From contig NZ_CP110136.1 in NCBI RefSeq assembly GCF_025979705.1, forward strand, positions 3,224,001 to 3,288,000: a stretch of DNA of 64,000 nucleotides. Direction: 5' to 3'. The number at the start of each line of letters is the position of its first letter. The first letter of the stretch is position 1. Made by a program: the position numbers and the translations under genes. The notes under the pieces were generated by a model. The model did no database searches, had not been told where the DNA came from, and saw nothing but the letters and a program-made list of their open reading frames with translations. Positions 1-64,000 of the stretch are shown piece after piece. This DNA comes from Hymenobacter sp. YIM 151858-1. GTDB taxonomy: Bacteria > Bacteroidota > Bacteroidia > Cytophagales > Hymenobacteraceae.

Positions 1-1
1 C

Positions 2-925
2 TCGGCGCTGGTGCGCCACAACGGCTACTTCTATATGTTTTACGCCGCCAACGCGTGCTGCGGTAAGTACTGCACCTACGCCGAGGGCGTGGCCCGCTCG
101 CGTAACCTGCTCGGCCCGTGGGAGAAGTACGACCGCAACCCCATCCTGACCGACAACGAGGTGTGGAAGTGCCCCGGCCACGGCACCGTGACCGAGAAAG
201 ACGGCCGCTGGTTTTTGCTGCACCACGCCTACCACGTAAACAGCCACGAGTTTGTGGGCCGCCAAGGCTTGCTCAGCGAGTTTACCTGGAACGAGCACGG
301 CTGGCCCGAGTTCGTGAACAACAGCCCACAAGCTGCTCCGCTGGCCGATGTGACGCTGATGAACGTGACCGACAACTTTGCCGGCGACGCCCTTGCCCTT
401 ACCTGGCAGTGGCCGGTAACGCAGCAGCCCCCTATTGAGGTAGCCGATGCCCAGCTGCACCTAGGGGCCAGCCCGGCCCGCCTGGGTTCGATTGTAGCGC
501 AGCGCACCTACTCGGCAACATACACCGCCAGCGTACAGGTTGATACCACCGCCATGGGCGAAGGCACGTTTGCCGGCCTGGGTGCCGTGGGCGACCCGTA
601 CAACGCGCTGGCGCTTGTGGCCGGCGACAACATGCTGCAACTCTGGCACGTGAAGATGGGCAAGAAGCAGCGCCTCACCGAGGTACTGCTCGAGCCCTGC
701 AGCACCCTAGGTTTGCGCCTCGAGTGCTGGGGCGGCAGCCGCTACCGCTTTGCCTACACCCTCGACGGTGGCCTGAACTGGGAGCCGATCCGCACCGATG
801 GCTTTGCCATCAACGGCACGTACCTGCCGCCCTGGGACCGGGGCGTGCGCGTGGGCCTTATTGCCCAGGGCGAAGAGGGCCAAACCGCTACGTTCTCGCA
901 CTTCAAGCTGCGCAACCAGCGGTAA
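2..925 (+). CDS. Glycoside hydrolase family 43 protein, C-terminal part (5' end outside window)
   Basis: The reading frame is open at the left edge, so the start lies upstream. The visible 307 residues begin in the last blades of a GH43-type five-bladed propeller (motifs YFYMFYAANACCG, KCPGHGTV, WFLLHHAYH). From about residue 110 a roughly 200-residue beta-sandwich follows, like the concanavalin-like C-terminal module of beta-xylosidases and arabinofuranosidases. GH43 enzymes hydrolyse arabinose- or xylose-containing plant polysaccharides, usually in the periplasm or outside the cell. The N-terminal catalytic Asp and any signal peptide are not visible, so substrate and location cannot be judged. 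A hairpin terminator follows directly and an aldose 1-epimerase lies downstream, consistent with a sugar-use neighbourhood. Confidence 0.8.
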   Translation, partial: SALVRHNGYFYMFYAANACCGKYCTYAEGVARSRNLLGPWEKYDRNPILTDNEVWKCPGHGTVTEKDGRWFLLHHAYHVNSHEFVGRQGLLSEFTWNEHGWPEFVNNSPQAAPLADVTLMNVTDNFAGDALALTWQWPVTQQPPIEVADAQLHLGASPARLGSIVAQRTYSATYTASVQVDTTAMGEGTFAGLGAVGDPYNALALVAGDNMLQLWHVKMGKKQRLTEVLLEPCSTLGLRLECWGGSRYRFAYTLDGGLNWEPIRTDGFAINGTYLPPWDRGVRVGLIAQGEEGQTATFSHFKLRNQR

Positions 926-944
926 GGCATTTTACCTTGCGTTA

Positions 945-985
945 TACCACGCCCCGGCTGCCTCTGCGGCCGGGGCGTGGTGTTT
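945..985 (+). terminator. Rho-independent terminator after the GH43 gene
   Basis: A 12-bp GC-rich stem (946-957 pairs with 970-981) is followed by GTTTTC. It lies between the GH43 stop and the aldose epimerase start, which argues against starting the epimerase at the upstream ATG at 977. Confidence 0.75.
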
Positions 986-1045
986 TCAGGGCCAACGCAG
1001 CACGCTGTTGCCCGTACAAAGCGGCCCGGCCTCTTTGCATCGGAT

Positions 1046-2101
1046 ATGGCACAACCCTCGATTACCTCGGCCCCGTTTGGTCAGTTGCCCAACGGCCAAA
1101 GCGCCCAGCTGTTCACACTTACCGGCAGCTCCGGCCTGCAGGTGCGCATCACCAACTACGGCGGCATTGTAACGCACTTTTTCGCCCCCGATCGGCAAGG
1201 CCAGCCCGGCGACATCGTGTTGGGTTTCGATAGCCTCGACGGTTACCTCAGCGACGCTTACGCTACCGCCAACCCCTACTTCGGCGGACTGATTGGCCGC
1301 TTCGGCAACCGCATCCGGGAAGGCCGCTTTGCCCTCGAGGGGCAGCCCTACACCTTGGCTACCAACAACGGCCCGAACCACTTGCACGGCGGGCTGCACG
1401 GCTTCAACCAGCAGCTCTGGGAAGCCGAAATGCTTGTAGACCTAGGGCCCGTACTGCGGCTTACCTACATCAGCCCCGATGGCGAGGAGGGCTACCCCGG
1501 CAACCTCACCGTAACGGTGCTCTACGGCCTTACTGCCGATAACGCGCTGCGCATCGACTACACCGCCACCACCGACCGCGCCACGCCCATCAACCTCACC
1601 AACCACAGCTACTTCAACCTAGGGGCCGGCGCCACGCCCGATACCTTGGGCCACGAGCTGACGCTGCACGCCGACCGCTACACCGTGGTCGACGATACCT
1701 TAATCCCGACCGGGGAGCTGCGCCCGGTGGCCGGCACACCCTTCGACTTCACGCAAGCCCACCCCATCGGCGAGCGGATAGCGCAAGTGCCCGGCGGCTA
1801 CGACCACAACTGGGAGCTGCGCGGCAAAGGCCTGCGGACGGTGGCCGAAGTGTACGAGCCCACCTCGGGCCGCACGCTGGAGGTACGTACCGATCAGCCC
1901 GGCCTTCAATTTTACGCCGGCAACTTTTTGGCTGGTACGCTCACCGGCAAGCAGGGCCGCCCCTACCCCAAGCACGGCGGCTTCTGCCTCGAAACCCAGC
2001 ACTTCCCCGATTCGCCCAATCAGCCCACCTTCCCTAGCACGGTGTTGCGGCCGGGCGAGGTATTTAAGTCGGTTACGGAGTACCGCTGCGGGGTACGCTA
2101 A
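1046..2101 (+). CDS. galM: Aldose 1-epimerase (galactose mutarotase)
   Basis: A 351-residue cytosolic mutarotase that interconverts alpha- and beta-anomers of hexoses such as glucose and galactose. The family signature NHSYFNLG carries the presumed catalytic His at about residue 187. The catalytic-base motif FCLETQHFPDSPNQPTF places the Glu at about residue 316 near the C-terminus. Length fits the family. The ATG at 1046 is preferred: an in-frame ATG at 977 lies inside the preceding terminator hairpin and would add a non-family N-terminus. No signal peptide is seen from this start. It probably handles sugar released by the neighbouring GH43 enzyme, but a terminator separates them, so co-transcription is doubtful. 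Confidence 0.93.
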   Translation: MAQPSITSAPFGQLPNGQSAQLFTLTGSSGLQVRITNYGGIVTHFFAPDRQGQPGDIVLGFDSLDGYLSDAYATANPYFGGLIGRFGNRIREGRFALEGQPYTLATNNGPNHLHGGLHGFNQQLWEAEMLVDLGPVLRLTYISPDGEEGYPGNLTVTVLYGLTADNALRIDYTATTDRATPINLTNHSYFNLGAGATPDTLGHELTLHADRYTVVDDTLIPTGELRPVAGTPFDFTQAHPIGERIAQVPGGYDHNWELRGKGLRTVAEVYEPTSGRTLEVRTDQPGLQFYAGNFLAGTLTGKQGRPYPKHGGFCLETQHFPDSPNQPTFPSTVLRPGEVFKSVTEYRCGVR

Positions 2102-2415
2102 GGCAAAACCCGTATTCGCCACCAGCTGAAATAGGTATTTGTTGGGCAGCCCGGCGGCAAACCCCGCCGTTAAAGAAAGTGGCAGGCTGCTCATCAAATG
2201 CGGCAACTAGCATGCGCTTTCCTTGTGAGGGTGCATGTAACGATGAGCGGCCTGCCTCTTTTTGTGCCCATACCTAGGGCACCGCCGCCGCGGCCCGCGT
2301 GCCGGGTGCTGCTTGCCGCACCTTCCCCCCTCCCCTGTTCGAATAATCATTTAATAACACGCCCTAAACTGGGCGCTGTTCGTAGTGAACTAGCAGAAAC
2401 GCTCTGCTCCGACGT
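2102..2415. other. Intergenic region upstream of otsAB
   Basis: No convincing gene is seen in this 314-base gap. It holds one ACCTAGGG word near 2271 and a small CGCCC/GGCGG-type hairpin (about 2362-2377) shortly before the otsAB start. The AT-rich stretch around 2340-2365 is the likely promoter area, but I cannot place a clear TAnnTTTG box. Confidence 0.4.
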
Positions 2416-4596
2416 ATGTCTCGTACCATTATTGTCTCTAACCGGCTTCCTACTAAAGTAAAACGCGCCGACGACGGCAGCCTCTCCTTTTCGCCCAGCG
2501 AAGGCGGCCTGGCTACCGGCCTGGGCTCGGTTTACCAGCAAGACGGCAACGTGTGGGTGGGTTGGCCCGGCTTATACCTCGACAGCGAGGACGAAGAACA
2601 CCACGTGACCGAGGAGTTGCGGGCCGACAGCATGGCGCCGGTGTTCCTGACCGAAGACGAAATCCGGGACTACTACGAAGGCTTTAGCAACGAAACCCTG
2701 TGGCCCACCTTCCACTACTTTGCGCAATACGCCGTTTTCGAGCCCACGTACTGGCAGGCTTACGAGGCCGTGAACCGCAAGTTCTGCGAAGCCGTGGTAG
2801 CCCAGGCCGGCCCCGACGACACCATCTGGATTCAGGATTACCAGCTGCTGCTGCTGCCGGGCATGTTGCGCCAGGCCTTGCCCAATGCTACCATTGGGTT
2901 CTTTTTGCACATTCCGTTCCCGTCGTACGAGTTGTTTAGGGCGGTGCCGTGGCGGCGGCAGCTGCTCGAAGGTATGCTCGGAGCCGACCTCATCGGCTTT
3001 CATACCTACGGCTACATGCGCCATTTTCTGAGCTCGGTGGAGCGCCTGCTGGGCTGCCCCAACCAGAACGGCTTGGTAGAGTCGGGCAACCGGACCGTGA
3101 TGGTAGACGCCTTTCCGATGGGCATCGACTACGACAAGTACGCCGAGGTAGCAGCCTCGGCCGAAGCCCAAAGCCTCGAAGCCGAATACCGGCAGGCCCT
3201 GGCCGATCAGCAAGTGGTGCTCAGCATCGACCGCTTGGACTACACCAAAGGCATTGCCCAGCGCCTGCGGGCTTTTGAGCTGCTGCTGCAGCGCCACCCC
3301 GAGCTGCACAACAAAGTAACGCTGCTGATGCTGGTGGTGCCCTCGCGCGACCAAGTGCAGCAATACAAAGAGCTGAAAGAGGAAATTGACGAGCTGGTGG
3401 GCCGCATCAACGGCGACTACCGCACCATCAGCTGGTCGCCGATTCAGTACTTCTACCGCTCCTACCCGCTCGAGGAGCTGAGCGCCCTGTACCGCATTGC
3501 CGACGTGGCGCTGGTATCGCCGATGCGCGATGGCATGAACCTGGTGGCCAAGGAGTTTATTGCCAGCCGCCTCGACCAACGGGGCGTGCTGGTGCTGAGC
3601 GAACGGGCGGGGGCTGCGCGGGAGTTATCCGACGCAGTCATCATCAACCCGACTGACATGGAGCAGGTGGCCGATGCCATTTACCAGGCCCTGACCATGC
3701 CTCTCGACGAGCAGCAACACCGCATGGCCAGCTTGCAGGCCATTGTAAAGCGCTACAACGTGCACGCCTGGGTGGAGCTGTTTATGAACCGCCTGGCTTA
3801 CAGCAAAATCAAGCAGCAAATCCTGAACACCGATACCCTCGACGAACCGGCGCAGCTGCTGATGACGGAGCAGTTTAAGAGCGCCCAAAACCGCCTGCTG
3901 CTGCTCGATTACGACGGCACGCTAATGCCCTTTCAGACCAACCCGCAGCACGTGCGCCCCGATGCCGAGCTGCGCCGCCTCCTGCAGGCGCTTACCGCCA
4001 ACGAGCGCAACCGCGTGGTTATCATTTCGGGCCGCGACCGGGCCACGCTTACCGGTTGGCTGGGCGATTTGCCGCTCGATTTTATCACGGAACACGGCGT
4101 TTGGCTAAAGGAGCGCGAAGGCGACTGGCACATGATTCAGGCCCTGCGCAACGACTGGAAGCGCGACATCCGGCCCATTCTGGAGCTGCACGTGAGCCGT
4201 ACGGCCGGGGCTTTTATCGAAGAGAAAGAGTACTCGCTGGTGTGGCACTACCGCCGCGTCGATCCGGACCTAGGCGCCATGCGTGCCCGCGAGCTGGCCG
4301 CGCACCTCAACTTTATCGGCAGCGGCAGCGGCTTGCACATCATGGAGGGCAACAAGGTGGTCGAGGTCAAGAACGCCGGTATTGACAAAGGCGTGGCCGC
4401 CGCCCACTGGGTACGCCAATTCAGCCCCGACTTCATCCTGGCCATGGGCGACGACCGCACCGACGAAGACACGTTCCGGGCCATGCCGCCCGAGGCGTAC
4501 ACCGTGAAAGTAGGCGCCCGCCCTAGGTCGCTGGCCCGCTACCACCTCGACAGCCCCGAGCAGGTACGCCAAGTGTTGTGGCAGTTGGCAGAGTAG
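2416..4596 (+). CDS. otsAB: Bifunctional trehalose-6-phosphate synthase/phosphatase
   Basis: A 726-residue fusion covering both steps of trehalose synthesis: UDP-glucose plus glucose-6-phosphate to trehalose-6-phosphate, then dephosphorylation. Residues about 1-470 are a GT20 synthase with [43 protein letters not shown] and [14 protein letters not shown]. Residues about 490-726 are a HAD phosphatase with the nucleophile motif LDYDGT (around 497), ISGRD and MGDDRTDED (around 677). All key motifs are intact, so both activities are expected. Trehalose protects against desiccation and osmotic stress. The gene converges on a GH15 enzyme at 4919-6706, a pairing that suggests synthesis and turnover of the same sugar. 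Confidence 0.95.
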
Positions 4597-4614
4597 CACA
4601 ACCGCTGCCCCCGG

Positions 4615-4897
4615 CTGTCATTGCGAGCCAAGCGAAGCAATCGGTCCTGGGCAGGGCACGACCGTTAACGCAGCACCGCCCACCCCCACGGCTGTCATTG
4701 CGAGCAAAGCGAAGCAATCTTTCCTCTCGTGGCACCACCGTTCAGCTGGCACCAACCGAATACCGCACCGCCCAAATCCTGCTGCCAGGGTTCGGGCGGT
4801 GCGGTTTTGTGCGCTCCTAGGTTTGCGGTTAGTGCTAGCTGAACGGTCGTACCCAGCCCAGGACCGATTGCTTCGTCCTTCGTCCTCGCAATGACAG
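4615..4897. repeat. REP-like repeats with a nested hairpin between otsAB and GH15
   Basis: Two forward copies of a 28-base unit starting CTGTCATTGCGAGC and ending GAAGCAATC lie at 4615-4642 and 4692-4719. An inverted, slightly expanded copy lies at 4866-4897. The first copy and the inverted copy also match beyond the unit (GGTCCTGGGC and ACGACCGTT). Inside, an 11-bp inverted repeat (4737-4747 with 4837-4847) encloses another 11-bp GC-rich stem (4763-4773 with 4794-4804) followed by TTTTG, a likely two-way terminator for the convergent genes. The unit resembles REP elements known from many bacteria. Confidence 0.75.
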
Positions 4898-4918
4898 CCA
4901 AGGGAACAGTTTCTGCTC

Positions 4919-6706
4919 CTACAAAAAGTTGGGCATGTCGAGCTTTTTGGAAATGCGGTAGGCGGCGTTTACCAGGCCCACGTGGCTGTAGGCCTGCGGG
5001 AAGTTGCCCCACTGCGAGCCGGTGCGGGCGTCCACGTCTTCCGACAGCAGCCCTAGGTGGTTGGTGTAGCCGAGCAGCTTCTCGAACTCGCGGATGGCAT
5101 CGTCGAGGCGGCCGACGCAGGCCAGGGCTTCGATGTACCAGAAAGAGCAGATGAGGAACGTGGTTTCGGGCGTGCCGAAGTCGTCGGCGTGGCGGTAGCG
5201 GTAAAACAGGCCTTCGGGCGTTTTCAGCTCCTGCTCCAGCGCGGCCAGGTGCGTACGCGCCACCTCCGAGTCGGGCCGCAGGTAGCCCATCATGATGAGC
5301 TGCAGGGTGCTGGCATCGAGGTGGGGCGAGCCGATGGCATTGGTGTACACTTGCCGCGCGGGCTGAAAGCAGGCCTCGATTTTTTGCCCGGCCTGGTGCA
5401 TCAGGCGTTCGGCCTGGGCGGCCATATCGGCGTTGCCTAGGTTGCTGGCCACCTTGCGGGCGGCATGAGCGCCGGCCCAATGAAACAGGTAGGTGTAGCA
5501 ATGAAACTGCGCCAGGTTGCGGAACTCCCACAGGCCCGCATCGGGCTGCTCCATGGTGCGCTCGATAAACGACAGGGCATCGTACATCAGCTTTTCGGAG
5601 TGCACACGCTCTTTGGTGGCAAAGCGGCGGTCGACGTAGAGCGGCAGCAAAGCCACCAGCACCTGCCCGTACACGTCGTTCTGGATGTGCGTGTAGGCAT
5701 CGTTGCCGATGCGCACCGGCTGGTTGCCCAGGTAGCCGGCCAGGTGCGAAAGCTCCTGCTCAATGAGCTCGGAGTTGCCGCTGATGGAGTAGAGCGGCTG
5801 GTACTTGTCGCGCACCTTCGTCGAGATGTTGGCGATGAAGTGGAAGTACTGCTCCATCTCCTCGAAGTGCCCGATGTTGTTGAAGGCCGTGAGGATGTAG
5901 TACGTGTCGCGCATCCAGCAGTAGCGGTAGTCCCAGTTGCGCGTGGAGCCCGGTGCCTCGGGCAGCGAGGTGGTGGTGGCCGCAATGATGGCGCCGGTAT
6001 CCTCGTACTGATGCAGCTTCAGCACCAGGCCCGAGCGAATCACCTGCGGCTGGTAAAAGTTGCTGATGCTGGTGCTTTTCACCCATTGCCGCCAGTACTG
6101 CGTGGTGTCGCGCAGAAACCGCTCGCAGGTGCTTTCCAAAGCGGCCTCCAGCGGCGCGCCGTAGGTAAGCACCAGGTACTTGGTTTCGGTGAGGGCAAAG
6201 TCTTCCTCGTCGAGGATGTAGCTAAGCGGCACGTTGGAGGTAAGGCGCAGCTCCTCCGACAAGCCCAGGTAGCTGATGTGGTTGGAGGAGCGCCGCGGGC
6301 TGAGCACCTGCCGGCCGTAGTCGCCCACGGGGCGGCACACGGCCCGCACGCGCGGTGTACCGGCCAGGGGTTCGAGCTTCCGGATCAGCATCAGGGGCTT
6401 GTAGTACCGCTCGTACTGCTGAAAGCGGGGCGCGAAATCGGTAACGCGGTAGCGCCCCTGCCCCGACTCTACCTCGGTGCACAGCACGTTGGTGTTATCG
6501 AGGTAATACTGATGGGTGCGAAACTCGCCCTCGGATGGCTGCAGGGTAAACTCGCCGCCCTGCTGCCGATCGAGCAGGCTGCCGAATACAAAGCCGCTGT
6601 CGAAACGGGGCCAGCACAGCCACTGCAGGCTGGTATCCTGATGAATAAGTGCCAGGTAGGCGCAGTTGCCGATTACGCCTAGGTCGTAAGTGTGTCGATT
6701 GCTCAT
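4919..6706 (-). CDS. GH15 family glycoside hydrolase (glucoamylase/trehalase-like)
   Basis: A 595-residue protein starting MSNRHTYDLGVIGN at the ATG at 6706; longer in-frame starts would run into the next gene. The N-terminal beta-sandwich is followed by an (alpha/alpha)6 barrel. Visible family motifs are WDYRYCWMRD, the general-acid region GLWEF and the C-terminal general-base region LLSEDVD with GNFPQAYSH. GH15 enzymes release glucose from starch-type glucans, and some actinobacterial members are trehalases. The convergent otsAB gene favours trehalose or a related alpha-glucoside, which is inference. No signal peptide, so probably cytosolic. pdxH lies 97 bases upstream on the same strand. 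Confidence 0.88.
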   Translation of the reverse strand: MSNRHTYDLGVIGNCAYLALIHQDTSLQWLCWPRFDSGFVFGSLLDRQQGGEFTLQPSEGEFRTHQYYLDNTNVLCTEVESGQGRYRVTDFAPRFQQYERYYKPLMLIRKLEPLAGTPRVRAVCRPVGDYGRQVLSPRRSSNHISYLGLSEELRLTSNVPLSYILDEEDFALTETKYLVLTYGAPLEAALESTCERFLRDTTQYWRQWVKSTSISNFYQPQVIRSGLVLKLHQYEDTGAIIAATTTSLPEAPGSTRNWDYRYCWMRDTYYILTAFNNIGHFEEMEQYFHFIANISTKVRDKYQPLYSISGNSELIEQELSHLAGYLGNQPVRIGNDAYTHIQNDVYGQVLVALLPLYVDRRFATKERVHSEKLMYDALSFIERTMEQPDAGLWEFRNLAQFHCYTYLFHWAGAHAARKVASNLGNADMAAQAERLMHQAGQKIEACFQPARQVYTNAIGSPHLDASTLQLIMMGYLRPDSEVARTHLAALEQELKTPEGLFYRYRHADDFGTPETTFLICSFWYIEALACVGRLDDAIREFEKLLGYTNHLGLLSEDVDARTGSQWGNFPQAYSHVGLVNAAYRISKKLDMPNFL

Positions 6707-6803
6707 GGGCCGGTGCGGCACCCGCTTTGGCGAGGGTGCGTGGCCTAGGTGTACCCGCTGCGGCCCGCCGGGGTTGCCTTCGCCCACGCCGCGGCTACCC
6801 CAC

Positions 6804-7433
6804 CTAGGGCGCCAGGCACACTTGCTGCCAGCCCGTGGGCGTACGCTCGAAGCGCATGCGGCTGGGCAGGTCGCCGGGGTTAGCGGCCCAAAACTCAATG
6901 GTGGTGGGGTGAACGGCATAGCCGCCCCATTGCGGCGGGCGCGGCACGGCTTTTTGGTCGGCAAACTGCTCGGTGGCCTCGTGCAGGCGCTCGGCCAGCT
7001 CCTCGGGGCTGCTGAGCACCTGGCTTTGCGGCGAGGCCCACACGCCCAGCTGGCTGGCCCTAGGTCGTTTGGCGAAAGCGGCCGTGGCATCGTCGGGCGG
7101 CAGCGGGTGCACGATGCCCTCTACGCGCACCTGCCTATCGAGCCCGGCCCAGTAAAAGGTAAGCGCCGCGTGGGGGTTGGCTTCGAGCTCCTGCGCTTTG
7201 GGGCTGCTGAGGCTGGTGAAAAACCGGAAGCCGGTTTTGTCGGTGGGCACGCCGTGCAGGTACACTACGCGGGCCGCGGGGTAGCCATCGGGCCGCACCG
7301 TCGAGAGTGTCATGGGCACGGGGCCGTCGAGCGGGGCTTCGTCGAGCCAGTGGCGGAACAGGTGCAGGGCGTCGGTTTCGGCGAGCAGCGCGGCCCAGCC
7401 GGCCGGCACGGCCGGCGCAAAAGTGGTTTCCAT
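6804..7433 (-). CDS. pdxH: Pyridoxamine 5'-phosphate oxidase
   Basis: A 209-residue FMN-dependent cytosolic enzyme that oxidises pyridoxine- or pyridoxamine-5'-phosphate to pyridoxal 5'-phosphate, the last step of vitamin B6 salvage. Family segments include PMTLSTV, RVVYLHGV, FRFFTSLSSPKAQEL, FYWAGLDRQVRVEG, the C-terminal dimer and substrate motif RPPQWGGY and the closing W-x-V-LAP. The ATG at 7433 (METTFAP) gives the usual family length and is preferred over a non-ATG start at 7475. An inverted pair of CCTAGG words (near 6743 and 6802) lies between it and the downstream GH15 gene. Confidence 0.95.
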   Translation of the reverse strand: METTFAPAVPAGWAALLAETDALHLFRHWLDEAPLDGPVPMTLSTVRPDGYPAARVVYLHGVPTDKTGFRFFTSLSSPKAQELEANPHAALTFYWAGLDRQVRVEGIVHPLPPDDATAAFAKRPRASQLGVWASPQSQVLSSPEELAERLHEATEQFADQKAVPRPPQWGGYAVHPTTIEFWAANPGDLPSRMRFERTPTGWQQVCLAP

Positions 7434-7575
7434 AGCAATAGGTAGGGCAGTGAGAGCGGAGTAGCGGCCACGCAAGCAGCCGTTGGCACAAACGTAACCT
7501 ATTGCCGCTCAATACCAAGCATATATCACATCATTATGGTAGGCAACGCTGCGGCACACGCATGGCAGCACCTAG

Positions 7576-7634
7576 GGCCCAAACACGTAGCCCCGGCAGC
7601 AGCTCTACAACCTGCGCCGGGGCTACGTGTTTGG
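7576..7634. terminator. Long hairpin downstream of the DUF5686 gene
   Basis: A nearly perfect stem of about 20 bp starting CCCAAACACGTAGCC lies 24 bases past the stop of the minus-strand DUF5686 gene. There is no long T-run, so it is a probable rather than certain terminator. Confidence 0.55.
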
Positions 7635-7657
7635 GTTTGCACCAACTTTTAACTGGC

Positions 7658-10177
7658 CTACAGCTTAAACTGCGCGCAAAGCTTCACGCCGAAGTCGCGG
7701 GCACCGGGCAAGTCGCGGTACGTGAGGCGGTGCAGAAAATCGACCCGCAAAAACTTGAAGATATTCTCCACGCCGTAGCCCACCTCCAGGTAGGGCGTGC
7801 TACCCAGGGGCCGGAACGAGGGCAGCGGGGCCCCGCTCGCATCGATGGCGGGCGTGGCATTGCGGTTGGCCTGGCTTACGCCGCCGTACAGCACATTGCC
7901 CGAGGCCAGCAGGCGCCAATCGAGCCGCTTGAGCAGCGGCACCGCGTTGATCAGCAGCCCTTCGAAGTAGTGCTCGGCGTGCACGGAGGCGTACCGGTCG
8001 CTCACGAACTCGAAGTAGCGCATCAGGTTGTAGGCGTTGGAGGTATAGATGAACGACTCGTTGCCCAGGTGCGACTTGAGCACCGGGTACGGCACCGTGC
8101 TCGGGATGTAGCCCGCATCCACGATGTACTCGGTGCGGCCCAGCTGGCCCAGCTGCACGCTGTGCGTCATCGTGAAGTTGAACTTGTGGTACTTAAAGTC
8201 GCTGCCCAGAACATCGGGCAGGCCCAGGGTGTAGCGGAACATAAATACCGGCCACTTCATCAGCCCCACGGAGTAGCGGCGGTTCTGGTTCTGAATCAGC
8301 ACCTCGTCGGGGGCGTAGCGCGACTCAAACACTACCTCCGATAAGGCGTACTGCCGGGCCGTGGGGGCGTTGGGGCCGTGGTCGGGGCTGGTGTAGTACG
8401 CAAAGTTGTACAGCGGATCGAAGCGTTGGTGGCGCAGCGTCACCTTTTGGGTGAAGTTGTGGAACAGGTCGGTTTGGGCCGTTACGCTGGTCATGTCGCG
8501 CCACACCGGCAACCCGGGCCGGATGTTGCCGAACCGCGCAGCGGCCTCAAACAAGGGGCTTTCCAGGGCCAGGTCGTTATCGAGCAGGGCCACCAGGTCC
8601 ACGTCGTGGCTGTGGCGCATGCTGAAGAGCGTCCAGTTCTGGCGGTTCAGGATGCGGTCGGCCGCGAGGCCGTATTTCAGCTGCCCGTCGCGGGTGCCGT
8701 AGGCCAGGTAGCCCTGCAGCAGCCAGTTGGGGTTCAGCTCGGGCGTGCTCCTAAAACCCAGGCGCAGGCGGTGGCCCTCCACGTTGTTGTAGTTGTAGGA
8801 GCTGAAGATGGGGCCCAGCTCGAAGCGGCCGCGCGGGCCCAGCTCTTTGTAGCCATTCACCACCAAATCGGCCACCTCCAGGAAGGTGCGCACCGAAGGC
8901 AGCTTGCCTACCGAATCGAGCACCGCGAGGGTGCGCTGCTCTTGCCCCGACAGGGTATCGGGCCGGTGCTGCTCCCAAAAGCCGACGGGCGTTTTCAGGG
9001 CTTCGGGTGCGGCGGCAAACGGCTGGTCGTAAAAAGGCAGCTCGTGCGGGCGGCCTGCCTCAAAGTTGCGGTTGACGGTGGTAAAGCGCACCAGCAAGCC
9101 GGTTTGCTTTTTGGTCGGTTTCAGGCCCACCACCACGCGCGTGCGCTGCGGCAGCCACGGCCCGGCCGCGGTGGGCGCCAGGTCCTGGTACACCCGAATC
9201 TGGTCGACGAAGTTGATGTTGGCCTTGGGGTCCACCTCCAGGTCCACGCGGCGCAGGGCGTAGGAGTCGGTGGTAATCCAGATGCGGCCCGTGAAAGCCA
9301 AATCCTGCGGGCGGCGCGGAAACACCTTCAGCTGGTAGCAGCGGTCCTGCCCGATCATCACCGAGTCCTCCAGGTCGTAATCGTAGGTGATGCGCCAGCC
9401 ATCGGCAATGGGCGAGATGAAGTCCTTGCCCATCACCACCTGCCAGTTGGGGTAAAAGTCGTAGTCCTGAAACGACGAGCCCAGCACCTGCGAGAGCAGC
9501 GTGCCATCCTTGGGCGCTACGCCGTGCAGCTTGGTGTGCTTGATTTCTTCCCGCTCGCGGTTGGGGCGGTGCCGCACGTAGTAGCGCGACATCACCTCCG
9601 AGGCAAACACCGGCACCGTGGGCTTGCCCGCGGCGTTGCGCGCCAGCTCGCCTACGCCGTTGGCCACGGCCGTCATGTCACGAATCACCTTGCGGCGCGC
9701 CAAGCGGTCGGTGATGTCGGACAACGACACCTCGGTGCGGTTGTAGCTGTCGAACTCAAACGCTGCCAGCTCCTTTTTGTCGTTCTGCTTTTTGTGCTGC
9801 TGCACCCGGCGCAGAATGGCGTAGGCCGGGTTCTCGGTGGGCCGAATGGTTACCTCACCTAGGGCAATAGCCGCCGAGGGCAGGCCGATGTTCACGGTTT
9901 GGGCGGGCTCCTTGCCTACGGCCTTGCTGCGCGGCCTAAAGCCCACGGCCGAAGCCGTAACCGAATCGACCGGCTGCAGCACTTTTAGCTCGTAGCGGCC
10001 TTCGTCGTCGGCGGTAGTGCCGAAGGTGGTACCCTTAACATACACCGAGGCAAACGGCACCGGCTGCCCGGTGGCCGCCTCGGTGATTTTCCCGGTAAAT
10101 ACAATTCGCTGTGCAAACGCGGAGCTTGCACTGATCAGCATTACAACCAGCCAAGTCCAAGCGTACCGATACTTCAT
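7658..10177 (-). CDS. DUF5686 outer-membrane protein with carboxypeptidase-regulatory-like domain
   Basis: An 839-residue protein. Residues 1-22 are a signal peptide ending SSAFAQ. Residues about 27-105 form a carboxypeptidase-regulatory-like beta-sandwich (GKITEAATGQPVPFASVYV, TTADDEGRYEL). The rest matches the Bacteroidota DUF5686 family, with AYAILRRVQQHKKQN near 140 and a long aromatic C-terminal half typical of an outer-membrane barrel. Such proteins are widespread in the phylum but their function is not established. The start sits upstream of a strong signal peptide, which supports it. It is divergent from the LytS-type kinase across a 563-base gap. Confidence 0.85.
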   Translation of the reverse strand: MKYRYAWTWLVVMLISASSAFAQRIVFTGKITEAATGQPVPFASVYVKGTTFGTTADDEGRYELKVLQPVDSVTASAVGFRPRSKAVGKEPAQTVNIGLPSAAIALGEVTIRPTENPAYAILRRVQQHKKQNDKKELAAFEFDSYNRTEVSLSDITDRLARRKVIRDMTAVANGVGELARNAAGKPTVPVFASEVMSRYYVRHRPNREREEIKHTKLHGVAPKDGTLLSQVLGSSFQDYDFYPNWQVVMGKDFISPIADGWRITYDYDLEDSVMIGQDRCYQLKVFPRRPQDLAFTGRIWITTDSYALRRVDLEVDPKANINFVDQIRVYQDLAPTAAGPWLPQRTRVVVGLKPTKKQTGLLVRFTTVNRNFEAGRPHELPFYDQPFAAAPEALKTPVGFWEQHRPDTLSGQEQRTLAVLDSVGKLPSVRTFLEVADLVVNGYKELGPRGRFELGPIFSSYNYNNVEGHRLRLGFRSTPELNPNWLLQGYLAYGTRDGQLKYGLAADRILNRQNWTLFSMRHSHDVDLVALLDNDLALESPLFEAAARFGNIRPGLPVWRDMTSVTAQTDLFHNFTQKVTLRHQRFDPLYNFAYYTSPDHGPNAPTARQYALSEVVFESRYAPDEVLIQNQNRRYSVGLMKWPVFMFRYTLGLPDVLGSDFKYHKFNFTMTHSVQLGQLGRTEYIVDAGYIPSTVPYPVLKSHLGNESFIYTSNAYNLMRYFEFVSDRYASVHAEHYFEGLLINAVPLLKRLDWRLLASGNVLYGGVSQANRNATPAIDASGAPLPSFRPLGSTPYLEVGYGVENIFKFLRVDFLHRLTYRDLPGARDFGVKLCAQFKL

Positions 10178-10740
10178 ATCTATCCAACTAATGCCGTAAA
10201 GGTACGACGCAGCCGGACACGGATTACTTTATTCAGATGTTAGCACAAGAACACAAAACAGTAATTAACCTTTGATTAACAGTAAATTACTGTGTTTATC
10301 AAGTGAATTTATTTCCAGAAACACTTTCGAGCTTTATGCGCTTAACAGCCGTTATCGTGTCTGTACACTGATCTTTGATTGAGCTGCTCAAACTTTACCC
10401 AGCGTTTATCAAACCCAGAGTGCTGCGTTGACTACCTGACAAACAGAAAAGTCCTACCCCTATGCAGAGGCTCGCGCTTTGGCTGGCTAGCTACACAAAC
10501 CTCCTGAGTGCAGGTGCTAAGGCGCGCACTCAGGAGGTTTGCTGTATCCGCCGTTCCCTTGCCACGAAGTAGTACTAGCGTGCTGCTGGCCCATAATAGC
10601 CGCGTTACTTTTTCGCGGGTATTATTTCCTGGTTCATCCTTTATCTATCCTGTTTCGGTCATCATCAGGTTGCTGCATTCCAAGCATCGCTACACTTTTG
10701 CTACCTATGCACCTAGCTGCTTGCAGTCTTTCCTGAGTTT
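10178..10740. other. Divergent intergenic region with an isolated perfect hairpin
   Basis: This 563-base gap separates the DUF5686 gene (minus) from the histidine kinase (plus). No credible ORF is seen. It is AT-richer than its flanks to about 10430. A perfect 16-bp stem (10496-10511 with 10526-10541, loop 14) resembles a terminator, yet no gene precedes it on either strand. An imperfect ACAGTAATT/AATTACTGT repeat lies near 10258-10292. Confidence 0.45.
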
Positions 10741-11802
10741 ATGGCCGCCTCGCCCACCTTGCAAACCATAGTTCGGGCTGCCGTTACGGCGGTGGCCTTT
10801 TACTACACCTTCGTTTTCATCTACCAGGGCACCATCTGGGTATTCGATAGCGGGGTGCTGCTCGAGCTGCCAATGCTGTTTGGCTACCTGCTGGCCAACT
10901 TCTGGGTTAATCAGCAGATAGCCGTACTGTTTGAAGCACGCCAAATACCGCGGCTTACCTCCGTGCAGAAGTCGGCGGTAGAGGGACTGGTGGTGTTCGG
11001 GGCCAACCTGGTCGTGTGCTTCCTGACGATTTACCTACCCTACCTCATCATCATCAAAGCCGACTGGGTAAACGTGCAGCTGCTACCGGTGCGGGTGCGC
11101 ATGGCGTTTATCGTGAGCAGCATGATTTCGCTGTTCTCCTACTACTTCGTGGAGCGGGAGCGGAGCCGGGCGCGGCTGCGGCAGGCACAGCTGCGCGCCG
11201 AGCAGCTACAGAAAGAAAACTTCCGGGCGCAACTGGAGCTGCTCAAAAACCAGGTAGACCCGCACTTTCTGTTCAACAGCCTGAACGTGCTGAATTCGCT
11301 TATCCACAAGGACCCGCAGCTGGCCTCGCGCTTTCTGGAGCAGCTCTCCACCGTGTACCGCCTCACCCTCGACAACAGCGGCCGCCCAGTAGTAAGCTTG
11401 CAAGAGGAGCTGGCGCTGGTGCAAGCTTACGTGTTTCTGATGCAAACACGCTTCGGCAACAACCTGCAGTTCTCTATCAACCTGTCCCCGCACGTGCAGC
11501 AGCAGGGCCTGCCGCCGGCTTCGTTGCAAATGCTCATCGAAAACGCCATCAAGCACAATGGCTCCACCAACAAAAAGCCGCTGCAGGTGCGCATCTTCGC
11601 CGAAGACGGCGCCGTGGTGGTGGAGAACAACCTGCAGCCGCGTACCACGCCGGAGACGTCTACCAAGATAGGCCTGCGCAACATCGTGGACCGCTACCGC
11701 CACCTGAGCCCGCAGCCCGTGCATATCGAACAAACCGCCGAAACCTTCCGTGTTACCCTGCCCCTGCTACCCCTAGGTGAATATGAGGACGTTGATTATT
11801 GA
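10741..11802 (+). CDS. LytS-type sensor histidine kinase
   Basis: A 353-residue membrane kinase of the His_kinase (PF06580) family. Four hydrophobic segments occupy roughly residues 10-140. A short basic coiled stretch (RERSRARLRQAQLRAEQL) leads to the H-box NQVDPHFLFNSLNVLNSL with the phospho-acceptor His at about 175. The ATP-binding domain follows (N-box LIENAIKHN, G-box IGLRNIVDRY). No extracellular sensor domain is visible, so the signal may be sensed in the membrane. The gene overlaps the LytTR regulator by about 20 bases, so the two are translationally coupled and form one two-component system. Confidence 0.92.
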   Translation: MAASPTLQTIVRAAVTAVAFYYTFVFIYQGTIWVFDSGVLLELPMLFGYLLANFWVNQQIAVLFEARQIPRLTSVQKSAVEGLVVFGANLVVCFLTIYLPYLIIIKADWVNVQLLPVRVRMAFIVSSMISLFSYYFVERERSRARLRQAQLRAEQLQKENFRAQLELLKNQVDPHFLFNSLNVLNSLIHKDPQLASRFLEQLSTVYRLTLDNSGRPVVSLQEELALVQAYVFLMQTRFGNNLQFSINLSPHVQQQGLPPASLQMLIENAIKHNGSTNKKPLQVRIFAEDGAVVVENNLQPRTTPETSTKIGLRNIVDRYRHLSPQPVHIEQTAETFRVTLPLLPLGEYEDVDY

Positions 11803-12547
11803 AGACGAGCAGTTCGCGGCCGACATCCTGGCGAACCTCATCCAACAGGCGCGGCCCGATGCGCAGGTTTTGGCTATGTTGGGCTCGGTGGAGGAATCGG
11901 TGGAGTGGCTGGCCGCGCATCAGGCGCCCGACGTCATCTTCTGCGACATTCACCTCTCCGACGGCAGCAGCTTCGAGATATTCAGGCAGGTAGAAGTGAA
12001 GTGCCCGGTCATCTTCACCACAGCTTACAACCAGTACGCCATTGAGGCCTTCAAGGTCAACAGCGTAGATTACTTGCTCAAGCCGGTGCAGCTGCCCGAC
12101 GTAGCACAGGCCCTACGCAAGTACGAGGAGTCGCGCAAGCACTACCTGGCCGATGGACTGGGCAACCTGCAAAGCTTGCTGCAGTCGTTTCAGGCGCCGC
12201 AGCGGCAGTACCGGGCCCGTTTTCTGGTGAAGAACGGGCAAAGCATTAAGGTGGTGCCGCTGCACGACATTGCTTATTTCCAGGCCGAAGACGCGGTGGT
12301 GTTTTTGGTGACGCACGAGAAGAAGCGCTTCATCGTGAACTTCACTCTCGACCAGCTCGAAGAGCAGCTCGATCCGCAGCAGTTCTTCCGGGCCAACCGC
12401 CAGTACATCGTGCACATCAACGCCGTGAGCGAGGTAAAGCCATATCTGAAAGGTCGCCTCTTTCTGCAGCTAAACCCCGCCCCCGCCGAGGGCATCTTCA
12501 TCAGCAGCACCCGCGCCGCTAGCTTCAAGCAGTGGCTGGATTCGTGA
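11783..12547 (+). CDS. LytTR-family response regulator
   Basis: A 254-residue regulator. Residues 1-120 are a receiver domain with acidic pocket EDE near residues 7-9, phospho-acceptor Asp55 in FCDIHLSDG, the TTAYNQYA switch and the Lys in YLLKPVQ. Residues about 145-254 are a LytTR DNA-binding domain (RFLVKNG, DIAYFQAED, FFRANRQYIVHI). The ATG at 11783 is chosen over a GTG at 11777 two codons earlier. The target is unknown; the TonB-receptor-like gene about 530 bases downstream is a candidate only by position. Confidence 0.93.
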   Translation: MRTLIIEDEQFAADILANLIQQARPDAQVLAMLGSVEESVEWLAAHQAPDVIFCDIHLSDGSSFEIFRQVEVKCPVIFTTAYNQYAIEAFKVNSVDYLLKPVQLPDVAQALRKYEESRKHYLADGLGNLQSLLQSFQAPQRQYRARFLVKNGQSIKVVPLHDIAYFQAEDAVVFLVTHEKKRFIVNFTLDQLEEQLDPQQFFRANRQYIVHINAVSEVKPYLKGRLFLQLNPAPAEGIFISSTRAASFKQWLDS

Positions 12548-12603
12548 TTGTGTGAGAAGCGAATCTGTTGAGCCAAGGCGTGCGGCCAGTAAGTAAAAAG
12601 GCC

Positions 12604-12752
12604 GTCATGCTGAGCTTGTCGAAGCATCTCTACCAGTTTGCCTGAACTTCACTCGCCTGTCATCTCGAGCCCAAACGAGACATCTTGCATGCTGACGTGA
12701 GGTTGTAAACCCAACGAAGCGGCAGAGATGCTTCGAACGCGCTCAGCAATAC
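12604..12752. repeat. REP-like inverted repeat after the two-component operon
   Basis: A unit starting GTCATGCTGAGC and ending GAAGCATCTC (12604-12630) returns in inverted, diverged form at 12725-12752. Between them, near 12658-12690, lies a related copy with CTCGAGCCC and CGAGACATC. The rest of the gap from 12753 to 13074 holds no gene I can support. Confidence 0.65.
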
Positions 12753-13074
12753 GTGCTCATGGACGCGAAAACCTTTTGATAAGGCTTACCTAGCAACTCA
12801 CAACCCTCATTACCGGCCGCGCCGCTGCCCCCGTTTGGGCAAATGGCGCGGCCGACGGCTTTTGTACCAACGCATTACTGAGGCAGGGCAGATAGAGCAC
12901 CGTTTGAGCCCGATTCGACGCATGGTAGCGTCCATTTCATTGGGCTGATATCCCGGTTCATGGCCTAGGCTTCCTGACTCATGGGAATTCGATTCCGGCT
13001 GGCGAAGGCGCGCAGCACCTTTGGTCATCAATCAACTGATGCCCAATTCTCAACGCCTAAGCCTCACCCCAGCC

Positions 13075-15534
13075 ATGAAACCAACCGCTACCCTTCCGCA
13101 CTACCTGCTTGGGCTGCTGCTCTGCCTGAGCTTACTCACCCACGCGCAGCCCGGCCTAGCCCAAGCTAGCGGTAGCCTCATTGGCACCGTGGTCGACCAG
13201 AAAGGCGAAGCTGTGAGTTTTGCTAACGTGGTGCTACTGAATGCCGCCACTACCACTCTGGTTACGGGCATAGCTGCCGATGCCGAGGGCCACTTCGTCC
13301 TACCGGTTCATGCCCCCGGCAGCTACGTGCTAAAGCTGAGCATGCTGGGCTACGCGCCACTCCAAACGCCTGCCTTCGAGGTAAGCAGCCCCGGCTTCAG
13401 CAAAGACTTCAGCCGGTTGGTGCTTCCCACCGATGCCCAGCTGCTGCAGGAGGTGAAAGTGCAAGCCATGCGCCCTACCGTGGTGAAAGAGGCCAATAAA
13501 CTGGTGGTGAACGTGGCCGGCTCGGCCCTGAATGGCGGCAGCACCGCGCTGGATGTGCTGAGCCGCTCGCCCGGCGTGGCCCTGGATCAGGACGGCAACC
13601 TGCAGCTCAACGGCAAGGCCGGCGTGCAAGTCCTGATCGACGGCAAGCGTTCCTACCTCACGGGCAAAGAGCTCCAGAACCTGCTGCAAAGCATGAGCGC
13701 CGAGAATATCCGCGACCTGGAAATCAGCACCAGCGGCTCGGCCAAGTACGACGCGGCGGGTTCGGCCGGCGTCATCAACATCAACCTGAAGAAATACCAG
13801 CAGACGGGCCTGAGCGGCAGCGCCTACGCCGGCTATCAGCACAACAGCCTGCACGGCTACAGCGCCGGCACCGACCTAGGATACCGCCACGGCCGCTGGA
13901 ACACCAACGTGGCCCTCGACCTGGCTCGCCGCCCCCGTTACCGCACCCTCGACATGCACCGTGAGTTCCGCGGCGAGACGGGCACTAGCACCTTCGACCA
14001 GCAAGGCCGCGAAGAAGGCACCCGCGACGTACCGGCCCTGCGCCTAGGCGCCGATTACGCCCTGAGTCCCCGCCACACCCTAGGCGCCACCCTGAACCTG
14101 ACGCACCGCCGCACCAACAACGGCTTTGTTACTACCTCGCTGCTGCGCGACGGCAGCCCAAAAAACGACCTCTTCATCGGGGCTGACAACCGGGAGAAAG
14201 GCCAGGGCACTAACGGCACCCTTAACCTGCACTATGCTGGCCAGCTCGATACCGCCGGCACCATGCTCTCAGCTGACCTGGACTACGCCCGCCTACACAG
14301 CCGCGAGGCCTCTACTTTCCGCAACCGCTACGACAGCCTAAGCAGCAGCCGCGCCGATGTGGCCACCCTGCTCACCAGCCAAAACCCCACCGACTACGAC
14401 ATTTACGCGGCCAAGCTGGATTTCAGCCAACCACTGAACAAGCTTACCAAGCTGGAGCTGGGCGCCAAGGTCAGCCACGTGAAATCGGGTAGCGAAGTGC
14501 GCTTCTTCGACGAAACCAGCGGCGCCGCCTTGCTCGATGCCAACCGCAGCAACCACTTCATCTACCAGGAAACGGTGTACGCCGGCTATGCAAACCTAGC
14601 CACCAGCTTCGGAGATAAATGGAAGGTGCAGGGCGGCCTGCGCGCCGAACAGACACTGACCAACGGCCACTCGCTCACGCTGGCCCAAACGTTCCGCCGC
14701 AACTACCTAGGGCTGTTTCCAAGCGTATCGGTGCTGCAGACGGTGAATGCCGATTACCAGATTGGCTACAGCTACAACCGCCGCCTCGATCGGCCGCAGT
14801 ACGAAGCGCTGAACCCGTTCATCTTCTACCTCGATCCGTACTCCTGGATTCAGGGCAACCCCTACCTCAAACCGCAATACACCAACTCCTTTGAGCTGAG
14901 CCAGACGCTGAAACAGCAATACAACCTGGTGCTGGCTTACGCTACCACCAACGGCTTCATCGGCGAAGTACCCGAGCAGCGGGCCGCCGACAAAACCACT
15001 GTCTTTCAGCAGCAAAACCTGAAGCGCTTCCGCAACCTCAGCGCCACGCTGCTGGTGCCAGTGCGGGTATCGGCCAATTGGCAGATGAACAACACCGCTA
15101 CCCTGGCCTACCAGCGCTACACCTTACCCGCTGGCAGCGAGCTGCTGCGAAACCAGCAAGTGCTGCTGCAGGCCCAATCTACGCACTCGGTGCAGCTGCC
15201 CCGCCAAGTGCGCCTGGAGATGAACGCCGGTTATCAGGGACCAATGGTGTACGGCCTGTACCGCTTCCAAACCAACTGGTGGGTAGATGCCGGCCTGAAG
15301 CGCGCCTTTTGCCACGATAAGCTGGACGTGAGCCTGAGTGCTACCGACCTGTTCCGAACGCGCCGCCTGCGCGCCACGGCCAACCTGAATGGCAACGTCA
15401 ACACCATCGACCAATACGCCGGTGCCCGGGGCCTGCGCCTGACGCTGCGCTACCGCTTCCGCAACGGTAACCAGCCAACACCGCGCCGCCCGGCTACGCA
15501 GCTCGAGGAGCTAGGCCGCACCGGCCAACAATAA
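13075..15534 (+). CDS. TonB-dependent-receptor-like outer-membrane beta-barrel protein
   Basis: An 819-residue protein. A signal peptide ends near PGLAQAS (residue ~29). A carboxypeptidase-regulatory-like domain spans about 35-115 (GTVVDQKGEAVSFANVVL). A plug-like domain covers about 125-235 (LDVLSRSPGV, VQVLIDGKRSYL, NIRDLEISTSGSAKYDAAG, VININLKK). The remainder is a large aromatic barrel of the OMP_b-brl_3 type. Such proteins move large substrates across the outer membrane, but no substrate can be assigned. No SusD partner is adjacent. The ATG at 13075 begins the signal peptide; upstream in-frame starts would add a non-signal extension. A strong terminator follows. Confidence 0.88.
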   Translation: MKPTATLPHYLLGLLLCLSLLTHAQPGLAQASGSLIGTVVDQKGEAVSFANVVLLNAATTTLVTGIAADAEGHFVLPVHAPGSYVLKLSMLGYAPLQTPAFEVSSPGFSKDFSRLVLPTDAQLLQEVKVQAMRPTVVKEANKLVVNVAGSALNGGSTALDVLSRSPGVALDQDGNLQLNGKAGVQVLIDGKRSYLTGKELQNLLQSMSAENIRDLEISTSGSAKYDAAGSAGVININLKKYQQTGLSGSAYAGYQHNSLHGYSAGTDLGYRHGRWNTNVALDLARRPRYRTLDMHREFRGETGTSTFDQQGREEGTRDVPALRLGADYALSPRHTLGATLNLTHRRTNNGFVTTSLLRDGSPKNDLFIGADNREKGQGTNGTLNLHYAGQLDTAGTMLSADLDYARLHSREASTFRNRYDSLSSSRADVATLLTSQNPTDYDIYAAKLDFSQPLNKLTKLELGAKVSHVKSGSEVRFFDETSGAALLDANRSNHFIYQETVYAGYANLATSFGDKWKVQGGLRAEQTLTNGHSLTLAQTFRRNYLGLFPSVSVLQTVNADYQIGYSYNRRLDRPQYEALNPFIFYLDPYSWIQGNPYLKPQYTNSFELSQTLKQQYNLVLAYATTNGFIGEVPEQRAADKTTVFQQQNLKRFRNLSATLLVPVRVSANWQMNNTATLAYQRYTLPAGSELLRNQQVLLQAQSTHSVQLPRQVRLEMNAGYQGPMVYGLYRFQTNWWVDAGLKRAFCHDKLDVSLSATDLFRTRRLRATANLNGNVNTIDQYAGARGLRLTLRYRFRNGNQPTPRRPATQLEELGRTGQQ

Positions 15535-15547
15535 GTTTGCTATGGTT

Positions 15548-15586
15548 CAACCGCCTCTCCGCGCCAAGCGAGAGGCGGTTGTTTTT
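15548..15586 (+). terminator. Rho-independent terminator of the TonB-like receptor gene
   Basis: A perfect 12-bp stem (CAACCGCCTCTC pairs with its complement at 15570-15581) is followed by TTTTT, 14 bases after the stop codon. Confidence 0.9.
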
Positions 15587-15670
15587 ACCACCACTCACCA
15601 CCTAGGCCCAGAACAAACTTCTTCCGGCACCTAAGCTACTCCGCGCCACTACAGAAACGGGGTAAAAAGA

Positions 15671-15703
15671 AAAAGGCCGTTTCTGTTGAAGAAACGGCCT
15701 TTT
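15671..15703. terminator. Two-way terminator for tRNA-fMet
   Basis: A perfect 14-bp stem (15671-15684 with 15690-15703) with A-run and T-run flanks lies just past the 3' end of the minus-strand tRNA gene. It can stop transcription from both sides. Confidence 0.85.
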
Positions 15704-15706
15704 AGG

Positions 15707-15779
<73 letters not shown>

Positions 15780-15792
15780 CTGTTTGGTGATG

Positions 15793-15822
15793 CAAAAGTA
15801 GTAGCCTTTTTCGGATTTGCAG
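15793..15822 (-). promoter_or_regulatory. Promoter of the initiator tRNA gene
   Basis: On the minus strand the sequence reads CTG, 19 bases, then TACTTTTG. This is a perfect Bacteroidota -7 box (TAnnTTTG) with a near-consensus -33 triplet, ending 14 bases before the tRNA. Confidence 0.7.
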
Positions 15823-16014
15823 CATAGGGGCTCAGAATTACCGGCCATAAAAGCATTTGTGCCTGAAAATCAGCGATAAAATATTTTACCGAATTATTAC
15901 CCATTGCTTTTGCGCCAGTTGAAAGCTTGCCCTACTGCCCCAACCAAAGTACCGATTGGGGCGGCCGGGTTATGGCTTTCTGCGTAAGGCTGAAGACACG
16001 TTACCCTTCAGCGG

Positions 16015-16203
16015 ATGAAACGCTTTGTTGTCTACTCCTCGGCTGGCTTGCTGCTTGCCTTTTCCTTGCTGGCCTGCGACAGTCAGCAACGCGACATGGA
16101 CCAAATCTCCACCGAGTCGCCCACTACCACCAACAGCACCAACCCCGAGGCCGACTCCGATACCAGTATTGCGCCCGAAGACACGGCCACCGTGCGGCTT
16201 TAG
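16015..16203 (+). CDS. Small lipoprotein of unknown function
   Basis: A 62-residue protein with a clear lipoprotein signal: MKRF start, hydrophobic core, then LLAC with the lipidated Cys at about residue 21. The mature part is only about 40 residues, hydrophilic and rich in Thr, Ser, Asp and Glu (DSQQRDMDQ, TTTNSTNPEADSD), so probably disordered. It is too short for a fold assignment. Its stop codon overlaps by four bases the stop of the convergent BamA-like gene. Similar tiny lipoproteins are common in Bacteroidota and unassigned. A shadow ORF cannot be excluded, but the lipobox makes it likely real. Confidence 0.65.
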   Translation: MKRFVVYSSAGLLLAFSLLACDSQQRDMDQISTESPTTTNSTNPEADSDTSIAPEDTATVRL

Positions 16204-18077
16204 AAGCGGCTGGTAATGCCGAAGTGTATTTTGGAAGCACCCAAGGAGAAGCGCTGGCTGTTGCTGCGCCCCACCGAGTACACGAACTGAAACAAGCCCG
16301 CCCCGGTCCGGAAGCTCAGGCCCGCTCCCAGGCCGGTGGGCGCGTCCTCGCCTAGGTCGCCGGGCAGGTCGCGGCGCAGGTAGGCCTGGTCGGCAAACAG
16401 AAACACGTAGGCATCGGGGCCGGTAAACTGCCGCAGCTCCACGGTACCAATGCCGTACTGGGCAGCAAAAAACTGCAGCTCGTTGAAGCCGCGCAGCGTG
16501 GCCAGGCCACCCAGGCGAAACAAATCGTTGAGAAACAGGCGGCGGTTTAGCAGGACCTCGCCGCGCACCCGGCCTAGCAGCACGCCCTGCTGCCCCACGC
16601 GCAGGTAGTACTCGGCCCGGCCGCTCAGGCTTACCTGGGTGGTACGCAACGGCAGCCCTTGGTACAGCTCGGGGTTGACATAGGCGTTGCGGCTGATGAT
16701 TTTGTTGCCCACGGCTGCCTGCCCAGCCAGGAGCAAACCTTGCCGCGGAAAAAGCAAATCATCGAGCGTGGAGCGGCTGAAATCGAGGCCGTAGGCGGTG
16801 TAGCGCGAGTCGATGTTTTCGGGGAGGGCTTGCAACGTGGGCAGGTTGCGGCGCGGGTAAAGGCGCGAATTGCGCTGCTCCACAAACACGCTAAAGCGCC
16901 CGGCCTTGGCCGCCGGGTAGCCCACCTGCAGGCGCGGCCGCAGCGTCAGGAAGGTGCTATCTTGCTTGAACAGGGTGAAGCTGGCGGCCACATCCAGGGG
17001 CGAGCCGAAGAAGCTGGGGTGCTGGTACCCCACATCGAGCAGCTGCGAGGCCGCTCCGATTTTGCGCCACTGCAAGCCCAGCTGCTTGCCGCCGCCGCCT
17101 AGGTTGCGCAGGTTCAGGGTAACGTCGCCGGTAAGCTGCACGCGCCGCTGCTCGGCCGTGGGGTTGGGGTTGGGCAGCACCCCCACAATGGCATCGAACT
17201 GGTTGGCGTTGCGGTCGTCGAGGAGCAGGTACACGCGGGCCCGGCCGCGGGCAAAGCGCACCTCGGGCTCGGCTTTCAGCTGCACGTAGGGCAATTGGCG
17301 CAACAGGCGGGCGGCGGCATCTACCCGCTGCTGGCTGTAGGGCTGGCCCGGCAAAATCTGCAGGTACTTGCTCAGAAAGCGCTTGCGCGTTTTGGTGTTG
17401 CCGATGATTTGCAGGGAATCAAACTCCACCAACGGGCCCCGGTCCAACAGCAGCCGCCCCGTGATGTCGGAGCCATCGAGCTGCACCGAATCCAAGCGCA
17501 CTTGCGCAAACGGAAACCCCTCGTTCTCGGTGTTTTCGAGCACGCGCTGCTGCAGGCGGGCCAGCTCGGTCGGCACCAACGGTTGCCCTAGGTACAACCG
17601 CTCCCGGAAGCCGGTATGGGTCAGCACATCCTCGGTGAGGTTGCCGCGCTGCAGCCGCGCCCACCGAAACTGCTCGCCTACGTACAGGCGCACGGCCAAG
17701 GTGTCGCCGTGCCAGTGCATGGTATCGGCCGAGGCCGTGAGGTAAGCATCGGCCTGCATGGCCAGCAGCAACTCGCGCACGCTGCGCATGGCTTCCAGGG
17801 TGTCGGCGGCTGTGGTGCGCACCCGGTAGCGGCGCAGCACGGCTTGGTCGGCGGCTTCGGTTTGGAGGCGCAGGTATTTGGGCCGGGCGGGTGCCACGCG
17901 GCGCTTGGCCTGCGCGGCCGAGTCGGGCAAAGTTGGCCGCGGCGGCAAGGGCGGCGCCTGGGTGGCGGGCAGGTTAGGGGCCGATACCGGCGAGGTGGTT
18001 TGTGCCCACGCGCTTGCTACCACCCCTAGCAGGAGCAGGCTTGCCAACAGCCAGAAGCGCACGAAGCTGGTATACAT
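16200..18077 (-). CDS. BamA/TamA-family outer-membrane protein
   Basis: A 625-residue protein with an N-terminal signal peptide (LLLLGVVASAWAQ). Residues about 75-290 contain POTRA-like repeats (VEFDSLQIIGNTKTRKRFL is typical). The C-terminal half is an Omp85-type barrel, with LDFSRSTLDDLLFPRQG, the RGF motif in ATLRGFNELQF and a terminal Phe (FGITSRF) as expected for barrel-assembly recognition. Family members insert or translocate proteins or lipids at the outer membrane. It is shorter than the essential BamA, so an accessory paralogue is more likely. The ATG at 18077 (MYTSFVRFW) is preferred over a TTG at 18089. Confidence 0.85.
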   Translation of the reverse strand: MYTSFVRFWLLASLLLLGVVASAWAQTTSPVSAPNLPATQAPPLPPRPTLPDSAAQAKRRVAPARPKYLRLQTEAADQAVLRRYRVRTTAADTLEAMRSVRELLLAMQADAYLTASADTMHWHGDTLAVRLYVGEQFRWARLQRGNLTEDVLTHTGFRERLYLGQPLVPTELARLQQRVLENTENEGFPFAQVRLDSVQLDGSDITGRLLLDRGPLVEFDSLQIIGNTKTRKRFLSKYLQILPGQPYSQQRVDAAARLLRQLPYVQLKAEPEVRFARGRARVYLLLDDRNANQFDAIVGVLPNPNPTAEQRRVQLTGDVTLNLRNLGGGGKQLGLQWRKIGAASQLLDVGYQHPSFFGSPLDVAASFTLFKQDSTFLTLRPRLQVGYPAAKAGRFSVFVEQRNSRLYPRRNLPTLQALPENIDSRYTAYGLDFSRSTLDDLLFPRQGLLLAGQAAVGNKIISRNAYVNPELYQGLPLRTTQVSLSGRAEYYLRVGQQGVLLGRVRGEVLLNRRLFLNDLFRLGGLATLRGFNELQFFAAQYGIGTVELRQFTGPDAYVFLFADQAYLRRDLPGDLGEDAPTGLGAGLSFRTGAGLFQFVYSVGRSNSQRFSLGASKIHFGITSRF

Positions 18078-18254
18078 TTGCAGGCTCAAACGCAGTAGCG
18101 GCCGTTTTCATTTCCTGCCGAAGCCGTGGGCCCGCCATCCACCTAGGCAAACACTCCCAGGCAGGCATTGGCAGCACCGCGGCAGGCAGCCCGGCAAGGC
18201 ACGAACTCCAAAGTTCGCGCTACTGTTGCACAATCTTAGCACATCCTTTTCTCC

Positions 18255-19400
18255 GTGGCCGGACTCTACCTTCACATCCCGTTCTGCAAGCAGGCCTGCC
18301 ACTACTGCGACTTCCACTTCAGCACCTCGCTGGGCCGGAAAGCGCAAGTAGTGCAGGCTTTGGTGCGCGAGCTGGAGCTCCGCCACGATTACCTGGGCAG
18401 CGCCGGCCTCAGCACCGTTTACTTCGGCGGGGGCACGCCCTCATTGCTTACCGAGGCCGAGCTACTCACGCTCTTCGAAGCTATTTACAAATACTTCGAC
18501 GTAGCCGCCGACGCCGAAATAACCCTCGAAGCCAACCCCGACGACCTCAGCGCCCAGAAGCTGCGCGAGTTGGCGGCCTCGCCCGTCAACCGGCTCAGCA
18601 TTGGGCTGCAGAGCTTCCACGAGCCGCACTTGCGCCTCATGAACCGCGCCCACTCGGCCGAGGAGTCGCGCCGCTCGGTGCAGCTCGCCCAAGATGCGGG
18701 CCTGAGCAACATCAGCATCGACCTGATTTACGGCGTGCCGGCCCCCGACCACCGCATCTGGCAGCACGACCTAGGGCAGGCCGTGGCCCTGGGTGTGCCG
18801 CACCTCTCCTGCTACGCCCTCACCATCGAGCCGCAAACCGTGTTTGGCCGTCGGCTGAAGAAAGGCACCTTCCGCGGCGCGCCCGAGGAGTTTGTAGCGC
18901 AGGAGTTCGAAATGCTGCTGACCGCCACCCGCGAAGCCGGCTACGAGCAGTACGAAATCAGCAACTTTGCGCAGCCCGGCGGCTACTCGCGCCACAACTC
19001 CAGCTACTGGCAGGGCGTGCCGTACCTGGGGCTGGGCCCCAGCGCCCACTCTTTCAATGGGCGCAGCCGGCAGTACACCGTGCCGAGCAACACCCAATAC
19101 GTGCAGCAGATACTGGAGCACCACACGGTACCCGCTACCGTCGAGCAGCTTTCGGCCACCGACCGCGCCAACGAGTACCTCATGACGAGCCTGCGCACCG
19201 CCCAGGGCTGCAACCTGGCGTACCTGCGCGGGCACCTAGGCGTCGATCTGGCCACCGAGCGCGCCGCTTACCTGCAGCAGCTGCAGCACGATGGCTGGGC
19301 CACCATCAGCCACGAAACCCTGCGCCTTACCGACCGCGGCAAGCTCCTCGCCGATCAGATTACCCTTGAGCTGTTCCTGGAAGCTCCCGGGGCGGTATAG
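18255..19400 (+). CDS. hemW: Radical SAM heme chaperone HemW
   Basis: A 381-residue cytosolic radical-SAM protein, formerly annotated as oxygen-independent coproporphyrinogen oxidase-like. The 4Fe-4S motif C-x3-C-x2-C is at Cys11, Cys15 and Cys18 within HIPFCKQACHYCDF. YFGGGTPSLL, NRLSIGLQSF, SIDLIYGVP and the C-terminal HemN-type domain are present. The short N-terminus without the extra HemN region fits HemW, which delivers heme to respiratory enzymes, rather than true HemN. The start is a GTG, since the motif must begin within about ten residues. It is divergent from the BamA-like gene. Confidence 0.93.
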   Translation: MAGLYLHIPFCKQACHYCDFHFSTSLGRKAQVVQALVRELELRHDYLGSAGLSTVYFGGGTPSLLTEAELLTLFEAIYKYFDVAADAEITLEANPDDLSAQKLRELAASPVNRLSIGLQSFHEPHLRLMNRAHSAEESRRSVQLAQDAGLSNISIDLIYGVPAPDHRIWQHDLGQAVALGVPHLSCYALTIEPQTVFGRRLKKGTFRGAPEEFVAQEFEMLLTATREAGYEQYEISNFAQPGGYSRHNSSYWQGVPYLGLGPSAHSFNGRSRQYTVPSNTQYVQQILEHHTVPATVEQLSATDRANEYLMTSLRTAQGCNLAYLRGHLGVDLATERAAYLQQLQHDGWATISHETLRLTDRGKLLADQITLELFLEAPGAV

Positions 19401-19592
19401 CCAGCAGCCACCTAGGCTTGCGTTGTACCCGCCGAGCGCTCCGCAAGGGCCGGCGGCGCTACTGCCTGAAGCTCAGCAATAAGCCTATTGGCCCAGCAAA
19501 ATTTCTTGTTGCTGATTCGGCAAACAGCCGGCTTTTGCGTAAATCCAAGGGTATTTTGGCTTCTCCCATCAACCCCGTACCCGCTTCCCCGC

Positions 19593-20033
19593 ATGCAACG
19601 CCTCATTGACGCCGTCGAATACGGTGCTGATTTCTTTGTGGAGGAAGTACAAGTGCGCGCCATTGTTTTCGACAACTCCGACGACGTGACGCTGTGGGCC
19701 ACCACCGTGTTCGATGGCCAGACGTACTTTTTTCACCTAGGGCTGCCGTTTGCGCAGCTCGATTTGCTGCTGCGCCAGGCCGGCGTGCGCTCCGGCGAGC
19801 TGCAGGAAGACGTAGCCGATGCCCTGGCTACGGCCCCGCGCCCCTGCCTGCTCGAGTACACCGCCGAGGGCCACGAGCCCTTTGTGCTGCCCGACATTGC
19901 CCTGAAGCTTTCCTTCACGTACCCCGCCGACGAAGACGAGTTTGAGGACGAAGAGGACGAGGAAAGCGAAGAGCGCTCGGCCGCCGACAACGTGTTTTAC
20001 CTGGAAGGTATTTACCGCCGTTTGGATGCCTGA
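19593..20033 (+). CDS. Hypothetical protein with acidic C-terminal tail
   Basis: A 146-residue protein I do not recognise. It starts MQRLIDAVEYGADFFV at an ATG. About 105 residues are mixed alpha/beta (TTVFDGQTYFFHLGLPF). They are followed by a strongly acidic run near 110-130 (DEDEFEDEEDEESEE) and a short ordered end (NVFYLEGIYRRLDA). No signal peptide or membrane segment, so cytosolic. Its stop overlaps the start of the alpha/beta hydrolase gene in ATGCCTGA, so the two are translationally coupled and a third gene follows 8 bases later. An upstream in-frame start at 19488 is rejected because the extension looks non-coding. Confidence 0.7.
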   Translation: MQRLIDAVEYGADFFVEEVQVRAIVFDNSDDVTLWATTVFDGQTYFFHLGLPFAQLDLLLRQAGVRSGELQEDVADALATAPRPCLLEYTAEGHEPFVLPDIALKLSFTYPADEDEFEDEEDEESEERSAADNVFYLEGIYRRLDA

Positions 20034-20730
20034 TTCCGCCGCGCCGCTGCCACCCGTTCTCTACCTCATTCCGGGCCTAGGTGCCGACGAGCGCATTTTT
20101 ACGCGGCTGATACCCAGGCTGCGCGGCCACGTAACGGTACTGAACTGGCTGCCGCCCACCCACCCCGACGAGCCCCTGCCCGCCTACGCCGAGCGCATGG
20201 CCTCGGGCATTCCGCTCGATCAGCGCTGCTGGCTGGTGGGCGTGTCGTTTGGCGGCACAGTGGCCCTGGAAATGGCCCGGCTGCGCCCTCTGGCGCTTGT
20301 GGCGCTCATCTCCAGCATTCCCGGTGCCGATCAGCTTCCGCCCCTGCTGCGCATCATTCGGGCCACGGGCGTGCAGCACTGGGTACCGCCGCAGTTGCTG
20401 AAGCTGTTTCCGCGGGCCGGCCAATGGTACTTTGGCATCGGGGGCGGCGCCGAATACCAGCTGTTCAAGGAAGTACTACGCGACCAGGAGCCCCGCTACA
20501 CCCGCTGGGCCATCCGCAGCCTGCTGCATTGGGACAGCCGCGACATCGGCCCGTGCGTGCAAATCCGCGGCACCCGCGACCGGGTATTCCCGGCTGGCCC
20601 GGCCAAAGTCGAGTACCTCATCGAGGGCGGCACGCACTTTATGGTTTACAGCCGCGCCGACGAGGTAGCCCGCATCCTGAACGAGCTGACGGCGGAGTTT
20701 ACTGCCGAGCCGCCCGTTGTCAATACCTAG
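20026..20730 (+). CDS. Alpha/beta hydrolase
   Basis: A 234-residue cytosolic alpha/beta hydrolase. The oxyanion region LIPGLGADER is near residue 14, the nucleophile elbow GVSFGG near 70, an Asp on IRGTRDRVFP near 187 and the catalytic His on EGGTHFMV near 208. The small lid region (residues ~95-150) gives no substrate clue. It is the middle gene of a compact operon: 8-base overlap with the acidic-tailed protein and an 8-base gap to the cyclase gene. Function in that operon is unknown; esterase- or thioesterase-like chemistry is plausible. Confidence 0.85.
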   Translation: MPDSAAPLPPVLYLIPGLGADERIFTRLIPRLRGHVTVLNWLPPTHPDEPLPAYAERMASGIPLDQRCWLVGVSFGGTVALEMARLRPLALVALISSIPGADQLPPLLRIIRATGVQHWVPPQLLKLFPRAGQWYFGIGGGAEYQLFKEVLRDQEPRYTRWAIRSLLHWDSRDIGPCVQIRGTRDRVFPAGPAKVEYLIEGGTHFMVYSRADEVARILNELTAEFTAEPPVVNT

Positions 20731-20738
20731 CCACTGCC

Positions 20739-21521
20739 ATGCTTTCTGCTTCTATCCAGTACGGCGGCCGCTCGTTCGGTTTCAACCCTGCGGCGCCCAT
20801 CAGCATTGCCCTGCCGCTGGCACCCGGCCCCCAGCAGGTTAACTGCTTTTGGGCCGAACCGGTGCAAATCGACGTCATTCGGGTGGGCGACTTTGTAGGC
20901 AGTGTGGCCGAGGGCGGCAGCACCAACTACAAGCGCGTGCACCTAACACCCCACGGCAATGGCACCCACACCGAGTGTTATGGCCACATCAGCCCCGATG
21001 CGGCAGCGCTGCCGGGCTGCTTAAGCCAATACCTGTTTGTAGCGTGGCTGATTTCCGTGGAGCCGCACTGCCGCCTGGATGGCGACCACGTGGTGGAGCT
21101 ATCCGACGTGCAACCGCTGCTGCAGGCGGCTCCGGTGCCGCCCCAGGCCCTCATCATTCGCACCCTGCCCAACGACGAGAGCAAGCGCAGCCGCCAGTAC
21201 TCGGGCCAAAACCCGCCTTACCTCTCGGCCGAGCTGGCGCAATACTTGGTTGACCAGGGCATCCAACACTTACTGCTCGATCTGCCCAGCGTCGACCGGG
21301 AGCTAGACAACGGCGTGCTCGCCGCGCACCACATCTTTTGGCAATACCCTGCCAACACCCGCCGGCAAGCCACCATCACCGAGCTAATCTTCGTGCCCGA
21401 TGCGGTGCCCGATGGTTTGTACCTGCTCAACCTGCAGGTAACTGCGCTGGAACTTGATGCCAGCCCCAGCAACCCGGTGCTGCACGCCCTCACCGAAACC
21501 GATGGCTGGGCAGGGCATTAG
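20739..21521 (+). CDS. Cyclase family protein (kynurenine formamidase-like)
   Basis: A 260-residue metal-dependent hydrolase of the cyclase family (PF04199). The metal-binding signature HGNGTHTECYGHI lies near residues 69-81, with a second conserved segment LIIRTLPND and the DLPSVDRE region near 185. The family includes kynurenine formamidase (KynB) and other amide- or lactone-opening enzymes. No other kynurenine-pathway genes are nearby, so I do not assign KynB. It ends the three-gene operon starting at 19593 and faces a convergent hypothetical gene 17 bases away. Confidence 0.85.
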   Translation: MLSASIQYGGRSFGFNPAAPISIALPLAPGPQQVNCFWAEPVQIDVIRVGDFVGSVAEGGSTNYKRVHLTPHGNGTHTECYGHISPDAAALPGCLSQYLFVAWLISVEPHCRLDGDHVVELSDVQPLLQAAPVPPQALIIRTLPNDESKRSRQYSGQNPPYLSAELAQYLVDQGIQHLLLDLPSVDRELDNGVLAAHHIFWQYPANTRRQATITELIFVPDAVPDGLYLLNLQVTALELDASPSNPVLHALTETDGWAGH

Positions 21522-21538
21522 CCCGCCGCTGAGGTTGT

Positions 21539-22096
21539 TTACCGCCAGCTTACCTTAAACCGTTTCAAGGCTTCTGGGTCGCTTTGCCGCGGCTGCTCGC
21601 GGGTAACAAACACCCGAATGGCCGTTGCAGGCTTGAATTTTCGTGCCAGCCCCATAATTATGCCGCATTCATAGTCGGGCGGGGCCGGGGTAAAGCATTC
21701 CACTATTATCTCGTGTCGTCCGGCCACAGTGCTGCGGTAATAACCAATGTTGCCACCCTGAATGTTGCACCGCAGGGCCGCATCCAGGGCTTCAATGGCT
21801 TGGGGCAACGAGCCAAGGCCGGCGGGCCACACGCACTGCTCCACTACTTCCAGGCCGGCTGCATACTGCGTTGTGCTCCCGTACTCCTCTCCTAGGTCGC
21901 CCAGCAGGTCTAGCCAGGCCTGCAGCGAGTACCAGGCGTTTCTGTCGGGATTGGCCGGGAGGCCGTGCTTTTTTAGCAGGTTTTGTGCTTGCTGCGGAAT
22001 GCGAAACGCTTTCAGCACCACGCCTAGGGTGGCCCCGTTTACTTGCGCGCCGGCATCAACCACGAAAGAACTTGCTGCAGCCGTTGAAGTAATCAT
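21539..22096 (-). CDS. Hypothetical protein, weakly like small-ligand-binding V4R/HNOB-type folds
   Basis: A 185-residue protein starting MITSTAAASSFVVDAG. It has an N-terminal helical part (LKAFRIPQQAQNLLKKHGL), a WYSLQAWLDLLGDLGEEYG segment near 67 and a C-terminal alpha/beta part (HEIIVECFTPAPPDYECGIIMGLARKF). The arrangement of a W-Y-S-L-x-x-W-L-D helix followed by a sandwich recalls heme-NO-binding-associated or 4-vinyl-reductase-type domains. That is a loose impression, not a family call. No signal peptide. It faces the cyclase operon convergently. Confidence 0.6.
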   Translation of the reverse strand: MITSTAAASSFVVDAGAQVNGATLGVVLKAFRIPQQAQNLLKKHGLPANPDRNAWYSLQAWLDLLGDLGEEYGSTTQYAAGLEVVEQCVWPAGLGSLPQAIEALDAALRCNIQGGNIGYYRSTVAGRHEIIVECFTPAPPDYECGIIMGLARKFKPATAIRVFVTREQPRQSDPEALKRFKVSWR

Positions 22097-22226
22097 AGAA
22101 CACAACTAGCGTAAGGAGGGATAGTAATACCGGGCGCGGCGAAAAAGGTTTTCGGCTTCGCGGCGCGTTTGTAGTTAATCCTCAGCCCAAACAACCAGCC
22201 ACAACGTGGCACCAACCGCAAACACA

Positions 22227-22253
22227 AAAAGCCCGCCTGAACGGCGGGCTTTT
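22227..22253. terminator. Terminator of the rplU-rpmA operon
   Basis: A 7-bp GC stem GCCCGCC/GGCGGGC (22231-22237 with 22243-22249) has A-run and T-run flanks, just past the rpmA stop on the minus strand. Confidence 0.85.
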
Positions 22254-22276
22254 CTGATGCTAGTTGCAGCAGCTAC

Positions 22277-22549
22277 TTAAGCAGCTACTTCTTCAGCAGC
22301 CGGCACAACCGTTACGAACGAACGGTCTTTGCGGCCTTTGCGGAACTGAACCGTACCGTCGATCAGAGCGAACAAGGTGTGGTCTTTGCCAATACCTACG
22401 TTCTGACCGGGGTGGTGCTTGGTACCGCGCTGACGCACGATTACGTTGCCGGCAATGGCCAGCTGGCCGCCGTAAATTTTAACGCCGAGACGCTTCGAAT
22501 GCGATTCGCGGCCGTTGTTGGAGCTACCTACGCCTTTCTTGTGAGCCAT
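22277..22549 (-). CDS. rpmA: 50S ribosomal protein L27
   Basis: A 90-residue protein with the full L27 signature: [24 protein letters not shown] at the start, then [12 protein letters not shown] and [13 protein letters not shown]27 sits near the peptidyl-transferase centre, its N-terminus reaching toward the tRNA CCA ends. There is no cleavable N-terminal extension of the Firmicutes type. The alanine- and glutamate-rich C-terminus (VPAAEEVAA) is usual for the phylum. It is cotranscribed with rplU across a 108-base spacer containing short direct repeats of TTAGCTA. Confidence 0.98.
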
Positions 22550-22657
22550 TTTATTTGAGCTGTTAGCTATTAGCTATCGGCTATTAGCTGAGGTTCTGAG
22601 AAAAAGCCCGGTTGGGAAAGCAAGCCAACGGCCAGAAGCCATCGGCCAACAGCTTTC

Positions 22658-22966
22658 TTAGCCGATGCTGTTGATCATTACTTTCGTGTAGTCCTGGCGG
22701 TGCGTATTGAGCTTCTTGTAGCCCTTACGACGCTTCTTCTTGAACACGATCTGCTTGTCGCCGCGAACGTGTGCGAGGATGGTGCCTTTTACTTTAACGT
22801 CCGACAGGAAGGGGGCGCCTACACTCAGCGTGCCGTTGTTGTCGGTCAGCAGTACGTTGCCCAGTTCTACTTCGTCGCCGACGTTGCCGGCCAGTTTGTG
22901 GGCGTACACAAATTTGTTGGCTTCGACCTTGGTCTGCTTGCCGGCTATGTCTACGATTGCGTACAT
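22658..22966 (-). CDS. rplU: 50S ribosomal protein L21
   Basis: A 102-residue protein matching L21 throughout: MYAIVDIAGKQTKVEANKFV, the DEVELGNVLL strand, IVFKKKRRKGYKKLNTHRQDYT (conserved RNA-binding block near 75-95) and an ISI-type end. L21 binds 23S rRNA and is normally the first gene of the rplU-rpmA pair, as here. The operon is divergent from nrdB over a gap of about 480 bases. Confidence 0.98.
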   Translation of the reverse strand: MYAIVDIAGKQTKVEANKFVYAHKLAGNVGDEVELGNVLLTDNNGTLSVGAPFLSDVKVKGTILAHVRGDKQIVFKKKRRKGYKKLNTHRQDYTKVMINSIG

Positions 22967-23122
22967 CGGTTTTCCGCAGGTTTTCTGAAAATGGAAGGCA
23001 AAAGTACGAGTTCCATTTCACAATACCAAGCCTAACTCACTAATCCTCTTTCAGTCGGCTTAAAAACAAGCTCCGCTGCGGGTACAACAGTACCGCATAA
23101 CGCGAGCACGTGATACAAAATA

Positions 23123-23162
23123 AGTGGATAACTTCTTTTGTCCACACGCCAAATGTGGATAA
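23123..23162. promoter_or_regulatory. DnaA-box-like cluster upstream of nrdB
   Basis: Within 40 bases lie TGTGGATAA (23154-23162, perfect inverse of TTATCCACA), AGTGGATAA (23123-23131, one mismatch) and TTGTCCACA (23138-23146, one mismatch, opposite strand). In E. coli nrdAB is controlled by DnaA boxes, so a similar role is plausible. The sites are about 300 bases from the nrdB start. The rest of the 23036-23449 gap holds a TATCTTTG box near 23301 and one CCTAGGT word but no gene. Confidence 0.55.
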
Positions 23163-23449
23163 CTTTTGCCTAAAGCATAGAAATCCACTATTGTTTTGGG
23201 TTTTGACGGGAAATCGGCAACAGCACAACCCCGGCCCGCTTAGCGAAAAATTAACAGACAAAAAAGCCAGAACGCACCTCGGCGGTCCGGCTGGCAGGGC
23301 TATCTTTGGTCTTCGCCTAGGTCGTTACGGGTCCGATTGTGGCCGGTCCAGGTCGAACAATTGCCCGCCCGTCGAGGTTGGCAGCTCAACCGCTGGCCCG
23401 GCACGGTGCCGGCTCTTCCTTGTCGTTTTCTCAACTGTTGCCCTAGCTC

Positions 23450-24412
23450 ATGGAACCGCTTCTCGTTGAAAACCCCAACCGCTTCGTCCTCTTCCCTATT
23501 CAGAACGACGATGTGTGGCAGATGTACAAGAAAGCCGAGGCCTCGTTCTGGACGGCCGAGGAAATCGACCTGTCGCAGGACCAAAAGGACTGGGAAAACC
23601 TGAACGACGGCGAGCGGCACTTCATCTCGCACGTGCTGGCCTTCTTCGCAGCCTCCGACGGCATCGTGAACGAAAACCTCGCGGTGAACTTCATGCAGGA
23701 GGTGCAGATGCCCGAAGCCCGCTGCTTCTATGGCTTCCAGGTGATGATGGAAAACATCCACTCGGAAACCTACTCGCTGCTGATCGATACCTACATCAAG
23801 GACCCCAAACAGAAGGATTACCTCTTCAACGCGCTGGAAACCGTACCGGCCGTAACCAAAAAGGGCCAGTGGGCCATCAAGTGGATTAACTCGGAGAACT
23901 TCACCGAGCGCCTGATTGCCTTTGCCGCCGTCGAGGGCATCTTCTTCTCGGGTTCGTTTTGCTCCATCTTCTGGCTGAAAAAGCGCGGTCTGATGCCGGG
24001 CCTTACCTTCTCGAACGAGCTCATCTCGCGCGACGAAGGACTGCACTGCGACTTTGCCTGCCTGCTCTACGAGAAGTACCTCGTGAACAAGCTGCCCGAA
24101 ACCCGCGTGCACGAAATCATCCGCGACGCGGTAAGCATCGAGCAGGAGTTTGTGACCGATGCACTGCCCGTGAACCTGATTGGCATGAACGCCCAGCTCA
24201 TGTCGCAGTACATCGAGTTTGTGGCCGACCGCCTGCTGGTGGCCCTAGGTTACCGCAAGATTTACAACGCCACCAACCCCTTCGATTTCATGGAAATGAT
24301 TTCGCTGCAGGGCAAAACCAATTTCTTCGAGAAGCGCGTGGGCGAATACCAGAAGGCCGGCGTAATGACCGACCGCGACCAGAACGTATTCTCGCTCGAC
24401 GAGGATTTTTAA
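23450..24412 (+). CDS. nrdB: Class I ribonucleotide reductase, small (beta) subunit
   Basis: A 320-residue diiron protein. The ligands and radical site are visible: Asp in [11 protein letters not shown], Glu in NDGERHFI, then Glu101, His104 and the radical Tyr108 in [10 protein letters not shown], and the second Glu/His pair in [10 protein letters not shown]. The C-terminal peptide FSLDEDF is the typical tail that docks into NrdA. Together with NrdA (27681-30056) it makes deoxyribonucleotides in the cytosol. Unusually, the partner gene lies 3.3 kb downstream with two unrelated genes between. It ends with its own terminator. Confidence 0.97.
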
Positions 24413-24436
24413 TCGGCCACCGGCCGCTTAGCCAGA

Positions 24437-24466
24437 AAGCCCGGAGCTGCCGCTTCGGGCTTTTTG
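24437..24466 (+). terminator. Terminator after nrdB
   Basis: AAGCCCG (24437-24443) pairs with CGGGCTT (24456-24462), followed by TTT. It implies that nrdB is transcribed separately from the downstream genes and nrdA. Confidence 0.85.
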
Positions 24467-24498
24467 TTTGCCGCGAGCTGTGCCGTTATTTTTCAGTG

Positions 24499-24795
24499 AT
24501 GCACAATATATCAAGCTCAGCCCCTGCCCAAGCCAATGCGGCCATTGATAAGTATTTGGGCATGTGGTGGAGAGATGAGAAGGCCGAAGCCATCAAAGCT
24601 GAGTTTGGCTGGGCTGTATATCAGTTGGTTTGGGAGGCCTACCAAACTGCTGTGAACACACCTGTTAACTGGGAAAAGGAAACCCTGGAAACAGCCACCC
24701 AACGAGTATTATCGGCTACGCAAGAGGCGCACCCTTGGCTAACCAAGCAAAGCCTGCTGACGCTCGGCAACTGCTTTGCTTATGCGTGGCGGTAA
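24499..24795 (+). CDS. Small orphan protein of unknown function
   Basis: A 98-residue protein I do not recognise (MHNISSSAPAQANAAIDKYLG start). It looks alpha-helical, with conserved-looking aromatic positions (MWWRDEK, FGWAVYQLVWEAYQ, HPWLTKQSLLTLGNCFAYAWR). No signal peptide or membrane segment. Base composition is clearly less GC-rich than nrdB or nrdA and wobble positions are mixed, suggesting a different origin. It lies between the nrdB terminator and a 700-base AT-rich gap, with no operon partner. Size and isolation would fit an immunity-like or accessory protein, but that is speculation. Confidence 0.6.
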   Translation: MHNISSSAPAQANAAIDKYLGMWWRDEKAEAIKAEFGWAVYQLVWEAYQTAVNTPVNWEKETLETATQRVLSATQEAHPWLTKQSLLTLGNCFAYAWR

Positions 24796-24831
24796 CCTCG
24801 TGCCTGCCTCCTCAGCACGCTGCTACCCGTC

Positions 24832-24863
24832 CCCTAGGTTGCTTTTAGTATAACAACCTAGGG
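24832..24863. repeat. Inverted pair of the CCCTAGGT/ACCTAGGG word
   Basis: CCCTAGGTTG (24832-24841) and its exact complement CAACCTAGGG (24854-24863) form a 10-bp stem with a 12-base AT-rich loop, 37 bases after the 98-residue ORF. No T-run follows. One of at least three intergenic sites where the abundant word is paired head to head. Confidence 0.8.
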
Positions 24864-25510
24864 CAGGTGGGCAGCAACAACACCGCAGTTTACTCTTGCG
24901 GAACGCCTACTTAAGTGCATGCTCAGGCATATCGCCTGATGCCTTTCAGGACCTTGCTTTCGGATTGGAGCCAAAGGGCGTTCTATGAAACGAACTCCTC
25001 TTTTAGTGCCATAACCATCGCATATTTATAACTAATGCAATATATTTTAGCAACTATGGCATAATATTATGCCAGCAATATTTTACACGATTATTTATTT
25101 GTAAATCGCACCCCGTTTGTCGAAAACCCGTCGCCAATTGCGGCTGCAGTGTGCAACGGCAAATTGCTTCTAACGAGTTTCAATTACAACCACAGTTCCG
25201 CTATCGTTCTGTTTGCGACTATTGTTACACTGCAAAATTGCTGATGATATAATATTCAAATTTTCTGCCTCCGCGCACCTCCATTCCCTGGCTTAATTAA
25301 CTATTAACCAACGTCTTCGGGCGGCAGGTAGAGCGCGTGCGCAAGGCTCCTGAATAATTTTTCCAGGCAATGCAACCATTGCCCATCGTTACGGCTCACT
25401 ACGCCCAGATGCCCGCCCAAATTACTGTGGTAGTGCGGGTAGTTGATTAGTTCGTGCTGTTACTGCTGAAATAAATACGCCCCAGGCAATAAACGTTTGC
25501 TTCATTACTC
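24864..25510. other. AT-rich non-coding gap upstream of the CotH-like gene
   Basis: About 650 bases with no ORF I can support on either strand and unusually low GC for this window. A small AGGCAT/ATGCCT hairpin lies near 24923-24943. Just upstream of the next ATG there is AACGTTTG (near 25491), one mismatch from the TAnnTTTG box, a possible promoter. The gap could be remnant accessory DNA. Confidence 0.45.
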
Positions 25511-27229
25511 ATGCGACAAATCTTTACCAACAAACTCTTACTGCTAGCATTTCTCTTTACCCTTACCATCAGGCTTAGCGCCACGGCAGGAGACACGCTT
25601 GTAATTGCCCGTAATTTCTACCACGTCGACCACAAGAGCCGCCTGATTTTGGTTAACCAAAAGCCAGAGGTAATTAACCGCGAGTACAACGACGTGAAGA
25701 GCCACCTTGCGCTCGATGGCGTGTACACGTTTACGCAAGGCGTGCCCGAGGTAGACAATGGCACCTCCTACGAGGTAACGCGCGAAAACAAGCTGTACCA
25801 GCTGTATTTCACGCAGTTGCCGGTGGTGCGCATCAGCACCAAAAACAAGATTGTCGACAGCCCCAGTGTGTACGCTCAGTTTGCGCTCGACGAGGCCGAC
25901 GGCAAAGTGACGGAGTCGTTTCTGAAAATTGAAATCCGCGGCAACTTCTCCCAAACCTTCCCCAAGAAGTCGTACGAACTGGGCTTCGTGAACGACACGC
26001 TGGCCGGGGCCTCGCGCGACTTGAGCCTGCTGGGCCTGCGCAACGACAACAAGTACAACCTGCAGGCCATGTACAACGAGCCGTTGCGCATCCGGAGCAA
26101 AACCAGCAACGAGCTGTGGCAGGAAATACACCAGATTTACTACAAAAACCTGGAGCCCGAGGCCAAAAACGGCATCGACATGGAATTTGTGGAGGTGTTC
26201 GTCAACGACGAGTACCAGGGCATTTACACCCTGAGCGAGCGGGTCGACCGCAAGCAGCTCAAGCTCAAGAAATACAACAACGGCATTACCGGCGAGCTGT
26301 ACAAAGGCGAATCGTGGGATGGCGCCGTGACGTTTACGCTGCTCCCGCCCTACGACAACGCGAACGAAACCTGGGGCGGCTTTGAGTACAAGCACCCCGA
26401 GGAGAAAACCGACTGGAAGAACCTGTACGACTTCGTTGACTTCGTGAAAAACAGCCCGAAGCAGGAGTTCAACAGCACCTACCAGCAGAAATTTCACCTG
26501 GGCAACGCGGTCGATTATTTCATCTTCCTGAACCTGACGCGCGCCGGCGACAACACGGGCAAGAATATTTACATCGCCAAGTACAAGCAGGGCGAGCCGT
26601 ACTACTACGTGCCCTGGGATTTGGACGGCGTATTTGGTACTGACTGGATGGGCCTCGATCAGCCCACGACCAACGATGTGCTCTCCAACGGTTTCTACGA
26701 CAGGTTGCTGCAGGATTGCTCGTCTACCGGTTTCCGGAATGCGCTGCGTACCCGCTGGGCCGAGTTGCGCGCCACCGTTGTTACCGAGCAGAACATCATG
26801 GCCAAGTTCCGGGCCAACCACGACTACCTAATGGCCAACAACGCGTTCGAGCGGGAAACACGCACCTGGAACAGCTTTGAGCAAACGCCCGAGCAGCTTA
26901 CCTACATCAACACGTGGCTGAAGGCCCGCCTCGCTTTCCTCGATGCCGAGTTCGGCCGCAGCTGCCTCGCGCTGGCCGCCCAGCCCAGCAAGCAAAGCCA
27001 ACCGCTGAAGCTGTACCCCAACCCGGCCAGCGACTACCTGAACATCGAGCTGGACGCCACGGCTTCGGGCGAGCTGAGCATCCGCGATTTGAGCGGCCGC
27101 GAGGTGCTGCGCTCGGCCCTGCAAGGCAAGCAGCACAAGCTCCCCGTTGCGCACCTGCAAAAAGGCCTGTACGTGGTTACGCTGCGCAGCGCGGCCGAAG
27201 TGCGCACCCAAAAGCTGGTAATCAATTGA
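25511..27229 (+). CDS. CotH-kinase-family protein with T9SS type A sorting domain
   Basis: A 572-residue secreted protein. A signal peptide covers residues ~1-27 (KLLLLAFLFTLTIRLSATA). The CotH domain spans about 100-450, with FLKIEIRGNFSQTFPKKSYE, the Lys/Asp-containing core GDNTGKNIYIAKY and VPWDLDGVFGTDW. The C-terminal ~75 residues are a type IX secretion sorting domain (LYPNPASDYLNIEL, LQKGLYVVTL, QKLVIN), so the protein crosses the outer membrane and is probably anchored or released there. CotH proteins of Bacillus spores are atypical kinases; the role in Bacteroidota is unknown. It separates nrdB from nrdA and carries its own terminator. Confidence 0.9.
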   Translation: MRQIFTNKLLLLAFLFTLTIRLSATAGDTLVIARNFYHVDHKSRLILVNQKPEVINREYNDVKSHLALDGVYTFTQGVPEVDNGTSYEVTRENKLYQLYFTQLPVVRISTKNKIVDSPSVYAQFALDEADGKVTESFLKIEIRGNFSQTFPKKSYELGFVNDTLAGASRDLSLLGLRNDNKYNLQAMYNEPLRIRSKTSNELWQEIHQIYYKNLEPEAKNGIDMEFVEVFVNDEYQGIYTLSERVDRKQLKLKKYNNGITGELYKGESWDGAVTFTLLPPYDNANETWGGFEYKHPEEKTDWKNLYDFVDFVKNSPKQEFNSTYQQKFHLGNAVDYFIFLNLTRAGDNTGKNIYIAKYKQGEPYYYVPWDLDGVFGTDWMGLDQPTTNDVLSNGFYDRLLQDCSSTGFRNALRTRWAELRATVVTEQNIMAKFRANHDYLMANNAFERETRTWNSFEQTPEQLTYINTWLKARLAFLDAEFGRSCLALAAQPSKQSQPLKLYPNPASDYLNIELDATASGELSIRDLSGREVLRSALQGKQHKLPVAHLQKGLYVVTLRSAAEVRTQKLVIN

Positions 27230-27263
27230 GCACCTAGGGCCAACCGGGCCCAGGCTGCGTTGC

Positions 27264-27295
27264 CAAACGGCCCGCCCTAGGTGGCGGGCCGTTTG
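27264..27295 (+). terminator. Terminator after the CotH-like gene
   Basis: A perfect 13-bp stem (27264-27276 with 27283-27295) has a 6-base loop CTAGGT, so the CCCTAGGT word forms the loop and stem top. An ACCTAGGG copy sits just upstream at 27232-27239 in the opposite orientation. Confidence 0.8.
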
Positions 27296-27459
27296 CGTTT
27301 GCGAAGGGGCTGCCGGGCGCCTGGTAGCTGCGGCCCCGGGCCCGGCCCGCGGTGGGCCAGCCCCCGCCCGGCAAGCCCGGCCGGGGCACCTAGGGAGCTT
27401 ACCAAATCCGGCGGAAATCAGCAACCCGATTTGGCCTGCTTTGGCGGCGGCTTGGGGCT

Positions 27460-27548
27460 TGTGGATAACTCCGGAAAATCGGGCCGGGCACGGGCGCCAG
27501 GCCATTGTGGAAAACTTTCTGCGGAGTTTGCTCTTGAGGTGAGCAAAC
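27460..27548. promoter_or_regulatory. DnaA-box-like sites and inverted repeat upstream of nrdA
   Basis: TGTGGATAA (27460-27468, perfect box) and TGTGGAAAA (27506-27514, one mismatch) lie about 170-220 bases before nrdA. The first shares TGTGGATAACT with the site before nrdB. A perfect inverted repeat, GTTTGCTC (27526-27533) and GAGCAAAC (27541-27548) with a 7-base spacer, follows and looks like an operator. No gene is seen between 27296 and 27680. Confidence 0.55.
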
Positions 27549-27680
27549 GGGCCGAGTATATTCCGGTCATGATCGGCGCGGGCTTGGGAGAAGTTGATAG
27601 TTAGTACACTAATTCTTCGCTCCTGAGCCCGCGCCCGTGTATCTTCTTAACCTCCACACCGCTACAAGTTCGCACCGCCT

Positions 27681-30056
27681 ATGTTGGTAATTAAACGCGA
27701 CGGCCGGCGCGAGTCCGTCAAGTTCGATAAGGTTACGGCTCGCATCGAGAAGCTCTGCTACGGGCTGAACATGATCTACGTCTCGCCCATTGAGGTGGCC
27801 AAAAAGGTCATCGACGGGATTTACGACGGCGTAACCACCGTAGAGCTGGATAACCTGGCGGCCGAAACCGCCGCTTCGCTCACCACCAAGCACCCCGACT
27901 ATGCCATCCTGGCGGCGCGCATTGCGGTGAGCAACCTGCACAAGGTGACCTCCAAGTCGTTCAGCTCGACGATGAAGCGGCTGTACACCTACGAGGACCC
28001 CAAAACCGGCGAAAATGCCTCGCTGATTGCCCGCGACGTGTGGGAGGTGGTGCACAAGCACGCCGCCCAGCTCGACTCGGCCATCATCTACGACCGCGAC
28101 TACAACTACGACTACTTCGGCTTCAAAACGCTGGAGCGCTCGTACCTGCTGCGCCTCGACGGCAAAGTGGTGGAGCGCCCCCAGCACATGCTGATGCGCG
28201 TGGCCGTAGGCATTCACCGCGACGACATTGAGCAGGCCATCGAAACGTACAACCTGATGTCGGAGCGGTGGTTTACGCACGCTACGCCTACCCTCTTCAA
28301 CGCCGGCACGCCCAAGCCGCAGCTCAGCTCGTGCTTCCTGCTCACGATGAAGGACGACTCCATCGAGGGCATTTACGACACGCTGAAGAACTGCGCGCTC
28401 ATCTCGCAGAGCGCCGGCGGCATTGGCCTGGCCGTGCACAACGTGCGCGCCACCGGCAGCTACATCAAAGGCACCAACGGCACCTCCAACGGCCTCACGC
28501 CCATGCTGAAGGTGTTCAACGACACGGCTCGCTACGTTGACCAGGGCGGCGGCAAGCGCAAAGGCGCTTTCGCGGTGTACCTGGAGCCCTGGCACGCCGA
28601 TATCTTCGACTTCCTGGAGCTGAAGAAGAACCACGGCAAAGAAGAGATGCGCGCCCGCGACCTGTTCTACGCCCTCTGGATCAACGACCTCTTCATGAAG
28701 CGCGTGGAGAGCAACGACCTCTGGACGCTGATGTGCCCCCACGAGTGCCCGGGCCTCGACACGAGCTGGGGCGAGGACTTCGAGAAGCTGTACCAGAAGT
28801 ACGAGCGCGAAGGCCGCGGCCGCAAAACCATTAAGGCGCAAGACCTGTGGTTTGCCATCTTGGAAAGCCAGACCGAGACCGGCACGCCCTACATGCTGTT
28901 CAAGGACGCTGCCAACCGCAAGAGCAACCAGCAGAACCTAGGCACGATTAAGTCGTCGAACCTGTGCACCGAGATTATCGAGTACACCGACGCCGACGAA
29001 ATTGCCGTGTGCAACCTGGCTTCGCTGGCCCTGCCCCGCTACGTACGCGAGGAAAACGGCCGCGTGTTCTTCGACCACCAGCGCCTGTTTGAGGTGACGT
29101 ACCACGCCACGAAGAACCTGAACAAGGTTATCGACATCAACTACTACCCCGTGCCCGAGGCCGAGCGCAGCAACAAGCGCCACCGCCCCATTGGCCTGGG
29201 TGTGCAGGGCCTGGCCGATACCTTTATTGCGCTGCGCATGCCCTTCGAGAGCGACGAAGCCAAGGGCCTGAACGCCGATATTTTCGAGACCATCTACTTT
29301 GCCGCCGTAACGGCTTCGAAGGACCTCGCCAAGCGCGACGGCCACTACGAAACCTACCCCGGCTCGCCCATTAGCAAGGGCCAGTTCCAGTTCGATATGT
29401 GGGACGTGAAGCCCAACTCGGGCCGCTGGGATTGGGAAGCGCTGCGTGCCGAGGTGAAGGAGTACGGCGTGCGCAACTCGCTGCTGGTAGCTCCCATGCC
29501 TACGGCCTCCACGGCCCAAATCCTGGGCAACAACGAGTCGTTCGAGCCTTACACCTCCAACATTTACGTGCGCCGCGTGCTAAGCGGCGAGTTTATGGTG
29601 GTGAACAAGCACCTGCTCAAAGACCTGGTGAAACTGGGCCTCTGGAACGAGCAGATGAAGAACGACATCATTGCCGCCAACGGCTCGGTGCAGAACATCC
29701 CGAGCATTCCGCAGCACATCAAGGACCTGTACAAGACGGTTTGGGAAATCTCGCAGCGCACCATTATCGACATGGCTGCCGACCGCGGGGCTTACATCTG
29801 TCAAAGCCAGAGCCTGAACCTGCACGTGCAGAACCCGAACTTCGGCAAGCTCACCTCCATGCACTTCCACGCCTGGAAGCGCGGCCTGAAGACCGGCATG
29901 TACTACCTGCGCACCAAAGCCGCTGTCGACGCCATCAAGTTCACGGTGCAGAAGCAAGCCGCCGAAACGCTGGAGCCCGTGTACGCCGAGCAGAACCGCA
30001 ACGATATGGCCTGCTCACTAGATAACCCGGACGCCTGCGAAGCTTGCAGCGCGTAA
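27681..30056 (+). CDS. nrdA: Class I ribonucleotide reductase, large (alpha) subunit
   Basis: A 791-residue catalytic subunit. The N-terminal ~90 residues are an ATP-cone ([18 protein letters not shown]), the allosteric activity switch. The active-site cysteines appear in LSSCFLLTM and [11 protein letters not shown] (the N-x-C-x-E triad). The finger loop and C-terminal redox pair CEAC at the very end (DACEACSA) are present. It reduces ribonucleoside diphosphates using the radical from NrdB. Only one CCTAGG word occurs in 2.4 kb. Two terminators follow. It does not share a transcript with nrdB as arranged here, so matching upstream sites may coordinate the two. Confidence 0.97.
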
Positions 30057-30078
30057 GAGGATTTATATATACGAAAAG

Positions 30079-30110
30079 ACCGTCCTGCCTATGTGGAGGA
30101 CGGTTTTTTC
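30079..30110 (+). terminator. Terminator after nrdA
   Basis: ACCGTCCT pairs with AGGACGGT, followed by TTTTTT; flanking TATACG/CGTATA can extend the stem. Confidence 0.9.
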
Positions 30111-30114
30111 GTAT

Positions 30115-30257
30115 AAAAAAAGAGTGCAGAAGTGAATCTGCACTCTTTAATATGATGGGGGAACGGTCACTATAGCCTCGTGACAAACGTCATCGTATCG
30201 GCCTAGCCCGTCCCCGAGCCATTCTAATTAAGCCCGTCTACCAAACTTTCGGTATCG
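30115..30257 (-). ncRNA. Putative small non-coding RNA with own promoter and terminator
   Basis: No ORF explains this stretch, yet on the minus strand it has a perfect promoter (30263-30292) and ends in a perfect 10-bp stem (30121-30130 with 30137-30146) followed by a T-run. The predicted transcript is about 140 bases. A long-range stem GGGGACGG/CCGTTCCCC encloses TGAC-GTTT-GTCA. The GTCAC strand of that hairpin can instead pair with a downstream GTGAC, so two folds exclude each other. Size and architecture could suit a 6S-type or regulatory RNA; I cannot name the family. It is not SRP RNA (no GNAR-type apical loop seen) nor RNase P (too short). Confidence 0.6.
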
Positions 30258-30262
30258 GAACG

Positions 30263-30292
30263 CAAAAGTACGCACAAAGATTCATGGAGCAA
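30263..30292 (-). promoter_or_regulatory. Consensus Bacteroidota promoter for the putative ncRNA
   Basis: The minus strand reads TTG, exactly 19 bases, then TACTTTTG: a perfect TTG-N19-TAnnTTTG promoter. It overlaps the first codons of the plus-strand HEPN gene, so that gene begins inside the ncRNA promoter. Confidence 0.75.
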
Positions 30293-32080
30293 GAAGATTT
30301 AAATAAACATTTTGTACTTGAGCGCCTATTTATAGGCTTTATGGAGGAGCTTTCAACCAACTCCACTATCGATAGTTACCGTGCAAAGTCAGCTAGTGCC
30401 CGCTCTGTGTTGAAAGAGTTGTACCAAGTATTAGCCGACTGGAAGGATAAGAAAATAAAGTCTCCTGATACTGTTATGGTCATCCGAGACGAACTAGCTG
30501 ATTTTATAGAAACGGATGAGCATCTACGTTACGGCAAAATATCAAAACCTTTTTTTCAAGACCTTTTAAAGGAGCTGAAGGTGGAGGATGGTAAAAAAGA
30601 AGACAGTAAAACAATAAACATAGTAAATATTCAACAACTTCAGTATAATCTATACTATTTGTTGACAATTAACAAAGAGTATCACATCGATATAATCAAA
30701 GATATAGAAAAATGCATATTTTCTACTTACAATGATGAGCAAAGCTTTGTATTAGCTCAAAAGGCTCTTAACAAATATTGTAGCCTTTTAACATCAGACT
30801 TACTGAATAGCGGATATTCAAAAACGTTTATTAGAACATTCATCAAAACAGAGTTTGACAAAAGCAATTCCAGCAATTTTGGCCCTCGTTGGGAAAAATT
30901 TAAGGAGGTATTCTCTTACGAAAATCAGATTGACTATATTGTTGTATTTAAATTATTTGTAAACATCGAAAAGGTTTTAGATGCTGATTTCGGTCAAATG
31001 AAGGAAAGTATAGAAAGCCTCAAAGAAAAATACAGATTAAATGAAAACACGAAATTATCTAAGTTTCTTGATCAGCATGGTCTTGATAATTTTATACCAA
31101 TAGAAACGAAGGCACTTGACAGATTCCAAGCGGCAAACAATGCCCGAAAAAAACTAACCATCATCCTTGATATTATTCATTTGATATATCCTCACAGCGC
31201 TCAGTCTATAAATAGCCAAGTGCTAGTAATCAACACTTATGACCATGAAGATGCACATTTGTTGAGACCTAATCCACAAGTAGATAATATACAAGCAAAT
31301 TCTGAAACATATAGTAGTCTCATCAGCAAGCTTACAAGTATTCGAGAGAACAACTGCGTTCTAGAAGAAGTATCGGACAAGCTCTACTCATGCGTCAAAC
31401 ACCTTAGGCTGGCAACAGAAGCAGACGAAATGGAACAAAAGTTTCTAAACTGTTGGATCGGTCTAGAAAACATTTTTGCGAATTACAATATTGATTCTAG
31501 CACTTTTAAACGAATAAAGCAGCACTTAGTGAATGCTCATTTAGTTAGCTATATAAAAAGGAATATACATAATTTACATAAGACATTAACAAAAAGTACA
31601 ATAAGAAAGCGCTTGCCCTTGTTTGACAAGGACGATATTACTTATCTAACTGACATACAAACCTATGATGCTATAATAGCATTAGAGAGCTATTATCCTT
31701 TGATAGCTTATAGAGCGAGATATTTGAAGAGTGTTTTATTTAATGGAAAGAGAAGAGTTACATATATAGAAAAACACAAACAAAACCTTGAAAGACATAT
31801 TGTTAGAATGTATAGAATTAGAAATGAAATTGTGCATGATGCAAGATCTTCTTACCAGCTAGACACTATATACGCTAATCTCAGATATTATCTCACTTTC
31901 ATTCTGAGTAAATGCGTAGAATTTTTTTCCGATTGCCAGCCAAAGCCAATCGAATTGCACAAGATTAGCATTGATGATTTCTTCTCGTACCAAGAATCAA
32001 TACTTAAAAGCTTAAAAAAGCATGAATATGGAGTAGCGACTTGCGTCTGTGTTCCACATTCTGTGGATTTGTTTATTTGA
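30284..32080 (+). CDS. Large HEPN-domain protein (Apea-like), probable acquired defence gene
   Basis: A 598-residue, mostly helical protein of no family I can name over its first ~370 residues. The C-terminal ~200 residues look like an Apea-type HEPN domain: QKFLNCWIGLENIF near 385 and the HEPN catalytic signature R-x4-H at Arg513-Asn514-x3-His518 in MYRIRNEIVHDA, followed by LRYYLTFILSKCVEF. HEPN proteins are frequently metal-independent RNases in toxin-antitoxin and anti-phage systems. The gene is strikingly AT-rich (by eye about 35% GC), has no CCTAGG word, and no partner gene, so horizontal transfer is very likely. No signal peptide or membrane segment. RNase activity is inference. Confidence 0.8.
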   Translation: MEQEDLNKHFVLERLFIGFMEELSTNSTIDSYRAKSASARSVLKELYQVLADWKDKKIKSPDTVMVIRDELADFIETDEHLRYGKISKPFFQDLLKELKVEDGKKEDSKTINIVNIQQLQYNLYYLLTINKEYHIDIIKDIEKCIFSTYNDEQSFVLAQKALNKYCSLLTSDLLNSGYSKTFIRTFIKTEFDKSNSSNFGPRWEKFKEVFSYENQIDYIVVFKLFVNIEKVLDADFGQMKESIESLKEKYRLNENTKLSKFLDQHGLDNFIPIETKALDRFQAANNARKKLTIILDIIHLIYPHSAQSINSQVLVINTYDHEDAHLLRPNPQVDNIQANSETYSSLISKLTSIRENNCVLEEVSDKLYSCVKHLRLATEADEMEQKFLNCWIGLENIFANYNIDSSTFKRIKQHLVNAHLVSYIKRNIHNLHKTLTKSTIRKRLPLFDKDDITYLTDIQTYDAIIALESYYPLIAYRARYLKSVLFNGKRRVTYIEKHKQNLERHIVRMYRIRNEIVHDARSSYQLDTIYANLRYYLTFILSKCVEFFSDCQPKPIELHKISIDDFFSYQESILKSLKKHEYGVATCVCVPHSVDLFI

Positions 32081-32411
32081 CTATATCAATGTAATACTGT
32101 GAACTACTCGCCCACAGTATTCTGAATCTTTGCGCTTCACGAAAAGGCACGAGTGACAAATTCGCCCCAACTGCCGCGAGCTTGCAGCTCGCGACTAACG
32201 CATGATGTGGAGATTGTATCTTCACTGCCGCCCCAGTGGCAAGCTGACAACATACAACGTGAATCAAGCGAGTAGAAAACCTGCCACACAAGAAGGTACG
32301 ATTAGTAAACTCGCGCCAGTTAAGCTAGAAGTCGACTAGTCAACAAACACAAACAACACAGCCGGCCTTTGCGCGAAGCAAAAGCCGGCTGTGTTGTTCA
32401 AAAACCTATGC
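32081..32411. other. Gap after the HEPN gene with two hairpins
   Basis: No supported ORF. A perfect CGCGAGC-TTGCA-GCTCGCG hairpin lies at 32175-32193. A strong 15-bp stem (32352-32366 with 32384-32398) is the probable terminator of the minus-strand His-rich gene. The junction between AT-rich and normal composition falls near 32100-32150. Confidence 0.6.
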
Positions 32412-32681
32412 TTAGTGACGACCGTGCCCGTGACCCCGGCCACGGTGGCCGCCTTTCGGGCCGTAATACACCGGTTGGGCTGGCACCAGCATTACGGGTT
32501 GCGCCCGATAGTGATGCCGGTGTTTCTTGTGTTTGTACTTAACCGGGTGCTCGCGCACCACCACTACCGGAGGCGGCGCTGGGCGGCCGATGTTGATGGT
32601 TACTTGGGCACGGGCCGGAGCTGCGCTGAAGGCCAAAGCGGCACTGGCGAGCAAGGCTGAGAAGAGGAAAGATGGACGCAT
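32412..32681 (-). CDS. Small secreted His-rich protein
   Basis: An 89-residue protein with a signal peptide (MRPSFLFSALLASAALAFSAAPARAQ). A short Pro/Val stretch (RPAPPPVVVVREHPV) precedes a basic, histidine-rich C-terminus (KYKHKKHRHHY, then GGHRGRGHGHGRH). The His clusters suggest metal binding in the periplasm or outside, but no family is recognised. The ATG at 32681 begins the signal peptide; a longer start at 32729 is unlikely. A terminator follows at 32352-32398. Similar small exported proteins are common in this part of the window. Confidence 0.65.
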   Translation of the reverse strand: MRPSFLFSALLASAALAFSAAPARAQVTINIGRPAPPPVVVVREHPVKYKHKKHRHHYRAQPVMLVPAQPVYYGPKGGHRGRGHGHGRH

Positions 32682-32823
32682 GCAGTGGAGGTTAAGCTGA
32701 ACTGTAAAGGGCGACGCATCAGCAGGCAAAGATTAAGCCAACACCCCATCCCTACGCAAAGCACCCGCCCGGCTGCGTTGCGGCAGCCAAGCGGGTGCTT
32801 GCCCAAGTGCCACGGCTACCCAC

Positions 32824-33870
32824 CTAGGGGCTCACGAGATTTACACTCAGGTTGAAGTAAAGCGGGTTGCCGAGCGTGTTGCTGAACACCTCGCGGTTGG
32901 AGCCGCCGGGGTTTTGCGAGTCATATACATCGAAGCGCCAGTTGTAGCGGTAGCCCACCTGCGCCGACAGCCACACGAAGCCCGCCAGCTGCCGCTCGTA
33001 GGTGATGCGCGGCTTCATTTCGCCGCGGCGCAAAAACAGCTCCTGCCCGCCCACGGGCCCTAGGTAGTAGGTGTTGCCCTCAAGCTCGTATCCGAACATG
33101 AGCAGCGAGCTGGTGCCAAAGCTGCGGCGCAGGTTGACGCGGGCCGGAAACACCGCCTCGACGCCCCAGCGCGGGCTGAAGGTGCGGTTGTAAAACACCA
33201 CCGGAATGTGCAGCAACTGGCCGGCGCGGTAGGTGCGCGTAAGGCCCAGGCCCCACATAAAGTTGTCGTTGGGTTTCCAGCCGTAAATGGCCGTGCCGCT
33301 GTAGGTAAGCGCCTCGCCGCTGATGTCGCCCGGGTTGCGGTAGGTGCCGTTAAGGTCGGTGTTGGCTTGCAGCAGCAGAAAGTGCTTGTTGTCGAAGGGC
33401 TTGAACACGGTGGCGTTGACGCCCGTGGAGCGCAAGCCGCGCCGCAAAGCCGCGAACAAAGGTTGCTGCTCGGCGTTGTCGAGGCCTACGCTGGTGTTCC
33501 AATAGGTGAGGCCCAGGTTCAGGATAAAGCTGGAGCGCGAGATAACGGGCGCGTTGAAGCCCAGGCGCACGCCCCCAAAACGGCTTACCGACTCGGTGAC
33601 CTCACGGTCCGCGCTCGAAGGCGACACGGGTCCGCGGGCCGTTAGGTCGAAGCCGGTTTGGGTTTCGTAGCCGACCGAAATCAGCTTGGTAGGGCTCAGG
33701 TACAGCACCTTTTGCGTGGCGTAGGTGCGGGCGGCTTGGTCGTCGGCGTCGCCAAACTCGCCGAAATCGAGCGAATCGGCGGGGGCGGCGGGCGGCGGGG
33801 TGGTTTGGGCCAAGGCGGGCACGGTGGCCGCGGCCAGCAGCCCGGCCATCAGGTAGGTGTGCGGTTTCAT
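32824..33870 (-). CDS. DUF6268-type outer-membrane beta-barrel protein
   Basis: A 348-residue protein with a signal peptide (MAGLLAAATVPALAQ). The rest is rich in alternating aromatic and polar strands typical of an outer-membrane barrel (FGGVRLGFNAPVISRSSFILNLGLTYWN, WGLGLTRTY, LHIPVVFYNRTFSPRWGVEAVFPARVNLRRSF). The pattern fits the DUF6268 family of Bacteroidota; function unknown. It lies 11 bases downstream of the DUF2147 gene, so the two are probably one operon. The first ~60 residues after the signal are acidic and likely flexible. Confidence 0.75.
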   Translation of the reverse strand: MKPHTYLMAGLLAAATVPALAQTTPPPAAPADSLDFGEFGDADDQAARTYATQKVLYLSPTKLISVGYETQTGFDLTARGPVSPSSADREVTESVSRFGGVRLGFNAPVISRSSFILNLGLTYWNTSVGLDNAEQQPLFAALRRGLRSTGVNATVFKPFDNKHFLLLQANTDLNGTYRNPGDISGEALTYSGTAIYGWKPNDNFMWGLGLTRTYRAGQLLHIPVVFYNRTFSPRWGVEAVFPARVNLRRSFGTSSLLMFGYELEGNTYYLGPVGGQELFLRRGEMKPRITYERQLAGFVWLSAQVGYRYNWRFDVYDSQNPGGSNREVFSNTLGNPLYFNLSVNLVSP

Positions 33871-33881
33871 GGGCGCGCGGC

Positions 33882-34337
33882 TTAAGCCTTCCTTACCTGG
33901 CGCTTCCACACATCGGTACGGCCGAAGAGCGACACGCCGATGTAGCCGCGCACCTCCAGCGTGTTTTCATCCACGAGCTTCATCTCGCAGGAGTAGTCGT
34001 TGCCGGTTTTGGGGTCGTAGATCTGGCCCGATTCCCACTGGCCGTCGCCCACGTACACGAAGTTGCGCAGGTTTTCGAGGCCCTTGAGCGGGCGGCTGCG
34101 CAGCTTTTCGTCGGGGTTGTTGATGTCGGTGCGGGGCGTGCCGTCGGGGTTGTTGGGCACCTTCAGCCACACCACGCGGCCGTAGTACTTGTCGCCTTTT
34201 TTGTAGATCTGGACCATGCCGGTGCCTTCGCCGTTTTTCCAGACGCCCAGCACGGCATCGGGGTTCTTGGCACAGGCCAGGCCAATCACGGCCAGCAGCA
34301 ATAAGCTCGTCAGTAGCGTTTTCTTCAACCAGTTCAT
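33882..34337 (-). CDS. DUF2147 family secreted protein
   Basis: A 151-residue exported protein. A signal peptide (MNWLKKTLLTSLLLLAVIGLACA) leads to one DUF2147 domain: VLGVWKNGEGTGMVQIYKKGDKYYGRVVW near the start, PLKGLENLRNFVY, WESGQIYDPKTGNDYSCEM and LEVRGYIGVSLFGRTDVWKR at the end. The family forms a small lipocalin-like barrel; its ligand is not established. The Cys in the signal region lacks a good lipobox, so it is likely a periplasmic protein. First gene of a two-gene operon with the DUF6268-type barrel. Confidence 0.88.
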   Translation of the reverse strand: MNWLKKTLLTSLLLLAVIGLACAKNPDAVLGVWKNGEGTGMVQIYKKGDKYYGRVVWLKVPNNPDGTPRTDINNPDEKLRSRPLKGLENLRNFVYVGDGQWESGQIYDPKTGNDYSCEMKLVDENTLEVRGYIGVSLFGRTDVWKRQVRKA

Positions 34338-34550
34338 AGGAAAGGAGTTTTGTTAAGCCAAAATAAAGCAACGCACTCATGTTTTAAAGTAATACTATCA
34401 TAATTTTGTTTTCGCGATACTCGCGCTGCTGTTGAGTGCCCACGTTGCCGGATTACGCCGGGGCCCGAAGCTACCGCGCCACTTTGCCCGGGGCCGCCAA
34501 AAACCGGCAGAGCAAGCGGCCATGCGCCACCGCGGGCCGTAGTATACCCC

Positions 34551-35486
34551 ATGAGCGCTGCTACCCTTCCGTACCTCTCGGTGCCGGCCGAGCGCATTGG
34601 CATACATGCCCCGGCCGGCTCGTTGCCGGCCGAAACGCGCCTGGGCACCGTGCATCTGCAAGTAGCCGACCTAGGCCGCTCGCTCGGCTTCTACCAGGAG
34701 GTGCTGGGCTTTCGGCTGCTTCGGCAGCAAGCCGCTGCCGGGCCCCACGGCGCCGTAGCCCACCTAGGGCTAGCCACCTCCGACGAGGCGTTGCTGCTGC
34801 TGCACGAAAAACCCGGCGTGCGGCCCGTGCCGCGGCGGGGGCTGCTGGGCATTTACCACTTTGCCGTGCTGCTGCCATCGCGCCCCGACCTAGGGCGTTT
34901 CGTGCGGCACGTGCGGCAGTTGGGCGTACCCCTGGGCTCGTCGGACCACAACTACAGCGAGGCGACGTACCTCGTCGACCCCGACGGCATTACCGTGGAG
35001 GTGTACCGCGACCGGCCCCGCCAGGAATGGCAGGTAACGGCCCAAGGCGAAATTCAATCGGCCCTCGACCCCATGGACACGCACGGCGTGCTGGCTGCTG
35101 CGGGCGCCGAGCCCTGGGCAGGCCTGCCAGCCGGCACCACCCTTGGCCACATGCACCTGTACGTGGGCGACCTAGGGCAAGCCGCCGCCTTTTACCACGC
35201 CGCCCTCGGCCTCGATAAAGTAACCTGAAGCCTGACCGGGGCGCTATTTGTATCGGCGGGCGGCTACCACCACCACTTGGGCCTGAACGTGTGGGCCGCC
35301 GGCGCACCCGCCGCCACCGCCGATGATGCCCGGCTGCTGCGCTGGGAGCTGGTGCTGCCCACCCAGGCCAGCGCCGAGGCGGCTGCCCAGCGGCTCCGGC
35401 AGGCCGGCTACGCCGTGGAGGCCACGGCCCAAGGCTACCTTACCCGCGACCCGTGGGGCTCGGCGTTGCTGCTGCGCGTGGCGTAA
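34551..35486 (+). pseudogene. VOC family (catechol 2,3-dioxygenase-like) gene interrupted by an in-frame stop
   Basis: The frame encodes two vicinal-oxygen-chelate modules. The first (residues ~30-155) has GTVHLQVADLGRSLGFYQEVLGF and IYHFAVLLPSR. The second begins TTLGHMHLYVGDLGQAAAFYHAALGLD. Codon 226 (35226-35228) is TGA, and the same frame continues to 35486 with normal family sequence (GALFVSAGGYHHHLGLNVW, LTRDPWG). A single TGG-to-TGA change would explain it. The truncated 225-residue product lacks much of the second module including metal-ligand strands, so it is probably inactive. Four CCTAGG words lie within the gene, a local high. Confidence 0.8.
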
Positions 35487-35546
35487 GGCTACCAGCCGCC
35501 GCGGCGGAGTGCTTACCTTCCGGCCGAACATCAGCAGCGATAAGCC

Positions 35547-36134
35547 ATGGCTTCGGAACGACGAAAAGCAGCTCGGCTGGCGGCCTGGTACAACGCCGTG
35601 CCGAACGTGCTGTGGTCGGTGCTGGGCTTTGCGCCGGTGGTGGCCTTCGGCTACGGCTACATGGAGCGGGCGTGGCTGTACGGGCTGCTAGCGCCGAGCT
35701 TGTTGGCCTACCTGCTGCCTACTGCGTGGCTGCGGCGTTTGCAGCTAAGCCAGTCGGCGGGAGTGTACCGGCAGCTGCGCGTGCACCGGATTAACCGCAT
35801 CACCCAAAACGGCGCACTGGTGAATGCGCGGCTGCGGCAACGGTTTCCGGGGTTTCGGCAGGTGCAGGGGCGGGCATCGGCCGAGCGGCACGTGCGGGCC
35901 TCGTACCACCTCGAGCGTTTTCATCTGGTGCTGCTGCTGTTCTTTTTGGGCTGCACCCTGTACGCCGCCGCCCACGGCCGGTGGGGCTGGGCCTTGCTGA
36001 TGCTGCTGGCCAACATCGGCTACAACCTGTACCCCATATGGCTGCAGCAGTACCTGCGGTTGCGCCTTGCGGCAGCGGCCGGCCAGCACGAGCCAGGAGC
36101 CGGCCCCGCCGAAAGCCACAAAGCGGTACTTTAG
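35547..36134 (+). CDS. Integral membrane protein, possibly CrtO-type acyltransferase-like
   Basis: A 195-residue protein with about four hydrophobic segments (near 20-35, 40-58, 125-140, 145-162) and basic ends. A conserved-looking C-terminal motif NIGYNLYPIWLQQYLRLRL follows the last segment. A similar N-x-YP-x-x-x-Q-x-Y-x-R-x-R ending occurs in the glycosyl-4,4'-diaponeurosporenoate acyltransferase (CrtO) family; the match is partial, so I keep the name open. It starts about 60 bases after the broken VOC gene and ends 29 bases before the DUF5694 gene. Confidence 0.6.
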   Translation: MASERRKAARLAAWYNAVPNVLWSVLGFAPVVAFGYGYMERAWLYGLLAPSLLAYLLPTAWLRRLQLSQSAGVYRQLRVHRINRITQNGALVNARLRQRFPGFRQVQGRASAERHVRASYHLERFHLVLLLFFLGCTLYAAAHGRWGWALLMLLANIGYNLYPIWLQQYLRLRLAAAAGQHEPGAGPAESHKAVL

Positions 36135-36162
36135 CCGGCATCTGTTGACGCTAAGTATCCGC

Positions 36163-37053
36163 ATGAATCGATTGTTACTACCGGGTTTGCTGGCCCTGAG
36201 CAGCTTTTTTGGTTGCGTCACCTCGCCAAAATCTACTAGCGCCGCAGCCGCCAGCGCCACCCCGCGCACGGCCATATGGGTGCTTGGCTGCGACCACCTG
36301 GCCCAGCTTTACAAGCCCGATAAGCCCCACACCGACGTGCTTACCCCGCAGCGGCAGGCCGAGCTCACCGCCCTCAACCGCCAGATCGAGCGTTTTCGGC
36401 CCGATGCCATTATGGTGGAGCGGCTCCCCGAGCAGCAAGGCCGCATCGATAGCCTCTACAACCTGTACCGGCAGGGCAAGCTCGAGCTGGCCACGCTGCC
36501 CGATGGCCGCTCGGAGGTATACCAGTTGGGGTTTGTGCTGGGCAAGCGCCTAGGTATCGGACGTATTTACTGTGTGAATGCCCCCGGCGGCACCTCGCAG
36601 AGCATTTTGCACGAGGGCACCAACATCGAGCTTTACCAACAAGCCACTGCCCAACTGCGCGAGAAAACCAAAACCATAGGCCAGCAAATGCAAAGCGGCT
36701 CGATGACGATGGGGCAGTACCTGGCTTTCCTGAACAGCCCGGCCCTGGTGCAGGAGTTGCACACGCTGGTGTACCGCACCCCGGCGCGGGTTACCAACGG
36801 CACCCTCCGGCCCGATGCCATGGTAGATGCCGCGTTCATCAGCCCGCGCCACGTGGGCGCCGAGTTTATTTCGGTGTTCTACAACCGCGACCTGAAGATT
36901 TATTCCAACATAGCCACCACCCAGCTAGCCACCGGCAGCAAGCGCATTCTTACCATTTTCGGGGCGCGCCACACGGGCTCGTTGCAAGGCATTTTCGGCA
37001 CCGACCCGGCTTTTCAGCTGGTGCAGGCTTCAGAGTATTTTAAGCAGAAGTAG
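36163..37053 (+). CDS. DUF5694 family lipoprotein
   Basis: A 296-residue lipoprotein: signal with lipobox-like LSSFFGC (Cys at about 18), then a Ser/Ala linker and a domain with WVLGCDHLAQLY, DVLTPQRQAELTALNRQIERFRPDAIMVE and a C-terminal RILTIFGARHTGSLQGIF. The order HxxQ-like start, acidic E after the second strand, and GARH near the end matches DUF5694, thought to be related to the TraB/TIKI/EreA superfamily of metal-dependent hydrolases. Activity here is unknown. Start at the ATG at 36163, which gives the signal peptide. A strong two-way terminator follows. Confidence 0.75.
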   Translation: MNRLLLPGLLALSSFFGCVTSPKSTSAAAASATPRTAIWVLGCDHLAQLYKPDKPHTDVLTPQRQAELTALNRQIERFRPDAIMVERLPEQQGRIDSLYNLYRQGKLELATLPDGRSEVYQLGFVLGKRLGIGRIYCVNAPGGTSQSILHEGTNIELYQQATAQLREKTKTIGQQMQSGSMTMGQYLAFLNSPALVQELHTLVYRTPARVTNGTLRPDAMVDAAFISPRHVGAEFISVFYNRDLKIYSNIATTQLATGSKRILTIFGARHTGSLQGIFGTDPAFQLVQASEYFKQK

Positions 37054-37092
37054 GCCCAACTGCCGCTTGGCGGCGGCTTGCTACCGCAACAC

Positions 37093-37147
37093 AACCAACC
37101 AGCCCACCCGCTGCCCATGATTAGGGCGGCAGGTGGGCTGGTTGGTT
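37093..37147. terminator. Two-way terminator between DUF5694 and ScyD/ScyE-like genes
   Basis: A 16-bp perfect stem (37093-37108 with 37132-37147) with a partly paired internal loop separates the convergent genes. Confidence 0.8.
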
Positions 37148-37164
37148 AGGCAAGTACCCAGGGG

Positions 37165-38187
37165 CTAGTACTTCAGCTTACGAATGGTGCCCGCGCCGGT
37201 GCTGAGCACATAGTAGGTTTGGGGGTTGATGCGCTCGATATCGGTAAGCCGATCCTGCCCGCTCAGCACGGTAGTGCCCGCATCGGTGGCTACGCGGCCC
37301 GAGTTGGGCAGCCAGCCCACAAACGTGGGCGGCGTAAAGGCAAACTGGCCGTACTCGGTAACCAGCAACCCGCCGCGCCCGGCCAGCGTGAGGCTGGTAA
37401 GGGCCGTGAAGCCCGTGCGGTACACGCTTACCGCGCCGCTGGTGCTAATCTGGTAGATGCGGGCGGCACCCGCGCTGAAGGGGAAACCGGTGAGCGTAGT
37501 TACCAGAAACTTGCTGCCATCGAAGATGATGCCCGTGGGCACGGCCTGCACCCGCGGGTTGATGTTGGGTATGCGGGCAAATACGCTGAGCGCCCGCGCG
37601 GTAAAGTTTACCTTGATGATGGCGTTGGCGCCGGCATCGGCAATGTAGAGGTTGCCATCGGGGCCGAAGGTGAGGTCGTAGAGGTTGGAGTCGAGGGGGT
37701 CGGAGAGGTTCTGCGACAACACGAAGGGCTTGATGTCGATGTACGGCACCGAGCTGGCGGGCTGCGGTGCGTCGCCCTTCTTGTAGTTGTATACATCGGC
37801 GGCGTACAAGCGGCCGTTCAGGCCATCAAGAATGTAAAGCACGCCGTCGCGGTAGAGCAGGTGGCCCAGGCCGCCGATTTCGCCGTTGAGCAGCACCTGC
37901 GAGCCAAACCCCGAAAACACCGTTTGCACCTCGCCGTTGGGCCGCACCACCACCACCGAGCCGTCGTTTTGGCCGGTGCCGCTTTGCGTTACCCACACCA
38001 AGCCTTTCTGATCGACGCTCATGCCAATGGGTTTCACCAGCTGATCGGTGAGAATAGCCGCTTGGTCGGGCAGCACTTTGGCATCCGACTGGCTGGGCGC
38101 CACCTGGTCGAGCGCGTGCTTATCGGCGCAGCTCGTACCGAGCATCAACATCGACACAAAAGCAAGGGAAATGCGGGCGTACTTCAT
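37165..38187 (-). CDS. ScyD/ScyE family beta-propeller protein
   Basis: A 340-residue exported protein starting MKYARISLAFVSMLMLGTSC; the Cys after GTS may be lipidated, though the lipobox is weak. The body shows repeated propeller strands (PIGMSVDQKGLVWVTQSG, NLYDLTFGPDGNLYIADAGANAIIKV, LTSLTLAGRGGLLVTEYG, RINPQTYYVLSTGAGTIRKL). These match the ScyD/ScyE family, named after cyanobacterial scytonemin-cluster proteins but widespread. No scytonemin genes are near, so only family membership is claimed. It is divergent from the TPM-domain gene. Confidence 0.82.
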   Translation of the reverse strand: MKYARISLAFVSMLMLGTSCADKHALDQVAPSQSDAKVLPDQAAILTDQLVKPIGMSVDQKGLVWVTQSGTGQNDGSVVVVRPNGEVQTVFSGFGSQVLLNGEIGGLGHLLYRDGVLYILDGLNGRLYAADVYNYKKGDAPQPASSVPYIDIKPFVLSQNLSDPLDSNLYDLTFGPDGNLYIADAGANAIIKVNFTARALSVFARIPNINPRVQAVPTGIIFDGSKFLVTTLTGFPFSAGAARIYQISTSGAVSVYRTGFTALTSLTLAGRGGLLVTEYGQFAFTPPTFVGWLPNSGRVATDAGTTVLSGQDRLTDIERINPQTYYVLSTGAGTIRKLKY

Positions 38188-38539
38188 GGCAACAGGATTG
38201 GAGGTGAGAAAGAAAATAGAACTTACACAAGCACAATCATCTGTTAATCAGCTGATTGACGTTGAATATAAGCAAATCACTTCCCGCTGCATATACTTTT
38301 TCTTATTTATGATTGTCGGAAGCAAAGACACATGCCCGAGCTGCTGCCAAGGCTCGGCAAGGGGTAGCAAACCACAATGGCTCAGCAAAAGCTGCTTCGG
38401 GCTTTTTGCGGCCGCTGCGCCAACTGCCCTAGGTTGCGGCCAGCCACACCAACCCAGGCAATGCAGCCCCACCGGCCCCGCAGGCGTACAACACAGGCAG
38501 CCCGGACGTGCTCCGCGGCCCTAACCCCCTGATGCTCCG
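38188..38539. other. Divergent intergenic region
   Basis: A 352-base gap between the ScyD/ScyE-like gene and the TPM-domain gene. It is AT-rich near 38200-38320, where the minus-strand promoter should lie. It carries one CCCTAGGT word near 38430. No gene or clear hairpin is seen. Confidence 0.4.
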
Positions 38540-39874
38540 ATGTACCGCCTTCTGCTTATTTGTTTGCTTGTGGTAGCTGGCTGGAGCCGGCCCCTACTCG
38601 CTGCCGCGGCCGATGAGCTGCCGCCTCGGCCCAACCCGTTTAAATTCGTAACCGACCAGGCGCAGCTGCTCAGCCCAGCCGATGCCAACACCCTGGAGCG
38701 CGGCCTGCACCGCTACGCCGACAACACGGGCACCCAAATAGTGGTGGTAACCGTGCCCACTTTGGGCGGCCGCCCCGTAGCCGACTACGCCCGCGACCTA
38801 GGCGAGGCCTGGGGCATCGGCCAACGCACCCAAAACAACGGCGTGGTGGTGCTGCTGGCCGGCCAGGAGCGACAAGTGAGCATACAAGCCGGCAGCGGCC
38901 TGCGCCAGCAGATTACCCCCGAGCTGACGCAGCGCATCATCGGCCAGCAAATGACGCCCGAGTTTAAGCAGGGCCGCTACTTTGCCGGGCTGCGCGCCGG
39001 GCTCAACCAGCTGATGCTAGCGGCCAACCCCGAGTCGGCGCCGCGGCGCGAGCAGCCCGATGCCGCGGCCGCACCGGGCAGCACCGCCCCGCTCAGCAGC
39101 AACCCGGGCCTGGGTGCCGATGCCGGCGCGGGCAGCGGCAGCCTGCAAACGCCCGCGCCCAGCTACGGCGACGAACCGTTTTCGCCGGGTAGCCAACCCG
39201 CTGCCGCGCCGGCCAGCCCAGGCCTGGGCATTGGCAGCATGCTGCTCGGGGCCTTGGTGCTGGGTGGGGGCGTGTGGCTGCTGCTGCGCCTGTTTCGGCG
39301 CAAGCAAGCGCCGCCTGCTGCCCAAGGCCCAGTGCCCGATTTTTACCCCAACCGCCCGGCCGGCCCCAGCGGTGGCTACGGCACCGGCGGAGGCTATGGC
39401 GCAACCGGTGGCTACAACCAGGCCGGCAACTACGGCCGCGCCCCCATGCAGCAACCCGCCCCCGATTTTTACCCCAACCGCGGCAGCGGAGGCCTGAGTA
39501 GCGGCATGGGCGGCGCCCTGCTCACGGGCGCGGCGGCCGCCGCCGGCGCTTACCTGGGCAACCGCATAGCCTCGGCCCACGACCACCCCGACCATCCGGC
39601 CGCCAACGACCTGGGCACCGGCGGCACCCCGCCCCTGCCCACCGCGCCCGCGGCCGGCGCCGCAGGCGGCTTTGCGGCCCTGGATGGCGCTGGTGGCCCC
39701 AACGACCTAGGCCCCGATGCGCCAGCCCCCGACTACTTCAGCAACGAAGCCCTGCAGGACAACTCGGCCGACTACTTCGCCAACGACGATGCCTCGACCT
39801 ACGACGACCTTTCGTCGGACGATACCGGCGGGGGCGGCTTCGACGATACCAACGACAACAGCGGCTCGTGGTAA
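38540..39874 (+). CDS. TPM-domain (YgcG-like) membrane protein with Gly-rich tail
   Basis: A 444-residue protein. Signal peptide ~1-24, then a TPM (DUF477) domain at about 35-150 (FKFVTDQAQLLSPADANTLERGL, GTQIVVVTVPTLGGRPVADYARDLGEAWGIGQRTQNNGVVVLLAG, RQVSIQAGSGL). A Pro/Ala-rich linker leads to one transmembrane segment near 232-255 and a long Gly/Tyr/Asn-rich region with two copies of PDFYPNR, ending FDDTNDNSGSW. The Ser-Gly-Ser-Trp-like tail is typical of YgcG proteins. TPM domains have been linked to photosystem repair phosphatases and membrane-protein handling; the role here is unknown. Confidence 0.82.
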   Translation: MYRLLLICLLVVAGWSRPLLAAAADELPPRPNPFKFVTDQAQLLSPADANTLERGLHRYADNTGTQIVVVTVPTLGGRPVADYARDLGEAWGIGQRTQNNGVVVLLAGQERQVSIQAGSGLRQQITPELTQRIIGQQMTPEFKQGRYFAGLRAGLNQLMLAANPESAPRREQPDAAAAPGSTAPLSSNPGLGADAGAGSGSLQTPAPSYGDEPFSPGSQPAAAPASPGLGIGSMLLGALVLGGGVWLLLRLFRRKQAPPAAQGPVPDFYPNRPAGPSGGYGTGGGYGATGGYNQAGNYGRAPMQQPAPDFYPNRGSGGLSSGMGGALLTGAAAAAGAYLGNRIASAHDHPDHPAANDLGTGGTPPLPTAPAAGAAGGFAALDGAGGPNDLGPDAPAPDYFSNEALQDNSADYFANDDASTYDDLSSDDTGGGGFDDTNDNSGSW

Positions 39875-40150
39875 GCCCCGCTGGCCACGGCCTGCATGCC
39901 CACGGCCCGGCTGCGCAGCGCAGCCGGGCCGTGGTGCTTGTAATGCGCTGCATTGGGGGGCTGCGGCTACCACATGAATTGGTGAGCCAAGGCCTAAAAC
40001 CACGCTAAAAACCTGATTTTCATTGGGCATCACATCATTGTGTGAAACGAAGCAGGCAACCGTTGGGGGTAATTTAGCACCTACTAAACCGAACGCCAGG
40101 CAGGTGCCCGGCACCGGTAACAAGCCAACCCACTCCCAACCCTACCAACT

Positions 40151-40537
40151 ATGAAAACGCTTCTGCAAACCGCCCCCCGAGTACTGATGATGGCCGCCTT
40201 CGCCGGCCTGGGTTTTGTTCAGCCCAGCATGGCGCAGTCGCCCAGCGGGCAGCCGGTGTACGTGGATAAGGTGGCCGATTTCACCTACCTGGTGCGCGTA
40301 AGCAACCCCGCCCAACGCGCGGCCAAGGTGCAACTGGTGCGCCTGCGCGACGGCAACGTGCTCTACCAGGGCAGCAGCTCGCGCCCCTCGTTTGGCGAGA
40401 AGATAAACGTGGGCAGCCTGCCCGATGGCCACTACGCCTTTGTGGTGCGCATCGGCAACGAAACCCACCGCTACGCGCTGGATTTGCAAACCACCCGCAC
40501 GGTAGCCCTGGGCACCAGCGCCACCGCCATGCGCTAG
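40151..40537 (+). CDS. Small secreted single-domain protein, paralogue 1 of 3
   Basis: A 128-residue protein with a signal peptide (GLGFVQPSMAQ). One beta-sandwich of about 85 residues follows: PVYVDKVADFTYLVRVSNPAQRAAKVQLVRLRDGNVLYQ and LPDGHYAFVVRIGNETHRYALDL. The layout (strand, G-x-x-L turn, LP-x-G-x-Y) resembles the fold of T9SS C-terminal domains and DUF3244 proteins, but here it is the whole mature protein. Two paralogues lie at 42106-42603 and 42946-43458. No catalytic motif is seen. A perfect terminator follows. The 276-base gap upstream has no gene. Confidence 0.7.
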   Translation: MKTLLQTAPRVLMMAAFAGLGFVQPSMAQSPSGQPVYVDKVADFTYLVRVSNPAQRAAKVQLVRLRDGNVLYQGSSSRPSFGEKINVGSLPDGHYAFVVRIGNETHRYALDLQTTRTVALGTSATAMR

Positions 40538-40554
40538 GCCGCCGAGCTTAGCCC

Positions 40555-40597
40555 AAACGGCAAGGCCTCCGCACCGATGCGGAGGCCTTGCCGTTTT
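40555..40597. terminator. Two-way terminator
   Basis: A perfect 19-bp stem (40555-40573 with 40578-40596) with a 4-base loop separates convergent genes. Confidence 0.9.
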
Positions 40598-40615
40598 ATA
40601 GCGTGCCCTAGGTGC

Positions 40616-40984
40616 TCAGGCCAGCGGGGCGCGGTTGGGGCCAGCCGGCGTTGGCGGGTTGGCATTGGGGGCGGCAGGCGTGCCGGTAGCGGCGGGCTTG
40701 CGGTTGAGCATCAGCGCCAGCACCATAAAAATAACCGGCAGGCAAAGCAGCACGCCCGGCAGCGAGGCTTCGTCGTGGTTGGAGTACCAGTAGGCGCCGT
40801 AAAGCAAATTGAACAGGTTCAGCCCGTGAATAAGCCGGTAGCGGCCCCGGGGCGGGTCGGCGGCCGCGTTGCGCAGCAACAGCAGCACAAACAGGCATAC
40901 CAGCACGAAGGGCACCGTAACGAGCGTGGAGCGCAACAGCTGCTCAAACGGTATGCGCAGCAAAACGGCGGCGTAGGGTAGCAT
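40616..40984 (-). CDS. Small integral membrane protein of unknown function
   Basis: A 122-residue protein with about three hydrophobic segments (TLVTVPFVLVCLFVLLLL near 20-37, GLNLFNLLYGAYWY near 55-68, GVLLCLPVIFMVLALML near 77-93). The C-terminus is Pro/Ala/Asn-rich and likely flexible. It is not recognised as a known family. The start at 40984 is the first ATG before the hydrophobic region. It converges on the first small secreted paralogue and shares its terminator. Confidence 0.6.
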   Translation of the reverse strand: MLPYAAVLLRIPFEQLLRSTLVTVPFVLVCLFVLLLLRNAAADPPRGRYRLIHGLNLFNLLYGAYWYSNHDEASLPGVLLCLPVIFMVLALMLNRKPAATGTPAAPNANPPTPAGPNRAPLA

Positions 40985-41150
40985 AGCAGGCAGGGGTAGC
41001 GTGGCCGAAACGAGTGTTACCTAATGTAATGCAAAGCAGCTAATTACAACATCGCTGAGCTTAGCCCTAGGCACCCGTTGCCTGCCCGTAACCCGGCACC
41101 CAGGGCGGCAGCGCTTGCTAGCTTGAGGCCGGCAGCCGTTGTTTGTGCCC

Positions 41151-41690
41151 ATGAACATCCGAGCCCTTACCCCGGCCGAAATGCGCCCTAGGTTGGCGGC
41201 CTTGCAAGAGCTGCTGATTGATGCCGTAGCCAGTGGCGCCTCGGTTGGCTACCTGCACCCACTGCCACCCGAACTGGCCGCGCAGTACTGGGCCGGCGTG
41301 CTGGCCTCGGTAGCGGCCGCCGAAACCGTGCTGTTGGTAGCCGAAGCGCCCGATGGCAGCGTGTGCGGCACCGTGCAGCTGGTGCTGGCCACCAAGCCCA
41401 ACGCGCCGCATCGGGCGGAGGTAAGCAAACTGCTGGTGCACTCGGCTTACCGCCGCCAAGGCATCGGCCGCGCCCTGCTGCACGCCCTCGAAACCCACGC
41501 CCGCCGGCACCAGCGCAGCACCCTGGTGCTCGATACCCGCCGCGGCGACGTATCGGAGCAGCTGTACCGGCAAACGGGCTACACCTTGGCCGGCGAAATA
41601 CCCGCCTACGTGCGCAACGAGGCCGGCGAGCTGCAAAGCACCATGGTGTACTACAAGCTGCTTACCGAGGCGGCACCCGGCACCACCTAG
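41151..41690 (+). CDS. GNAT family N-acetyltransferase
   Basis: A 179-residue cytosolic acetyltransferase. The acetyl-CoA-binding motif is clear: VSKLLVHSAYRRQGIGRALLHALETHA (V-x6-R/Q-x-x-G-x-G/A) near residues 95-120. Upstream strand VCGTVQLVLATKPNAPHRAEV and the downstream LVLDTRRGDVSEQLYRQTGYTLAGEIPAY complete the fold. The substrate cannot be inferred. The ATG at 41151 is chosen over a TTG at 41139. It is followed 45 bases later by a small helical protein in the same direction. Confidence 0.88.
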   Translation: MNIRALTPAEMRPRLAALQELLIDAVASGASVGYLHPLPPELAAQYWAGVLASVAAAETVLLVAEAPDGSVCGTVQLVLATKPNAPHRAEVSKLLVHSAYRRQGIGRALLHALETHARRHQRSTLVLDTRRGDVSEQLYRQTGYTLAGEIPAYVRNEAGELQSTMVYYKLLTEAAPGTT

Positions 41691-41735
41691 GAAGTATTTC
41701 TGCTACCTTACCCCCAACCTAAGACCCTCTCCCCC

Positions 41736-42023
41736 ATGAACGACCAGATTCTGGCGCTGGTGCACCAGGCGCACGCCCTCACCGAAAGCACCGCCGTGGC
41801 CGAAACCGATTTGCTGGAGCGCAAAAAGCTGGTGCTGGCCGATTTATCGTTGCACTTGGTGCAGGCTGCCTTGCGCCCCGGGCAGCCCAGCCCTGCCGAG
41901 CTAAAGCGCTACCTGTTCTCGGTGCTCACGGTGGCCGATGTGTTCGTCGACGACCTCGACCTGAAGGCCATGGCCGACACGCTGCTGCCCGCCGCGCCGG
42001 CCACCGAGCCAGCGGCCGTATAA
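41736..42023 (+). CDS. Small helical hypothetical protein
   Basis: A 95-residue protein not recognised as a known family. It appears all-helical with heptad-like leucines (LALVHQAHALTESTAVAETDLLERKKLVLADLSLHLVQAAL) and an Ala/Pro-rich tail. No signal peptide, membrane segment or Cys/His motif. It is probably cotranscribed with the GNAT gene (45-base gap). Confidence 0.6.
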   Translation: MNDQILALVHQAHALTESTAVAETDLLERKKLVLADLSLHLVQAALRPGQPSPAELKRYLFSVLTVADVFVDDLDLKAMADTLLPAAPATEPAAV

Positions 42024-42105
42024 CCGCACCGAGGCCCGCCCCGGCACACGCACGGCCTTGGCCCTGCGTGCCCGAAGCGGGCCCCCGGCTGACACCTAGG
42101 CGTTG

Positions 42106-42603
42106 CTACAGCTGCGCTACCGGGCTGGCAGCGGGCGTAGCGGCCAACGAGGCCGCTGCGGCTTTGCCCAGGCGCACCTTAATGCTGCGCATGGCCACCG
42201 CGCGCTGCTTGCCGGCGGCCTGCAGTTGCAGGGTGTAGCGGTACTGCTGCTCGCCCGCCTTCACCACAATGGCGTAGCGGCCCGCTGGCAGCACGCTAAA
42301 GTTGAAGCGGTGCCCGTAGGCCTGCTCGGAGTAGGTTTCGCTGAAGATCGTTTTGCCGCTGACCAGGCTTACCACCTGCACCTGCCCCAGTTGCTGGGCC
42401 GGGTTGCTGATGCGCACCCGCAGGCTTACCTCATCAACCCGCTCCAGCGAAACGGGCTGCCCCGGCATGGCCTGCACCGGCGAAGCGGCCAGCACGCCAC
42501 CTAGGGCCAGCAGCCCCAGCAGCACCCGCGAAGCGCGGGAGCCAGGTGCAGCAACGGCCGTAAACATTTGCGAACGGAGGGCGGAAGCGAAGAAGGTTTT
42601 CAT
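42106..42603 (-). CDS. Small secreted single-domain protein, paralogue 2 of 3
   Basis: A 165-residue protein. A long N-terminus (about 45 residues) ends in a signal-like LLGLLALGGVLAASPVQA. The same beta-sandwich as its paralogues follows: VSLERVDEVSLRVRISNPAQQLGQVQVVSL, then FSVLPAGRYAIVVKAGEQQYRYTLQLQ, with a basic then Ala-rich tail. It shares with the 42946-43458 gene the strings RVRISNP and LPAGRYAIVVKA, indicating a recent duplication. Function unknown; possibly a periplasmic or surface binding module. Confidence 0.7.
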   Translation of the reverse strand: MKTFFASALRSQMFTAVAAPGSRASRVLLGLLALGGVLAASPVQAMPGQPVSLERVDEVSLRVRISNPAQQLGQVQVVSLVSGKTIFSETYSEQAYGHRFNFSVLPAGRYAIVVKAGEQQYRYTLQLQAAGKQRAVAMRSIKVRLGKAAAASLAATPAASPVAQL

Positions 42604-42945
42604 AAGGGTATTGTGAAAAGATGGGTGAATCGGGTTTGGTCTGGGCGCCCTTAGCGGAGCGCCCCCTCCGGGCCGGTTGCCGGTGCCCACCTAGGCGGTG
42701 TGCAGTTCCGGACAACTGTAGCCTGGGGGCCAGCTTATATTCCCAATACCGATGCCAAATTTATATCGCTCTTATTATCAGTTAATTAACCCAAAGTTAC
42801 GTTTGAACGCAGCGCTAAAATGTGTCCGGATGCGGGCACCGTGTTCAGTTTTGCAGGGCTGCACAAAGCCCCGCTGCCGTTTGCGTTCGGGCACGGGGCC
42901 ACAAGCAAGCGGCAGCGGGGCTGCGTTGGCCGGAACTTAGGTTGG
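42604..42945. other. Intergenic region between paralogues 2 and 3
   Basis: A 342-base gap with an AT-rich patch near 42728-42800, the likely promoter area for paralogue 2, and one ACCTAGGC word near 42690. No supported gene. Confidence 0.4.
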
Positions 42946-43458
42946 TTACATGCCCGCAGCCGCCAGGCGGTTGGCAGCCGGAGCGGCGGCCAACGAGCCG
43001 GGCCCCTGCTTGGCGAGCCGCACGCGTATGCCGCGCACCGCTACGGCCCGTTGCGTGCCGTTGGCTTGCAGGCGCAAGGTGTAGCGGTACTGCAACTTAT
43101 CGGCTTTCACCACAATGGCGTAGCGCCCCGCGGGCAGGTTGCCGAAGCTGAAGCGGTGGCCATAAGCCGGGCCTGCGTAGTCTTGTCCGAACAGCAACCG
43201 GCCGCTGCTCAGGCTTTGTATCTCTACGCGCCCGGGCTGCTGGCCGGGGTTGCTGATGCGCACCCGAAAGCTCACGTCGTCGACTTTTTGCACGGTAACG
43301 GGTTGGGCGTCGTTTTGCGCCCGCGCCGGCTGGGCGGCTAGGGCGCCACCCAGGGCGAGTAGCGCCCCTACGGCCAGCGGCAGGTAGCCGCGTTCGGCGG
43401 CGGGGGTTGGCAGGGCAAGCGCGGCGGCTTCGGCAGTGGGCATTTGATGGGTTTTCAT
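42946..43458 (-). CDS. Small secreted single-domain protein, paralogue 3 of 3
   Basis: A 170-residue protein with a long N-terminus whose hydrophobic core LPLAVGALLALGGALAAQPARAQ reads as a signal peptide. The mature domain is PVTVQKVDDVSFRVRISNPGQQPGRVEIQSLSSGRLLF, then FGNLPAGRYAIVVKADKLQYRYTLRLQ, very close to paralogue 2 and less so to paralogue 1. The domain again resembles a free-standing T9SS-type C-terminal sandwich. The tail is basic then Ala-rich. Three copies within 3.4 kb, two on the same strand, suggest local duplication. Confidence 0.72.
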   Translation of the reverse strand: MKTHQMPTAEAAALALPTPAAERGYLPLAVGALLALGGALAAQPARAQNDAQPVTVQKVDDVSFRVRISNPGQQPGRVEIQSLSSGRLLFGQDYAGPAYGHRFSFGNLPAGRYAIVVKADKLQYRYTLRLQANGTQRAVAVRGIRVRLAKQGPGSLAAAPAANRLAAAGM

Positions 43459-43668
43459 AGCGGTAGGTTGTGAGGGCGTGTTGTTGATGCAATGCTACAC
43501 GCTGCTGGCCCCTGCTGCACTATTTCGGCCCGACATGATTGTGCTATAACCGATTGTTTACCAAGCAGTAGATAGCACAAATACCCATACCGCGCATCAC
43601 ATGCTCATGCTGTTCGGGCTGCCCATTTGCCTAGGTGCGGTTGCCGGTGCGGGGCACTGCCAAAACAC

Positions 43669-43705
43669 CAAGCCGGCCGGCAGCACGCAGCTGCCGGCCG
43701 GCTTG
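43669..43705. terminator. Terminator downstream of aspA
   Basis: A perfect 15-bp GC-rich stem (43669-43683 with 43691-43705, loop 7) lies 20 bases past the aspA stop on the minus strand. No long T-run follows. Confidence 0.75.
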
Positions 43706-43724
43706 GCTTGGGCCCCTGGGTGGG

Positions 43725-45131
43725 CTACTGAATAAAGTGCGGGCGGATGAGGTTCTCGAACGTAAAGATTTCGTCCCACTTGGCCTGCGTCAGCAAGCGG
43801 CGCTCGGTTACGGCAATCTGGTACACCGATTTGCCGGTGCGCAGCGCCTCCTTGGCTATTTCGGCCGAGGTTTCGTAGCCCAGCACGGGGTTTAGCTGCG
43901 TTACAATGCCCACGCTGTTGCGCACCATGTCCTCGGCGTGCTTGGCGTTGGCCGTGATGCCCACCACGCACTTATCGCGCAGGGTGCGGCAGGCGCGGCT
44001 CATGTAGGAGATGCTCGTGAACAAGGCAAACGAGATGACCGGCTCCATCACGTTCAGCTGCAGCTGCCCGGCCTCGGCGGCCATCGTCACGGTAAGGTCG
44101 GCGCCGATTACGTAGAACGCGGTTTGGTTTACCACCTCCGGCACCACGGGGTTTACCTTGCCCGGCATAATGCTGGAGCCCGGCTGCAGCGGCGGCAGGT
44201 TAATCTCGAACAAACCGGCGCGCGGGCCCGAGGACAGCAGGCGCAAATCGTTGCAGATTTTGGAGAGTTTCACGGCCGTGCGCTTCAGCACACCCGAAAG
44301 CTGCACATAGGCACCCGTGTCGTAGGTGGCCTCAATCAGGTCGCCGGCCAGCACCAGGTCGAGGCCGGTAAGGTCGCGCAGGTGCTGGGTTACCAGCTCG
44401 GCGTAGCCGTTGGGCGCGTTTACGCGGGTGCCGATGGCCGTGGCGCCCATGTTTATCTCGCTGATGAGGTGGCGCGAGTCCTCGATGCGCAGCAGCTCCT
44501 CGCGCAGGTTGGTGGCAAAGGCCTTAAACTCGTCGCCCATGCTCATGGGCACGGCATCCTGCAACTGGGTGCGGCCCATCTTCAGCACGTTCCGGAACTC
44601 CTCGCCCTTGGCGGCGAAGGCATCGGCCAGCTGGGCCAGCGCATCGCGGTAGCCCACCAGCTTGTTGTTCAGGGCAATGCGGAAGGCCGTGGGGTAGGCA
44701 TCGTTCGTCGACTGCGAGCAGTTGACGTGGTTGTTGGGGTGGCAGAACTCGTACTGGCCCTTCTTACGGCCCATCAGCTCCAGGGCCACGTTGGCAATTA
44801 CCTCGTTGGCGTTCATGTTCACGGAGGTACCTGCCCCGCCCTGAATCATGTCCGTCAGAAACTGGTCGTCGTGCTGGCCGGCAATTACCTGGTCGCAGGC
44901 TTCGGCAATGTAGCGGGCCGTGGTGGCGTCGAGCACCCCTAGGTCGCGGTTGGCCAGGGCGGCGGCCTTTTTCACGTAGCCCAGCGCCTGAACAAACAGC
45001 GGCTCGGCCCGCAGCGGAATACCCGTGATATCGAAGTTCTCGAGGGCGCGCAGGGTTTGGATACCGTAGTAAACGTTGTTGGGAAGGGTGCGTTCCCCAA
45101 GAAAATCGTGTTCGATCCGGGATGTTGGCAT
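43725..45131 (-). CDS. aspA: Aspartate ammonia-lyase
   Basis: A 468-residue cytosolic enzyme converting L-aspartate to fumarate and ammonia. Family signatures are complete: GGAGTSVNMNANEVIANVALE near 100, the HPNNHVNCSQSTND block near 140, MGATAIGTRVNAP, and the catalytic loop GSSIMPGKVNPV near 317. The aspartase/fumarase superfamily shares these; TSVNMNANEVIAN with QSTND and overall length favour aspartase over fumarase. The enzyme links nitrogen and TCA metabolism. It is divergent from a small lipoprotein gene. Confidence 0.93.
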   Translation of the reverse strand: MPTSRIEHDFLGERTLPNNVYYGIQTLRALENFDITGIPLRAEPLFVQALGYVKKAAALANRDLGVLDATTARYIAEACDQVIAGQHDDQFLTDMIQGGAGTSVNMNANEVIANVALELMGRKKGQYEFCHPNNHVNCSQSTNDAYPTAFRIALNNKLVGYRDALAQLADAFAAKGEEFRNVLKMGRTQLQDAVPMSMGDEFKAFATNLREELLRIEDSRHLISEINMGATAIGTRVNAPNGYAELVTQHLRDLTGLDLVLAGDLIEATYDTGAYVQLSGVLKRTAVKLSKICNDLRLLSSGPRAGLFEINLPPLQPGSSIMPGKVNPVVPEVVNQTAFYVIGADLTVTMAAEAGQLQLNVMEPVISFALFTSISYMSRACRTLRDKCVVGITANAKHAEDMVRNSVGIVTQLNPVLGYETSAEIAKEALRTGKSVYQIAVTERRLLTQAKWDEIFTFENLIRPHFIQ

Positions 45132-45307
45132 TGGGCTGAGCTGATCGGGTGTGGGATACTTCTACGCAAAGGTGGGGTTGGTTGGGCAAACCCAAAACGC
45201 ATGTGGCCCAAACCACCGCCGCAAACCGCGGCCCCTTGCCTCGGCCATGCAACCCTAGGTAGCGGGCCGGGCCTCTTGCCCTTGCCACCCCTCACGCTGT
45301 TTTTTGC

Positions 45308-45715
45308 ATGAAACACCTCTCTTATCTGGTTCTGGCCGCGGGCATGGCCCTGGGCAGCTGCCACAAAAAACCCGCTCCCGAACCCGCGCCCACCCTGGCC
45401 GGCGACTGGAAGGGCCTCGACGAACGCCAGGAAATGTACGACGAGAACAATCAGCTCCTGAGTTCTTACCTGCTGCCTTACCGGGTGGGCCTGCACGCCC
45501 TCCACTTCGATGAGCAGGCCCGCATTTACACTGTTTACAACAACGGAACGGTGGCAGGGCGCATCAGCTACTGGGTTACCGACAACCGCCTCTCGCTGCA
45601 GAGTGGCGGCGAGTTTACCATTGAGGAGCACACCAAGGCGAAACTGGTGCTGCGCGCCCGGCAGGACATCAACTCCACGCGCTACCTCATCCGGACCAAA
45701 ACCTACACCCGCTAG
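45308..45715 (+). CDS. Small lipoprotein with lipocalin-like domain
   Basis: A 135-residue lipoprotein: MKHLSYLVLAAGMALGSC with a good lipobox (Cys at about 18) and a Pro-rich spacer (KKPAPEPAPT). The mature part begins LAGDWKGLDERQEM, the G-x-W start typical of lipocalin-like domains, and continues as a small beta-barrel (HALHFDEQARIYTVYNNGTVAGRISYWVTDNRLSL). Ligand unknown. A divergent promoter region with aspA lies upstream. A hairpin terminator for the next convergent gene follows. Confidence 0.75.
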   Translation: MKHLSYLVLAAGMALGSCHKKPAPEPAPTLAGDWKGLDERQEMYDENNQLLSSYLLPYRVGLHALHFDEQARIYTVYNNGTVAGRISYWVTDNRLSLQSGGEFTIEEHTKAKLVLRARQDINSTRYLIRTKTYTR

Positions 45716-45723
45716 GGCGGCAC

Positions 45724-45763
45724 AAAAAAATCGGCCGCTGCTGCGGGTGCAGGAGCGGCCGAT
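45724..45763 (-). terminator. Terminator of the basic secreted protein gene (45791-46114)
   Basis: A 10-bp stem (45730-45739 with 45754-45763) is followed on the minus strand by a T-run (45724-45730). Confidence 0.85.
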
Positions 45764-45790
45764 ACCTAGGGCGTACGCCGGCAAGCAGGC

Positions 45791-46114
45791 TTACTTGCTG
45801 CGCACGGGCTTATCGACGGTGATTACGCCTTTGCGCGAACCGGCTTTGTTGGGATTGGCTTTGTGAGCAGCGCGGATTTTGCGGCGGGTTTTGCGACGCT
45901 TGGCCCAGCGCTTCATGGCGGCAATGGGGCCGCGCTTGCGGCGGCTGTTGCCTTTGTAGCGCTTGTAGTTGGGGCTGGGCACGGGCGTGGCCACGGAGGT
46001 TTCGGCCGCTACCTCGGTGGTAGCCGCGGCAGCCATTGCCACCTCGGCCAAAGCCTCGGCAGGCTCGATGAGCACCATTAAGGTGCAAAGAAACAAGAGT
46101 AGAAGTTTGCGCAT
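45791..46114 (-). CDS. Small secreted basic protein, paralogue A
   Basis: A 107-residue protein: signal peptide (LLLLFLCTLMVLIEPAEALA), a short Ala/Thr/Glu linker, then a highly basic C-terminal half starting PNYKRYKGNSRRKRGP and ending GVITVDKPVRSK. The paralogue at 46416-46712 shares YKRYKGNSRRK and the GVITV-x-x-PVR end. The mature protein has a very high Lys/Arg content and no predicted fold. It could bind an anionic surface such as DNA, teichoic-like polymers or LPS; that is inference. A terminator follows and the promoter region upstream is AT-rich. Confidence 0.7.
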   Translation of the reverse strand: MRKLLLLFLCTLMVLIEPAEALAEVAMAAAATTEVAAETSVATPVPSPNYKRYKGNSRRKRGPIAAMKRWAKRRKTRRKIRAAHKANPNKAGSRKGVITVDKPVRSK

Positions 46115-46357
46115 GTCGAATGTAAGTTTTAGAAGTTAAAACAGGATGCGTGAGCAGTTTTTGATTCGAAATGTGCAATAGGTGGCGCGTGTTAGCACTA
46201 ATATAGCCAGTATTTGGCAGAACAATACAAAAATATCCGCCGCGCCAAAAATTGTACGCTCCCGCCAGCAACCAATAGCAAAGCGCTGCTACCTAGCGCG
46301 GTATAGTCCTACCTGCCCAATATCAGCGCTGGACAACCCACCTAGGGTGGTGGCAAT

Positions 46358-46395
46358 AAAAAAGCCGCCTGCTCCGGGGCGGAGCAGGCGGCTTT
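46358..46395 (-). terminator. Terminator of paralogue B
   Basis: A perfect 15-bp stem (46361-46375 with 46381-46395, loop 5) is followed on the minus strand by a T-run, 20 bases past the stop of the 46416-46712 gene. Confidence 0.9.
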
Positions 46396-46415
46396 GCAGG
46401 TAAAGCAGCGGGCGC

Positions 46416-46712
46416 TTAGTTGCGCACCGGCGGCTCTACGGTAATTACCCCGCGGCGCGGCGCGGTGCGGGCTTTGTGCTTGGCGCGGCGCTTAGCCGAC
46501 CACCGGCGGAAAATATTGCGGCGGTACTTGCGGCGGCTGTTGCCTTTGTAGCGCTTGTAGCTGGGCCGCGGCACGCGCGGGGGCGCATCGGCAATTTCGG
46601 CCTCGAGCACGGCCTCGGTGGTAGCAGCCGGCGCAGCGGGCTCGGCCAATGCCAGCACCGGATCGGCAAAGGCAAAAATCAGGCAGAGCAGCAGTAGAAA
46701 GAGTTTGTTCAT
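46416..46712 (-). CDS. Small secreted basic protein, paralogue B
   Basis: A 98-residue protein with signal peptide MNKLFLLLLCLIFAFADPVLA, an Ala/Glu-rich linker, and a basic C-terminal half with YKRYKGNSRRK, many Arg/Lys (FRRWSAKRRAKHKAR) and the ending GVITVEPPVRN. The same three-part layout and shared motifs make it a clear paralogue of 45791-46114. The start at 46712 is chosen because it opens the signal peptide; the longer frame to 46796 adds a second hydrophobic segment without a typical start. Function unknown. Confidence 0.7.
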   Translation of the reverse strand: MNKLFLLLLCLIFAFADPVLALAEPAAPAATTEAVLEAEIADAPPRVPRPSYKRYKGNSRRKYRRNIFRRWSAKRRAKHKARTAPRRGVITVEPPVRN

Positions 46713-46879
46713 AGGGAGGAGTAAAGCCAGGTGGAGTAGCAACCGCACGAGCAGCGCGCTTTTGCGGCGCAAATTACGGACCAATAAGGCTACCACCTGC
46801 TTATCACCGAATTATGCAGCAGCGCCGAGGTTCGCTTATACTCCTAAGTATCAGCGGCTACCCCGGGCAGCAGCGGCAC

Positions 46880-47854
46880 CTAGGCCTTGCGCGGCAGCTT
46901 ACGAGCAAAGGCCATTACGGCTGCCTGAAACTCTTTGTTGTTTTCGAGGAAGGGGTAGTGCTTGCCGGGCAGCACCACCACCTGCTGCTGCGGAAACTTA
47001 AACGACTTGTAGTGCTCGGGGCCGGTTACGTAATCCTCGCGGCCGCTCAGCACCAGCACGGGCGCCTGCAGCTTGGCCGAGGCGGGCGTAAAGTCCTGCA
47101 CGTAGTCGGGCAGCTTGTACACGGCGGCGGCAAAATCTTGGTTCAAGGGCATGCTGCGCACCACCTTGCTGGCGCGGGCGGCGGCCGTATCGGTTACGTA
47201 CATCAGCTTGCCCATGAGCTTTTGCTGGCCCAGCATGCCCATTACCATGCCCCAGCGCTGGGGCAGCGGCATGGCGGGGTCGAGGGGTGGGCGGCCGGCC
47301 TCGGGCAGCAGGCTGTAGCCGTAGGTGGTGGTGGTTTCCATGGTGGCGGGCAGGTTAAGGATGCTGTTGACCAGCACCATGGCCTGCACGCGCTCGGGGT
47401 ATTTGCTGGCGTAGGCGGTGGCAATGGTGCCGCCAAACGAGTGCGACATCACCACCCATTTCTCGAGGCCCAGCTGCTGGCGCAGGTCTTCGAGGTCTTG
47501 CACCAGCCGCTCCAGCTTGTAGTTGCCGTTCGGGTCGCTGGCCGAGCGGCCGCTGCCCCGCTGGTCGAGGTAAATCATCTGAAAGGTGCTTTCGAGCGAG
47601 CGGCCGCCCAGGGCCTCGAAGCCGTAGCTGCCCGCGCCCGGCCCGCCGTGCACAAACACGCACGGCAAGCCCTTGCCCGCTACGTGGGTGTAAAGTTTTA
47701 CGCCGTCGGAGGTAGTGATAGTAGGCGTGCCGTTGGCCAGCGTTGTTGCCGCCGCTTTGCGCTGGGCGGCCAAGGGCTGCGCCGCAAACAGCGCCAATAG
47801 AATTACAACGAACAATCGGCTCGGCCGAACCGACTTCAGGTAAGCATACTGCAT
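46880..47854 (-). CDS. Exported alpha/beta hydrolase (proline iminopeptidase-like)
   Basis: A 324-residue hydrolase with a signal peptide (LFVVILLALFAAQPLAAQ). The catalytic layout is complete: HGGPGAGSYG (oxyanion, typical of the prolyl aminopeptidase branch), YLDQRGSGRS, nucleophile SHSFGG near residue 140, Asp in LSGREDYV and His in PGKHYPFLE. It is therefore a periplasmic or outer-membrane-facing serine hydrolase, perhaps a peptidase or esterase. The ATG at 47854 opens the signal peptide. The gene stands alone. Confidence 0.85.
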   Translation of the reverse strand: MQYAYLKSVRPSRLFVVILLALFAAQPLAAQRKAAATTLANGTPTITTSDGVKLYTHVAGKGLPCVFVHGGPGAGSYGFEALGGRSLESTFQMIYLDQRGSGRSASDPNGNYKLERLVQDLEDLRQQLGLEKWVVMSHSFGGTIATAYASKYPERVQAMVLVNSILNLPATMETTTTYGYSLLPEAGRPPLDPAMPLPQRWGMVMGMLGQQKLMGKLMYVTDTAAARASKVVRSMPLNQDFAAAVYKLPDYVQDFTPASAKLQAPVLVLSGREDYVTGPEHYKSFKFPQQQVVVLPGKHYPFLENNKEFQAAVMAFARKLPRKA

Positions 47855-48199
47855 GATGGATGGGATTGATGAATGATAAAGGAGCCTCAATATAGAAGTT
47901 TCGTATGGTGGCTGATAATTACTGCATTGCGGACAACCAGACCGCCCTCCGCGTTTGCTATTTTGTAAGGCTCAGATACAAGGGCCACAAACAAATCCTT
48001 ACCCTTGCGCCACCCTGCGCTTGTGGTAGCCCGCATTCTTCTACTGCGCCGGGCTGTTGCCTAAAAAAACGGCCCGACTGCTACTGGCAGTCAGGCCACT
48101 TTACAAGCCATAATTAGTTGTTAGGCACAAATCCTTGCCTACGGGTTGTCGGTCAGCACAATTGGCCACTACCAATGCCTAACACCTAAGCCCTACAAC
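47855..48199. other. Intergenic region with a minus-strand terminator
   Basis: No supported gene in 345 bases. A stem with one mismatch (48071-48081 with 48087-48097), followed on the minus strand by seven Ts (48063-48069), is the probable terminator of the nitroreductase gene ending at 48200. Confidence 0.65.
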
Positions 48200-48832
48200 C
48201 TAAATCTGCACGAAGAACTGCTCCTTGCTGCGGCGCACTTTTTGGGCGCTGGCTAGGTGGTCGTTGGCGGCATCGCGGTAGCCCAGGGCCAGCAACGACA
48301 CGCTGCGCAGGCCTTGCGCGGGCAGGTTCAGCAGCGCGTCGAGGGCGGCCGGGTTGAAGCCTTCCATCGGGGTGGCATCTACCTGCTCCACGGCGGCGGC
48401 GGCCAGGGCGGTACCTAGGGCAATGTAGGCCTGGCGGGCGGCCCACTGAAAACGCTCGTCGGGCGTTTTGCCGGCCACCACGCCGCCCAGCATGGCCTTG
48501 CGGAAATCGGCCAGCGACTCGGCCGGCACGCCGCGCACCTCCTGGATGCGGCGCAGGTAAGCGTCCACGTGCTGCTCGGTTACATCGGCCCAGGCGGCGA
48601 ATACCAGCACGTGCGAGCCCTCCACAATCTGGGGCTGCTTGCAGGCTTGCTCGAAAATTTGGCGGCGCACGGCGGGGTTCTCCACCACCAGTACGGTGTA
48701 GGGCTGCAGGCCCATGGAGGAGGCCGACAGGCGCGTGGCCTCCAGAATGGCATTTAGTTTCTCGGCCTCAATGGCTTGGCCGTTCATGCGTTTGGCGGCG
48801 TAGCGCCAGTTCAGTGCTTCTAGCAGGTTCAT
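48200..48832 (-). CDS. Nitroreductase family NAD(P)H-dependent oxidoreductase
   Basis: A 210-residue FMN-dependent cytosolic enzyme. NfsB-type features: MNLLEALNWRYAAKRM (FMN-phosphate-binding R-x-A-x-K region), LSASSMGLQPYTVLVV near 38, the central AWADVTEQHV, QAYIALGTALAAAAVEQVDATPMEGF and the C-terminal VSLLALGYRDAAND. It would reduce nitro-compounds or quinones. The ATG at 48832 is preferred; a longer start at 48907 adds a non-family stretch. Upstream lies the pentapeptide-repeat gene on the same strand (103-base gap). Confidence 0.88.
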   Translation of the reverse strand: MNLLEALNWRYAAKRMNGQAIEAEKLNAILEATRLSASSMGLQPYTVLVVENPAVRRQIFEQACKQPQIVEGSHVLVFAAWADVTEQHVDAYLRRIQEVRGVPAESLADFRKAMLGGVVAGKTPDERFQWAARQAYIALGTALAAAAVEQVDATPMEGFNPAALDALLNLPAQGLRSVSLLALGYRDAANDHLASAQKVRRSKEQFFVQI

Positions 48833-48935
48833 AGCAGTGGATGCGTACTTGGGGCAGCGCGGCTCAGCGAGGCGGCGTTGCCAAACAATGGCCCAACAAC
48901 TGCCCACCTAGCCCGAATGTTTACCGCCCCGCAGC

Positions 48936-49544
48936 CTAGCCTTCAATCACGATGCCCAGCTGCGTTACCAAGCCCGGCAGCCCGGCCGTGCTGAAGCGGG
49001 CTTTGCGCAGGTAGTTCAGGGTGGGGTCGATGATGAAGTTGGTGGCGGTGGTGAAATCGGCGCCGGCCAGCTGCGTGTGCTCGAACACGGCCCCGGCCAA
49101 CGAGCATTCGGCAAACACGGCCTCGGTGAGGTCGGCGTTGGTGAAGTCGGCATCGGACAGGGCGCAGTGCGCGAAGCGGGTGCGCGGCATGCGCCGGCCG
49201 TAAAACGACGCGTACGGCATTTGGCACCGCTCGAAGTGCACGCCAAAGAGCATGTCGCGGCAGGCCCCGAACTGCAGCCCCGACAGCTTGCACTCGCTGA
49301 ACGCCACGTTTTGCAACCCCGTGTTGGCCAGCGTGGCCGAAGCCAGGTTGCAGCGCTCGAACAGGCAGTCGATAAACAGCAGGTTGCTGAGGTTGGCCCC
49401 CGAAAAGTCGCAGCTTACAAAGCGGCACTGCTCCAGCTCGTGCGGGTAGGCAGCCAGCCGGGCAGCATCCCAGCGCTCAAACACGTTTTCGGCCGGAAAT
49501 ACGGAGGGTTTGCGCAGGGCGGAGGCAGCACGCCGGGATTTCAC
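48936..49544 (-). CDS. Pentapeptide-repeat protein
   Basis: About 202 residues from a GTG at 49544; an alternative GTG at 49610 adds 22 residues but lies at the edge of a hairpin. The body is a run of A(D/N)LxF-like five-residue repeats (CDFSGANLSNLLFIDCLFERCNLASATLANTGLQNVAFSECKL, then SDADFTNADLTEAVFAECSLAGAVF). Repeats form a right-handed beta-helix. The end LNYLRKARFSTAGLPGLV resembles the dimerising tail of Qnr-type proteins, which mimic DNA and protect gyrase; resistance function is not implied. No signal peptide. Confidence 0.8.
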   Translation of the reverse strand: MKSRRAASALRKPSVFPAENVFERWDAARLAAYPHELEQCRFVSCDFSGANLSNLLFIDCLFERCNLASATLANTGLQNVAFSECKLSGLQFGACRDMLFGVHFERCQMPYASFYGRRMPRTRFAHCALSDADFTNADLTEAVFAECSLAGAVFEHTQLAGADFTTATNFIIDPTLNYLRKARFSTAGLPGLVTQLGIVIEG

Positions 49545-49610
49545 AACAAGAGCTTTCGAGGGGGTGGAACCAGCAATGCCGCTGGGCGCCGCAAGGTACC
49601 CAATAAACAC

Positions 49611-49643
49611 GGCGGCCCGGCTGCCTAGGGCAACCGGGCCGCC
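49611..49643. terminator. Hairpin between the pentapeptide and hydrophilic protein genes
   Basis: A perfect 10-bp GC-rich stem (49611-49620 with 49634-49643) has a CCTAGGG word in its loop. No strong T-run, so a possible terminator for the 49666-49932 gene. Confidence 0.55.
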
Positions 49644-49665
49644 GGGGCAGCTGGCACCTAGGGCC

Positions 49666-49932
49666 CTAGCCGCGTTGGCCGCTTTGCTCGTCGGTGCCGA
49701 GGGTGGCGGGGTCGTTGTTCTGGCCTTCCATGCCGTTGGTTTGGTCGCTGTCGCCGTAGCCCCCGCGCTGGCCGCTGCCGTCGCCCATGTTGCCTTGGGT
49801 TACCTCGGTGGCACCGGCGGCGCCCTGCGGGGTTGCGCCGGCTGTTTGCTGCTGCTGCGGGGCTTCCTGGCGGCTGTTCTGCTCGTCGGCTTCGTTCGGG
49901 GTGCTGGTGGGCTGGTTCGGGTTGGTGCTCAT
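49666..49932 (-). CDS. Small hydrophilic disordered protein
   Basis: An 88-residue protein starting MSTNPNQPTSTPNEADEQN. It is almost entirely Gln, Gly, Asn, Asp, Thr and Pro (QQQQTAG, GDGSGQRGGYGDSD, EGQNNDPATLG) with no hydrophobic core, so it is probably disordered. Such hydrophilin-like proteins are often linked to desiccation stress, which would suit the trehalose genes in the window, but that is inference. The ATG at 49932 is used; a longer frame upstream is antisense to the Nudix gene and is rejected. Confidence 0.6.
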   Translation of the reverse strand: MSTNPNQPTSTPNEADEQNSRQEAPQQQQTAGATPQGAAGATEVTQGNMGDGSGQRGGYGDSDQTNGMEGQNNDPATLGTDEQSGQRG

Positions 49933-50080
49933 GGTTGTTGGTCGGAATAAAAAATCGGGAGCCGCGGCCCTGCGCCGGCAGCTACGTAGCTGTACGCCGG
50001 CCGCGCGCGGTGGTTGGGCTGCCGGCCTACGGGCGCGCCGCCCTGGGTATCTTTGCCTGCCCCTACCCCGCTTCGCCCCC

Positions 50081-50482
50081 ATGACGACGATCGACAAAAT
50101 TGCCTGGCTGCTGCTCGATGCCGAGGGCCGTGTGCTCAGCACCCGCAGCCGCGGCAAAGACTGCTACTACTTCCCCGGTGGCAAGCGCGAGCCCGGCGAA
50201 ACCGACGCCCAAACGCTGCTGCGCGAAATCAAGGAGGAGCTGACCGTTGACCTCGACCCCGAGAGCCTGCAGCACCTAGGCACCTTTACGGCGCAGGCCC
50301 ACGGCCACGCCAGCGGCATTCGGGTGCAGATGACGTGCTACGCCGCCCGCTACCAGGGCACCCTGCAGCCCGCCGCCGAAATCGAGGAGGTGGTGTGGCT
50401 CCGCTACCACGACCGCCCCCGCGTGTCGCCCGTCGATCAGATCATCATGGACTGGCTGCACGCCGCCGGGCGGTTGGCCTAG
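50081..50482 (+). CDS. Nudix hydrolase
   Basis: A 133-residue cytosolic hydrolase of nucleoside-diphosphate-linked substrates. The Nudix box is GGKREPGETDAQTLLREIKEEL near residues 31-52, matching G-x5-E-x7-R-E-U-x-E-E; the usual final Gly is replaced by Thr (ELTV). The domain ends with a typical IEEVVWLRYHD segment and VDQIIMDWLHA. It is close to MutT/NUDT-type proteins of about 130 residues. It is transcribed divergently from the hydrophilic protein gene. Confidence 0.87.
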   Translation: MTTIDKIAWLLLDAEGRVLSTRSRGKDCYYFPGGKREPGETDAQTLLREIKEELTVDLDPESLQHLGTFTAQAHGHASGIRVQMTCYAARYQGTLQPAAEIEEVVWLRYHDRPRVSPVDQIIMDWLHAAGRLA

Positions 50483-50512
50483 GTGCAATTCGCAAAAGTT
50501 ACTGCTGGCCGG

Positions 50513-51172
50513 CTACCGCGTGTACACCCGAATAATGCCGTTGCGGCCTCGCTCGCCGTAGGTTTGCAGCAGCTCGGGGTGGCCAGCCATTACGGCCACG
50601 CCCTTGAAGCGCGCGGCGGTTAGGGCGCGCAGCTGCTCCGGCGTGGCTGCCTGCTGATCGATGTAGAGCAGGCGCCCGGCCAGCTCCTGCTCGGTCAGGG
50701 GCTGCCCGGTTAGTAGTTTATTGTAGAGCTGTTTGGTGTACGCATACCGCTGCGCATCAAGCCCCGGATGAGTAGCCGGCCGGTGGCGGGCCACGAAGGC
50801 GCGCACGGCCGGCTGCTCGGCGTTTTGCCGGGTAGTAATGAGCACCACCACCGGCGACATGGGCCATAGCAAGCTGCTGCTCAGCCCTTCGCGCTGCAAC
50901 AGGGCCGCTGCGTCCGCGTCGCGCACGCCGCTGATTTCGTCAATGGCGTCGGGGGCCAGTTGGGTAGCGGCCGTGTGCTCGGACAGCTGGCCGTCGATAA
51001 AGTACACGGCCTTGCGGGGCAGCGTCGCGGGCTCGTACCTGGGCCGAAACAGCGCCATAAATCCGCCGCTCGGCGCCGGATTTTGCTGCGCCGAACTTGG
51101 GGCCGCGCCCAACAGCACCGGCAATGCAACAAGCGCCACGCGTAGCGCGCGGCCCAACAATGGTTTCATCAT
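50513..51172 (-). CDS. Exported hypothetical protein with TonB-plug-like C-terminal motif
   Basis: A 219-residue protein with a signal peptide (LRVALVALPVLLGAAPSSAQQ). The middle has no recognised fold. The C-terminus reads TYGERGRNGIIRVYTR, like the G-x-x-G-x-NG-V-I-x-I-x-T strand found in TonB-receptor plugs and related short Bacteroidota proteins, preceded by YIDQQAATPEQLRALTAARFKGV. Perhaps a free plug-like module. It converges on the Nudix gene. Confidence 0.65.
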   Translation of the reverse strand: MMKPLLGRALRVALVALPVLLGAAPSSAQQNPAPSGGFMALFRPRYEPATLPRKAVYFIDGQLSEHTAATQLAPDAIDEISGVRDADAAALLQREGLSSSLLWPMSPVVVLITTRQNAEQPAVRAFVARHRPATHPGLDAQRYAYTKQLYNKLLTGQPLTEQELAGRLLYIDQQAATPEQLRALTAARFKGVAVMAGHPELLQTYGERGRNGIIRVYTR

Positions 51173-51317
51173 GGCGATAGAGGTGTAGTGGTGATGAATG
51201 ATAAGCAAATACACCAGCATAACGCCCTGCCTGGCTGCACATTGTGCGGCACCATGCCGTTGTTGGCCGGCTGCCGCAACCCTGCAGGGTGCCATGCGCC
51301 GAACGCCGCCGCAACAC

Positions 51318-51578
51318 CTAGGCCCGCGTTACCCGGCCCTTCAAATCCCAGTGGCTGGCCTGCACCTGCTGGCTGCCGGGCACGCGCTTAATGGTGCGCA
51401 CGTACCGCTCGCCGGCAATGGCGCCATCGGGCCGGCGCTGGCCGATAAACAGCGTAACCGGCTCGCCCAGGTCGTTGGTAACGAAGGTGATATCGAGGCC
51501 GCGAAAACGGTCGTGGAGGGTGCTGCTGGGCTCGTAGGTTTTGCTGAGCTTTTCGACAAGCTGGCGGTGCAGGGGCAT
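51318..51578 (-). CDS. Small hypothetical protein
   Basis: An 86-residue basic protein (MPLHRQLVEKLSKTYEPSS start) with a few beta-strands (LDITFVTNDLGEPVTLFIGQRRPDG, RYVRTIKRVPGSQQV). Not recognised as a family. No signal peptide or membrane segment. The ATG at 51578 is used; longer frames have no good start. The downstream gene on the same strand is 145 bases away. The 51579-51796 gap upstream holds the rhodopsin promoter area. Confidence 0.6.
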   Translation of the reverse strand: MPLHRQLVEKLSKTYEPSSTLHDRFRGLDITFVTNDLGEPVTLFIGQRRPDGAIAGERYVRTIKRVPGSQQVQASHWDLKGRVTRA

Positions 51579-51710
51579 GGCGGAGGCAGATAAAAGTACC
51601 TCGGGGCTATACGCAGCAGCCCGGCCCGGGGTCGGCCGCCGGTAGCCTGGTTGGCGCCGGCCCAAGGCACCTAGGGCCGGCCCAGGCGCATGGCTGGTAT
51701 CTGAGAATTT

Positions 51711-51745
51711 TTTGTTTAAATTTTATATATCAAAGTTTAAACAAA
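51711..51745. promoter_or_regulatory. Perfect inverted repeat upstream of the rhodopsin gene
   Basis: TTTGTTTAAA (51711-51720) and its exact complement TTTAAACAAA (51736-51745) are separated by 15 AT-rich bases. The repeat lies about 50-85 bases before the rhodopsin ATG in the only strongly AT-rich patch nearby. It looks like an operator for a dimeric regulator; light control is a guess. Confidence 0.65.
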
Positions 51746-51796
51746 TCTTATATCAGATATATTATATGTGTGACCTTCAACTCAACCTCTTTCACT

Positions 51797-52570
51797 ATGA
51801 AAACCTTGTTGCTTGATGTCATGGAAATACCGGTCGACGATCCGGTAGCTTTCACGTTCTTCACCGGGTACATGGCCATGTTTGCGGCGGCCGTGTTTTT
51901 CTTTTTCGAGCGCAGCACCGTCGACAAAAAGTGGAAGACCTCGCTGCTGATTTCGGGCCTGGTAACGGGCATTGCGGCGGTGCACTATTACTACATGCGC
52001 GACTACTACGTAACCACGCGCGCCACGCCCATTGCCCTGCGCTACATCGACTGGACGCTGACCGTGCCGCTGATGGTGGTGGAGTTTTACCTGCTGGTGC
52101 GCGCCGCCGGGGCCAAAACTTCGCTGCTGTATAAGCTGATTGCAGCGGCCCTCGTGATGCTGGTGTGCGGCTACATCGGCGAGGCCTTTACCGACGGCTC
52201 GATGCGCCACTCGGTGCTGTGGGGCACGCTTTCCACGGTGGGCTACGTGTACATCCTGTACTCGGCCTGGGCCGGCGAGGTAGCGCAGCTGGCGGCGGCC
52301 TCGCGCTCCGAGGCGGTGCAGCGGGGCGTGCGGGCGCTGGCGTGGTTCGTGCTGGTGGGCTGGGCCATTTACCCCATTGGCTACATGGCCATGCCCGGCG
52401 GCTGGCTGGGGCCCGATGGCGCGGGCCTGCTGCGCCCCCAAGACCTCGACCTGTTCTACAACATCGGCGACGCCATCAACAAAATCGGCTTTGGCCTGGT
52501 GGTATACGGCATTGCCCGCAGCGAATCGGCCGTGAAGGTGGCGCCGCCCAGCTACTCATCGGTAATGTAA
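51797..52570 (+). CDS. Proton-pumping rhodopsin (proteorhodopsin/xanthorhodopsin group)
   Basis: A 257-residue seven-helix protein. Helix C reads RYIDWTLTVPLMVVEFYLL, giving Asp85 (proton acceptor), Thr89 and Glu96 (proton donor): the DTE pattern of outward proton pumps. The Met at 93 corresponds to the colour-tuning site 105 of proteorhodopsin, where Met or Leu gives green absorption. His63 in AVHYYYMRD matches the proteorhodopsin His that partners the acceptor. The retinal-binding Lys is 229 in INKIGFGL. It would use light to build proton motive force. No beta-carotene oxygenase (blh) gene is near, so retinal must be made elsewhere. The start at 51797 opens the first helix. Confidence 0.95.
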   Translation: MKTLLLDVMEIPVDDPVAFTFFTGYMAMFAAAVFFFFERSTVDKKWKTSLLISGLVTGIAAVHYYYMRDYYVTTRATPIALRYIDWTLTVPLMVVEFYLLVRAAGAKTSLLYKLIAAALVMLVCGYIGEAFTDGSMRHSVLWGTLSTVGYVYILYSAWAGEVAQLAAASRSEAVQRGVRALAWFVLVGWAIYPIGYMAMPGGWLGPDGAGLLRPQDLDLFYNIGDAINKIGFGLVVYGIARSESAVKVAPPSYSSVM

Positions 52571-52598
52571 CACCCTAGGTAGCGCTACGCCATCAGCC

Positions 52599-53021
52599 AT
52601 GAACGACAAGCCGTTTTTCGCGGAAACGCAGCAGCTGTTCGACAACGTGCGCGACCACGCCTTTGAGCCCCTGGCGGCCCTGTGCGACGATGATTTCGGC
52701 ATCGTCGACATCAACGCCGAGGGCGGCACACTCGTCATCCGCAACCGGGCCGAGTGGGAAAGCTGGTTCCGCAACCTGTTTGGGCAGCTCGACGCCATGG
52801 ACGCCCGCACCTGGTCGGAGATAACCGGCTACCAAGCCGTAAAAACCGCCGAAATGGGCTACAGCGTCGTCGATTTCGACCAGATGCTGGTGCACAACGG
52901 CAAGCGCCTGCGCTTCTCGTGCCTGAGCACCATCGTCTGGAAAAAAGTGGGCAACGCCTGGAAAGAAGCCCGCTACCACAGCTCGCTGCTGGGCGTGCGC
53001 GAGGAAGAAGCCGCCGCCTGA
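52599..53021 (+). CDS. NTF2/SnoaL-like small protein
   Basis: A 140-residue cytosolic protein (MNDKPFFAETQQLFDNVRDHAFEPL start). Layout of helices then curved strands: ALCDDDFGIVDINAEGGTLVIRNRAEWESWFRNLF and ISVDVLFRFSCLSTIVWKKVGNAWKEARYHSS-like ending fits the SnoaL/NTF2-like cone fold (here RFSCLSTIVWKKVGNAWKEARYH). Members are enzymes or ligand binders. It starts 28 bases after the rhodopsin stop on the same strand and is probably cotranscribed, so a partner role is possible but unproven. A 50-base palindrome terminator follows. Confidence 0.7.
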   Translation: MNDKPFFAETQQLFDNVRDHAFEPLAALCDDDFGIVDINAEGGTLVIRNRAEWESWFRNLFGQLDAMDARTWSEITGYQAVKTAEMGYSVVDFDQMLVHNGKRLRFSCLSTIVWKKVGNAWKEARYHSSLLGVREEEAAA

Positions 53022-53036
53022 CCCCTGCCTGCTCCA

Positions 53037-53086
53037 CCGAAACAAAAAGCCCGCCCTAGGTACCTAGGGCGGGCTTTTTGTTTCGG
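53037..53086. terminator. 50-base perfect palindrome, two-way terminator
   Basis: Bases 53037-53061 pair exactly with 53062-53086 with no spacer. The centre is CCCTAGGT joined to ACCTAGGG; A5 and T5 runs flank the GC core. It separates the convergent rhodopsin operon and the first M13 peptidase gene. Confidence 0.9.
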
Positions 53087-53113
53087 GGAGGGGCTAGGAG
53101 GGCTGGGCAAGCC

Positions 53114-55228
53114 CTACCACACCTTGGCGCGCGTGGCCTGCGGGCGCACCATTTTGTCGCCCTCTTTGCAGCCGAACGCCTGGTAGAATTCCGGCATGTT
53201 CATGAGCGGGCCGTTCACGCGGAACTGCGCCGGCGAGTGCGGATCGGTGAGTACTTGCTGGCGCAGGGCCTCGGGGCGCATGCTGGTGCGCCACACCTGC
53301 GCCCAGGCCAGGAAGAAGCGCTGCTCCGGCGTAAAGCCGTCGTAGCGGGGCGCGTTGCCGTTGGGGTACTTCTGCTTCAGCTGCTTTTGCAAGGCCGAGT
53401 AAGCCAGGGCCGTGCCGCCGAAGTCGGCGAGGTTTTCGCCCATGGTCAGCTTGCCGTTCACGAACACCGAGTCGAGCGGCTGAAAGGCAGAGTACTGGGC
53501 GCCCACCAAATCGGCACGCTTCTGAAATTCGGCGGCGTCTTCCTTGGTCCACCAGTCGCGCAGGTTGCCCTCGGCATCCGATTGGCGGCCGCGGTCGTCG
53601 AAACCGTGCGTGATTTCGTGGCCGATTACCGCGCCCATGCCGCCGTAGTTCACGGCATCATCGGCTTTGGGGTCGAAGAAGGGCGGCTGCATGATGCCGG
53701 CCGGGAACACAATCTCGTTGAGCGAGGAGTTGTAGTAGGCGTTTACGGTGGGCGGCGTCATGCCCCACACCGAGCGGTCGATGGGCTTGCCGTAGCGCTG
53801 CACGTTATCCTTGTACTCCCATTCGCGGGCGGCAATTACGTTTTTCAGGTACGACTCGCGCGAGATGGTGAGGGCCGAGTAGTCCTTCCACTTGTCGGGG
53901 TAGCCGATTTTTACCGTGAAGGAGTTCAGCTTCTTCTGGGCTTCCTGCTTGGTGGCGGGGCTCATCCACTCGAGCTGCTGAATGTGCTCGGCCATGGCCT
54001 CTTTGATGTGGCCCACCATTTCCAGCGCCTTCTGCTTGGTTTCGGGCGTAAAAGCGCGGTCGACGTACAGCTGGCCGAACGCCTCGCCCAAGGAGGCATC
54101 CGTGGAGCGCAGCATACGCTTCCAGCGGGGTTGCTGCTGCTTGGCGCCCGTGAGCACCTGCTGGAAGCGGAACGACTCATCGACATACGCCTTGGGCAAC
54201 GCCGAAGCCATGCTCGAGGTGAGGTGCCACCGCAGGTAGGTTTTCCAGTCGCTCAGCGGCTCGGCCTTCAGGGCAGCGCTGGCATCCTTAAAGAAGTCGG
54301 GCTGGCCCACAATTACCTCCTTCGCCGAACCCAAGCCTACTTGCTGCAGCACCGCCGGAATGGCCAAGTTGCCGAACTGCTTGTCGGCTTCGGCCACCGT
54401 CATTTTGTTGTAGTTGGCGTAGGGGTCGCGCAGGGCTACGCGGTCCTTCGAGGCCTTTGCCAGGCGCGTTTCGAGGCGCATCACTGTTTCGGCGTTTTTG
54501 CGGGCCGTGGCCTCGTTGTCGCCGAGCAGCTTAAAGGTGTTCGTCAGGTAGGTGTTGTAGGCCGAACGAATAGCTTTGGAACGCGCATCCTCCTTTAGGT
54601 AGTAGTCGCGGTCGGGCAGCGTGAGGCCGCCTTGCGAGAGGTACACCGCGTACTGGGTGCTGATCTTGCGGTCTTGGTTTACACCTAGGCCAAATACCGA
54701 GCGCGTTTGCAGCATCTGCTGGCGCGCCAACGACGTTTGCAGGCCTTTCAGGTCTTTGATGGCGCTGATGCGGGCGAGTTCGGGCTGCAGGTACTTCAGG
54801 CCCGCCGCCTCGATGGCGGCCGTGTCCATGGCCGAGGCGTAGAAGTCGCCCACCTTCTGCAGGTTCGTGCCCTTCTGCGCACTCTTGTTCGCCGCGGCTT
54901 CCTCCAGAATCTGCCGCATCAAAGCCTGATTCTTATCGATGAGCGTGTTCCAGGAACCCCACGAAGTTTCGGCGGCCGGAATGGGCGTGTTCTTCAGCCA
55001 GGTGCCCGAGGCGTACTGGAAGAAGTTGTCGCACGGCGACACCGACTTGTCGATGGTGGCTACATCGAGGCCGACGCCGGGCACGCTGGGCTGCTCGGTA
55101 GTAGTGGCGGTAGCCGTGGCCGCCGTGGGGGTGGTGGCGGCCGTTTGGGTGGAGCTGCTGGAGGCGCAGGCACCCAGGAAGCCGGCCAATGCGCTGGCAG
55201 CCAGCAGCAGGTACTTGTTGTTTGTCAT
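53114..55228 (-). CDS. M13 family metallopeptidase lipoprotein, copy 1
   Basis: A 704-residue neprilysin/PepO-like endopeptidase. The N-terminus is a lipoprotein signal (LAASALAGFLGAC, Cys near 21). A Thr/Ala linker is followed by M13-N (SVSPCDNFFQYASGTWLK) and the catalytic domain with zinc motif HEITH at about 537-541 and third ligand in GENLADFGG. VNAYYNSSLNEIVFPAGI and the Cys near the end (FGCKEGDKM) are conserved. It would cleave short peptides in the periplasm or at the surface. The tandem partner at 55418-57541 is about two-thirds identical by eye. Confidence 0.93.
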   Translation of the reverse strand: MTNNKYLLLAASALAGFLGACASSSSTQTAATTPTAATATATTTEQPSVPGVGLDVATIDKSVSPCDNFFQYASGTWLKNTPIPAAETSWGSWNTLIDKNQALMRQILEEAAANKSAQKGTNLQKVGDFYASAMDTAAIEAAGLKYLQPELARISAIKDLKGLQTSLARQQMLQTRSVFGLGVNQDRKISTQYAVYLSQGGLTLPDRDYYLKEDARSKAIRSAYNTYLTNTFKLLGDNEATARKNAETVMRLETRLAKASKDRVALRDPYANYNKMTVAEADKQFGNLAIPAVLQQVGLGSAKEVIVGQPDFFKDASAALKAEPLSDWKTYLRWHLTSSMASALPKAYVDESFRFQQVLTGAKQQQPRWKRMLRSTDASLGEAFGQLYVDRAFTPETKQKALEMVGHIKEAMAEHIQQLEWMSPATKQEAQKKLNSFTVKIGYPDKWKDYSALTISRESYLKNVIAAREWEYKDNVQRYGKPIDRSVWGMTPPTVNAYYNSSLNEIVFPAGIMQPPFFDPKADDAVNYGGMGAVIGHEITHGFDDRGRQSDAEGNLRDWWTKEDAAEFQKRADLVGAQYSAFQPLDSVFVNGKLTMGENLADFGGTALAYSALQKQLKQKYPNGNAPRYDGFTPEQRFFLAWAQVWRTSMRPEALRQQVLTDPHSPAQFRVNGPLMNMPEFYQAFGCKEGDKMVRPQATRAKVW

Positions 55229-55356
55229 GCGGGGTACTGACAACAGTGAACGAACGGGGAAAAGCGCGCCGCTTCCGATGGGGCAAAAGCGGCGCGCTCC
55301 TAAGTTCGGTATTAATGCTGGGTTTTATAGCACAACCTGGCAAGCAACCGGGCAAC

Positions 55357-55389
55357 AAAAAAGCAGCCTGGCAATTTCAGGCTGCTTTT
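55357..55389. terminator. Terminator between the two M13 peptidase genes
   Basis: AAAAGCAGCCTG (55359-55370) pairs with 55378-55389, with an A-run giving a T-run on the minus strand. It ends the upstream (55418-57541) transcript, so the two paralogues are separate units. Confidence 0.8.
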
Positions 55390-55417
55390 CTTGCGTTTTT
55401 ATCAGCGGCTCAGCTGC

Positions 55418-57541
55418 TTACCATATTTTGGCTCGCTCGGCTTCGGCGCGCACCATTTTCTGGCCGGGTTGGCAGCCAAAAGCTTCGTAGAACTGCGGCA
55501 TGTTCATCAGCGGGCCGATGGTGCGGTACTGCCCCGGCGAGTGTGGGTCAGTGAGGATTTGCTGACGCAAAGCTTCGGGCCGGATGTTGGTGCGGCGCAG
55601 CTGCGCCCACGCCAGGAAAAAGCGCTGTTCCGGCGTAAAGCCGTCGATTTTCGGGCGCGGGTTGCTGCCGTATTTCTGCTGCAGCTGTTTTTGCAGGGCG
55701 CCGTACACCACCGTCAGGCCGGCAAAGTCGGCCAGGTTCTCGCCCATGGTCAGCTTGCCGTTTACGTGCACCGAGTCGAGCGGCGAGAAGGCGTCGTACT
55801 GCGTGCCCACCACGGCAGCGCGCTTGGTAAACTCGGCGGCGTCTTCCTTGGTCCACCAGTCGCGCAGGTTGCCTTGCGAGTCGTACTGGCGGCCCTGGTC
55901 GTCGAAACCGTGCGTGATTTCGTGGCCGATTACACCGCCAATAGCGCCGTAGTTCACGGCATCATCGGCTTCCGGGTCGAAGAAGGGCGGCTGCAGGTAC
56001 CCGGCCGGAAACACAATTTCGTTCATGGGCGGGTTGTAGTAGGCATTCACGGTGGGCGGCGTCATGCCCCACTCGTTGCGGTCGATGGGTTTGCCGAGCT
56101 TCTGCGCGTTGTCCTTGTACTCCCACTCACGGGCGGCCAGCACGTTTTTGAGGTACGACTCGCGCGAAATCGTCAGCGCCGAGTAGTCCTTCCACACGTC
56201 GGGGTAGCCAATCTTCACGCGCAGCGCGTTCAGCTTTTTCAACGCCTCCTGCTTCGTTGGTTCGCTCATCCAGGTGTTCGAGCGAATGTGGTCGGCCATC
56301 GACGCCTTGATGTTATTCACCATCTCCAGCGCCTTGGCTTTGGCCTCGGGCGAGAAAGCCTTGGCTACGTACAGCTCGCCGAAAGCTTCGCCCAGCGTAG
56401 CGTCCGTCGAGGCCAGCATGCGTTTCCAGCGCACCGTTTGGGTTTTGGCCCCGCCGAGCACTTGCGAAAAGCGGAACGTTTCGTCGACGTACGCTTTGGG
56501 CAGCGCGCCCGCTACCGAGCGCACCAGGTGCCAGCGCAGGTAGGTCTTCTGGTCACCTAGGGGTTCGGCCTTCAGCGTGGTGTTCAGCTCGTCGAAGAAC
56601 GCCGGCTGGCCTACGTTTACCTCCTTGGCGGTGCTGAGCTGCAGCTCCGCGAGCAGGCGCGGCAAATCGAGGTTGGGGTAGCGCTTGGCCGCGGCGGCCA
56701 CCGTCATTTTGTTGTAGTTGGCCTCGGGGTTGCGCAGCTCCACGCGGGTACGCGAGGCCTTGGCCAGGCGCGTTTCGATGCGTTCCACGGCAGCGGCGTT
56801 TTTCTCGGCCGTGGCCTCGTTGTCGCCGAGCAGCTTAAACATATTGCGCAGGTAGGTGCGGTACGCCTCGCGGATGTTCTTGGAGCGTGCGTCGTCTTTG
56901 AGGTAGTAGTCGCGGTCAGGCAGCGTTAGGCCGCCCTGGTTCATGCCCACGATGTACTGCGTCGAGTTCTTGTCGTCGATTTCGACGCCGGTGCGGAAGT
57001 AGCTGCCTACCTGCAACATCTTCTGCCGGGCCATGGCCGATTGCAGGCCTTTCAGGTCTTTGATGGCGCTGATGCGGGCCAGCTCGGGCTGCAGGTACTT
57101 CAGGCCCGCCGCTTCGATGGCTGTGGTGTCCATGGCCGAGGCGTAGAAGTCGCCCACCTTCTGCAGGTTCGTGCCTTTCGGCGCGCTCTTGTTGGCGGCC
57201 GCCTCCTCCAGAATCTGCCGCATCAGGGCCTGGTTGCGGTCTTGCAGCAGGTTGCGCGGGCCCCAGCTCGAGGCGTACGACGGAATAGGGTTGCTCTTGA
57301 GCCACACGCCGCCCGAGTACTGGAAGAAGTCTTCGCACGGCGACACGGAGCGGTCGATATCGGCGGGGTTGATGCTGCGCCCCTTGATTTCGGGCTCGGT
57401 GCTGGCCGCGGCCGTGGCCGTACCGGCGTTGTTGGCCGCAGCGGCGGGGGCATTGCCGGCCGGGTTGCTGGCGGCGCAACCCGCCAAAGCCAGCACCGAG
57501 GCGGCCGCCACGGCGCGTGTAAGCGCTAATTGATGTTTCAT
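55418..57541 (-). CDS. M13 family metallopeptidase lipoprotein, copy 2
   Basis: A 707-residue paralogue of the neighbouring gene. Lipoprotein signal VAAASVLALAGC (Cys near 22), then an Ala/Asn-rich linker. M13-N begins SVSPCEDFFQYSGGVWLK; the zinc motif HEITH is at about 540-544 and GENLADFAG gives the third ligand. VNAYYNPPMNEIVFPAGY is conserved. Between 57030 and 57240 the DNA is nearly identical to 54700-54960 of the other copy, far above the rest, suggesting gene conversion or strong constraint. Both copies keep all catalytic residues. Confidence 0.93.
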   Translation of the reverse strand: MKHQLALTRAVAAASVLALAGCAASNPAGNAPAAAANNAGTATAAASTEPEIKGRSINPADIDRSVSPCEDFFQYSGGVWLKSNPIPSYASSWGPRNLLQDRNQALMRQILEEAAANKSAPKGTNLQKVGDFYASAMDTTAIEAAGLKYLQPELARISAIKDLKGLQSAMARQKMLQVGSYFRTGVEIDDKNSTQYIVGMNQGGLTLPDRDYYLKDDARSKNIREAYRTYLRNMFKLLGDNEATAEKNAAAVERIETRLAKASRTRVELRNPEANYNKMTVAAAAKRYPNLDLPRLLAELQLSTAKEVNVGQPAFFDELNTTLKAEPLGDQKTYLRWHLVRSVAGALPKAYVDETFRFSQVLGGAKTQTVRWKRMLASTDATLGEAFGELYVAKAFSPEAKAKALEMVNNIKASMADHIRSNTWMSEPTKQEALKKLNALRVKIGYPDVWKDYSALTISRESYLKNVLAAREWEYKDNAQKLGKPIDRNEWGMTPPTVNAYYNPPMNEIVFPAGYLQPPFFDPEADDAVNYGAIGGVIGHEITHGFDDQGRQYDSQGNLRDWWTKEDAAEFTKRAAVVGTQYDAFSPLDSVHVNGKLTMGENLADFAGLTVVYGALQKQLQQKYGSNPRPKIDGFTPEQRFFLAWAQLRRTNIRPEALRQQILTDPHSPGQYRTIGPLMNMPQFYEAFGCQPGQKMVRAEAERAKIW

Positions 57542-57716
57542 GGGGGACTGTGCAGGGATGGAAGGCACCCCTTGGGGCGAGGCAAAGACTTGGGTTGCGT
57601 AAGTTAGGCTGCATGCCCGGTTGCCGGCCGCTGTTCGGCCCTGCCAGCGCCCGCCGCACCTAGGGCCCGGCAGCTAGTGCGTAACTTGCGGCCTTCACCT
57701 GCCCTTTGTTGACGTC

Positions 57717-58172
57717 GTGCGTAAGCTCCTTTGTATCTCTTTCGCCCTATTCGCTACCCTAGGTGCTGCGCCGGCAGCTTGGGCACAAGCACCTGCCACC
57801 GCAACGCAGGCCGCAACCAACAGCCCCGAACAGGAATTTCTGACCGCTGCCGATGCCGCCGCCGGCCTGATGAAGCGCCTGATGGCCCAGCCCGCTACTG
57901 CCGCTGCCGAGGCTCCGCTACTGCGCGAGTGCACCGCCCTGTGCCAACGTGCCAAAGCCCAGCGCATTACGCCTGCCTATGCCCAATGGCTGCGCAGCCT
58001 GCGCCGCGAGGAGCTGCGCACCGCCGTGCAACACCTGCAGGCCAGCGCCTTTGTGCAGTACCTGGGCAAGCTGCAAACCGCGCCCGAGTTTGAGGCCCGC
58101 TACAAGCGCAGCCCCGCCGCCGCCGATATGATGCTGCAGATTTTGAATGCGTTTGACATTGAGCGGTATTAG
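57717..58172 (+). CDS. Small secreted helical protein
   Basis: A 151-residue protein from a GTG (MRKLLCISFALFATLGAAPAAWAQ signal). The mature part is mostly helical: PEQEFLTAADAAAGLMKRLMAQ, LLRECTALCQRAKAQRITPAYAQWLRSLRREELRTAVQHLQAS and FVQYLGKLQTAPEFEARYKRSPAAADMMLQILNAFDIERY. Two Cys near residue 65 may pair. No family recognised. It is divergent from the M13 gene and followed by REP-like repeats. Confidence 0.62.
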   Translation: MRKLLCISFALFATLGAAPAAWAQAPATATQAATNSPEQEFLTAADAAAGLMKRLMAQPATAAAEAPLLRECTALCQRAKAQRITPAYAQWLRSLRREELRTAVQHLQASAFVQYLGKLQTAPEFEARYKRSPAAADMMLQILNAFDIERY

Positions 58173-58257
58173 TACCGCGCAGCGCAGGCCGGGCGCTGTC
58201 TTGCTGCCTTTGTAGCTCGCGTTTGCAAGAACGAACTGTAATACCAGACACCACCCG

Positions 58258-58401
58258 TCATCCTGTGCCGAGCGCAGGATCTTATCACGGCCGAACAACT
58301 ACTTCAGTTCGTTGTCATGTCGAGCTTGCCGAGACATCTCGCCGGATAGTAATTTCTATCTGACATCGGCACGCGAGATGTCGCGACAAGCTCGACATGA
58401 C
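58258..58401. repeat. REP-like inverted repeat
   Basis: A 29-base arm starting GTCATGTCGAGC and ending ACATCTCGC (58314-58342) is repeated inverted, with a few mismatches, at 58373-58401. A smaller ATCCTG/CAGGAT repeat lies at about 58260-58280. The 58173-58480 gap holds no gene. Confidence 0.7.
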
Positions 58402-58480
58402 GTTCTTTTACTCAGGTCGTTCGGGCGTGATGAGGTCCTTCCTGCGTCAGGATAACAGGGAAAACAACGGCACTTGCGGC

Positions 58481-60060
<1,580 letters not shown>

Positions 60061-60227
60061 AGCAAGAGATGAGCGGCAGATGGGCGGCAAAGGTAGGCAG
60101 CATCCCCCGATGCCCGCGCGCCCCCAGCCCCCACCGAAAACCCGGACGGCCCGCCGGTTGTACTACCACTTTGCTGCTCCCGGGCGGCGGCTCGCCCTAG
60201 GTTGCCCTCACCCCTATTTGCTTAGCC

Positions 60228-61082
60228 ATGCGCTCCATCAAACAACAGCACCGCGCCCAAAGCGCCCCCATCGACGACCTGATAACGTACCGGGCGCTGC
60301 CCACGCAATCCGTCGAGCACCTCGATCCGTTTTTGTTTCTGAACCACCACGGGCCGCAAACCTACCCGCCCAACAACCGCGGCTTGCCCTTTGGCCCGCA
60401 CCCGCACCGCGGCTTCGAAACGGTAACGTTTATTCTGGAGGGCGACATCATGCACAAGGACACCGGCGGGCACGAAAGCGTGATCAACGCGGGCGGTATT
60501 CAGTGGATGACGGCCGGCTCGGGGCTGATTCACGCCGAGGTGTCGTCGGAGGCGTTTAAGCGCCAGGGCGGCCCGCTCGAAATTCTGCAGCTGTGGGTAA
60601 ATCTCCCGGCCAAGCACAAGATGACGGCGCCGCGCTACATCGGCCTGCAAGCCCCCGATATTCCGCAGGTTACTCTTGGCGAAGGCCGCGTTACGCTGCA
60701 CGCCGTATCGGGCGAGTGGGCCGGCACCGCGGGCGCCGTGCAGCCGCTGGCGCCCGTTGCCCTGGCCTGGGCCGTGCTGCGCGCCGGGGGCAAGCTCAAC
60801 CTCCCGATTCCGGCCGAGCACACGATTTTCTTTTACACGGTGCGCGGCAAGCTGCGCGTGAACTGCCACGAAACCGAAGCGCTGCGCCTGCTGGAGTTCA
60901 ACCACGACGGCGACGAGCTGCAGCTCGAAGCGCTTACCGATGCGGTGGTGCTGCTCGGCCACGCCCAGCCTTTCAACGAGCCCATTGTAGCCTACGGCCC
61001 CTTTGTGATGAACACGCCGCAGGAAATTGAGCAGGCCTACCACGATTACCAGGCGGGCAAGTTTGGCCGCTGGCGCGGCTAA
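60228..61082 (+). CDS. Pirin family protein
   Basis: A 284-residue bicupin. The N-terminal cupin carries the metal-binding HPHRGFETVTF near residue 58 and the downstream HAE in GSGLIHAEV near 103. DPFLFLNHHG, MTAGSGLIH and the C-terminal cupin (FNEPIVAYGPFVMNTPQEI) complete the family. Some bacterial pirins act as quercetin 2,3-dioxygenases and others as regulators; neither can be chosen here. Cytosolic. A 44-base palindrome follows. Confidence 0.92.
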   Translation: MRSIKQQHRAQSAPIDDLITYRALPTQSVEHLDPFLFLNHHGPQTYPPNNRGLPFGPHPHRGFETVTFILEGDIMHKDTGGHESVINAGGIQWMTAGSGLIHAEVSSEAFKRQGGPLEILQLWVNLPAKHKMTAPRYIGLQAPDIPQVTLGEGRVTLHAVSGEWAGTAGAVQPLAPVALAWAVLRAGGKLNLPIPAEHTIFFYTVRGKLRVNCHETEALRLLEFNHDGDELQLEALTDAVVLLGHAQPFNEPIVAYGPFVMNTPQEIEQAYHDYQAGKFGRWRG

Positions 61083-61083
61083 G

Positions 61084-61127
61084 CCCTAGGTGCTGCCGGG
61101 GCTGCGCAGCCCCGGCAGCACCTAGGG
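61084..61127. repeat. 44-base perfect palindrome with terminal CCCTAGGT/ACCTAGGG
   Basis: Bases 61084-61105 pair exactly with 61106-61127, no spacer. The outer ends are CCCTAGGT (61084-61091) and ACCTAGGG (61120-61127). It begins two bases after the pirin stop. It has no T-run, so termination is uncertain. Confidence 0.85.
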
Positions 61128-61326
61128 ATAACCCTACCGCCACCACTACGCGCCACCGGCGGCAACCACATCTTTTCCCGAAGCTCAACTATATGGAATC
61201 CAATATTATATAGCACCAATAAGATGCTTTAAAACTTACAATTTTATCCTTTAAAGCTATTACCACAATCCCGGAATTATATAATAAACTTGTTAAACGG
61301 CTCATTACCTGAACAGAAGCCGCCAA

Positions 61327-61334
61327 TAAGTTTG
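61327..61334 (+). promoter_or_regulatory. Candidate -7 promoter box of the serine hydrolase gene
   Basis: TAAGTTTG is a perfect TAnnTTTG box 27 bases before the GTG start. The expected -33 TTG is TTA at 61305-61307, so the promoter is moderate. The 61128-61360 gap is AT-rich and otherwise empty. Confidence 0.5.
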
Positions 61335-61360
61335 TAAAACGTTTACTCGGAGCGGGATTA

Positions 61361-63178
61361 GTGAAGAAGTGGCTTACGGTGCTGCTGGGGCTTTGGTCGC
61401 TGGCGGCGGTGGCGCAAACAGGGGTTTCGGAACCGGAGTTGGCGCAGTGCGATGCGGCGGTGCAGCACTTTATGCAACGCTGGAAAATACCAGGTGCCAC
61501 GGTGGCCATCAGCCGCCACGGCAAGCTGGTATACTCCCGCGGCTTCGGCCACGCCAACCTGGAGCGTACCGAATTAATGCAACCCTCGCACTTGCTGCGG
61601 GTGGCCAGCGTATCGAAGCCGGTAACGGCCGTGGCCATCATGAAACTGGTGGAAGACGGGCAGCTGCAGCTCTCGCACAAAGCGTTTGGCCCCGAGGGCT
61701 ACCTCAACACGCCTTATTATACCGGCGTAATCGAGGACGCGCGCATCTACGACATCACGGTGCAGCAGCTGCTCGAGCACACCGCCGGCTGGAACCGCAA
61801 CGCCGGCGTCGACGGCTTCAGCAGCTCCGACCCCATCGACTTTCCGCTGCACGTGGCCGCGGCCATGCTGGTGCCCAACCCCGTGCCCGACTCCACGCTG
61901 GTGCGCTACCTGTTGGGCAAGGGCCTCAACTTTACGCCCGGCAGCCGCTTTGCCTACTCCAACATCGGCTACCTCGTGCTGGGCAAAATCATCGAGCGCG
62001 TTACGGGCCAGCCCTACGAAGCCTGGGTGCGCCGCCACATCCTTGAGCCTACCGGCGTCAGCGAAGCCCACCTGGGGCGCAACCTGCTGGCCGATAAGCT
62101 GGAACGCGAAGCCGAGTACTTCAGCAAAGACACCCGCGAATCGTGCTACGGCACGGGCAAGCGCGTGCCCTACCCCTACGGCGGCTGGAACCTGGAAGCC
62201 ATGAAAGCCCACGGCGGCTGGCTGTTTTCGGCGCGCGACTTGGTGCGGCTGGTGCTGGCCATTGATGGCTCGCCCACGCGCCCCGACCTGCTGCTGCCCG
62301 CCACCCTCGATACCATGACGACCTCGCACGAGCCCAACCGGCGCTACGCCAAAGGCTGGCTCGTGAACAAAGACCGCACTACCTGGTGGCACACCGGCTC
62401 GCTCGATGGCACGGCCAGTTGCGTGGTGCGCACGGCCTCGGGCTACACCTGGGCCATTCTGCTGAACAGCCGCTCCACCACCAACCGCTTCTGGAACGAC
62501 CTGGAGGAGCTCGGCTGGGAGTGCATCAACGGCACCAACGCCTGGCCCAGCTACGATTTGTTTCCGCCGGAGCAGAACGCCAGCCAGCTGCGCGTGGCCA
62601 GCCTGAGCGCCAACACGGCCCGCCTTACCTGGAGCAAGGGCAACGGCAGCGGCCGCCTGCTGGTGCTGCAAGAAAAAAGCCCCGTACGCGAGCTGCCGCA
62701 GGATGGCACCAACTACGTAGCCGATGCCACGCTGGGCCGGGGCGCCATTCTGGGCCAGGGCTCGGTAGTGGCCGCCGGCCCCGATAGCGCCGTAACCGTA
62801 CGGGGCCTGCAACCCGGCAAAACCTACTACGCGCGCCTGGTGGAGTACAACCAGAGCGAGGCCACCGGGCAGCACCCCGTGTACGCCCTGGAGGGCAACC
62901 CCGTGCTGGAGTTTACCACGCCGGCCGCGCCGTTGGTGGCCAAGAGCAACAAGGCCTCCAAAGCGCCCCTGGCCCGGGCAGCCAAGGCCCGCACCAAGCG
63001 CACCACTCAGGCCGCACGCCCCATGCCCAACCTGATGCAGACGGCCGATGCGGAGCGCACCCAAACGGGGCAATCCATGCCAGACTCGCCGGCCATCGAG
63101 CCGCAGTCGGCCTCGTACTGGATTCGCCTGCGCGAGATGAGCCGCGGCCTGCTGAAGTGGTTTGGGGCTTCGAGCTAG
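61361..63178 (+). CDS. Serine hydrolase (class C beta-lactamase-like) with C-terminal extension
   Basis: A 605-residue exported protein. Signal peptide MKKWLTVLLGLWSLAAVAQ from a GTG start. The catalytic domain (about 25-390) has SxxK at Ser83-Lys86 (ASVSKPV), YSN near 203 in FAYSNIGYL and HTGSLDG near 345. The C-terminal ~200 residues add a fibronectin-like module (LRVASLSANTARLTWSKGNG, VRGLQPGKTYYARLVEY) and a basic Ala/Lys-rich tail (AKARTKRTTQAARP). The fold includes esterases and D-aminopeptidases, so a beta-lactam target is not implied. Confidence 0.87.
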   Translation: MKKWLTVLLGLWSLAAVAQTGVSEPELAQCDAAVQHFMQRWKIPGATVAISRHGKLVYSRGFGHANLERTELMQPSHLLRVASVSKPVTAVAIMKLVEDGQLQLSHKAFGPEGYLNTPYYTGVIEDARIYDITVQQLLEHTAGWNRNAGVDGFSSSDPIDFPLHVAAAMLVPNPVPDSTLVRYLLGKGLNFTPGSRFAYSNIGYLVLGKIIERVTGQPYEAWVRRHILEPTGVSEAHLGRNLLADKLEREAEYFSKDTRESCYGTGKRVPYPYGGWNLEAMKAHGGWLFSARDLVRLVLAIDGSPTRPDLLLPATLDTMTTSHEPNRRYAKGWLVNKDRTTWWHTGSLDGTASCVVRTASGYTWAILLNSRSTTNRFWNDLEELGWECINGTNAWPSYDLFPPEQNASQLRVASLSANTARLTWSKGNGSGRLLVLQEKSPVRELPQDGTNYVADATLGRGAILGQGSVVAAGPDSAVTVRGLQPGKTYYARLVEYNQSEATGQHPVYALEGNPVLEFTTPAAPLVAKSNKASKAPLARAAKARTKRTTQAARPMPNLMQTADAERTQTGQSMPDSPAIEPQSASYWIRLREMSRGLLKWFGASS

Positions 63179-63203
63179 GCACCCGGCGGAGTGCCCACCC
63201 AAT

Positions 63204-63275
63204 AATTTATTACGCAACTGGCGCCCCCGGATAGTTGCGTAATAAATTCTTCCGCTATATTAGCTATCTAGCTAA
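63204..63275. promoter_or_regulatory. Two inverted repeats upstream of the SUKH-3 gene
   Basis: A perfect 16-bp AT-rich inverted repeat (63204-63219 with 63233-63248, spacer 13) is followed by the near-palindrome TTAGCTATCTAGCTAA (63260-63275). They lie 25-95 bases before the SUKH-3 ATG and may be a terminator plus operator. Confidence 0.6.
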
Positions 63276-63299
63276 ACCTCAAGGAGACGCAGAAACAGA

Positions 63300-63758
63300 A
63301 TGACTAGCTTTTCGGATGAAGTCCTGCATCTGCTGCAAGAGGCAGGTTGGTACAGGGGCAGAAGCGTGGATACGCACCGTTACGCGGCCGCCATTCGGGC
63401 AAACAAGTTTCCGTGGCAAGAGCCTGCGCAGCGCTTTCTGAGCGAGTTTGGCGGCTTGCTGCTGCGCTTTCTGCGCTCCGACGGCAGCGTTACCACCCTG
63501 CATTTCAACGTGGCGCAGGCTTTGGCCAGCCACGCCAGCTCGCAGGTACTGAACGATTGCATGACGCGCCTAGGTGCGGGCGGCTTCACGGTGATTGGGC
63601 AGGCCTACGCCGAAGATCTGTTGTTGCTCATGGATGCGCAGGGCCGCGTGTACGGCGGTGGCTGCGACGACTGCCTGTACCTGATTGCCAACAGCGGCGC
63701 AGAAGCCATCGAAACCATTTGCCTCGATCTGGCTTTCGAGGTGGTGGCAGCGGCTTAG
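63300..63758 (+). CDS. SUKH-3 domain protein (immunity-type)
   Basis: A 152-residue cytosolic protein. SUKH-3 features: an N-terminal LLQEAGWYRGRSVDTHRY, the PAQRFLSEFGGLLLRF segment near 42, FTVIGQAYAEDLLLLMDAQGRVYGG near 97 and NSGAEAIETICLDL near the end. SUKH proteins often act as immunity proteins against secreted toxins, but many are orphan. No toxin gene is visible within the window's right end. Its stop overlaps the convergent GNAT gene by four bases. Confidence 0.78.
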   Translation: MTSFSDEVLHLLQEAGWYRGRSVDTHRYAAAIRANKFPWQEPAQRFLSEFGGLLLRFLRSDGSVTTLHFNVAQALASHASSQVLNDCMTRLGAGGFTVIGQAYAEDLLLLMDAQGRVYGGGCDDCLYLIANSGAEAIETICLDLAFEVVAAA

Positions 63759-64000
63759 CCCGCTGTGGTACCTAGGCGCTTTTCGTAGCAGTAAAAGCGT
63801 AGGCCCGGCCGGAAAGCCAGCGTTATTTCGCCCGCAAACCGGTAGCCCAGCTTCGGGAACAGCCGCTGCGTGGCCTTGTTCTCCGAATTGGTATCGACGC
63901 GCAGGCTGCGCAGCCCCCACTCGGCGGCCAATTGCTCGGCCTGCAACAGCAAAGCAGCCGCAATGCCTTTGCCCTGCGCCTCCGGCGCCACGGCCAGGCG
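63755..64000 (-). CDS. GNAT family N-acetyltransferase, C-terminal part (5' end outside window)
   Basis: Only about 81 C-terminal residues are visible; the frame stays open at the right edge. They show the acetyl-CoA-binding segment RLAVAPEAQGKGIAAALLLQAEQ (Q-x-x-G-x-G/A type) and the following strand LRSLRVDTNSENKATQRLFPKLGYRFAGEI, as in many small GNAT enzymes. Substrate unknown. Converges on the SUKH-3 gene. Confidence 0.85.
   Translation of the reverse strand, partial: RLAVAPEAQGKGIAAALLLQAEQLAAEWGLRSLRVDTNSENKATQRLFPKLGYRFAGEITLAFRPGLRFYCYEKRLGTTAG

What the first reader, a model, noticed from the sequence alone, without database searches (positions are those of the whole stretch)
30284..32080. 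AT-rich orphan gene for a large HEPN protein
The 598-residue product ends in a HEPN domain with an intact R-x4-H motif (Arg513, His518) after a ~370-residue helical region of no known family. It is sharply AT-rich, free of the ACCTAGG word, and has no antitoxin or partner gene. Large orphan HEPN proteins are often abortive-infection RNases, and the long N-terminal region could be a new sensor.
Basis: partly seen in the sequence, partly recalled or inferred. Interest (0 to 1): 0.72.

Follow-up and report, generated by a model that had tools for sequence, protein, structure and literature searches.

The report
ApeA defence RNase with hidden RNA
The gene encodes a member of ApeA, a known family of bacterial antiviral RNA-cutting enzymes, but in this branch of the family every copy examined also has a previously unannotated small structured RNA encoded on the opposite strand just in front of the gene, which may hold the enzyme in check until a virus attacks.

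Summary
The ORF at 30284-32080 is real and is a full-length ApeA-family HEPN protein. A profile built only from its Hymenobacteraceae relatives matches solved E. coli ApeA proteins over residues 16-544 (E 9e-27), so the N-terminal region is not 'of no known family'. HEPN fold and R513/H518 hold up across 28 sequences.

Two things were missed. (1) Immediately upstream, on the opposite strand, lies an unannotated ~140-nt structured RNA (about 30256-30112): promoter box, long hairpin, intrinsic terminator. All 22 Bacteroidota apeA loci have this architecture at the same place (exact promoter box in 20). The closing helix covaries, a covariance model finds it credibly only beside apeA, and Rfam has no such family. 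The best-precedented role is an RNA that restrains the HEPN toxin, as AbiFr/RCd22 does for AbiF; this is inference. (2) The site behind nrdA is a cargo hotspot in Hymenobacteraceae: 46 of 59 other genomes carry an AT-rich gene there, several of known defence families.

No paper reporting the RNA was found, but the 2026 ApeA preprint could not be read.

The parts
30284..32080 (+). apeA: ApeA-family HEPN protein, 598 aa
   Evidence: ApeA homology; model
30284..31372 (+). N-terminal ApeA region (residues about 1-363), mixed mostly helical, presumed sensor
   Evidence: Aligned with Ec2ApeA from residue 16; secondary structure; sensor role inferred
31373..31936 (+). HEPN domain (residues about 364-551)
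   Evidence: Structural matches to HepT, MntA-HepT and Csm6
31820..31837 (+). R-x4-H catalytic motif, Arg513 to His518
   Evidence: Invariant in 28 sequences
30112..30256 (-). Divergent small structured RNA (name proposed here: apeR), about 140 nt, 5' end near 30256 inferred from the promoter box
30263..30270 (-). Promoter -7 box TACTTTTG of the RNA (fits TAnnTTTG)
   Evidence: position 21 nt from the apeA ATG; not measured
30159..30215 (-). Main hairpin of the RNA, closed by helix P1 (GGGGACGG / CCGUUCCC)
   Evidence: Folding; covariation
30112..30148 (-). Intrinsic terminator of the RNA: 12-bp perfect stem (30119-30130 / 30137-30148) and U-tract
   Evidence: Inverted repeat I10
27681..30056 (+). 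nrdA-like gene (ribonucleotide reductase large subunit), left border of the hotspot
   Evidence: assigned from sequence by own knowledge; conserved in all 8 congeneric genomes; apeA follows it in four genomes
30062..30121 (+). Terminator-like hairpin between nrdA and the RNA gene
   Evidence: Inverted repeat I1

Best explanation
The gene is an ApeA-family abortive-infection RNase carried as an AT-rich cassette in a defence hotspot behind nrdA. The N-terminal ApeA region (about 1-363) senses infection; a preprint title on ApeA names deoxydinucleotides as activator. Sensing activates the C-terminal HEPN domain, whose R513/H518 pairs form an RNase site in a dimer or larger oligomer and shut the cell down by cutting RNA. 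Shown here: homology, fold, active-site conservation, relatives in defence islands. Inferred: activity, trigger, target. In front of the gene, on the other strand, a conserved structured RNA of about 140 nt is encoded. Its most likely role is to bind and restrain ApeA as an RNA antitoxin or cofactor, as AbiFr/RCd22 does for the HEPN toxin AbiF. The RNA gene, its structure and its linkage to apeA are supported by comparative evidence; its action is inference (about 45% for direct restraint).
For: Full-length ApeA homology from a profile with no ApeA-labelled row, E 9e-27; PADLOC ApeA matches 6 of 8 relatives; HEPN fold; R513/H518 invariant in 28; relatives beside type I and IIG restriction, AbiD and ppl. 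RNA: terminator-plus-promoter signature at 17 of 22 apeA genes against 1 of 168 neighbour genes and 0 of 240 shuffles; helix P1 covariation with 38 doubly changed cells against 13.7 in shuffles and a loss of pairing on sliding; model hits credible only beside apeA; upstream region more conserved than the gene in a plasmid pair, 90% against 82%. Precedent for RNA restraint of a HEPN toxin: PMC12373285, PMC12737573.
Against: No expression, binding or phage data. Ec2-like ApeA relatives (G238, G446, G504) show no such RNA, so ApeA can presumably work without it. Unlike AbiFr the RNA is divergent, and its transcript may overlap the apeA 5' UTR, which also fits a purely regulatory role. The window protein alone scores nothing in the PADLOC and Pfam ApeA models.
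Confidence: 0.6

Rival explanations
1. ApeA works alone, as the single-protein E. coli systems are described; the divergent RNA only tunes apeA expression, by promoter interference or by antisense pairing of its 5' leader with the apeA 5' UTR.
For: RNA promoter lies 15-29 nt from the apeA ATG in 18 of 22 loci, and an apeA-strand -7-like box abuts the hairpin in many, so the two transcripts may overlap at their 5' ends. Ec2-like ApeA lacks the RNA.
Against: The covarying, most conserved part (hairpin P1) lies outside the possible overlap; pure antisense control needs no conserved helix.
Confidence: 0.3
2. The RNA is a positive component: a decoy, sensor or substrate (for example cleaved or displaced during infection) that activates ApeA instead of restraining it.
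For: Type IX retrons couple a HEPN effector to a nucleic-acid sensor (PMC13405049); the RNA is strictly linked to this ApeA branch.
Against: The only ApeA activator named in what I could read is a deoxydinucleotide; nothing here shows RNA-dependent activity.
Confidence: 0.12
3. The upstream element is not an RNA gene but a DNA element, for example a cassette end or recombination site of the mobile unit.
For: Similarity between Enterobacter and E. coli plasmids begins at the upstream terminator; the site is a cargo hotspot.
Against: G-U pairs and compensatory changes, strand-specific terminator with U-tract, and a strand-specific promoter box all point to a transcript; other cargo at the same site lacks the element.
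Confidence: 0.08
4. The gene is a nrdA-linked housekeeping gene acting in nucleotide metabolism rather than defence.
For: It lies directly behind nrdA on the same strand in four Hymenobacteraceae genomes, whose ApeA proteins form one clade.
Against: Absent from 199 of 204 genomes of the family; the same spot holds unrelated AT-rich genes in 46 of 59 other genomes; terminator-like hairpins separate it from nrdA; other relatives sit elsewhere, several beside restriction systems.
Confidence: 0.03

Closest known systems
ApeA anti-phage HEPN protein (PADLOC PDLC02157; PDB series 9hxb, 9hxm, 9hxn, 9hxj; family ApeA/BMEI1217 of Anantharaman et al. 2013)
   Same: Full-length alignment, C-terminal HEPN with R-x4-H, similar length, scattered distribution, defence-island context
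   Different: Not recognised by Pfam or PADLOC models on its own; N-terminal region mostly helical in the model, whereas ApeA-NTD1 of Anantharaman is described as mostly beta strands; a divergent structured RNA is attached, absent from the Ec2-like relatives examined
AbiF with its RNA antitoxin AbiFr/RCd22 (type III-like toxin-antitoxin)
   Same: HEPN toxin with a linked conserved structured RNA
   Different: Protein is ApeA, not Abi_2/AbiD/F; the RNA is on the opposite strand, divergent; no Rfam match; restraint not shown
Type IX retron HEPN effector
   Same: HEPN RNase controlled through a nucleic-acid partner (PMC13405049)
   Different: No reverse transcriptase or winged-helix gene at the locus; nothing suggests the RNA is reverse transcribed
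HepT-MntA toxin-antitoxin
   Same: HEPN fold is the closest structural match
   Different: HepT is a small protein (chains of 130-147 residues) neutralised by a partner nucleotidyltransferase; here a 598-residue protein and no such partner seen

Membership tests
ApeA | Homology to characterised ApeA proteins along most of the length | tested here: met
   Profile of five Hymenobacteraceae rows: Ec2ApeA residues 21-536 against 16-544, E 9.3e-27; also Ec1, Ec3, Ec4; single sequence 9e-10
ApeA | C-terminal HEPN domain with intact R-x4-H | tested here: met
   R513/H518 invariant in 28; HEPN fold
ApeA | Recognition by the PADLOC ApeA model | tested here: inconclusive
   No hit for the window protein; 6 of 8 aligned relatives hit, best 7e-12
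ApeA | Beta-rich ApeA-NTD1 in front of HEPN | tested here: inconclusive
   No Pfam hit and a mostly helical N-terminal model; E. coli ApeA of known structure nevertheless aligns over this region
ApeA | Anti-phage activity and deoxydinucleotide activation | not testable with these tools
   Needs phage challenge and biochemistry
AbiF/AbiFr-type HEPN-RNA toxin-antitoxin | Protein of the Abi_2/AbiD/F family | tested here: not met
   No Abi_2 match in Pfam; ApeA instead
AbiF/AbiFr-type HEPN-RNA toxin-antitoxin | Linked conserved structured RNA | tested here: met
AbiF/AbiFr-type HEPN-RNA toxin-antitoxin | RNA neutralises the toxin by binding | not testable with these tools
   Needs RNA in trans, pull-down or EMSA
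HepT-MntA toxin-antitoxin | Adjacent MNT nucleotidyltransferase gene | tested here: inconclusive
   Adjacent ORFs are an nrdA-like gene and a short opposite-strand ORF, and no window gene matches PADLOC at 1e-15; no MNT model was searched directly

The most novel reading that the evidence does not exclude
A branch of ApeA is a two-part protein-RNA defence system: a small divergent RNA with a conserved hairpin binds ApeA and keeps its HEPN RNase off, and loss or displacement of the RNA (alone or together with deoxydinucleotides) triggers abortive infection. That would be a second RNA-restrained HEPN lineage besides AbiF, the proposed ancestor of Cas13.
Probability: 0.42. Interest if true: 0.82.

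Novelty: new variant of a known kind. Interest (0 to 1): 0.62.

Why it matters
ApeA is treated as a single-protein system. A conserved structured RNA gene beside a whole branch of the family means that the unit used to clone or annotate these systems may be incomplete, gives a direct test of how a toxic HEPN RNase is kept silent, and offers a parallel to AbiF-AbiFr, from which Cas13 is thought to descend. The nrdA-linked hotspot is also a ready source of single-gene defence candidates from a little-studied bacterial family.

Tried and rejected
Pfam and NCBIfam scans of the protein: nothing credible. Foldseek of both models against the PDB: no significant match, and no 9hx ApeA entry appeared in the rows shown, so fold evidence rests on the VIA-align second look. 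Phage records and viral contigs: no relatives. A clean empty site in congeners: not found, because the site holds other sequence there. The 13-bp inverted repeat around the gene (30272-30284 / 32123-32135) was considered as a cassette end; it is one of 23 inverted repeats in that stretch and was not followed. Whole-length MAFFT alignment of the RNAs misaligned the helix and RNAalifold gave no pairs; the test was redone on sequences cut at P1. That register was chosen from single-sequence folds, so the slide control matters: 72-111 cells paired against 149. Model R1 does not detect the window's own divergent RNA; an nhmmer profile of the four nrdA-site RNAs does, but those rows made the profile, so only its silence at the other sites is informative. 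Rfam: no credible match. Two weak genome hits of R1 lie in contexts of ordinary genes with no ApeA found in the genome and are judged false. ApeA as an nrdA-linked housekeeping gene: rejected (see rivals).

Full report
The gene. The ORF at 30284-32080 is real and strongly foreign in composition: GC 33.8%, GC3 0.33, against GC3 0.78-0.87 for four other window genes. The ACCTAGG argument is weak: about 2.2 sites are expected in the gene. Relatives were found in 5 of 204 genomes of the bacterial family, counting its own, and in none of the seven congeners.

What the protein is. A plain phmmer search of solved structures already returns ApeA: Ec4ApeA at 4e-11 and Ec2ApeA at 9e-10 over residues 16-549. 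A profile of five Hymenobacteraceae rows, with no ApeA-labelled sequence in it, gives Ec2ApeA E 9.3e-27 over residues 16-544 and also hits Ec1, Ec3 and Ec4 ApeA. PADLOC's ApeA model misses this protein but matches six of eight aligned relatives. The predicted model is good (pLDDT 80.5). The C-terminal domain alone (pLDDT 89) has as its eight best structural matches only HEPN-type proteins: HepT toxins, 2q00, MntA-HepT complexes and Csm6, Z 7.7 to 5.3. These Z values are modest, but they head the list and agree with the sequence result. R513 and H518 are invariant in 28 sequences, as are W391, E395, R508, Y510 and Y536.

Defence context. Flanks of relatives hold type I restriction genes (endonuclease subunits at L018, L020, L023), a type IIG-like enzyme (L013) and an AbiD match in the L009-L015 set, which by its sequence I place in L009. 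Plasmid relatives in Enterobacter and E. coli sit beside the anti-phage gene ppl. None of 42 other window genes matches PADLOC at 1e-15. All 28 apeA genes are more AT-rich than their flanks.

The nrdA hotspot. In four Hymenobacteraceae genomes apeA lies directly behind nrdA on the same strand, and these four proteins form one clade (98/90). Homology to congeners stops at the nrdA stop codon. In 59 other genomes of the family, 46 have an AT-rich ORF of at least 150 aa starting within 1.3 kb of nrdA, in 44 of them on the same strand; a control interval 4.0-5.25 kb downstream has none. Fifty-two such cargo proteins fall into 38 clusters and include DRT reverse transcriptases (UG19, UG21), AbiJ, a GmrSD/NsnA-like protein, an AriAB-like ATPase and a weak SIR2-like match. 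One literature search for such a hotspot found nothing.

The RNA. Printing the upstream regions of all relatives showed a shared element on the strand opposite apeA. In order on that strand: a TAnnTTTG box (20 of 22 Bacteroidota loci; 15-29 nt from the ATG in 18 of them), a long imperfect hairpin, and an intrinsic terminator whose stem sequence differs from locus to locus. That TAnnTTTG is the Bacteroidota -7 consensus is my own knowledge. A strict automatic signature (perfect-stem terminator plus box at 100-180 nt) occurs upstream of 17 of 22 apeA genes, 1 of 168 neighbouring genes, 0 of 240 shuffled sequences, and 0 of 22 on the apeA strand. Ten of these RNAs fold better than shuffles, z -2.6 to -6.8; the window RNA has z -5.6.

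Covariation. Over 23 sequences the closing helix P1 has 149 of 184 cells paired, against 122.5 (sd 3.8) in shuffles and 72-111 when slid; 38 cells are changed on both sides against 13.7 (sd 3.7); 0 of 2000 shuffles reach either value. In the window group the change is visible directly: C-G in the window and G129 becomes U-A in G020. Shuffles ignore relatedness; the slide control does not. A covariance-model alignment agrees, but it is fitted to the structure and holds some spurious rows.

Specificity. The model finds the RNA beside apeA in 13 loci at E below 1e-4, including L011, which was not used to build it, and nothing credible in 65 nrdA loci without apeA. In 390 genomes of the order the three strong hits lie beside apeA; two weak ones lie among ordinary genes in genomes where no ApeA was found. 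A profile of the window-type RNA finds it only at the four nrdA sites with apeA. In a plasmid pair the similarity between Enterobacter and E. coli begins at the upstream terminator, and the upstream region is 90% identical against 82% for the gene. Rfam has no credible match. Ec2-like ApeA relatives (G238, G446, G504), a separate group (100/100), show no such element.

How it most likely works. Shown by sequence: an ApeA HEPN protein with intact active site, and a linked structured RNA gene. From the literature: HEPN R-x4-6-H domains are predicted and in several cases shown to be metal-independent RNases (PMC3710099); ApeA is, by the title of a preprint, activated by deoxydinucleotides (cited in PMC13405049); AbiF HEPN toxins are neutralised by a bound RNA (PMC12373285, PMC12737573). 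Inferred: phage damage to DNA yields the trigger, the N-terminal region senses it, HEPN cuts RNA and growth stops, while the divergent RNA keeps ApeA silent between infections. The alternative that the RNA only tunes apeA expression is real, because the two transcripts may overlap at their 5' ends.

Limits. No transcript has been measured; transcript ends are inferred from a consensus box and a terminator. The ApeA preprint was not readable, so the RNA may already be known to its authors. The cellular target of ApeA is not addressed by any result here. The Pelobacter and Enterobacter upstream elements share the layout (hairpin plus terminator) but lack the promoter box and their homology to the Bacteroidota RNA is not established.

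Noticed in passing
30057-32400, and the same site in 59 Hymenobacteraceae genomes (L060-L119): The spot directly behind nrdA is a cargo hotspot: a different AT-rich gene, usually on the same strand and about 100-200 bp after the nrdA stop, in 46 of 59 genomes, several of known defence families (DRT, AbiJ, GmrSD/NsnA-like).
   Followed up: partly
L046:3960-4594 and L009:11832-12448: A two-gene module resembling DUF433/DUF5615 (named from memory, not by a family search) occupies the nrdA site with or without apeA and recurs in several other genomes of the family.
   Followed up: no
whole window: The word ACCTAGG or its complement occurs 80 times in 64 kb, far more than a 7-mer should; cause unknown.
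   Followed up: no
all 28 apeA loci: apeA is more AT-rich than its flanks in every relative, even in AT-rich hosts, so low GC is a property of the family, not only of recent arrival here.
   Followed up: partly
L008:7191-9020, L120:3176-5005: Relatives of Ec4ApeA on Enterobacter and E. coli plasmids, annotated only as hypothetical proteins, lie beside ppl.
   Followed up: partly
30272-30284 and 32123-32135: A 13-bp inverted repeat with one mismatch brackets the gene; it may be chance.
   Followed up: no
L082, L087, L094, L114 (first ORF after nrdA): A family of about 500-aa AT-rich proteins recurs four times at the nrdA hotspot; the one member scanned on its own, L082, has no PADLOC match. A candidate unknown defence gene.
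   Followed up: no
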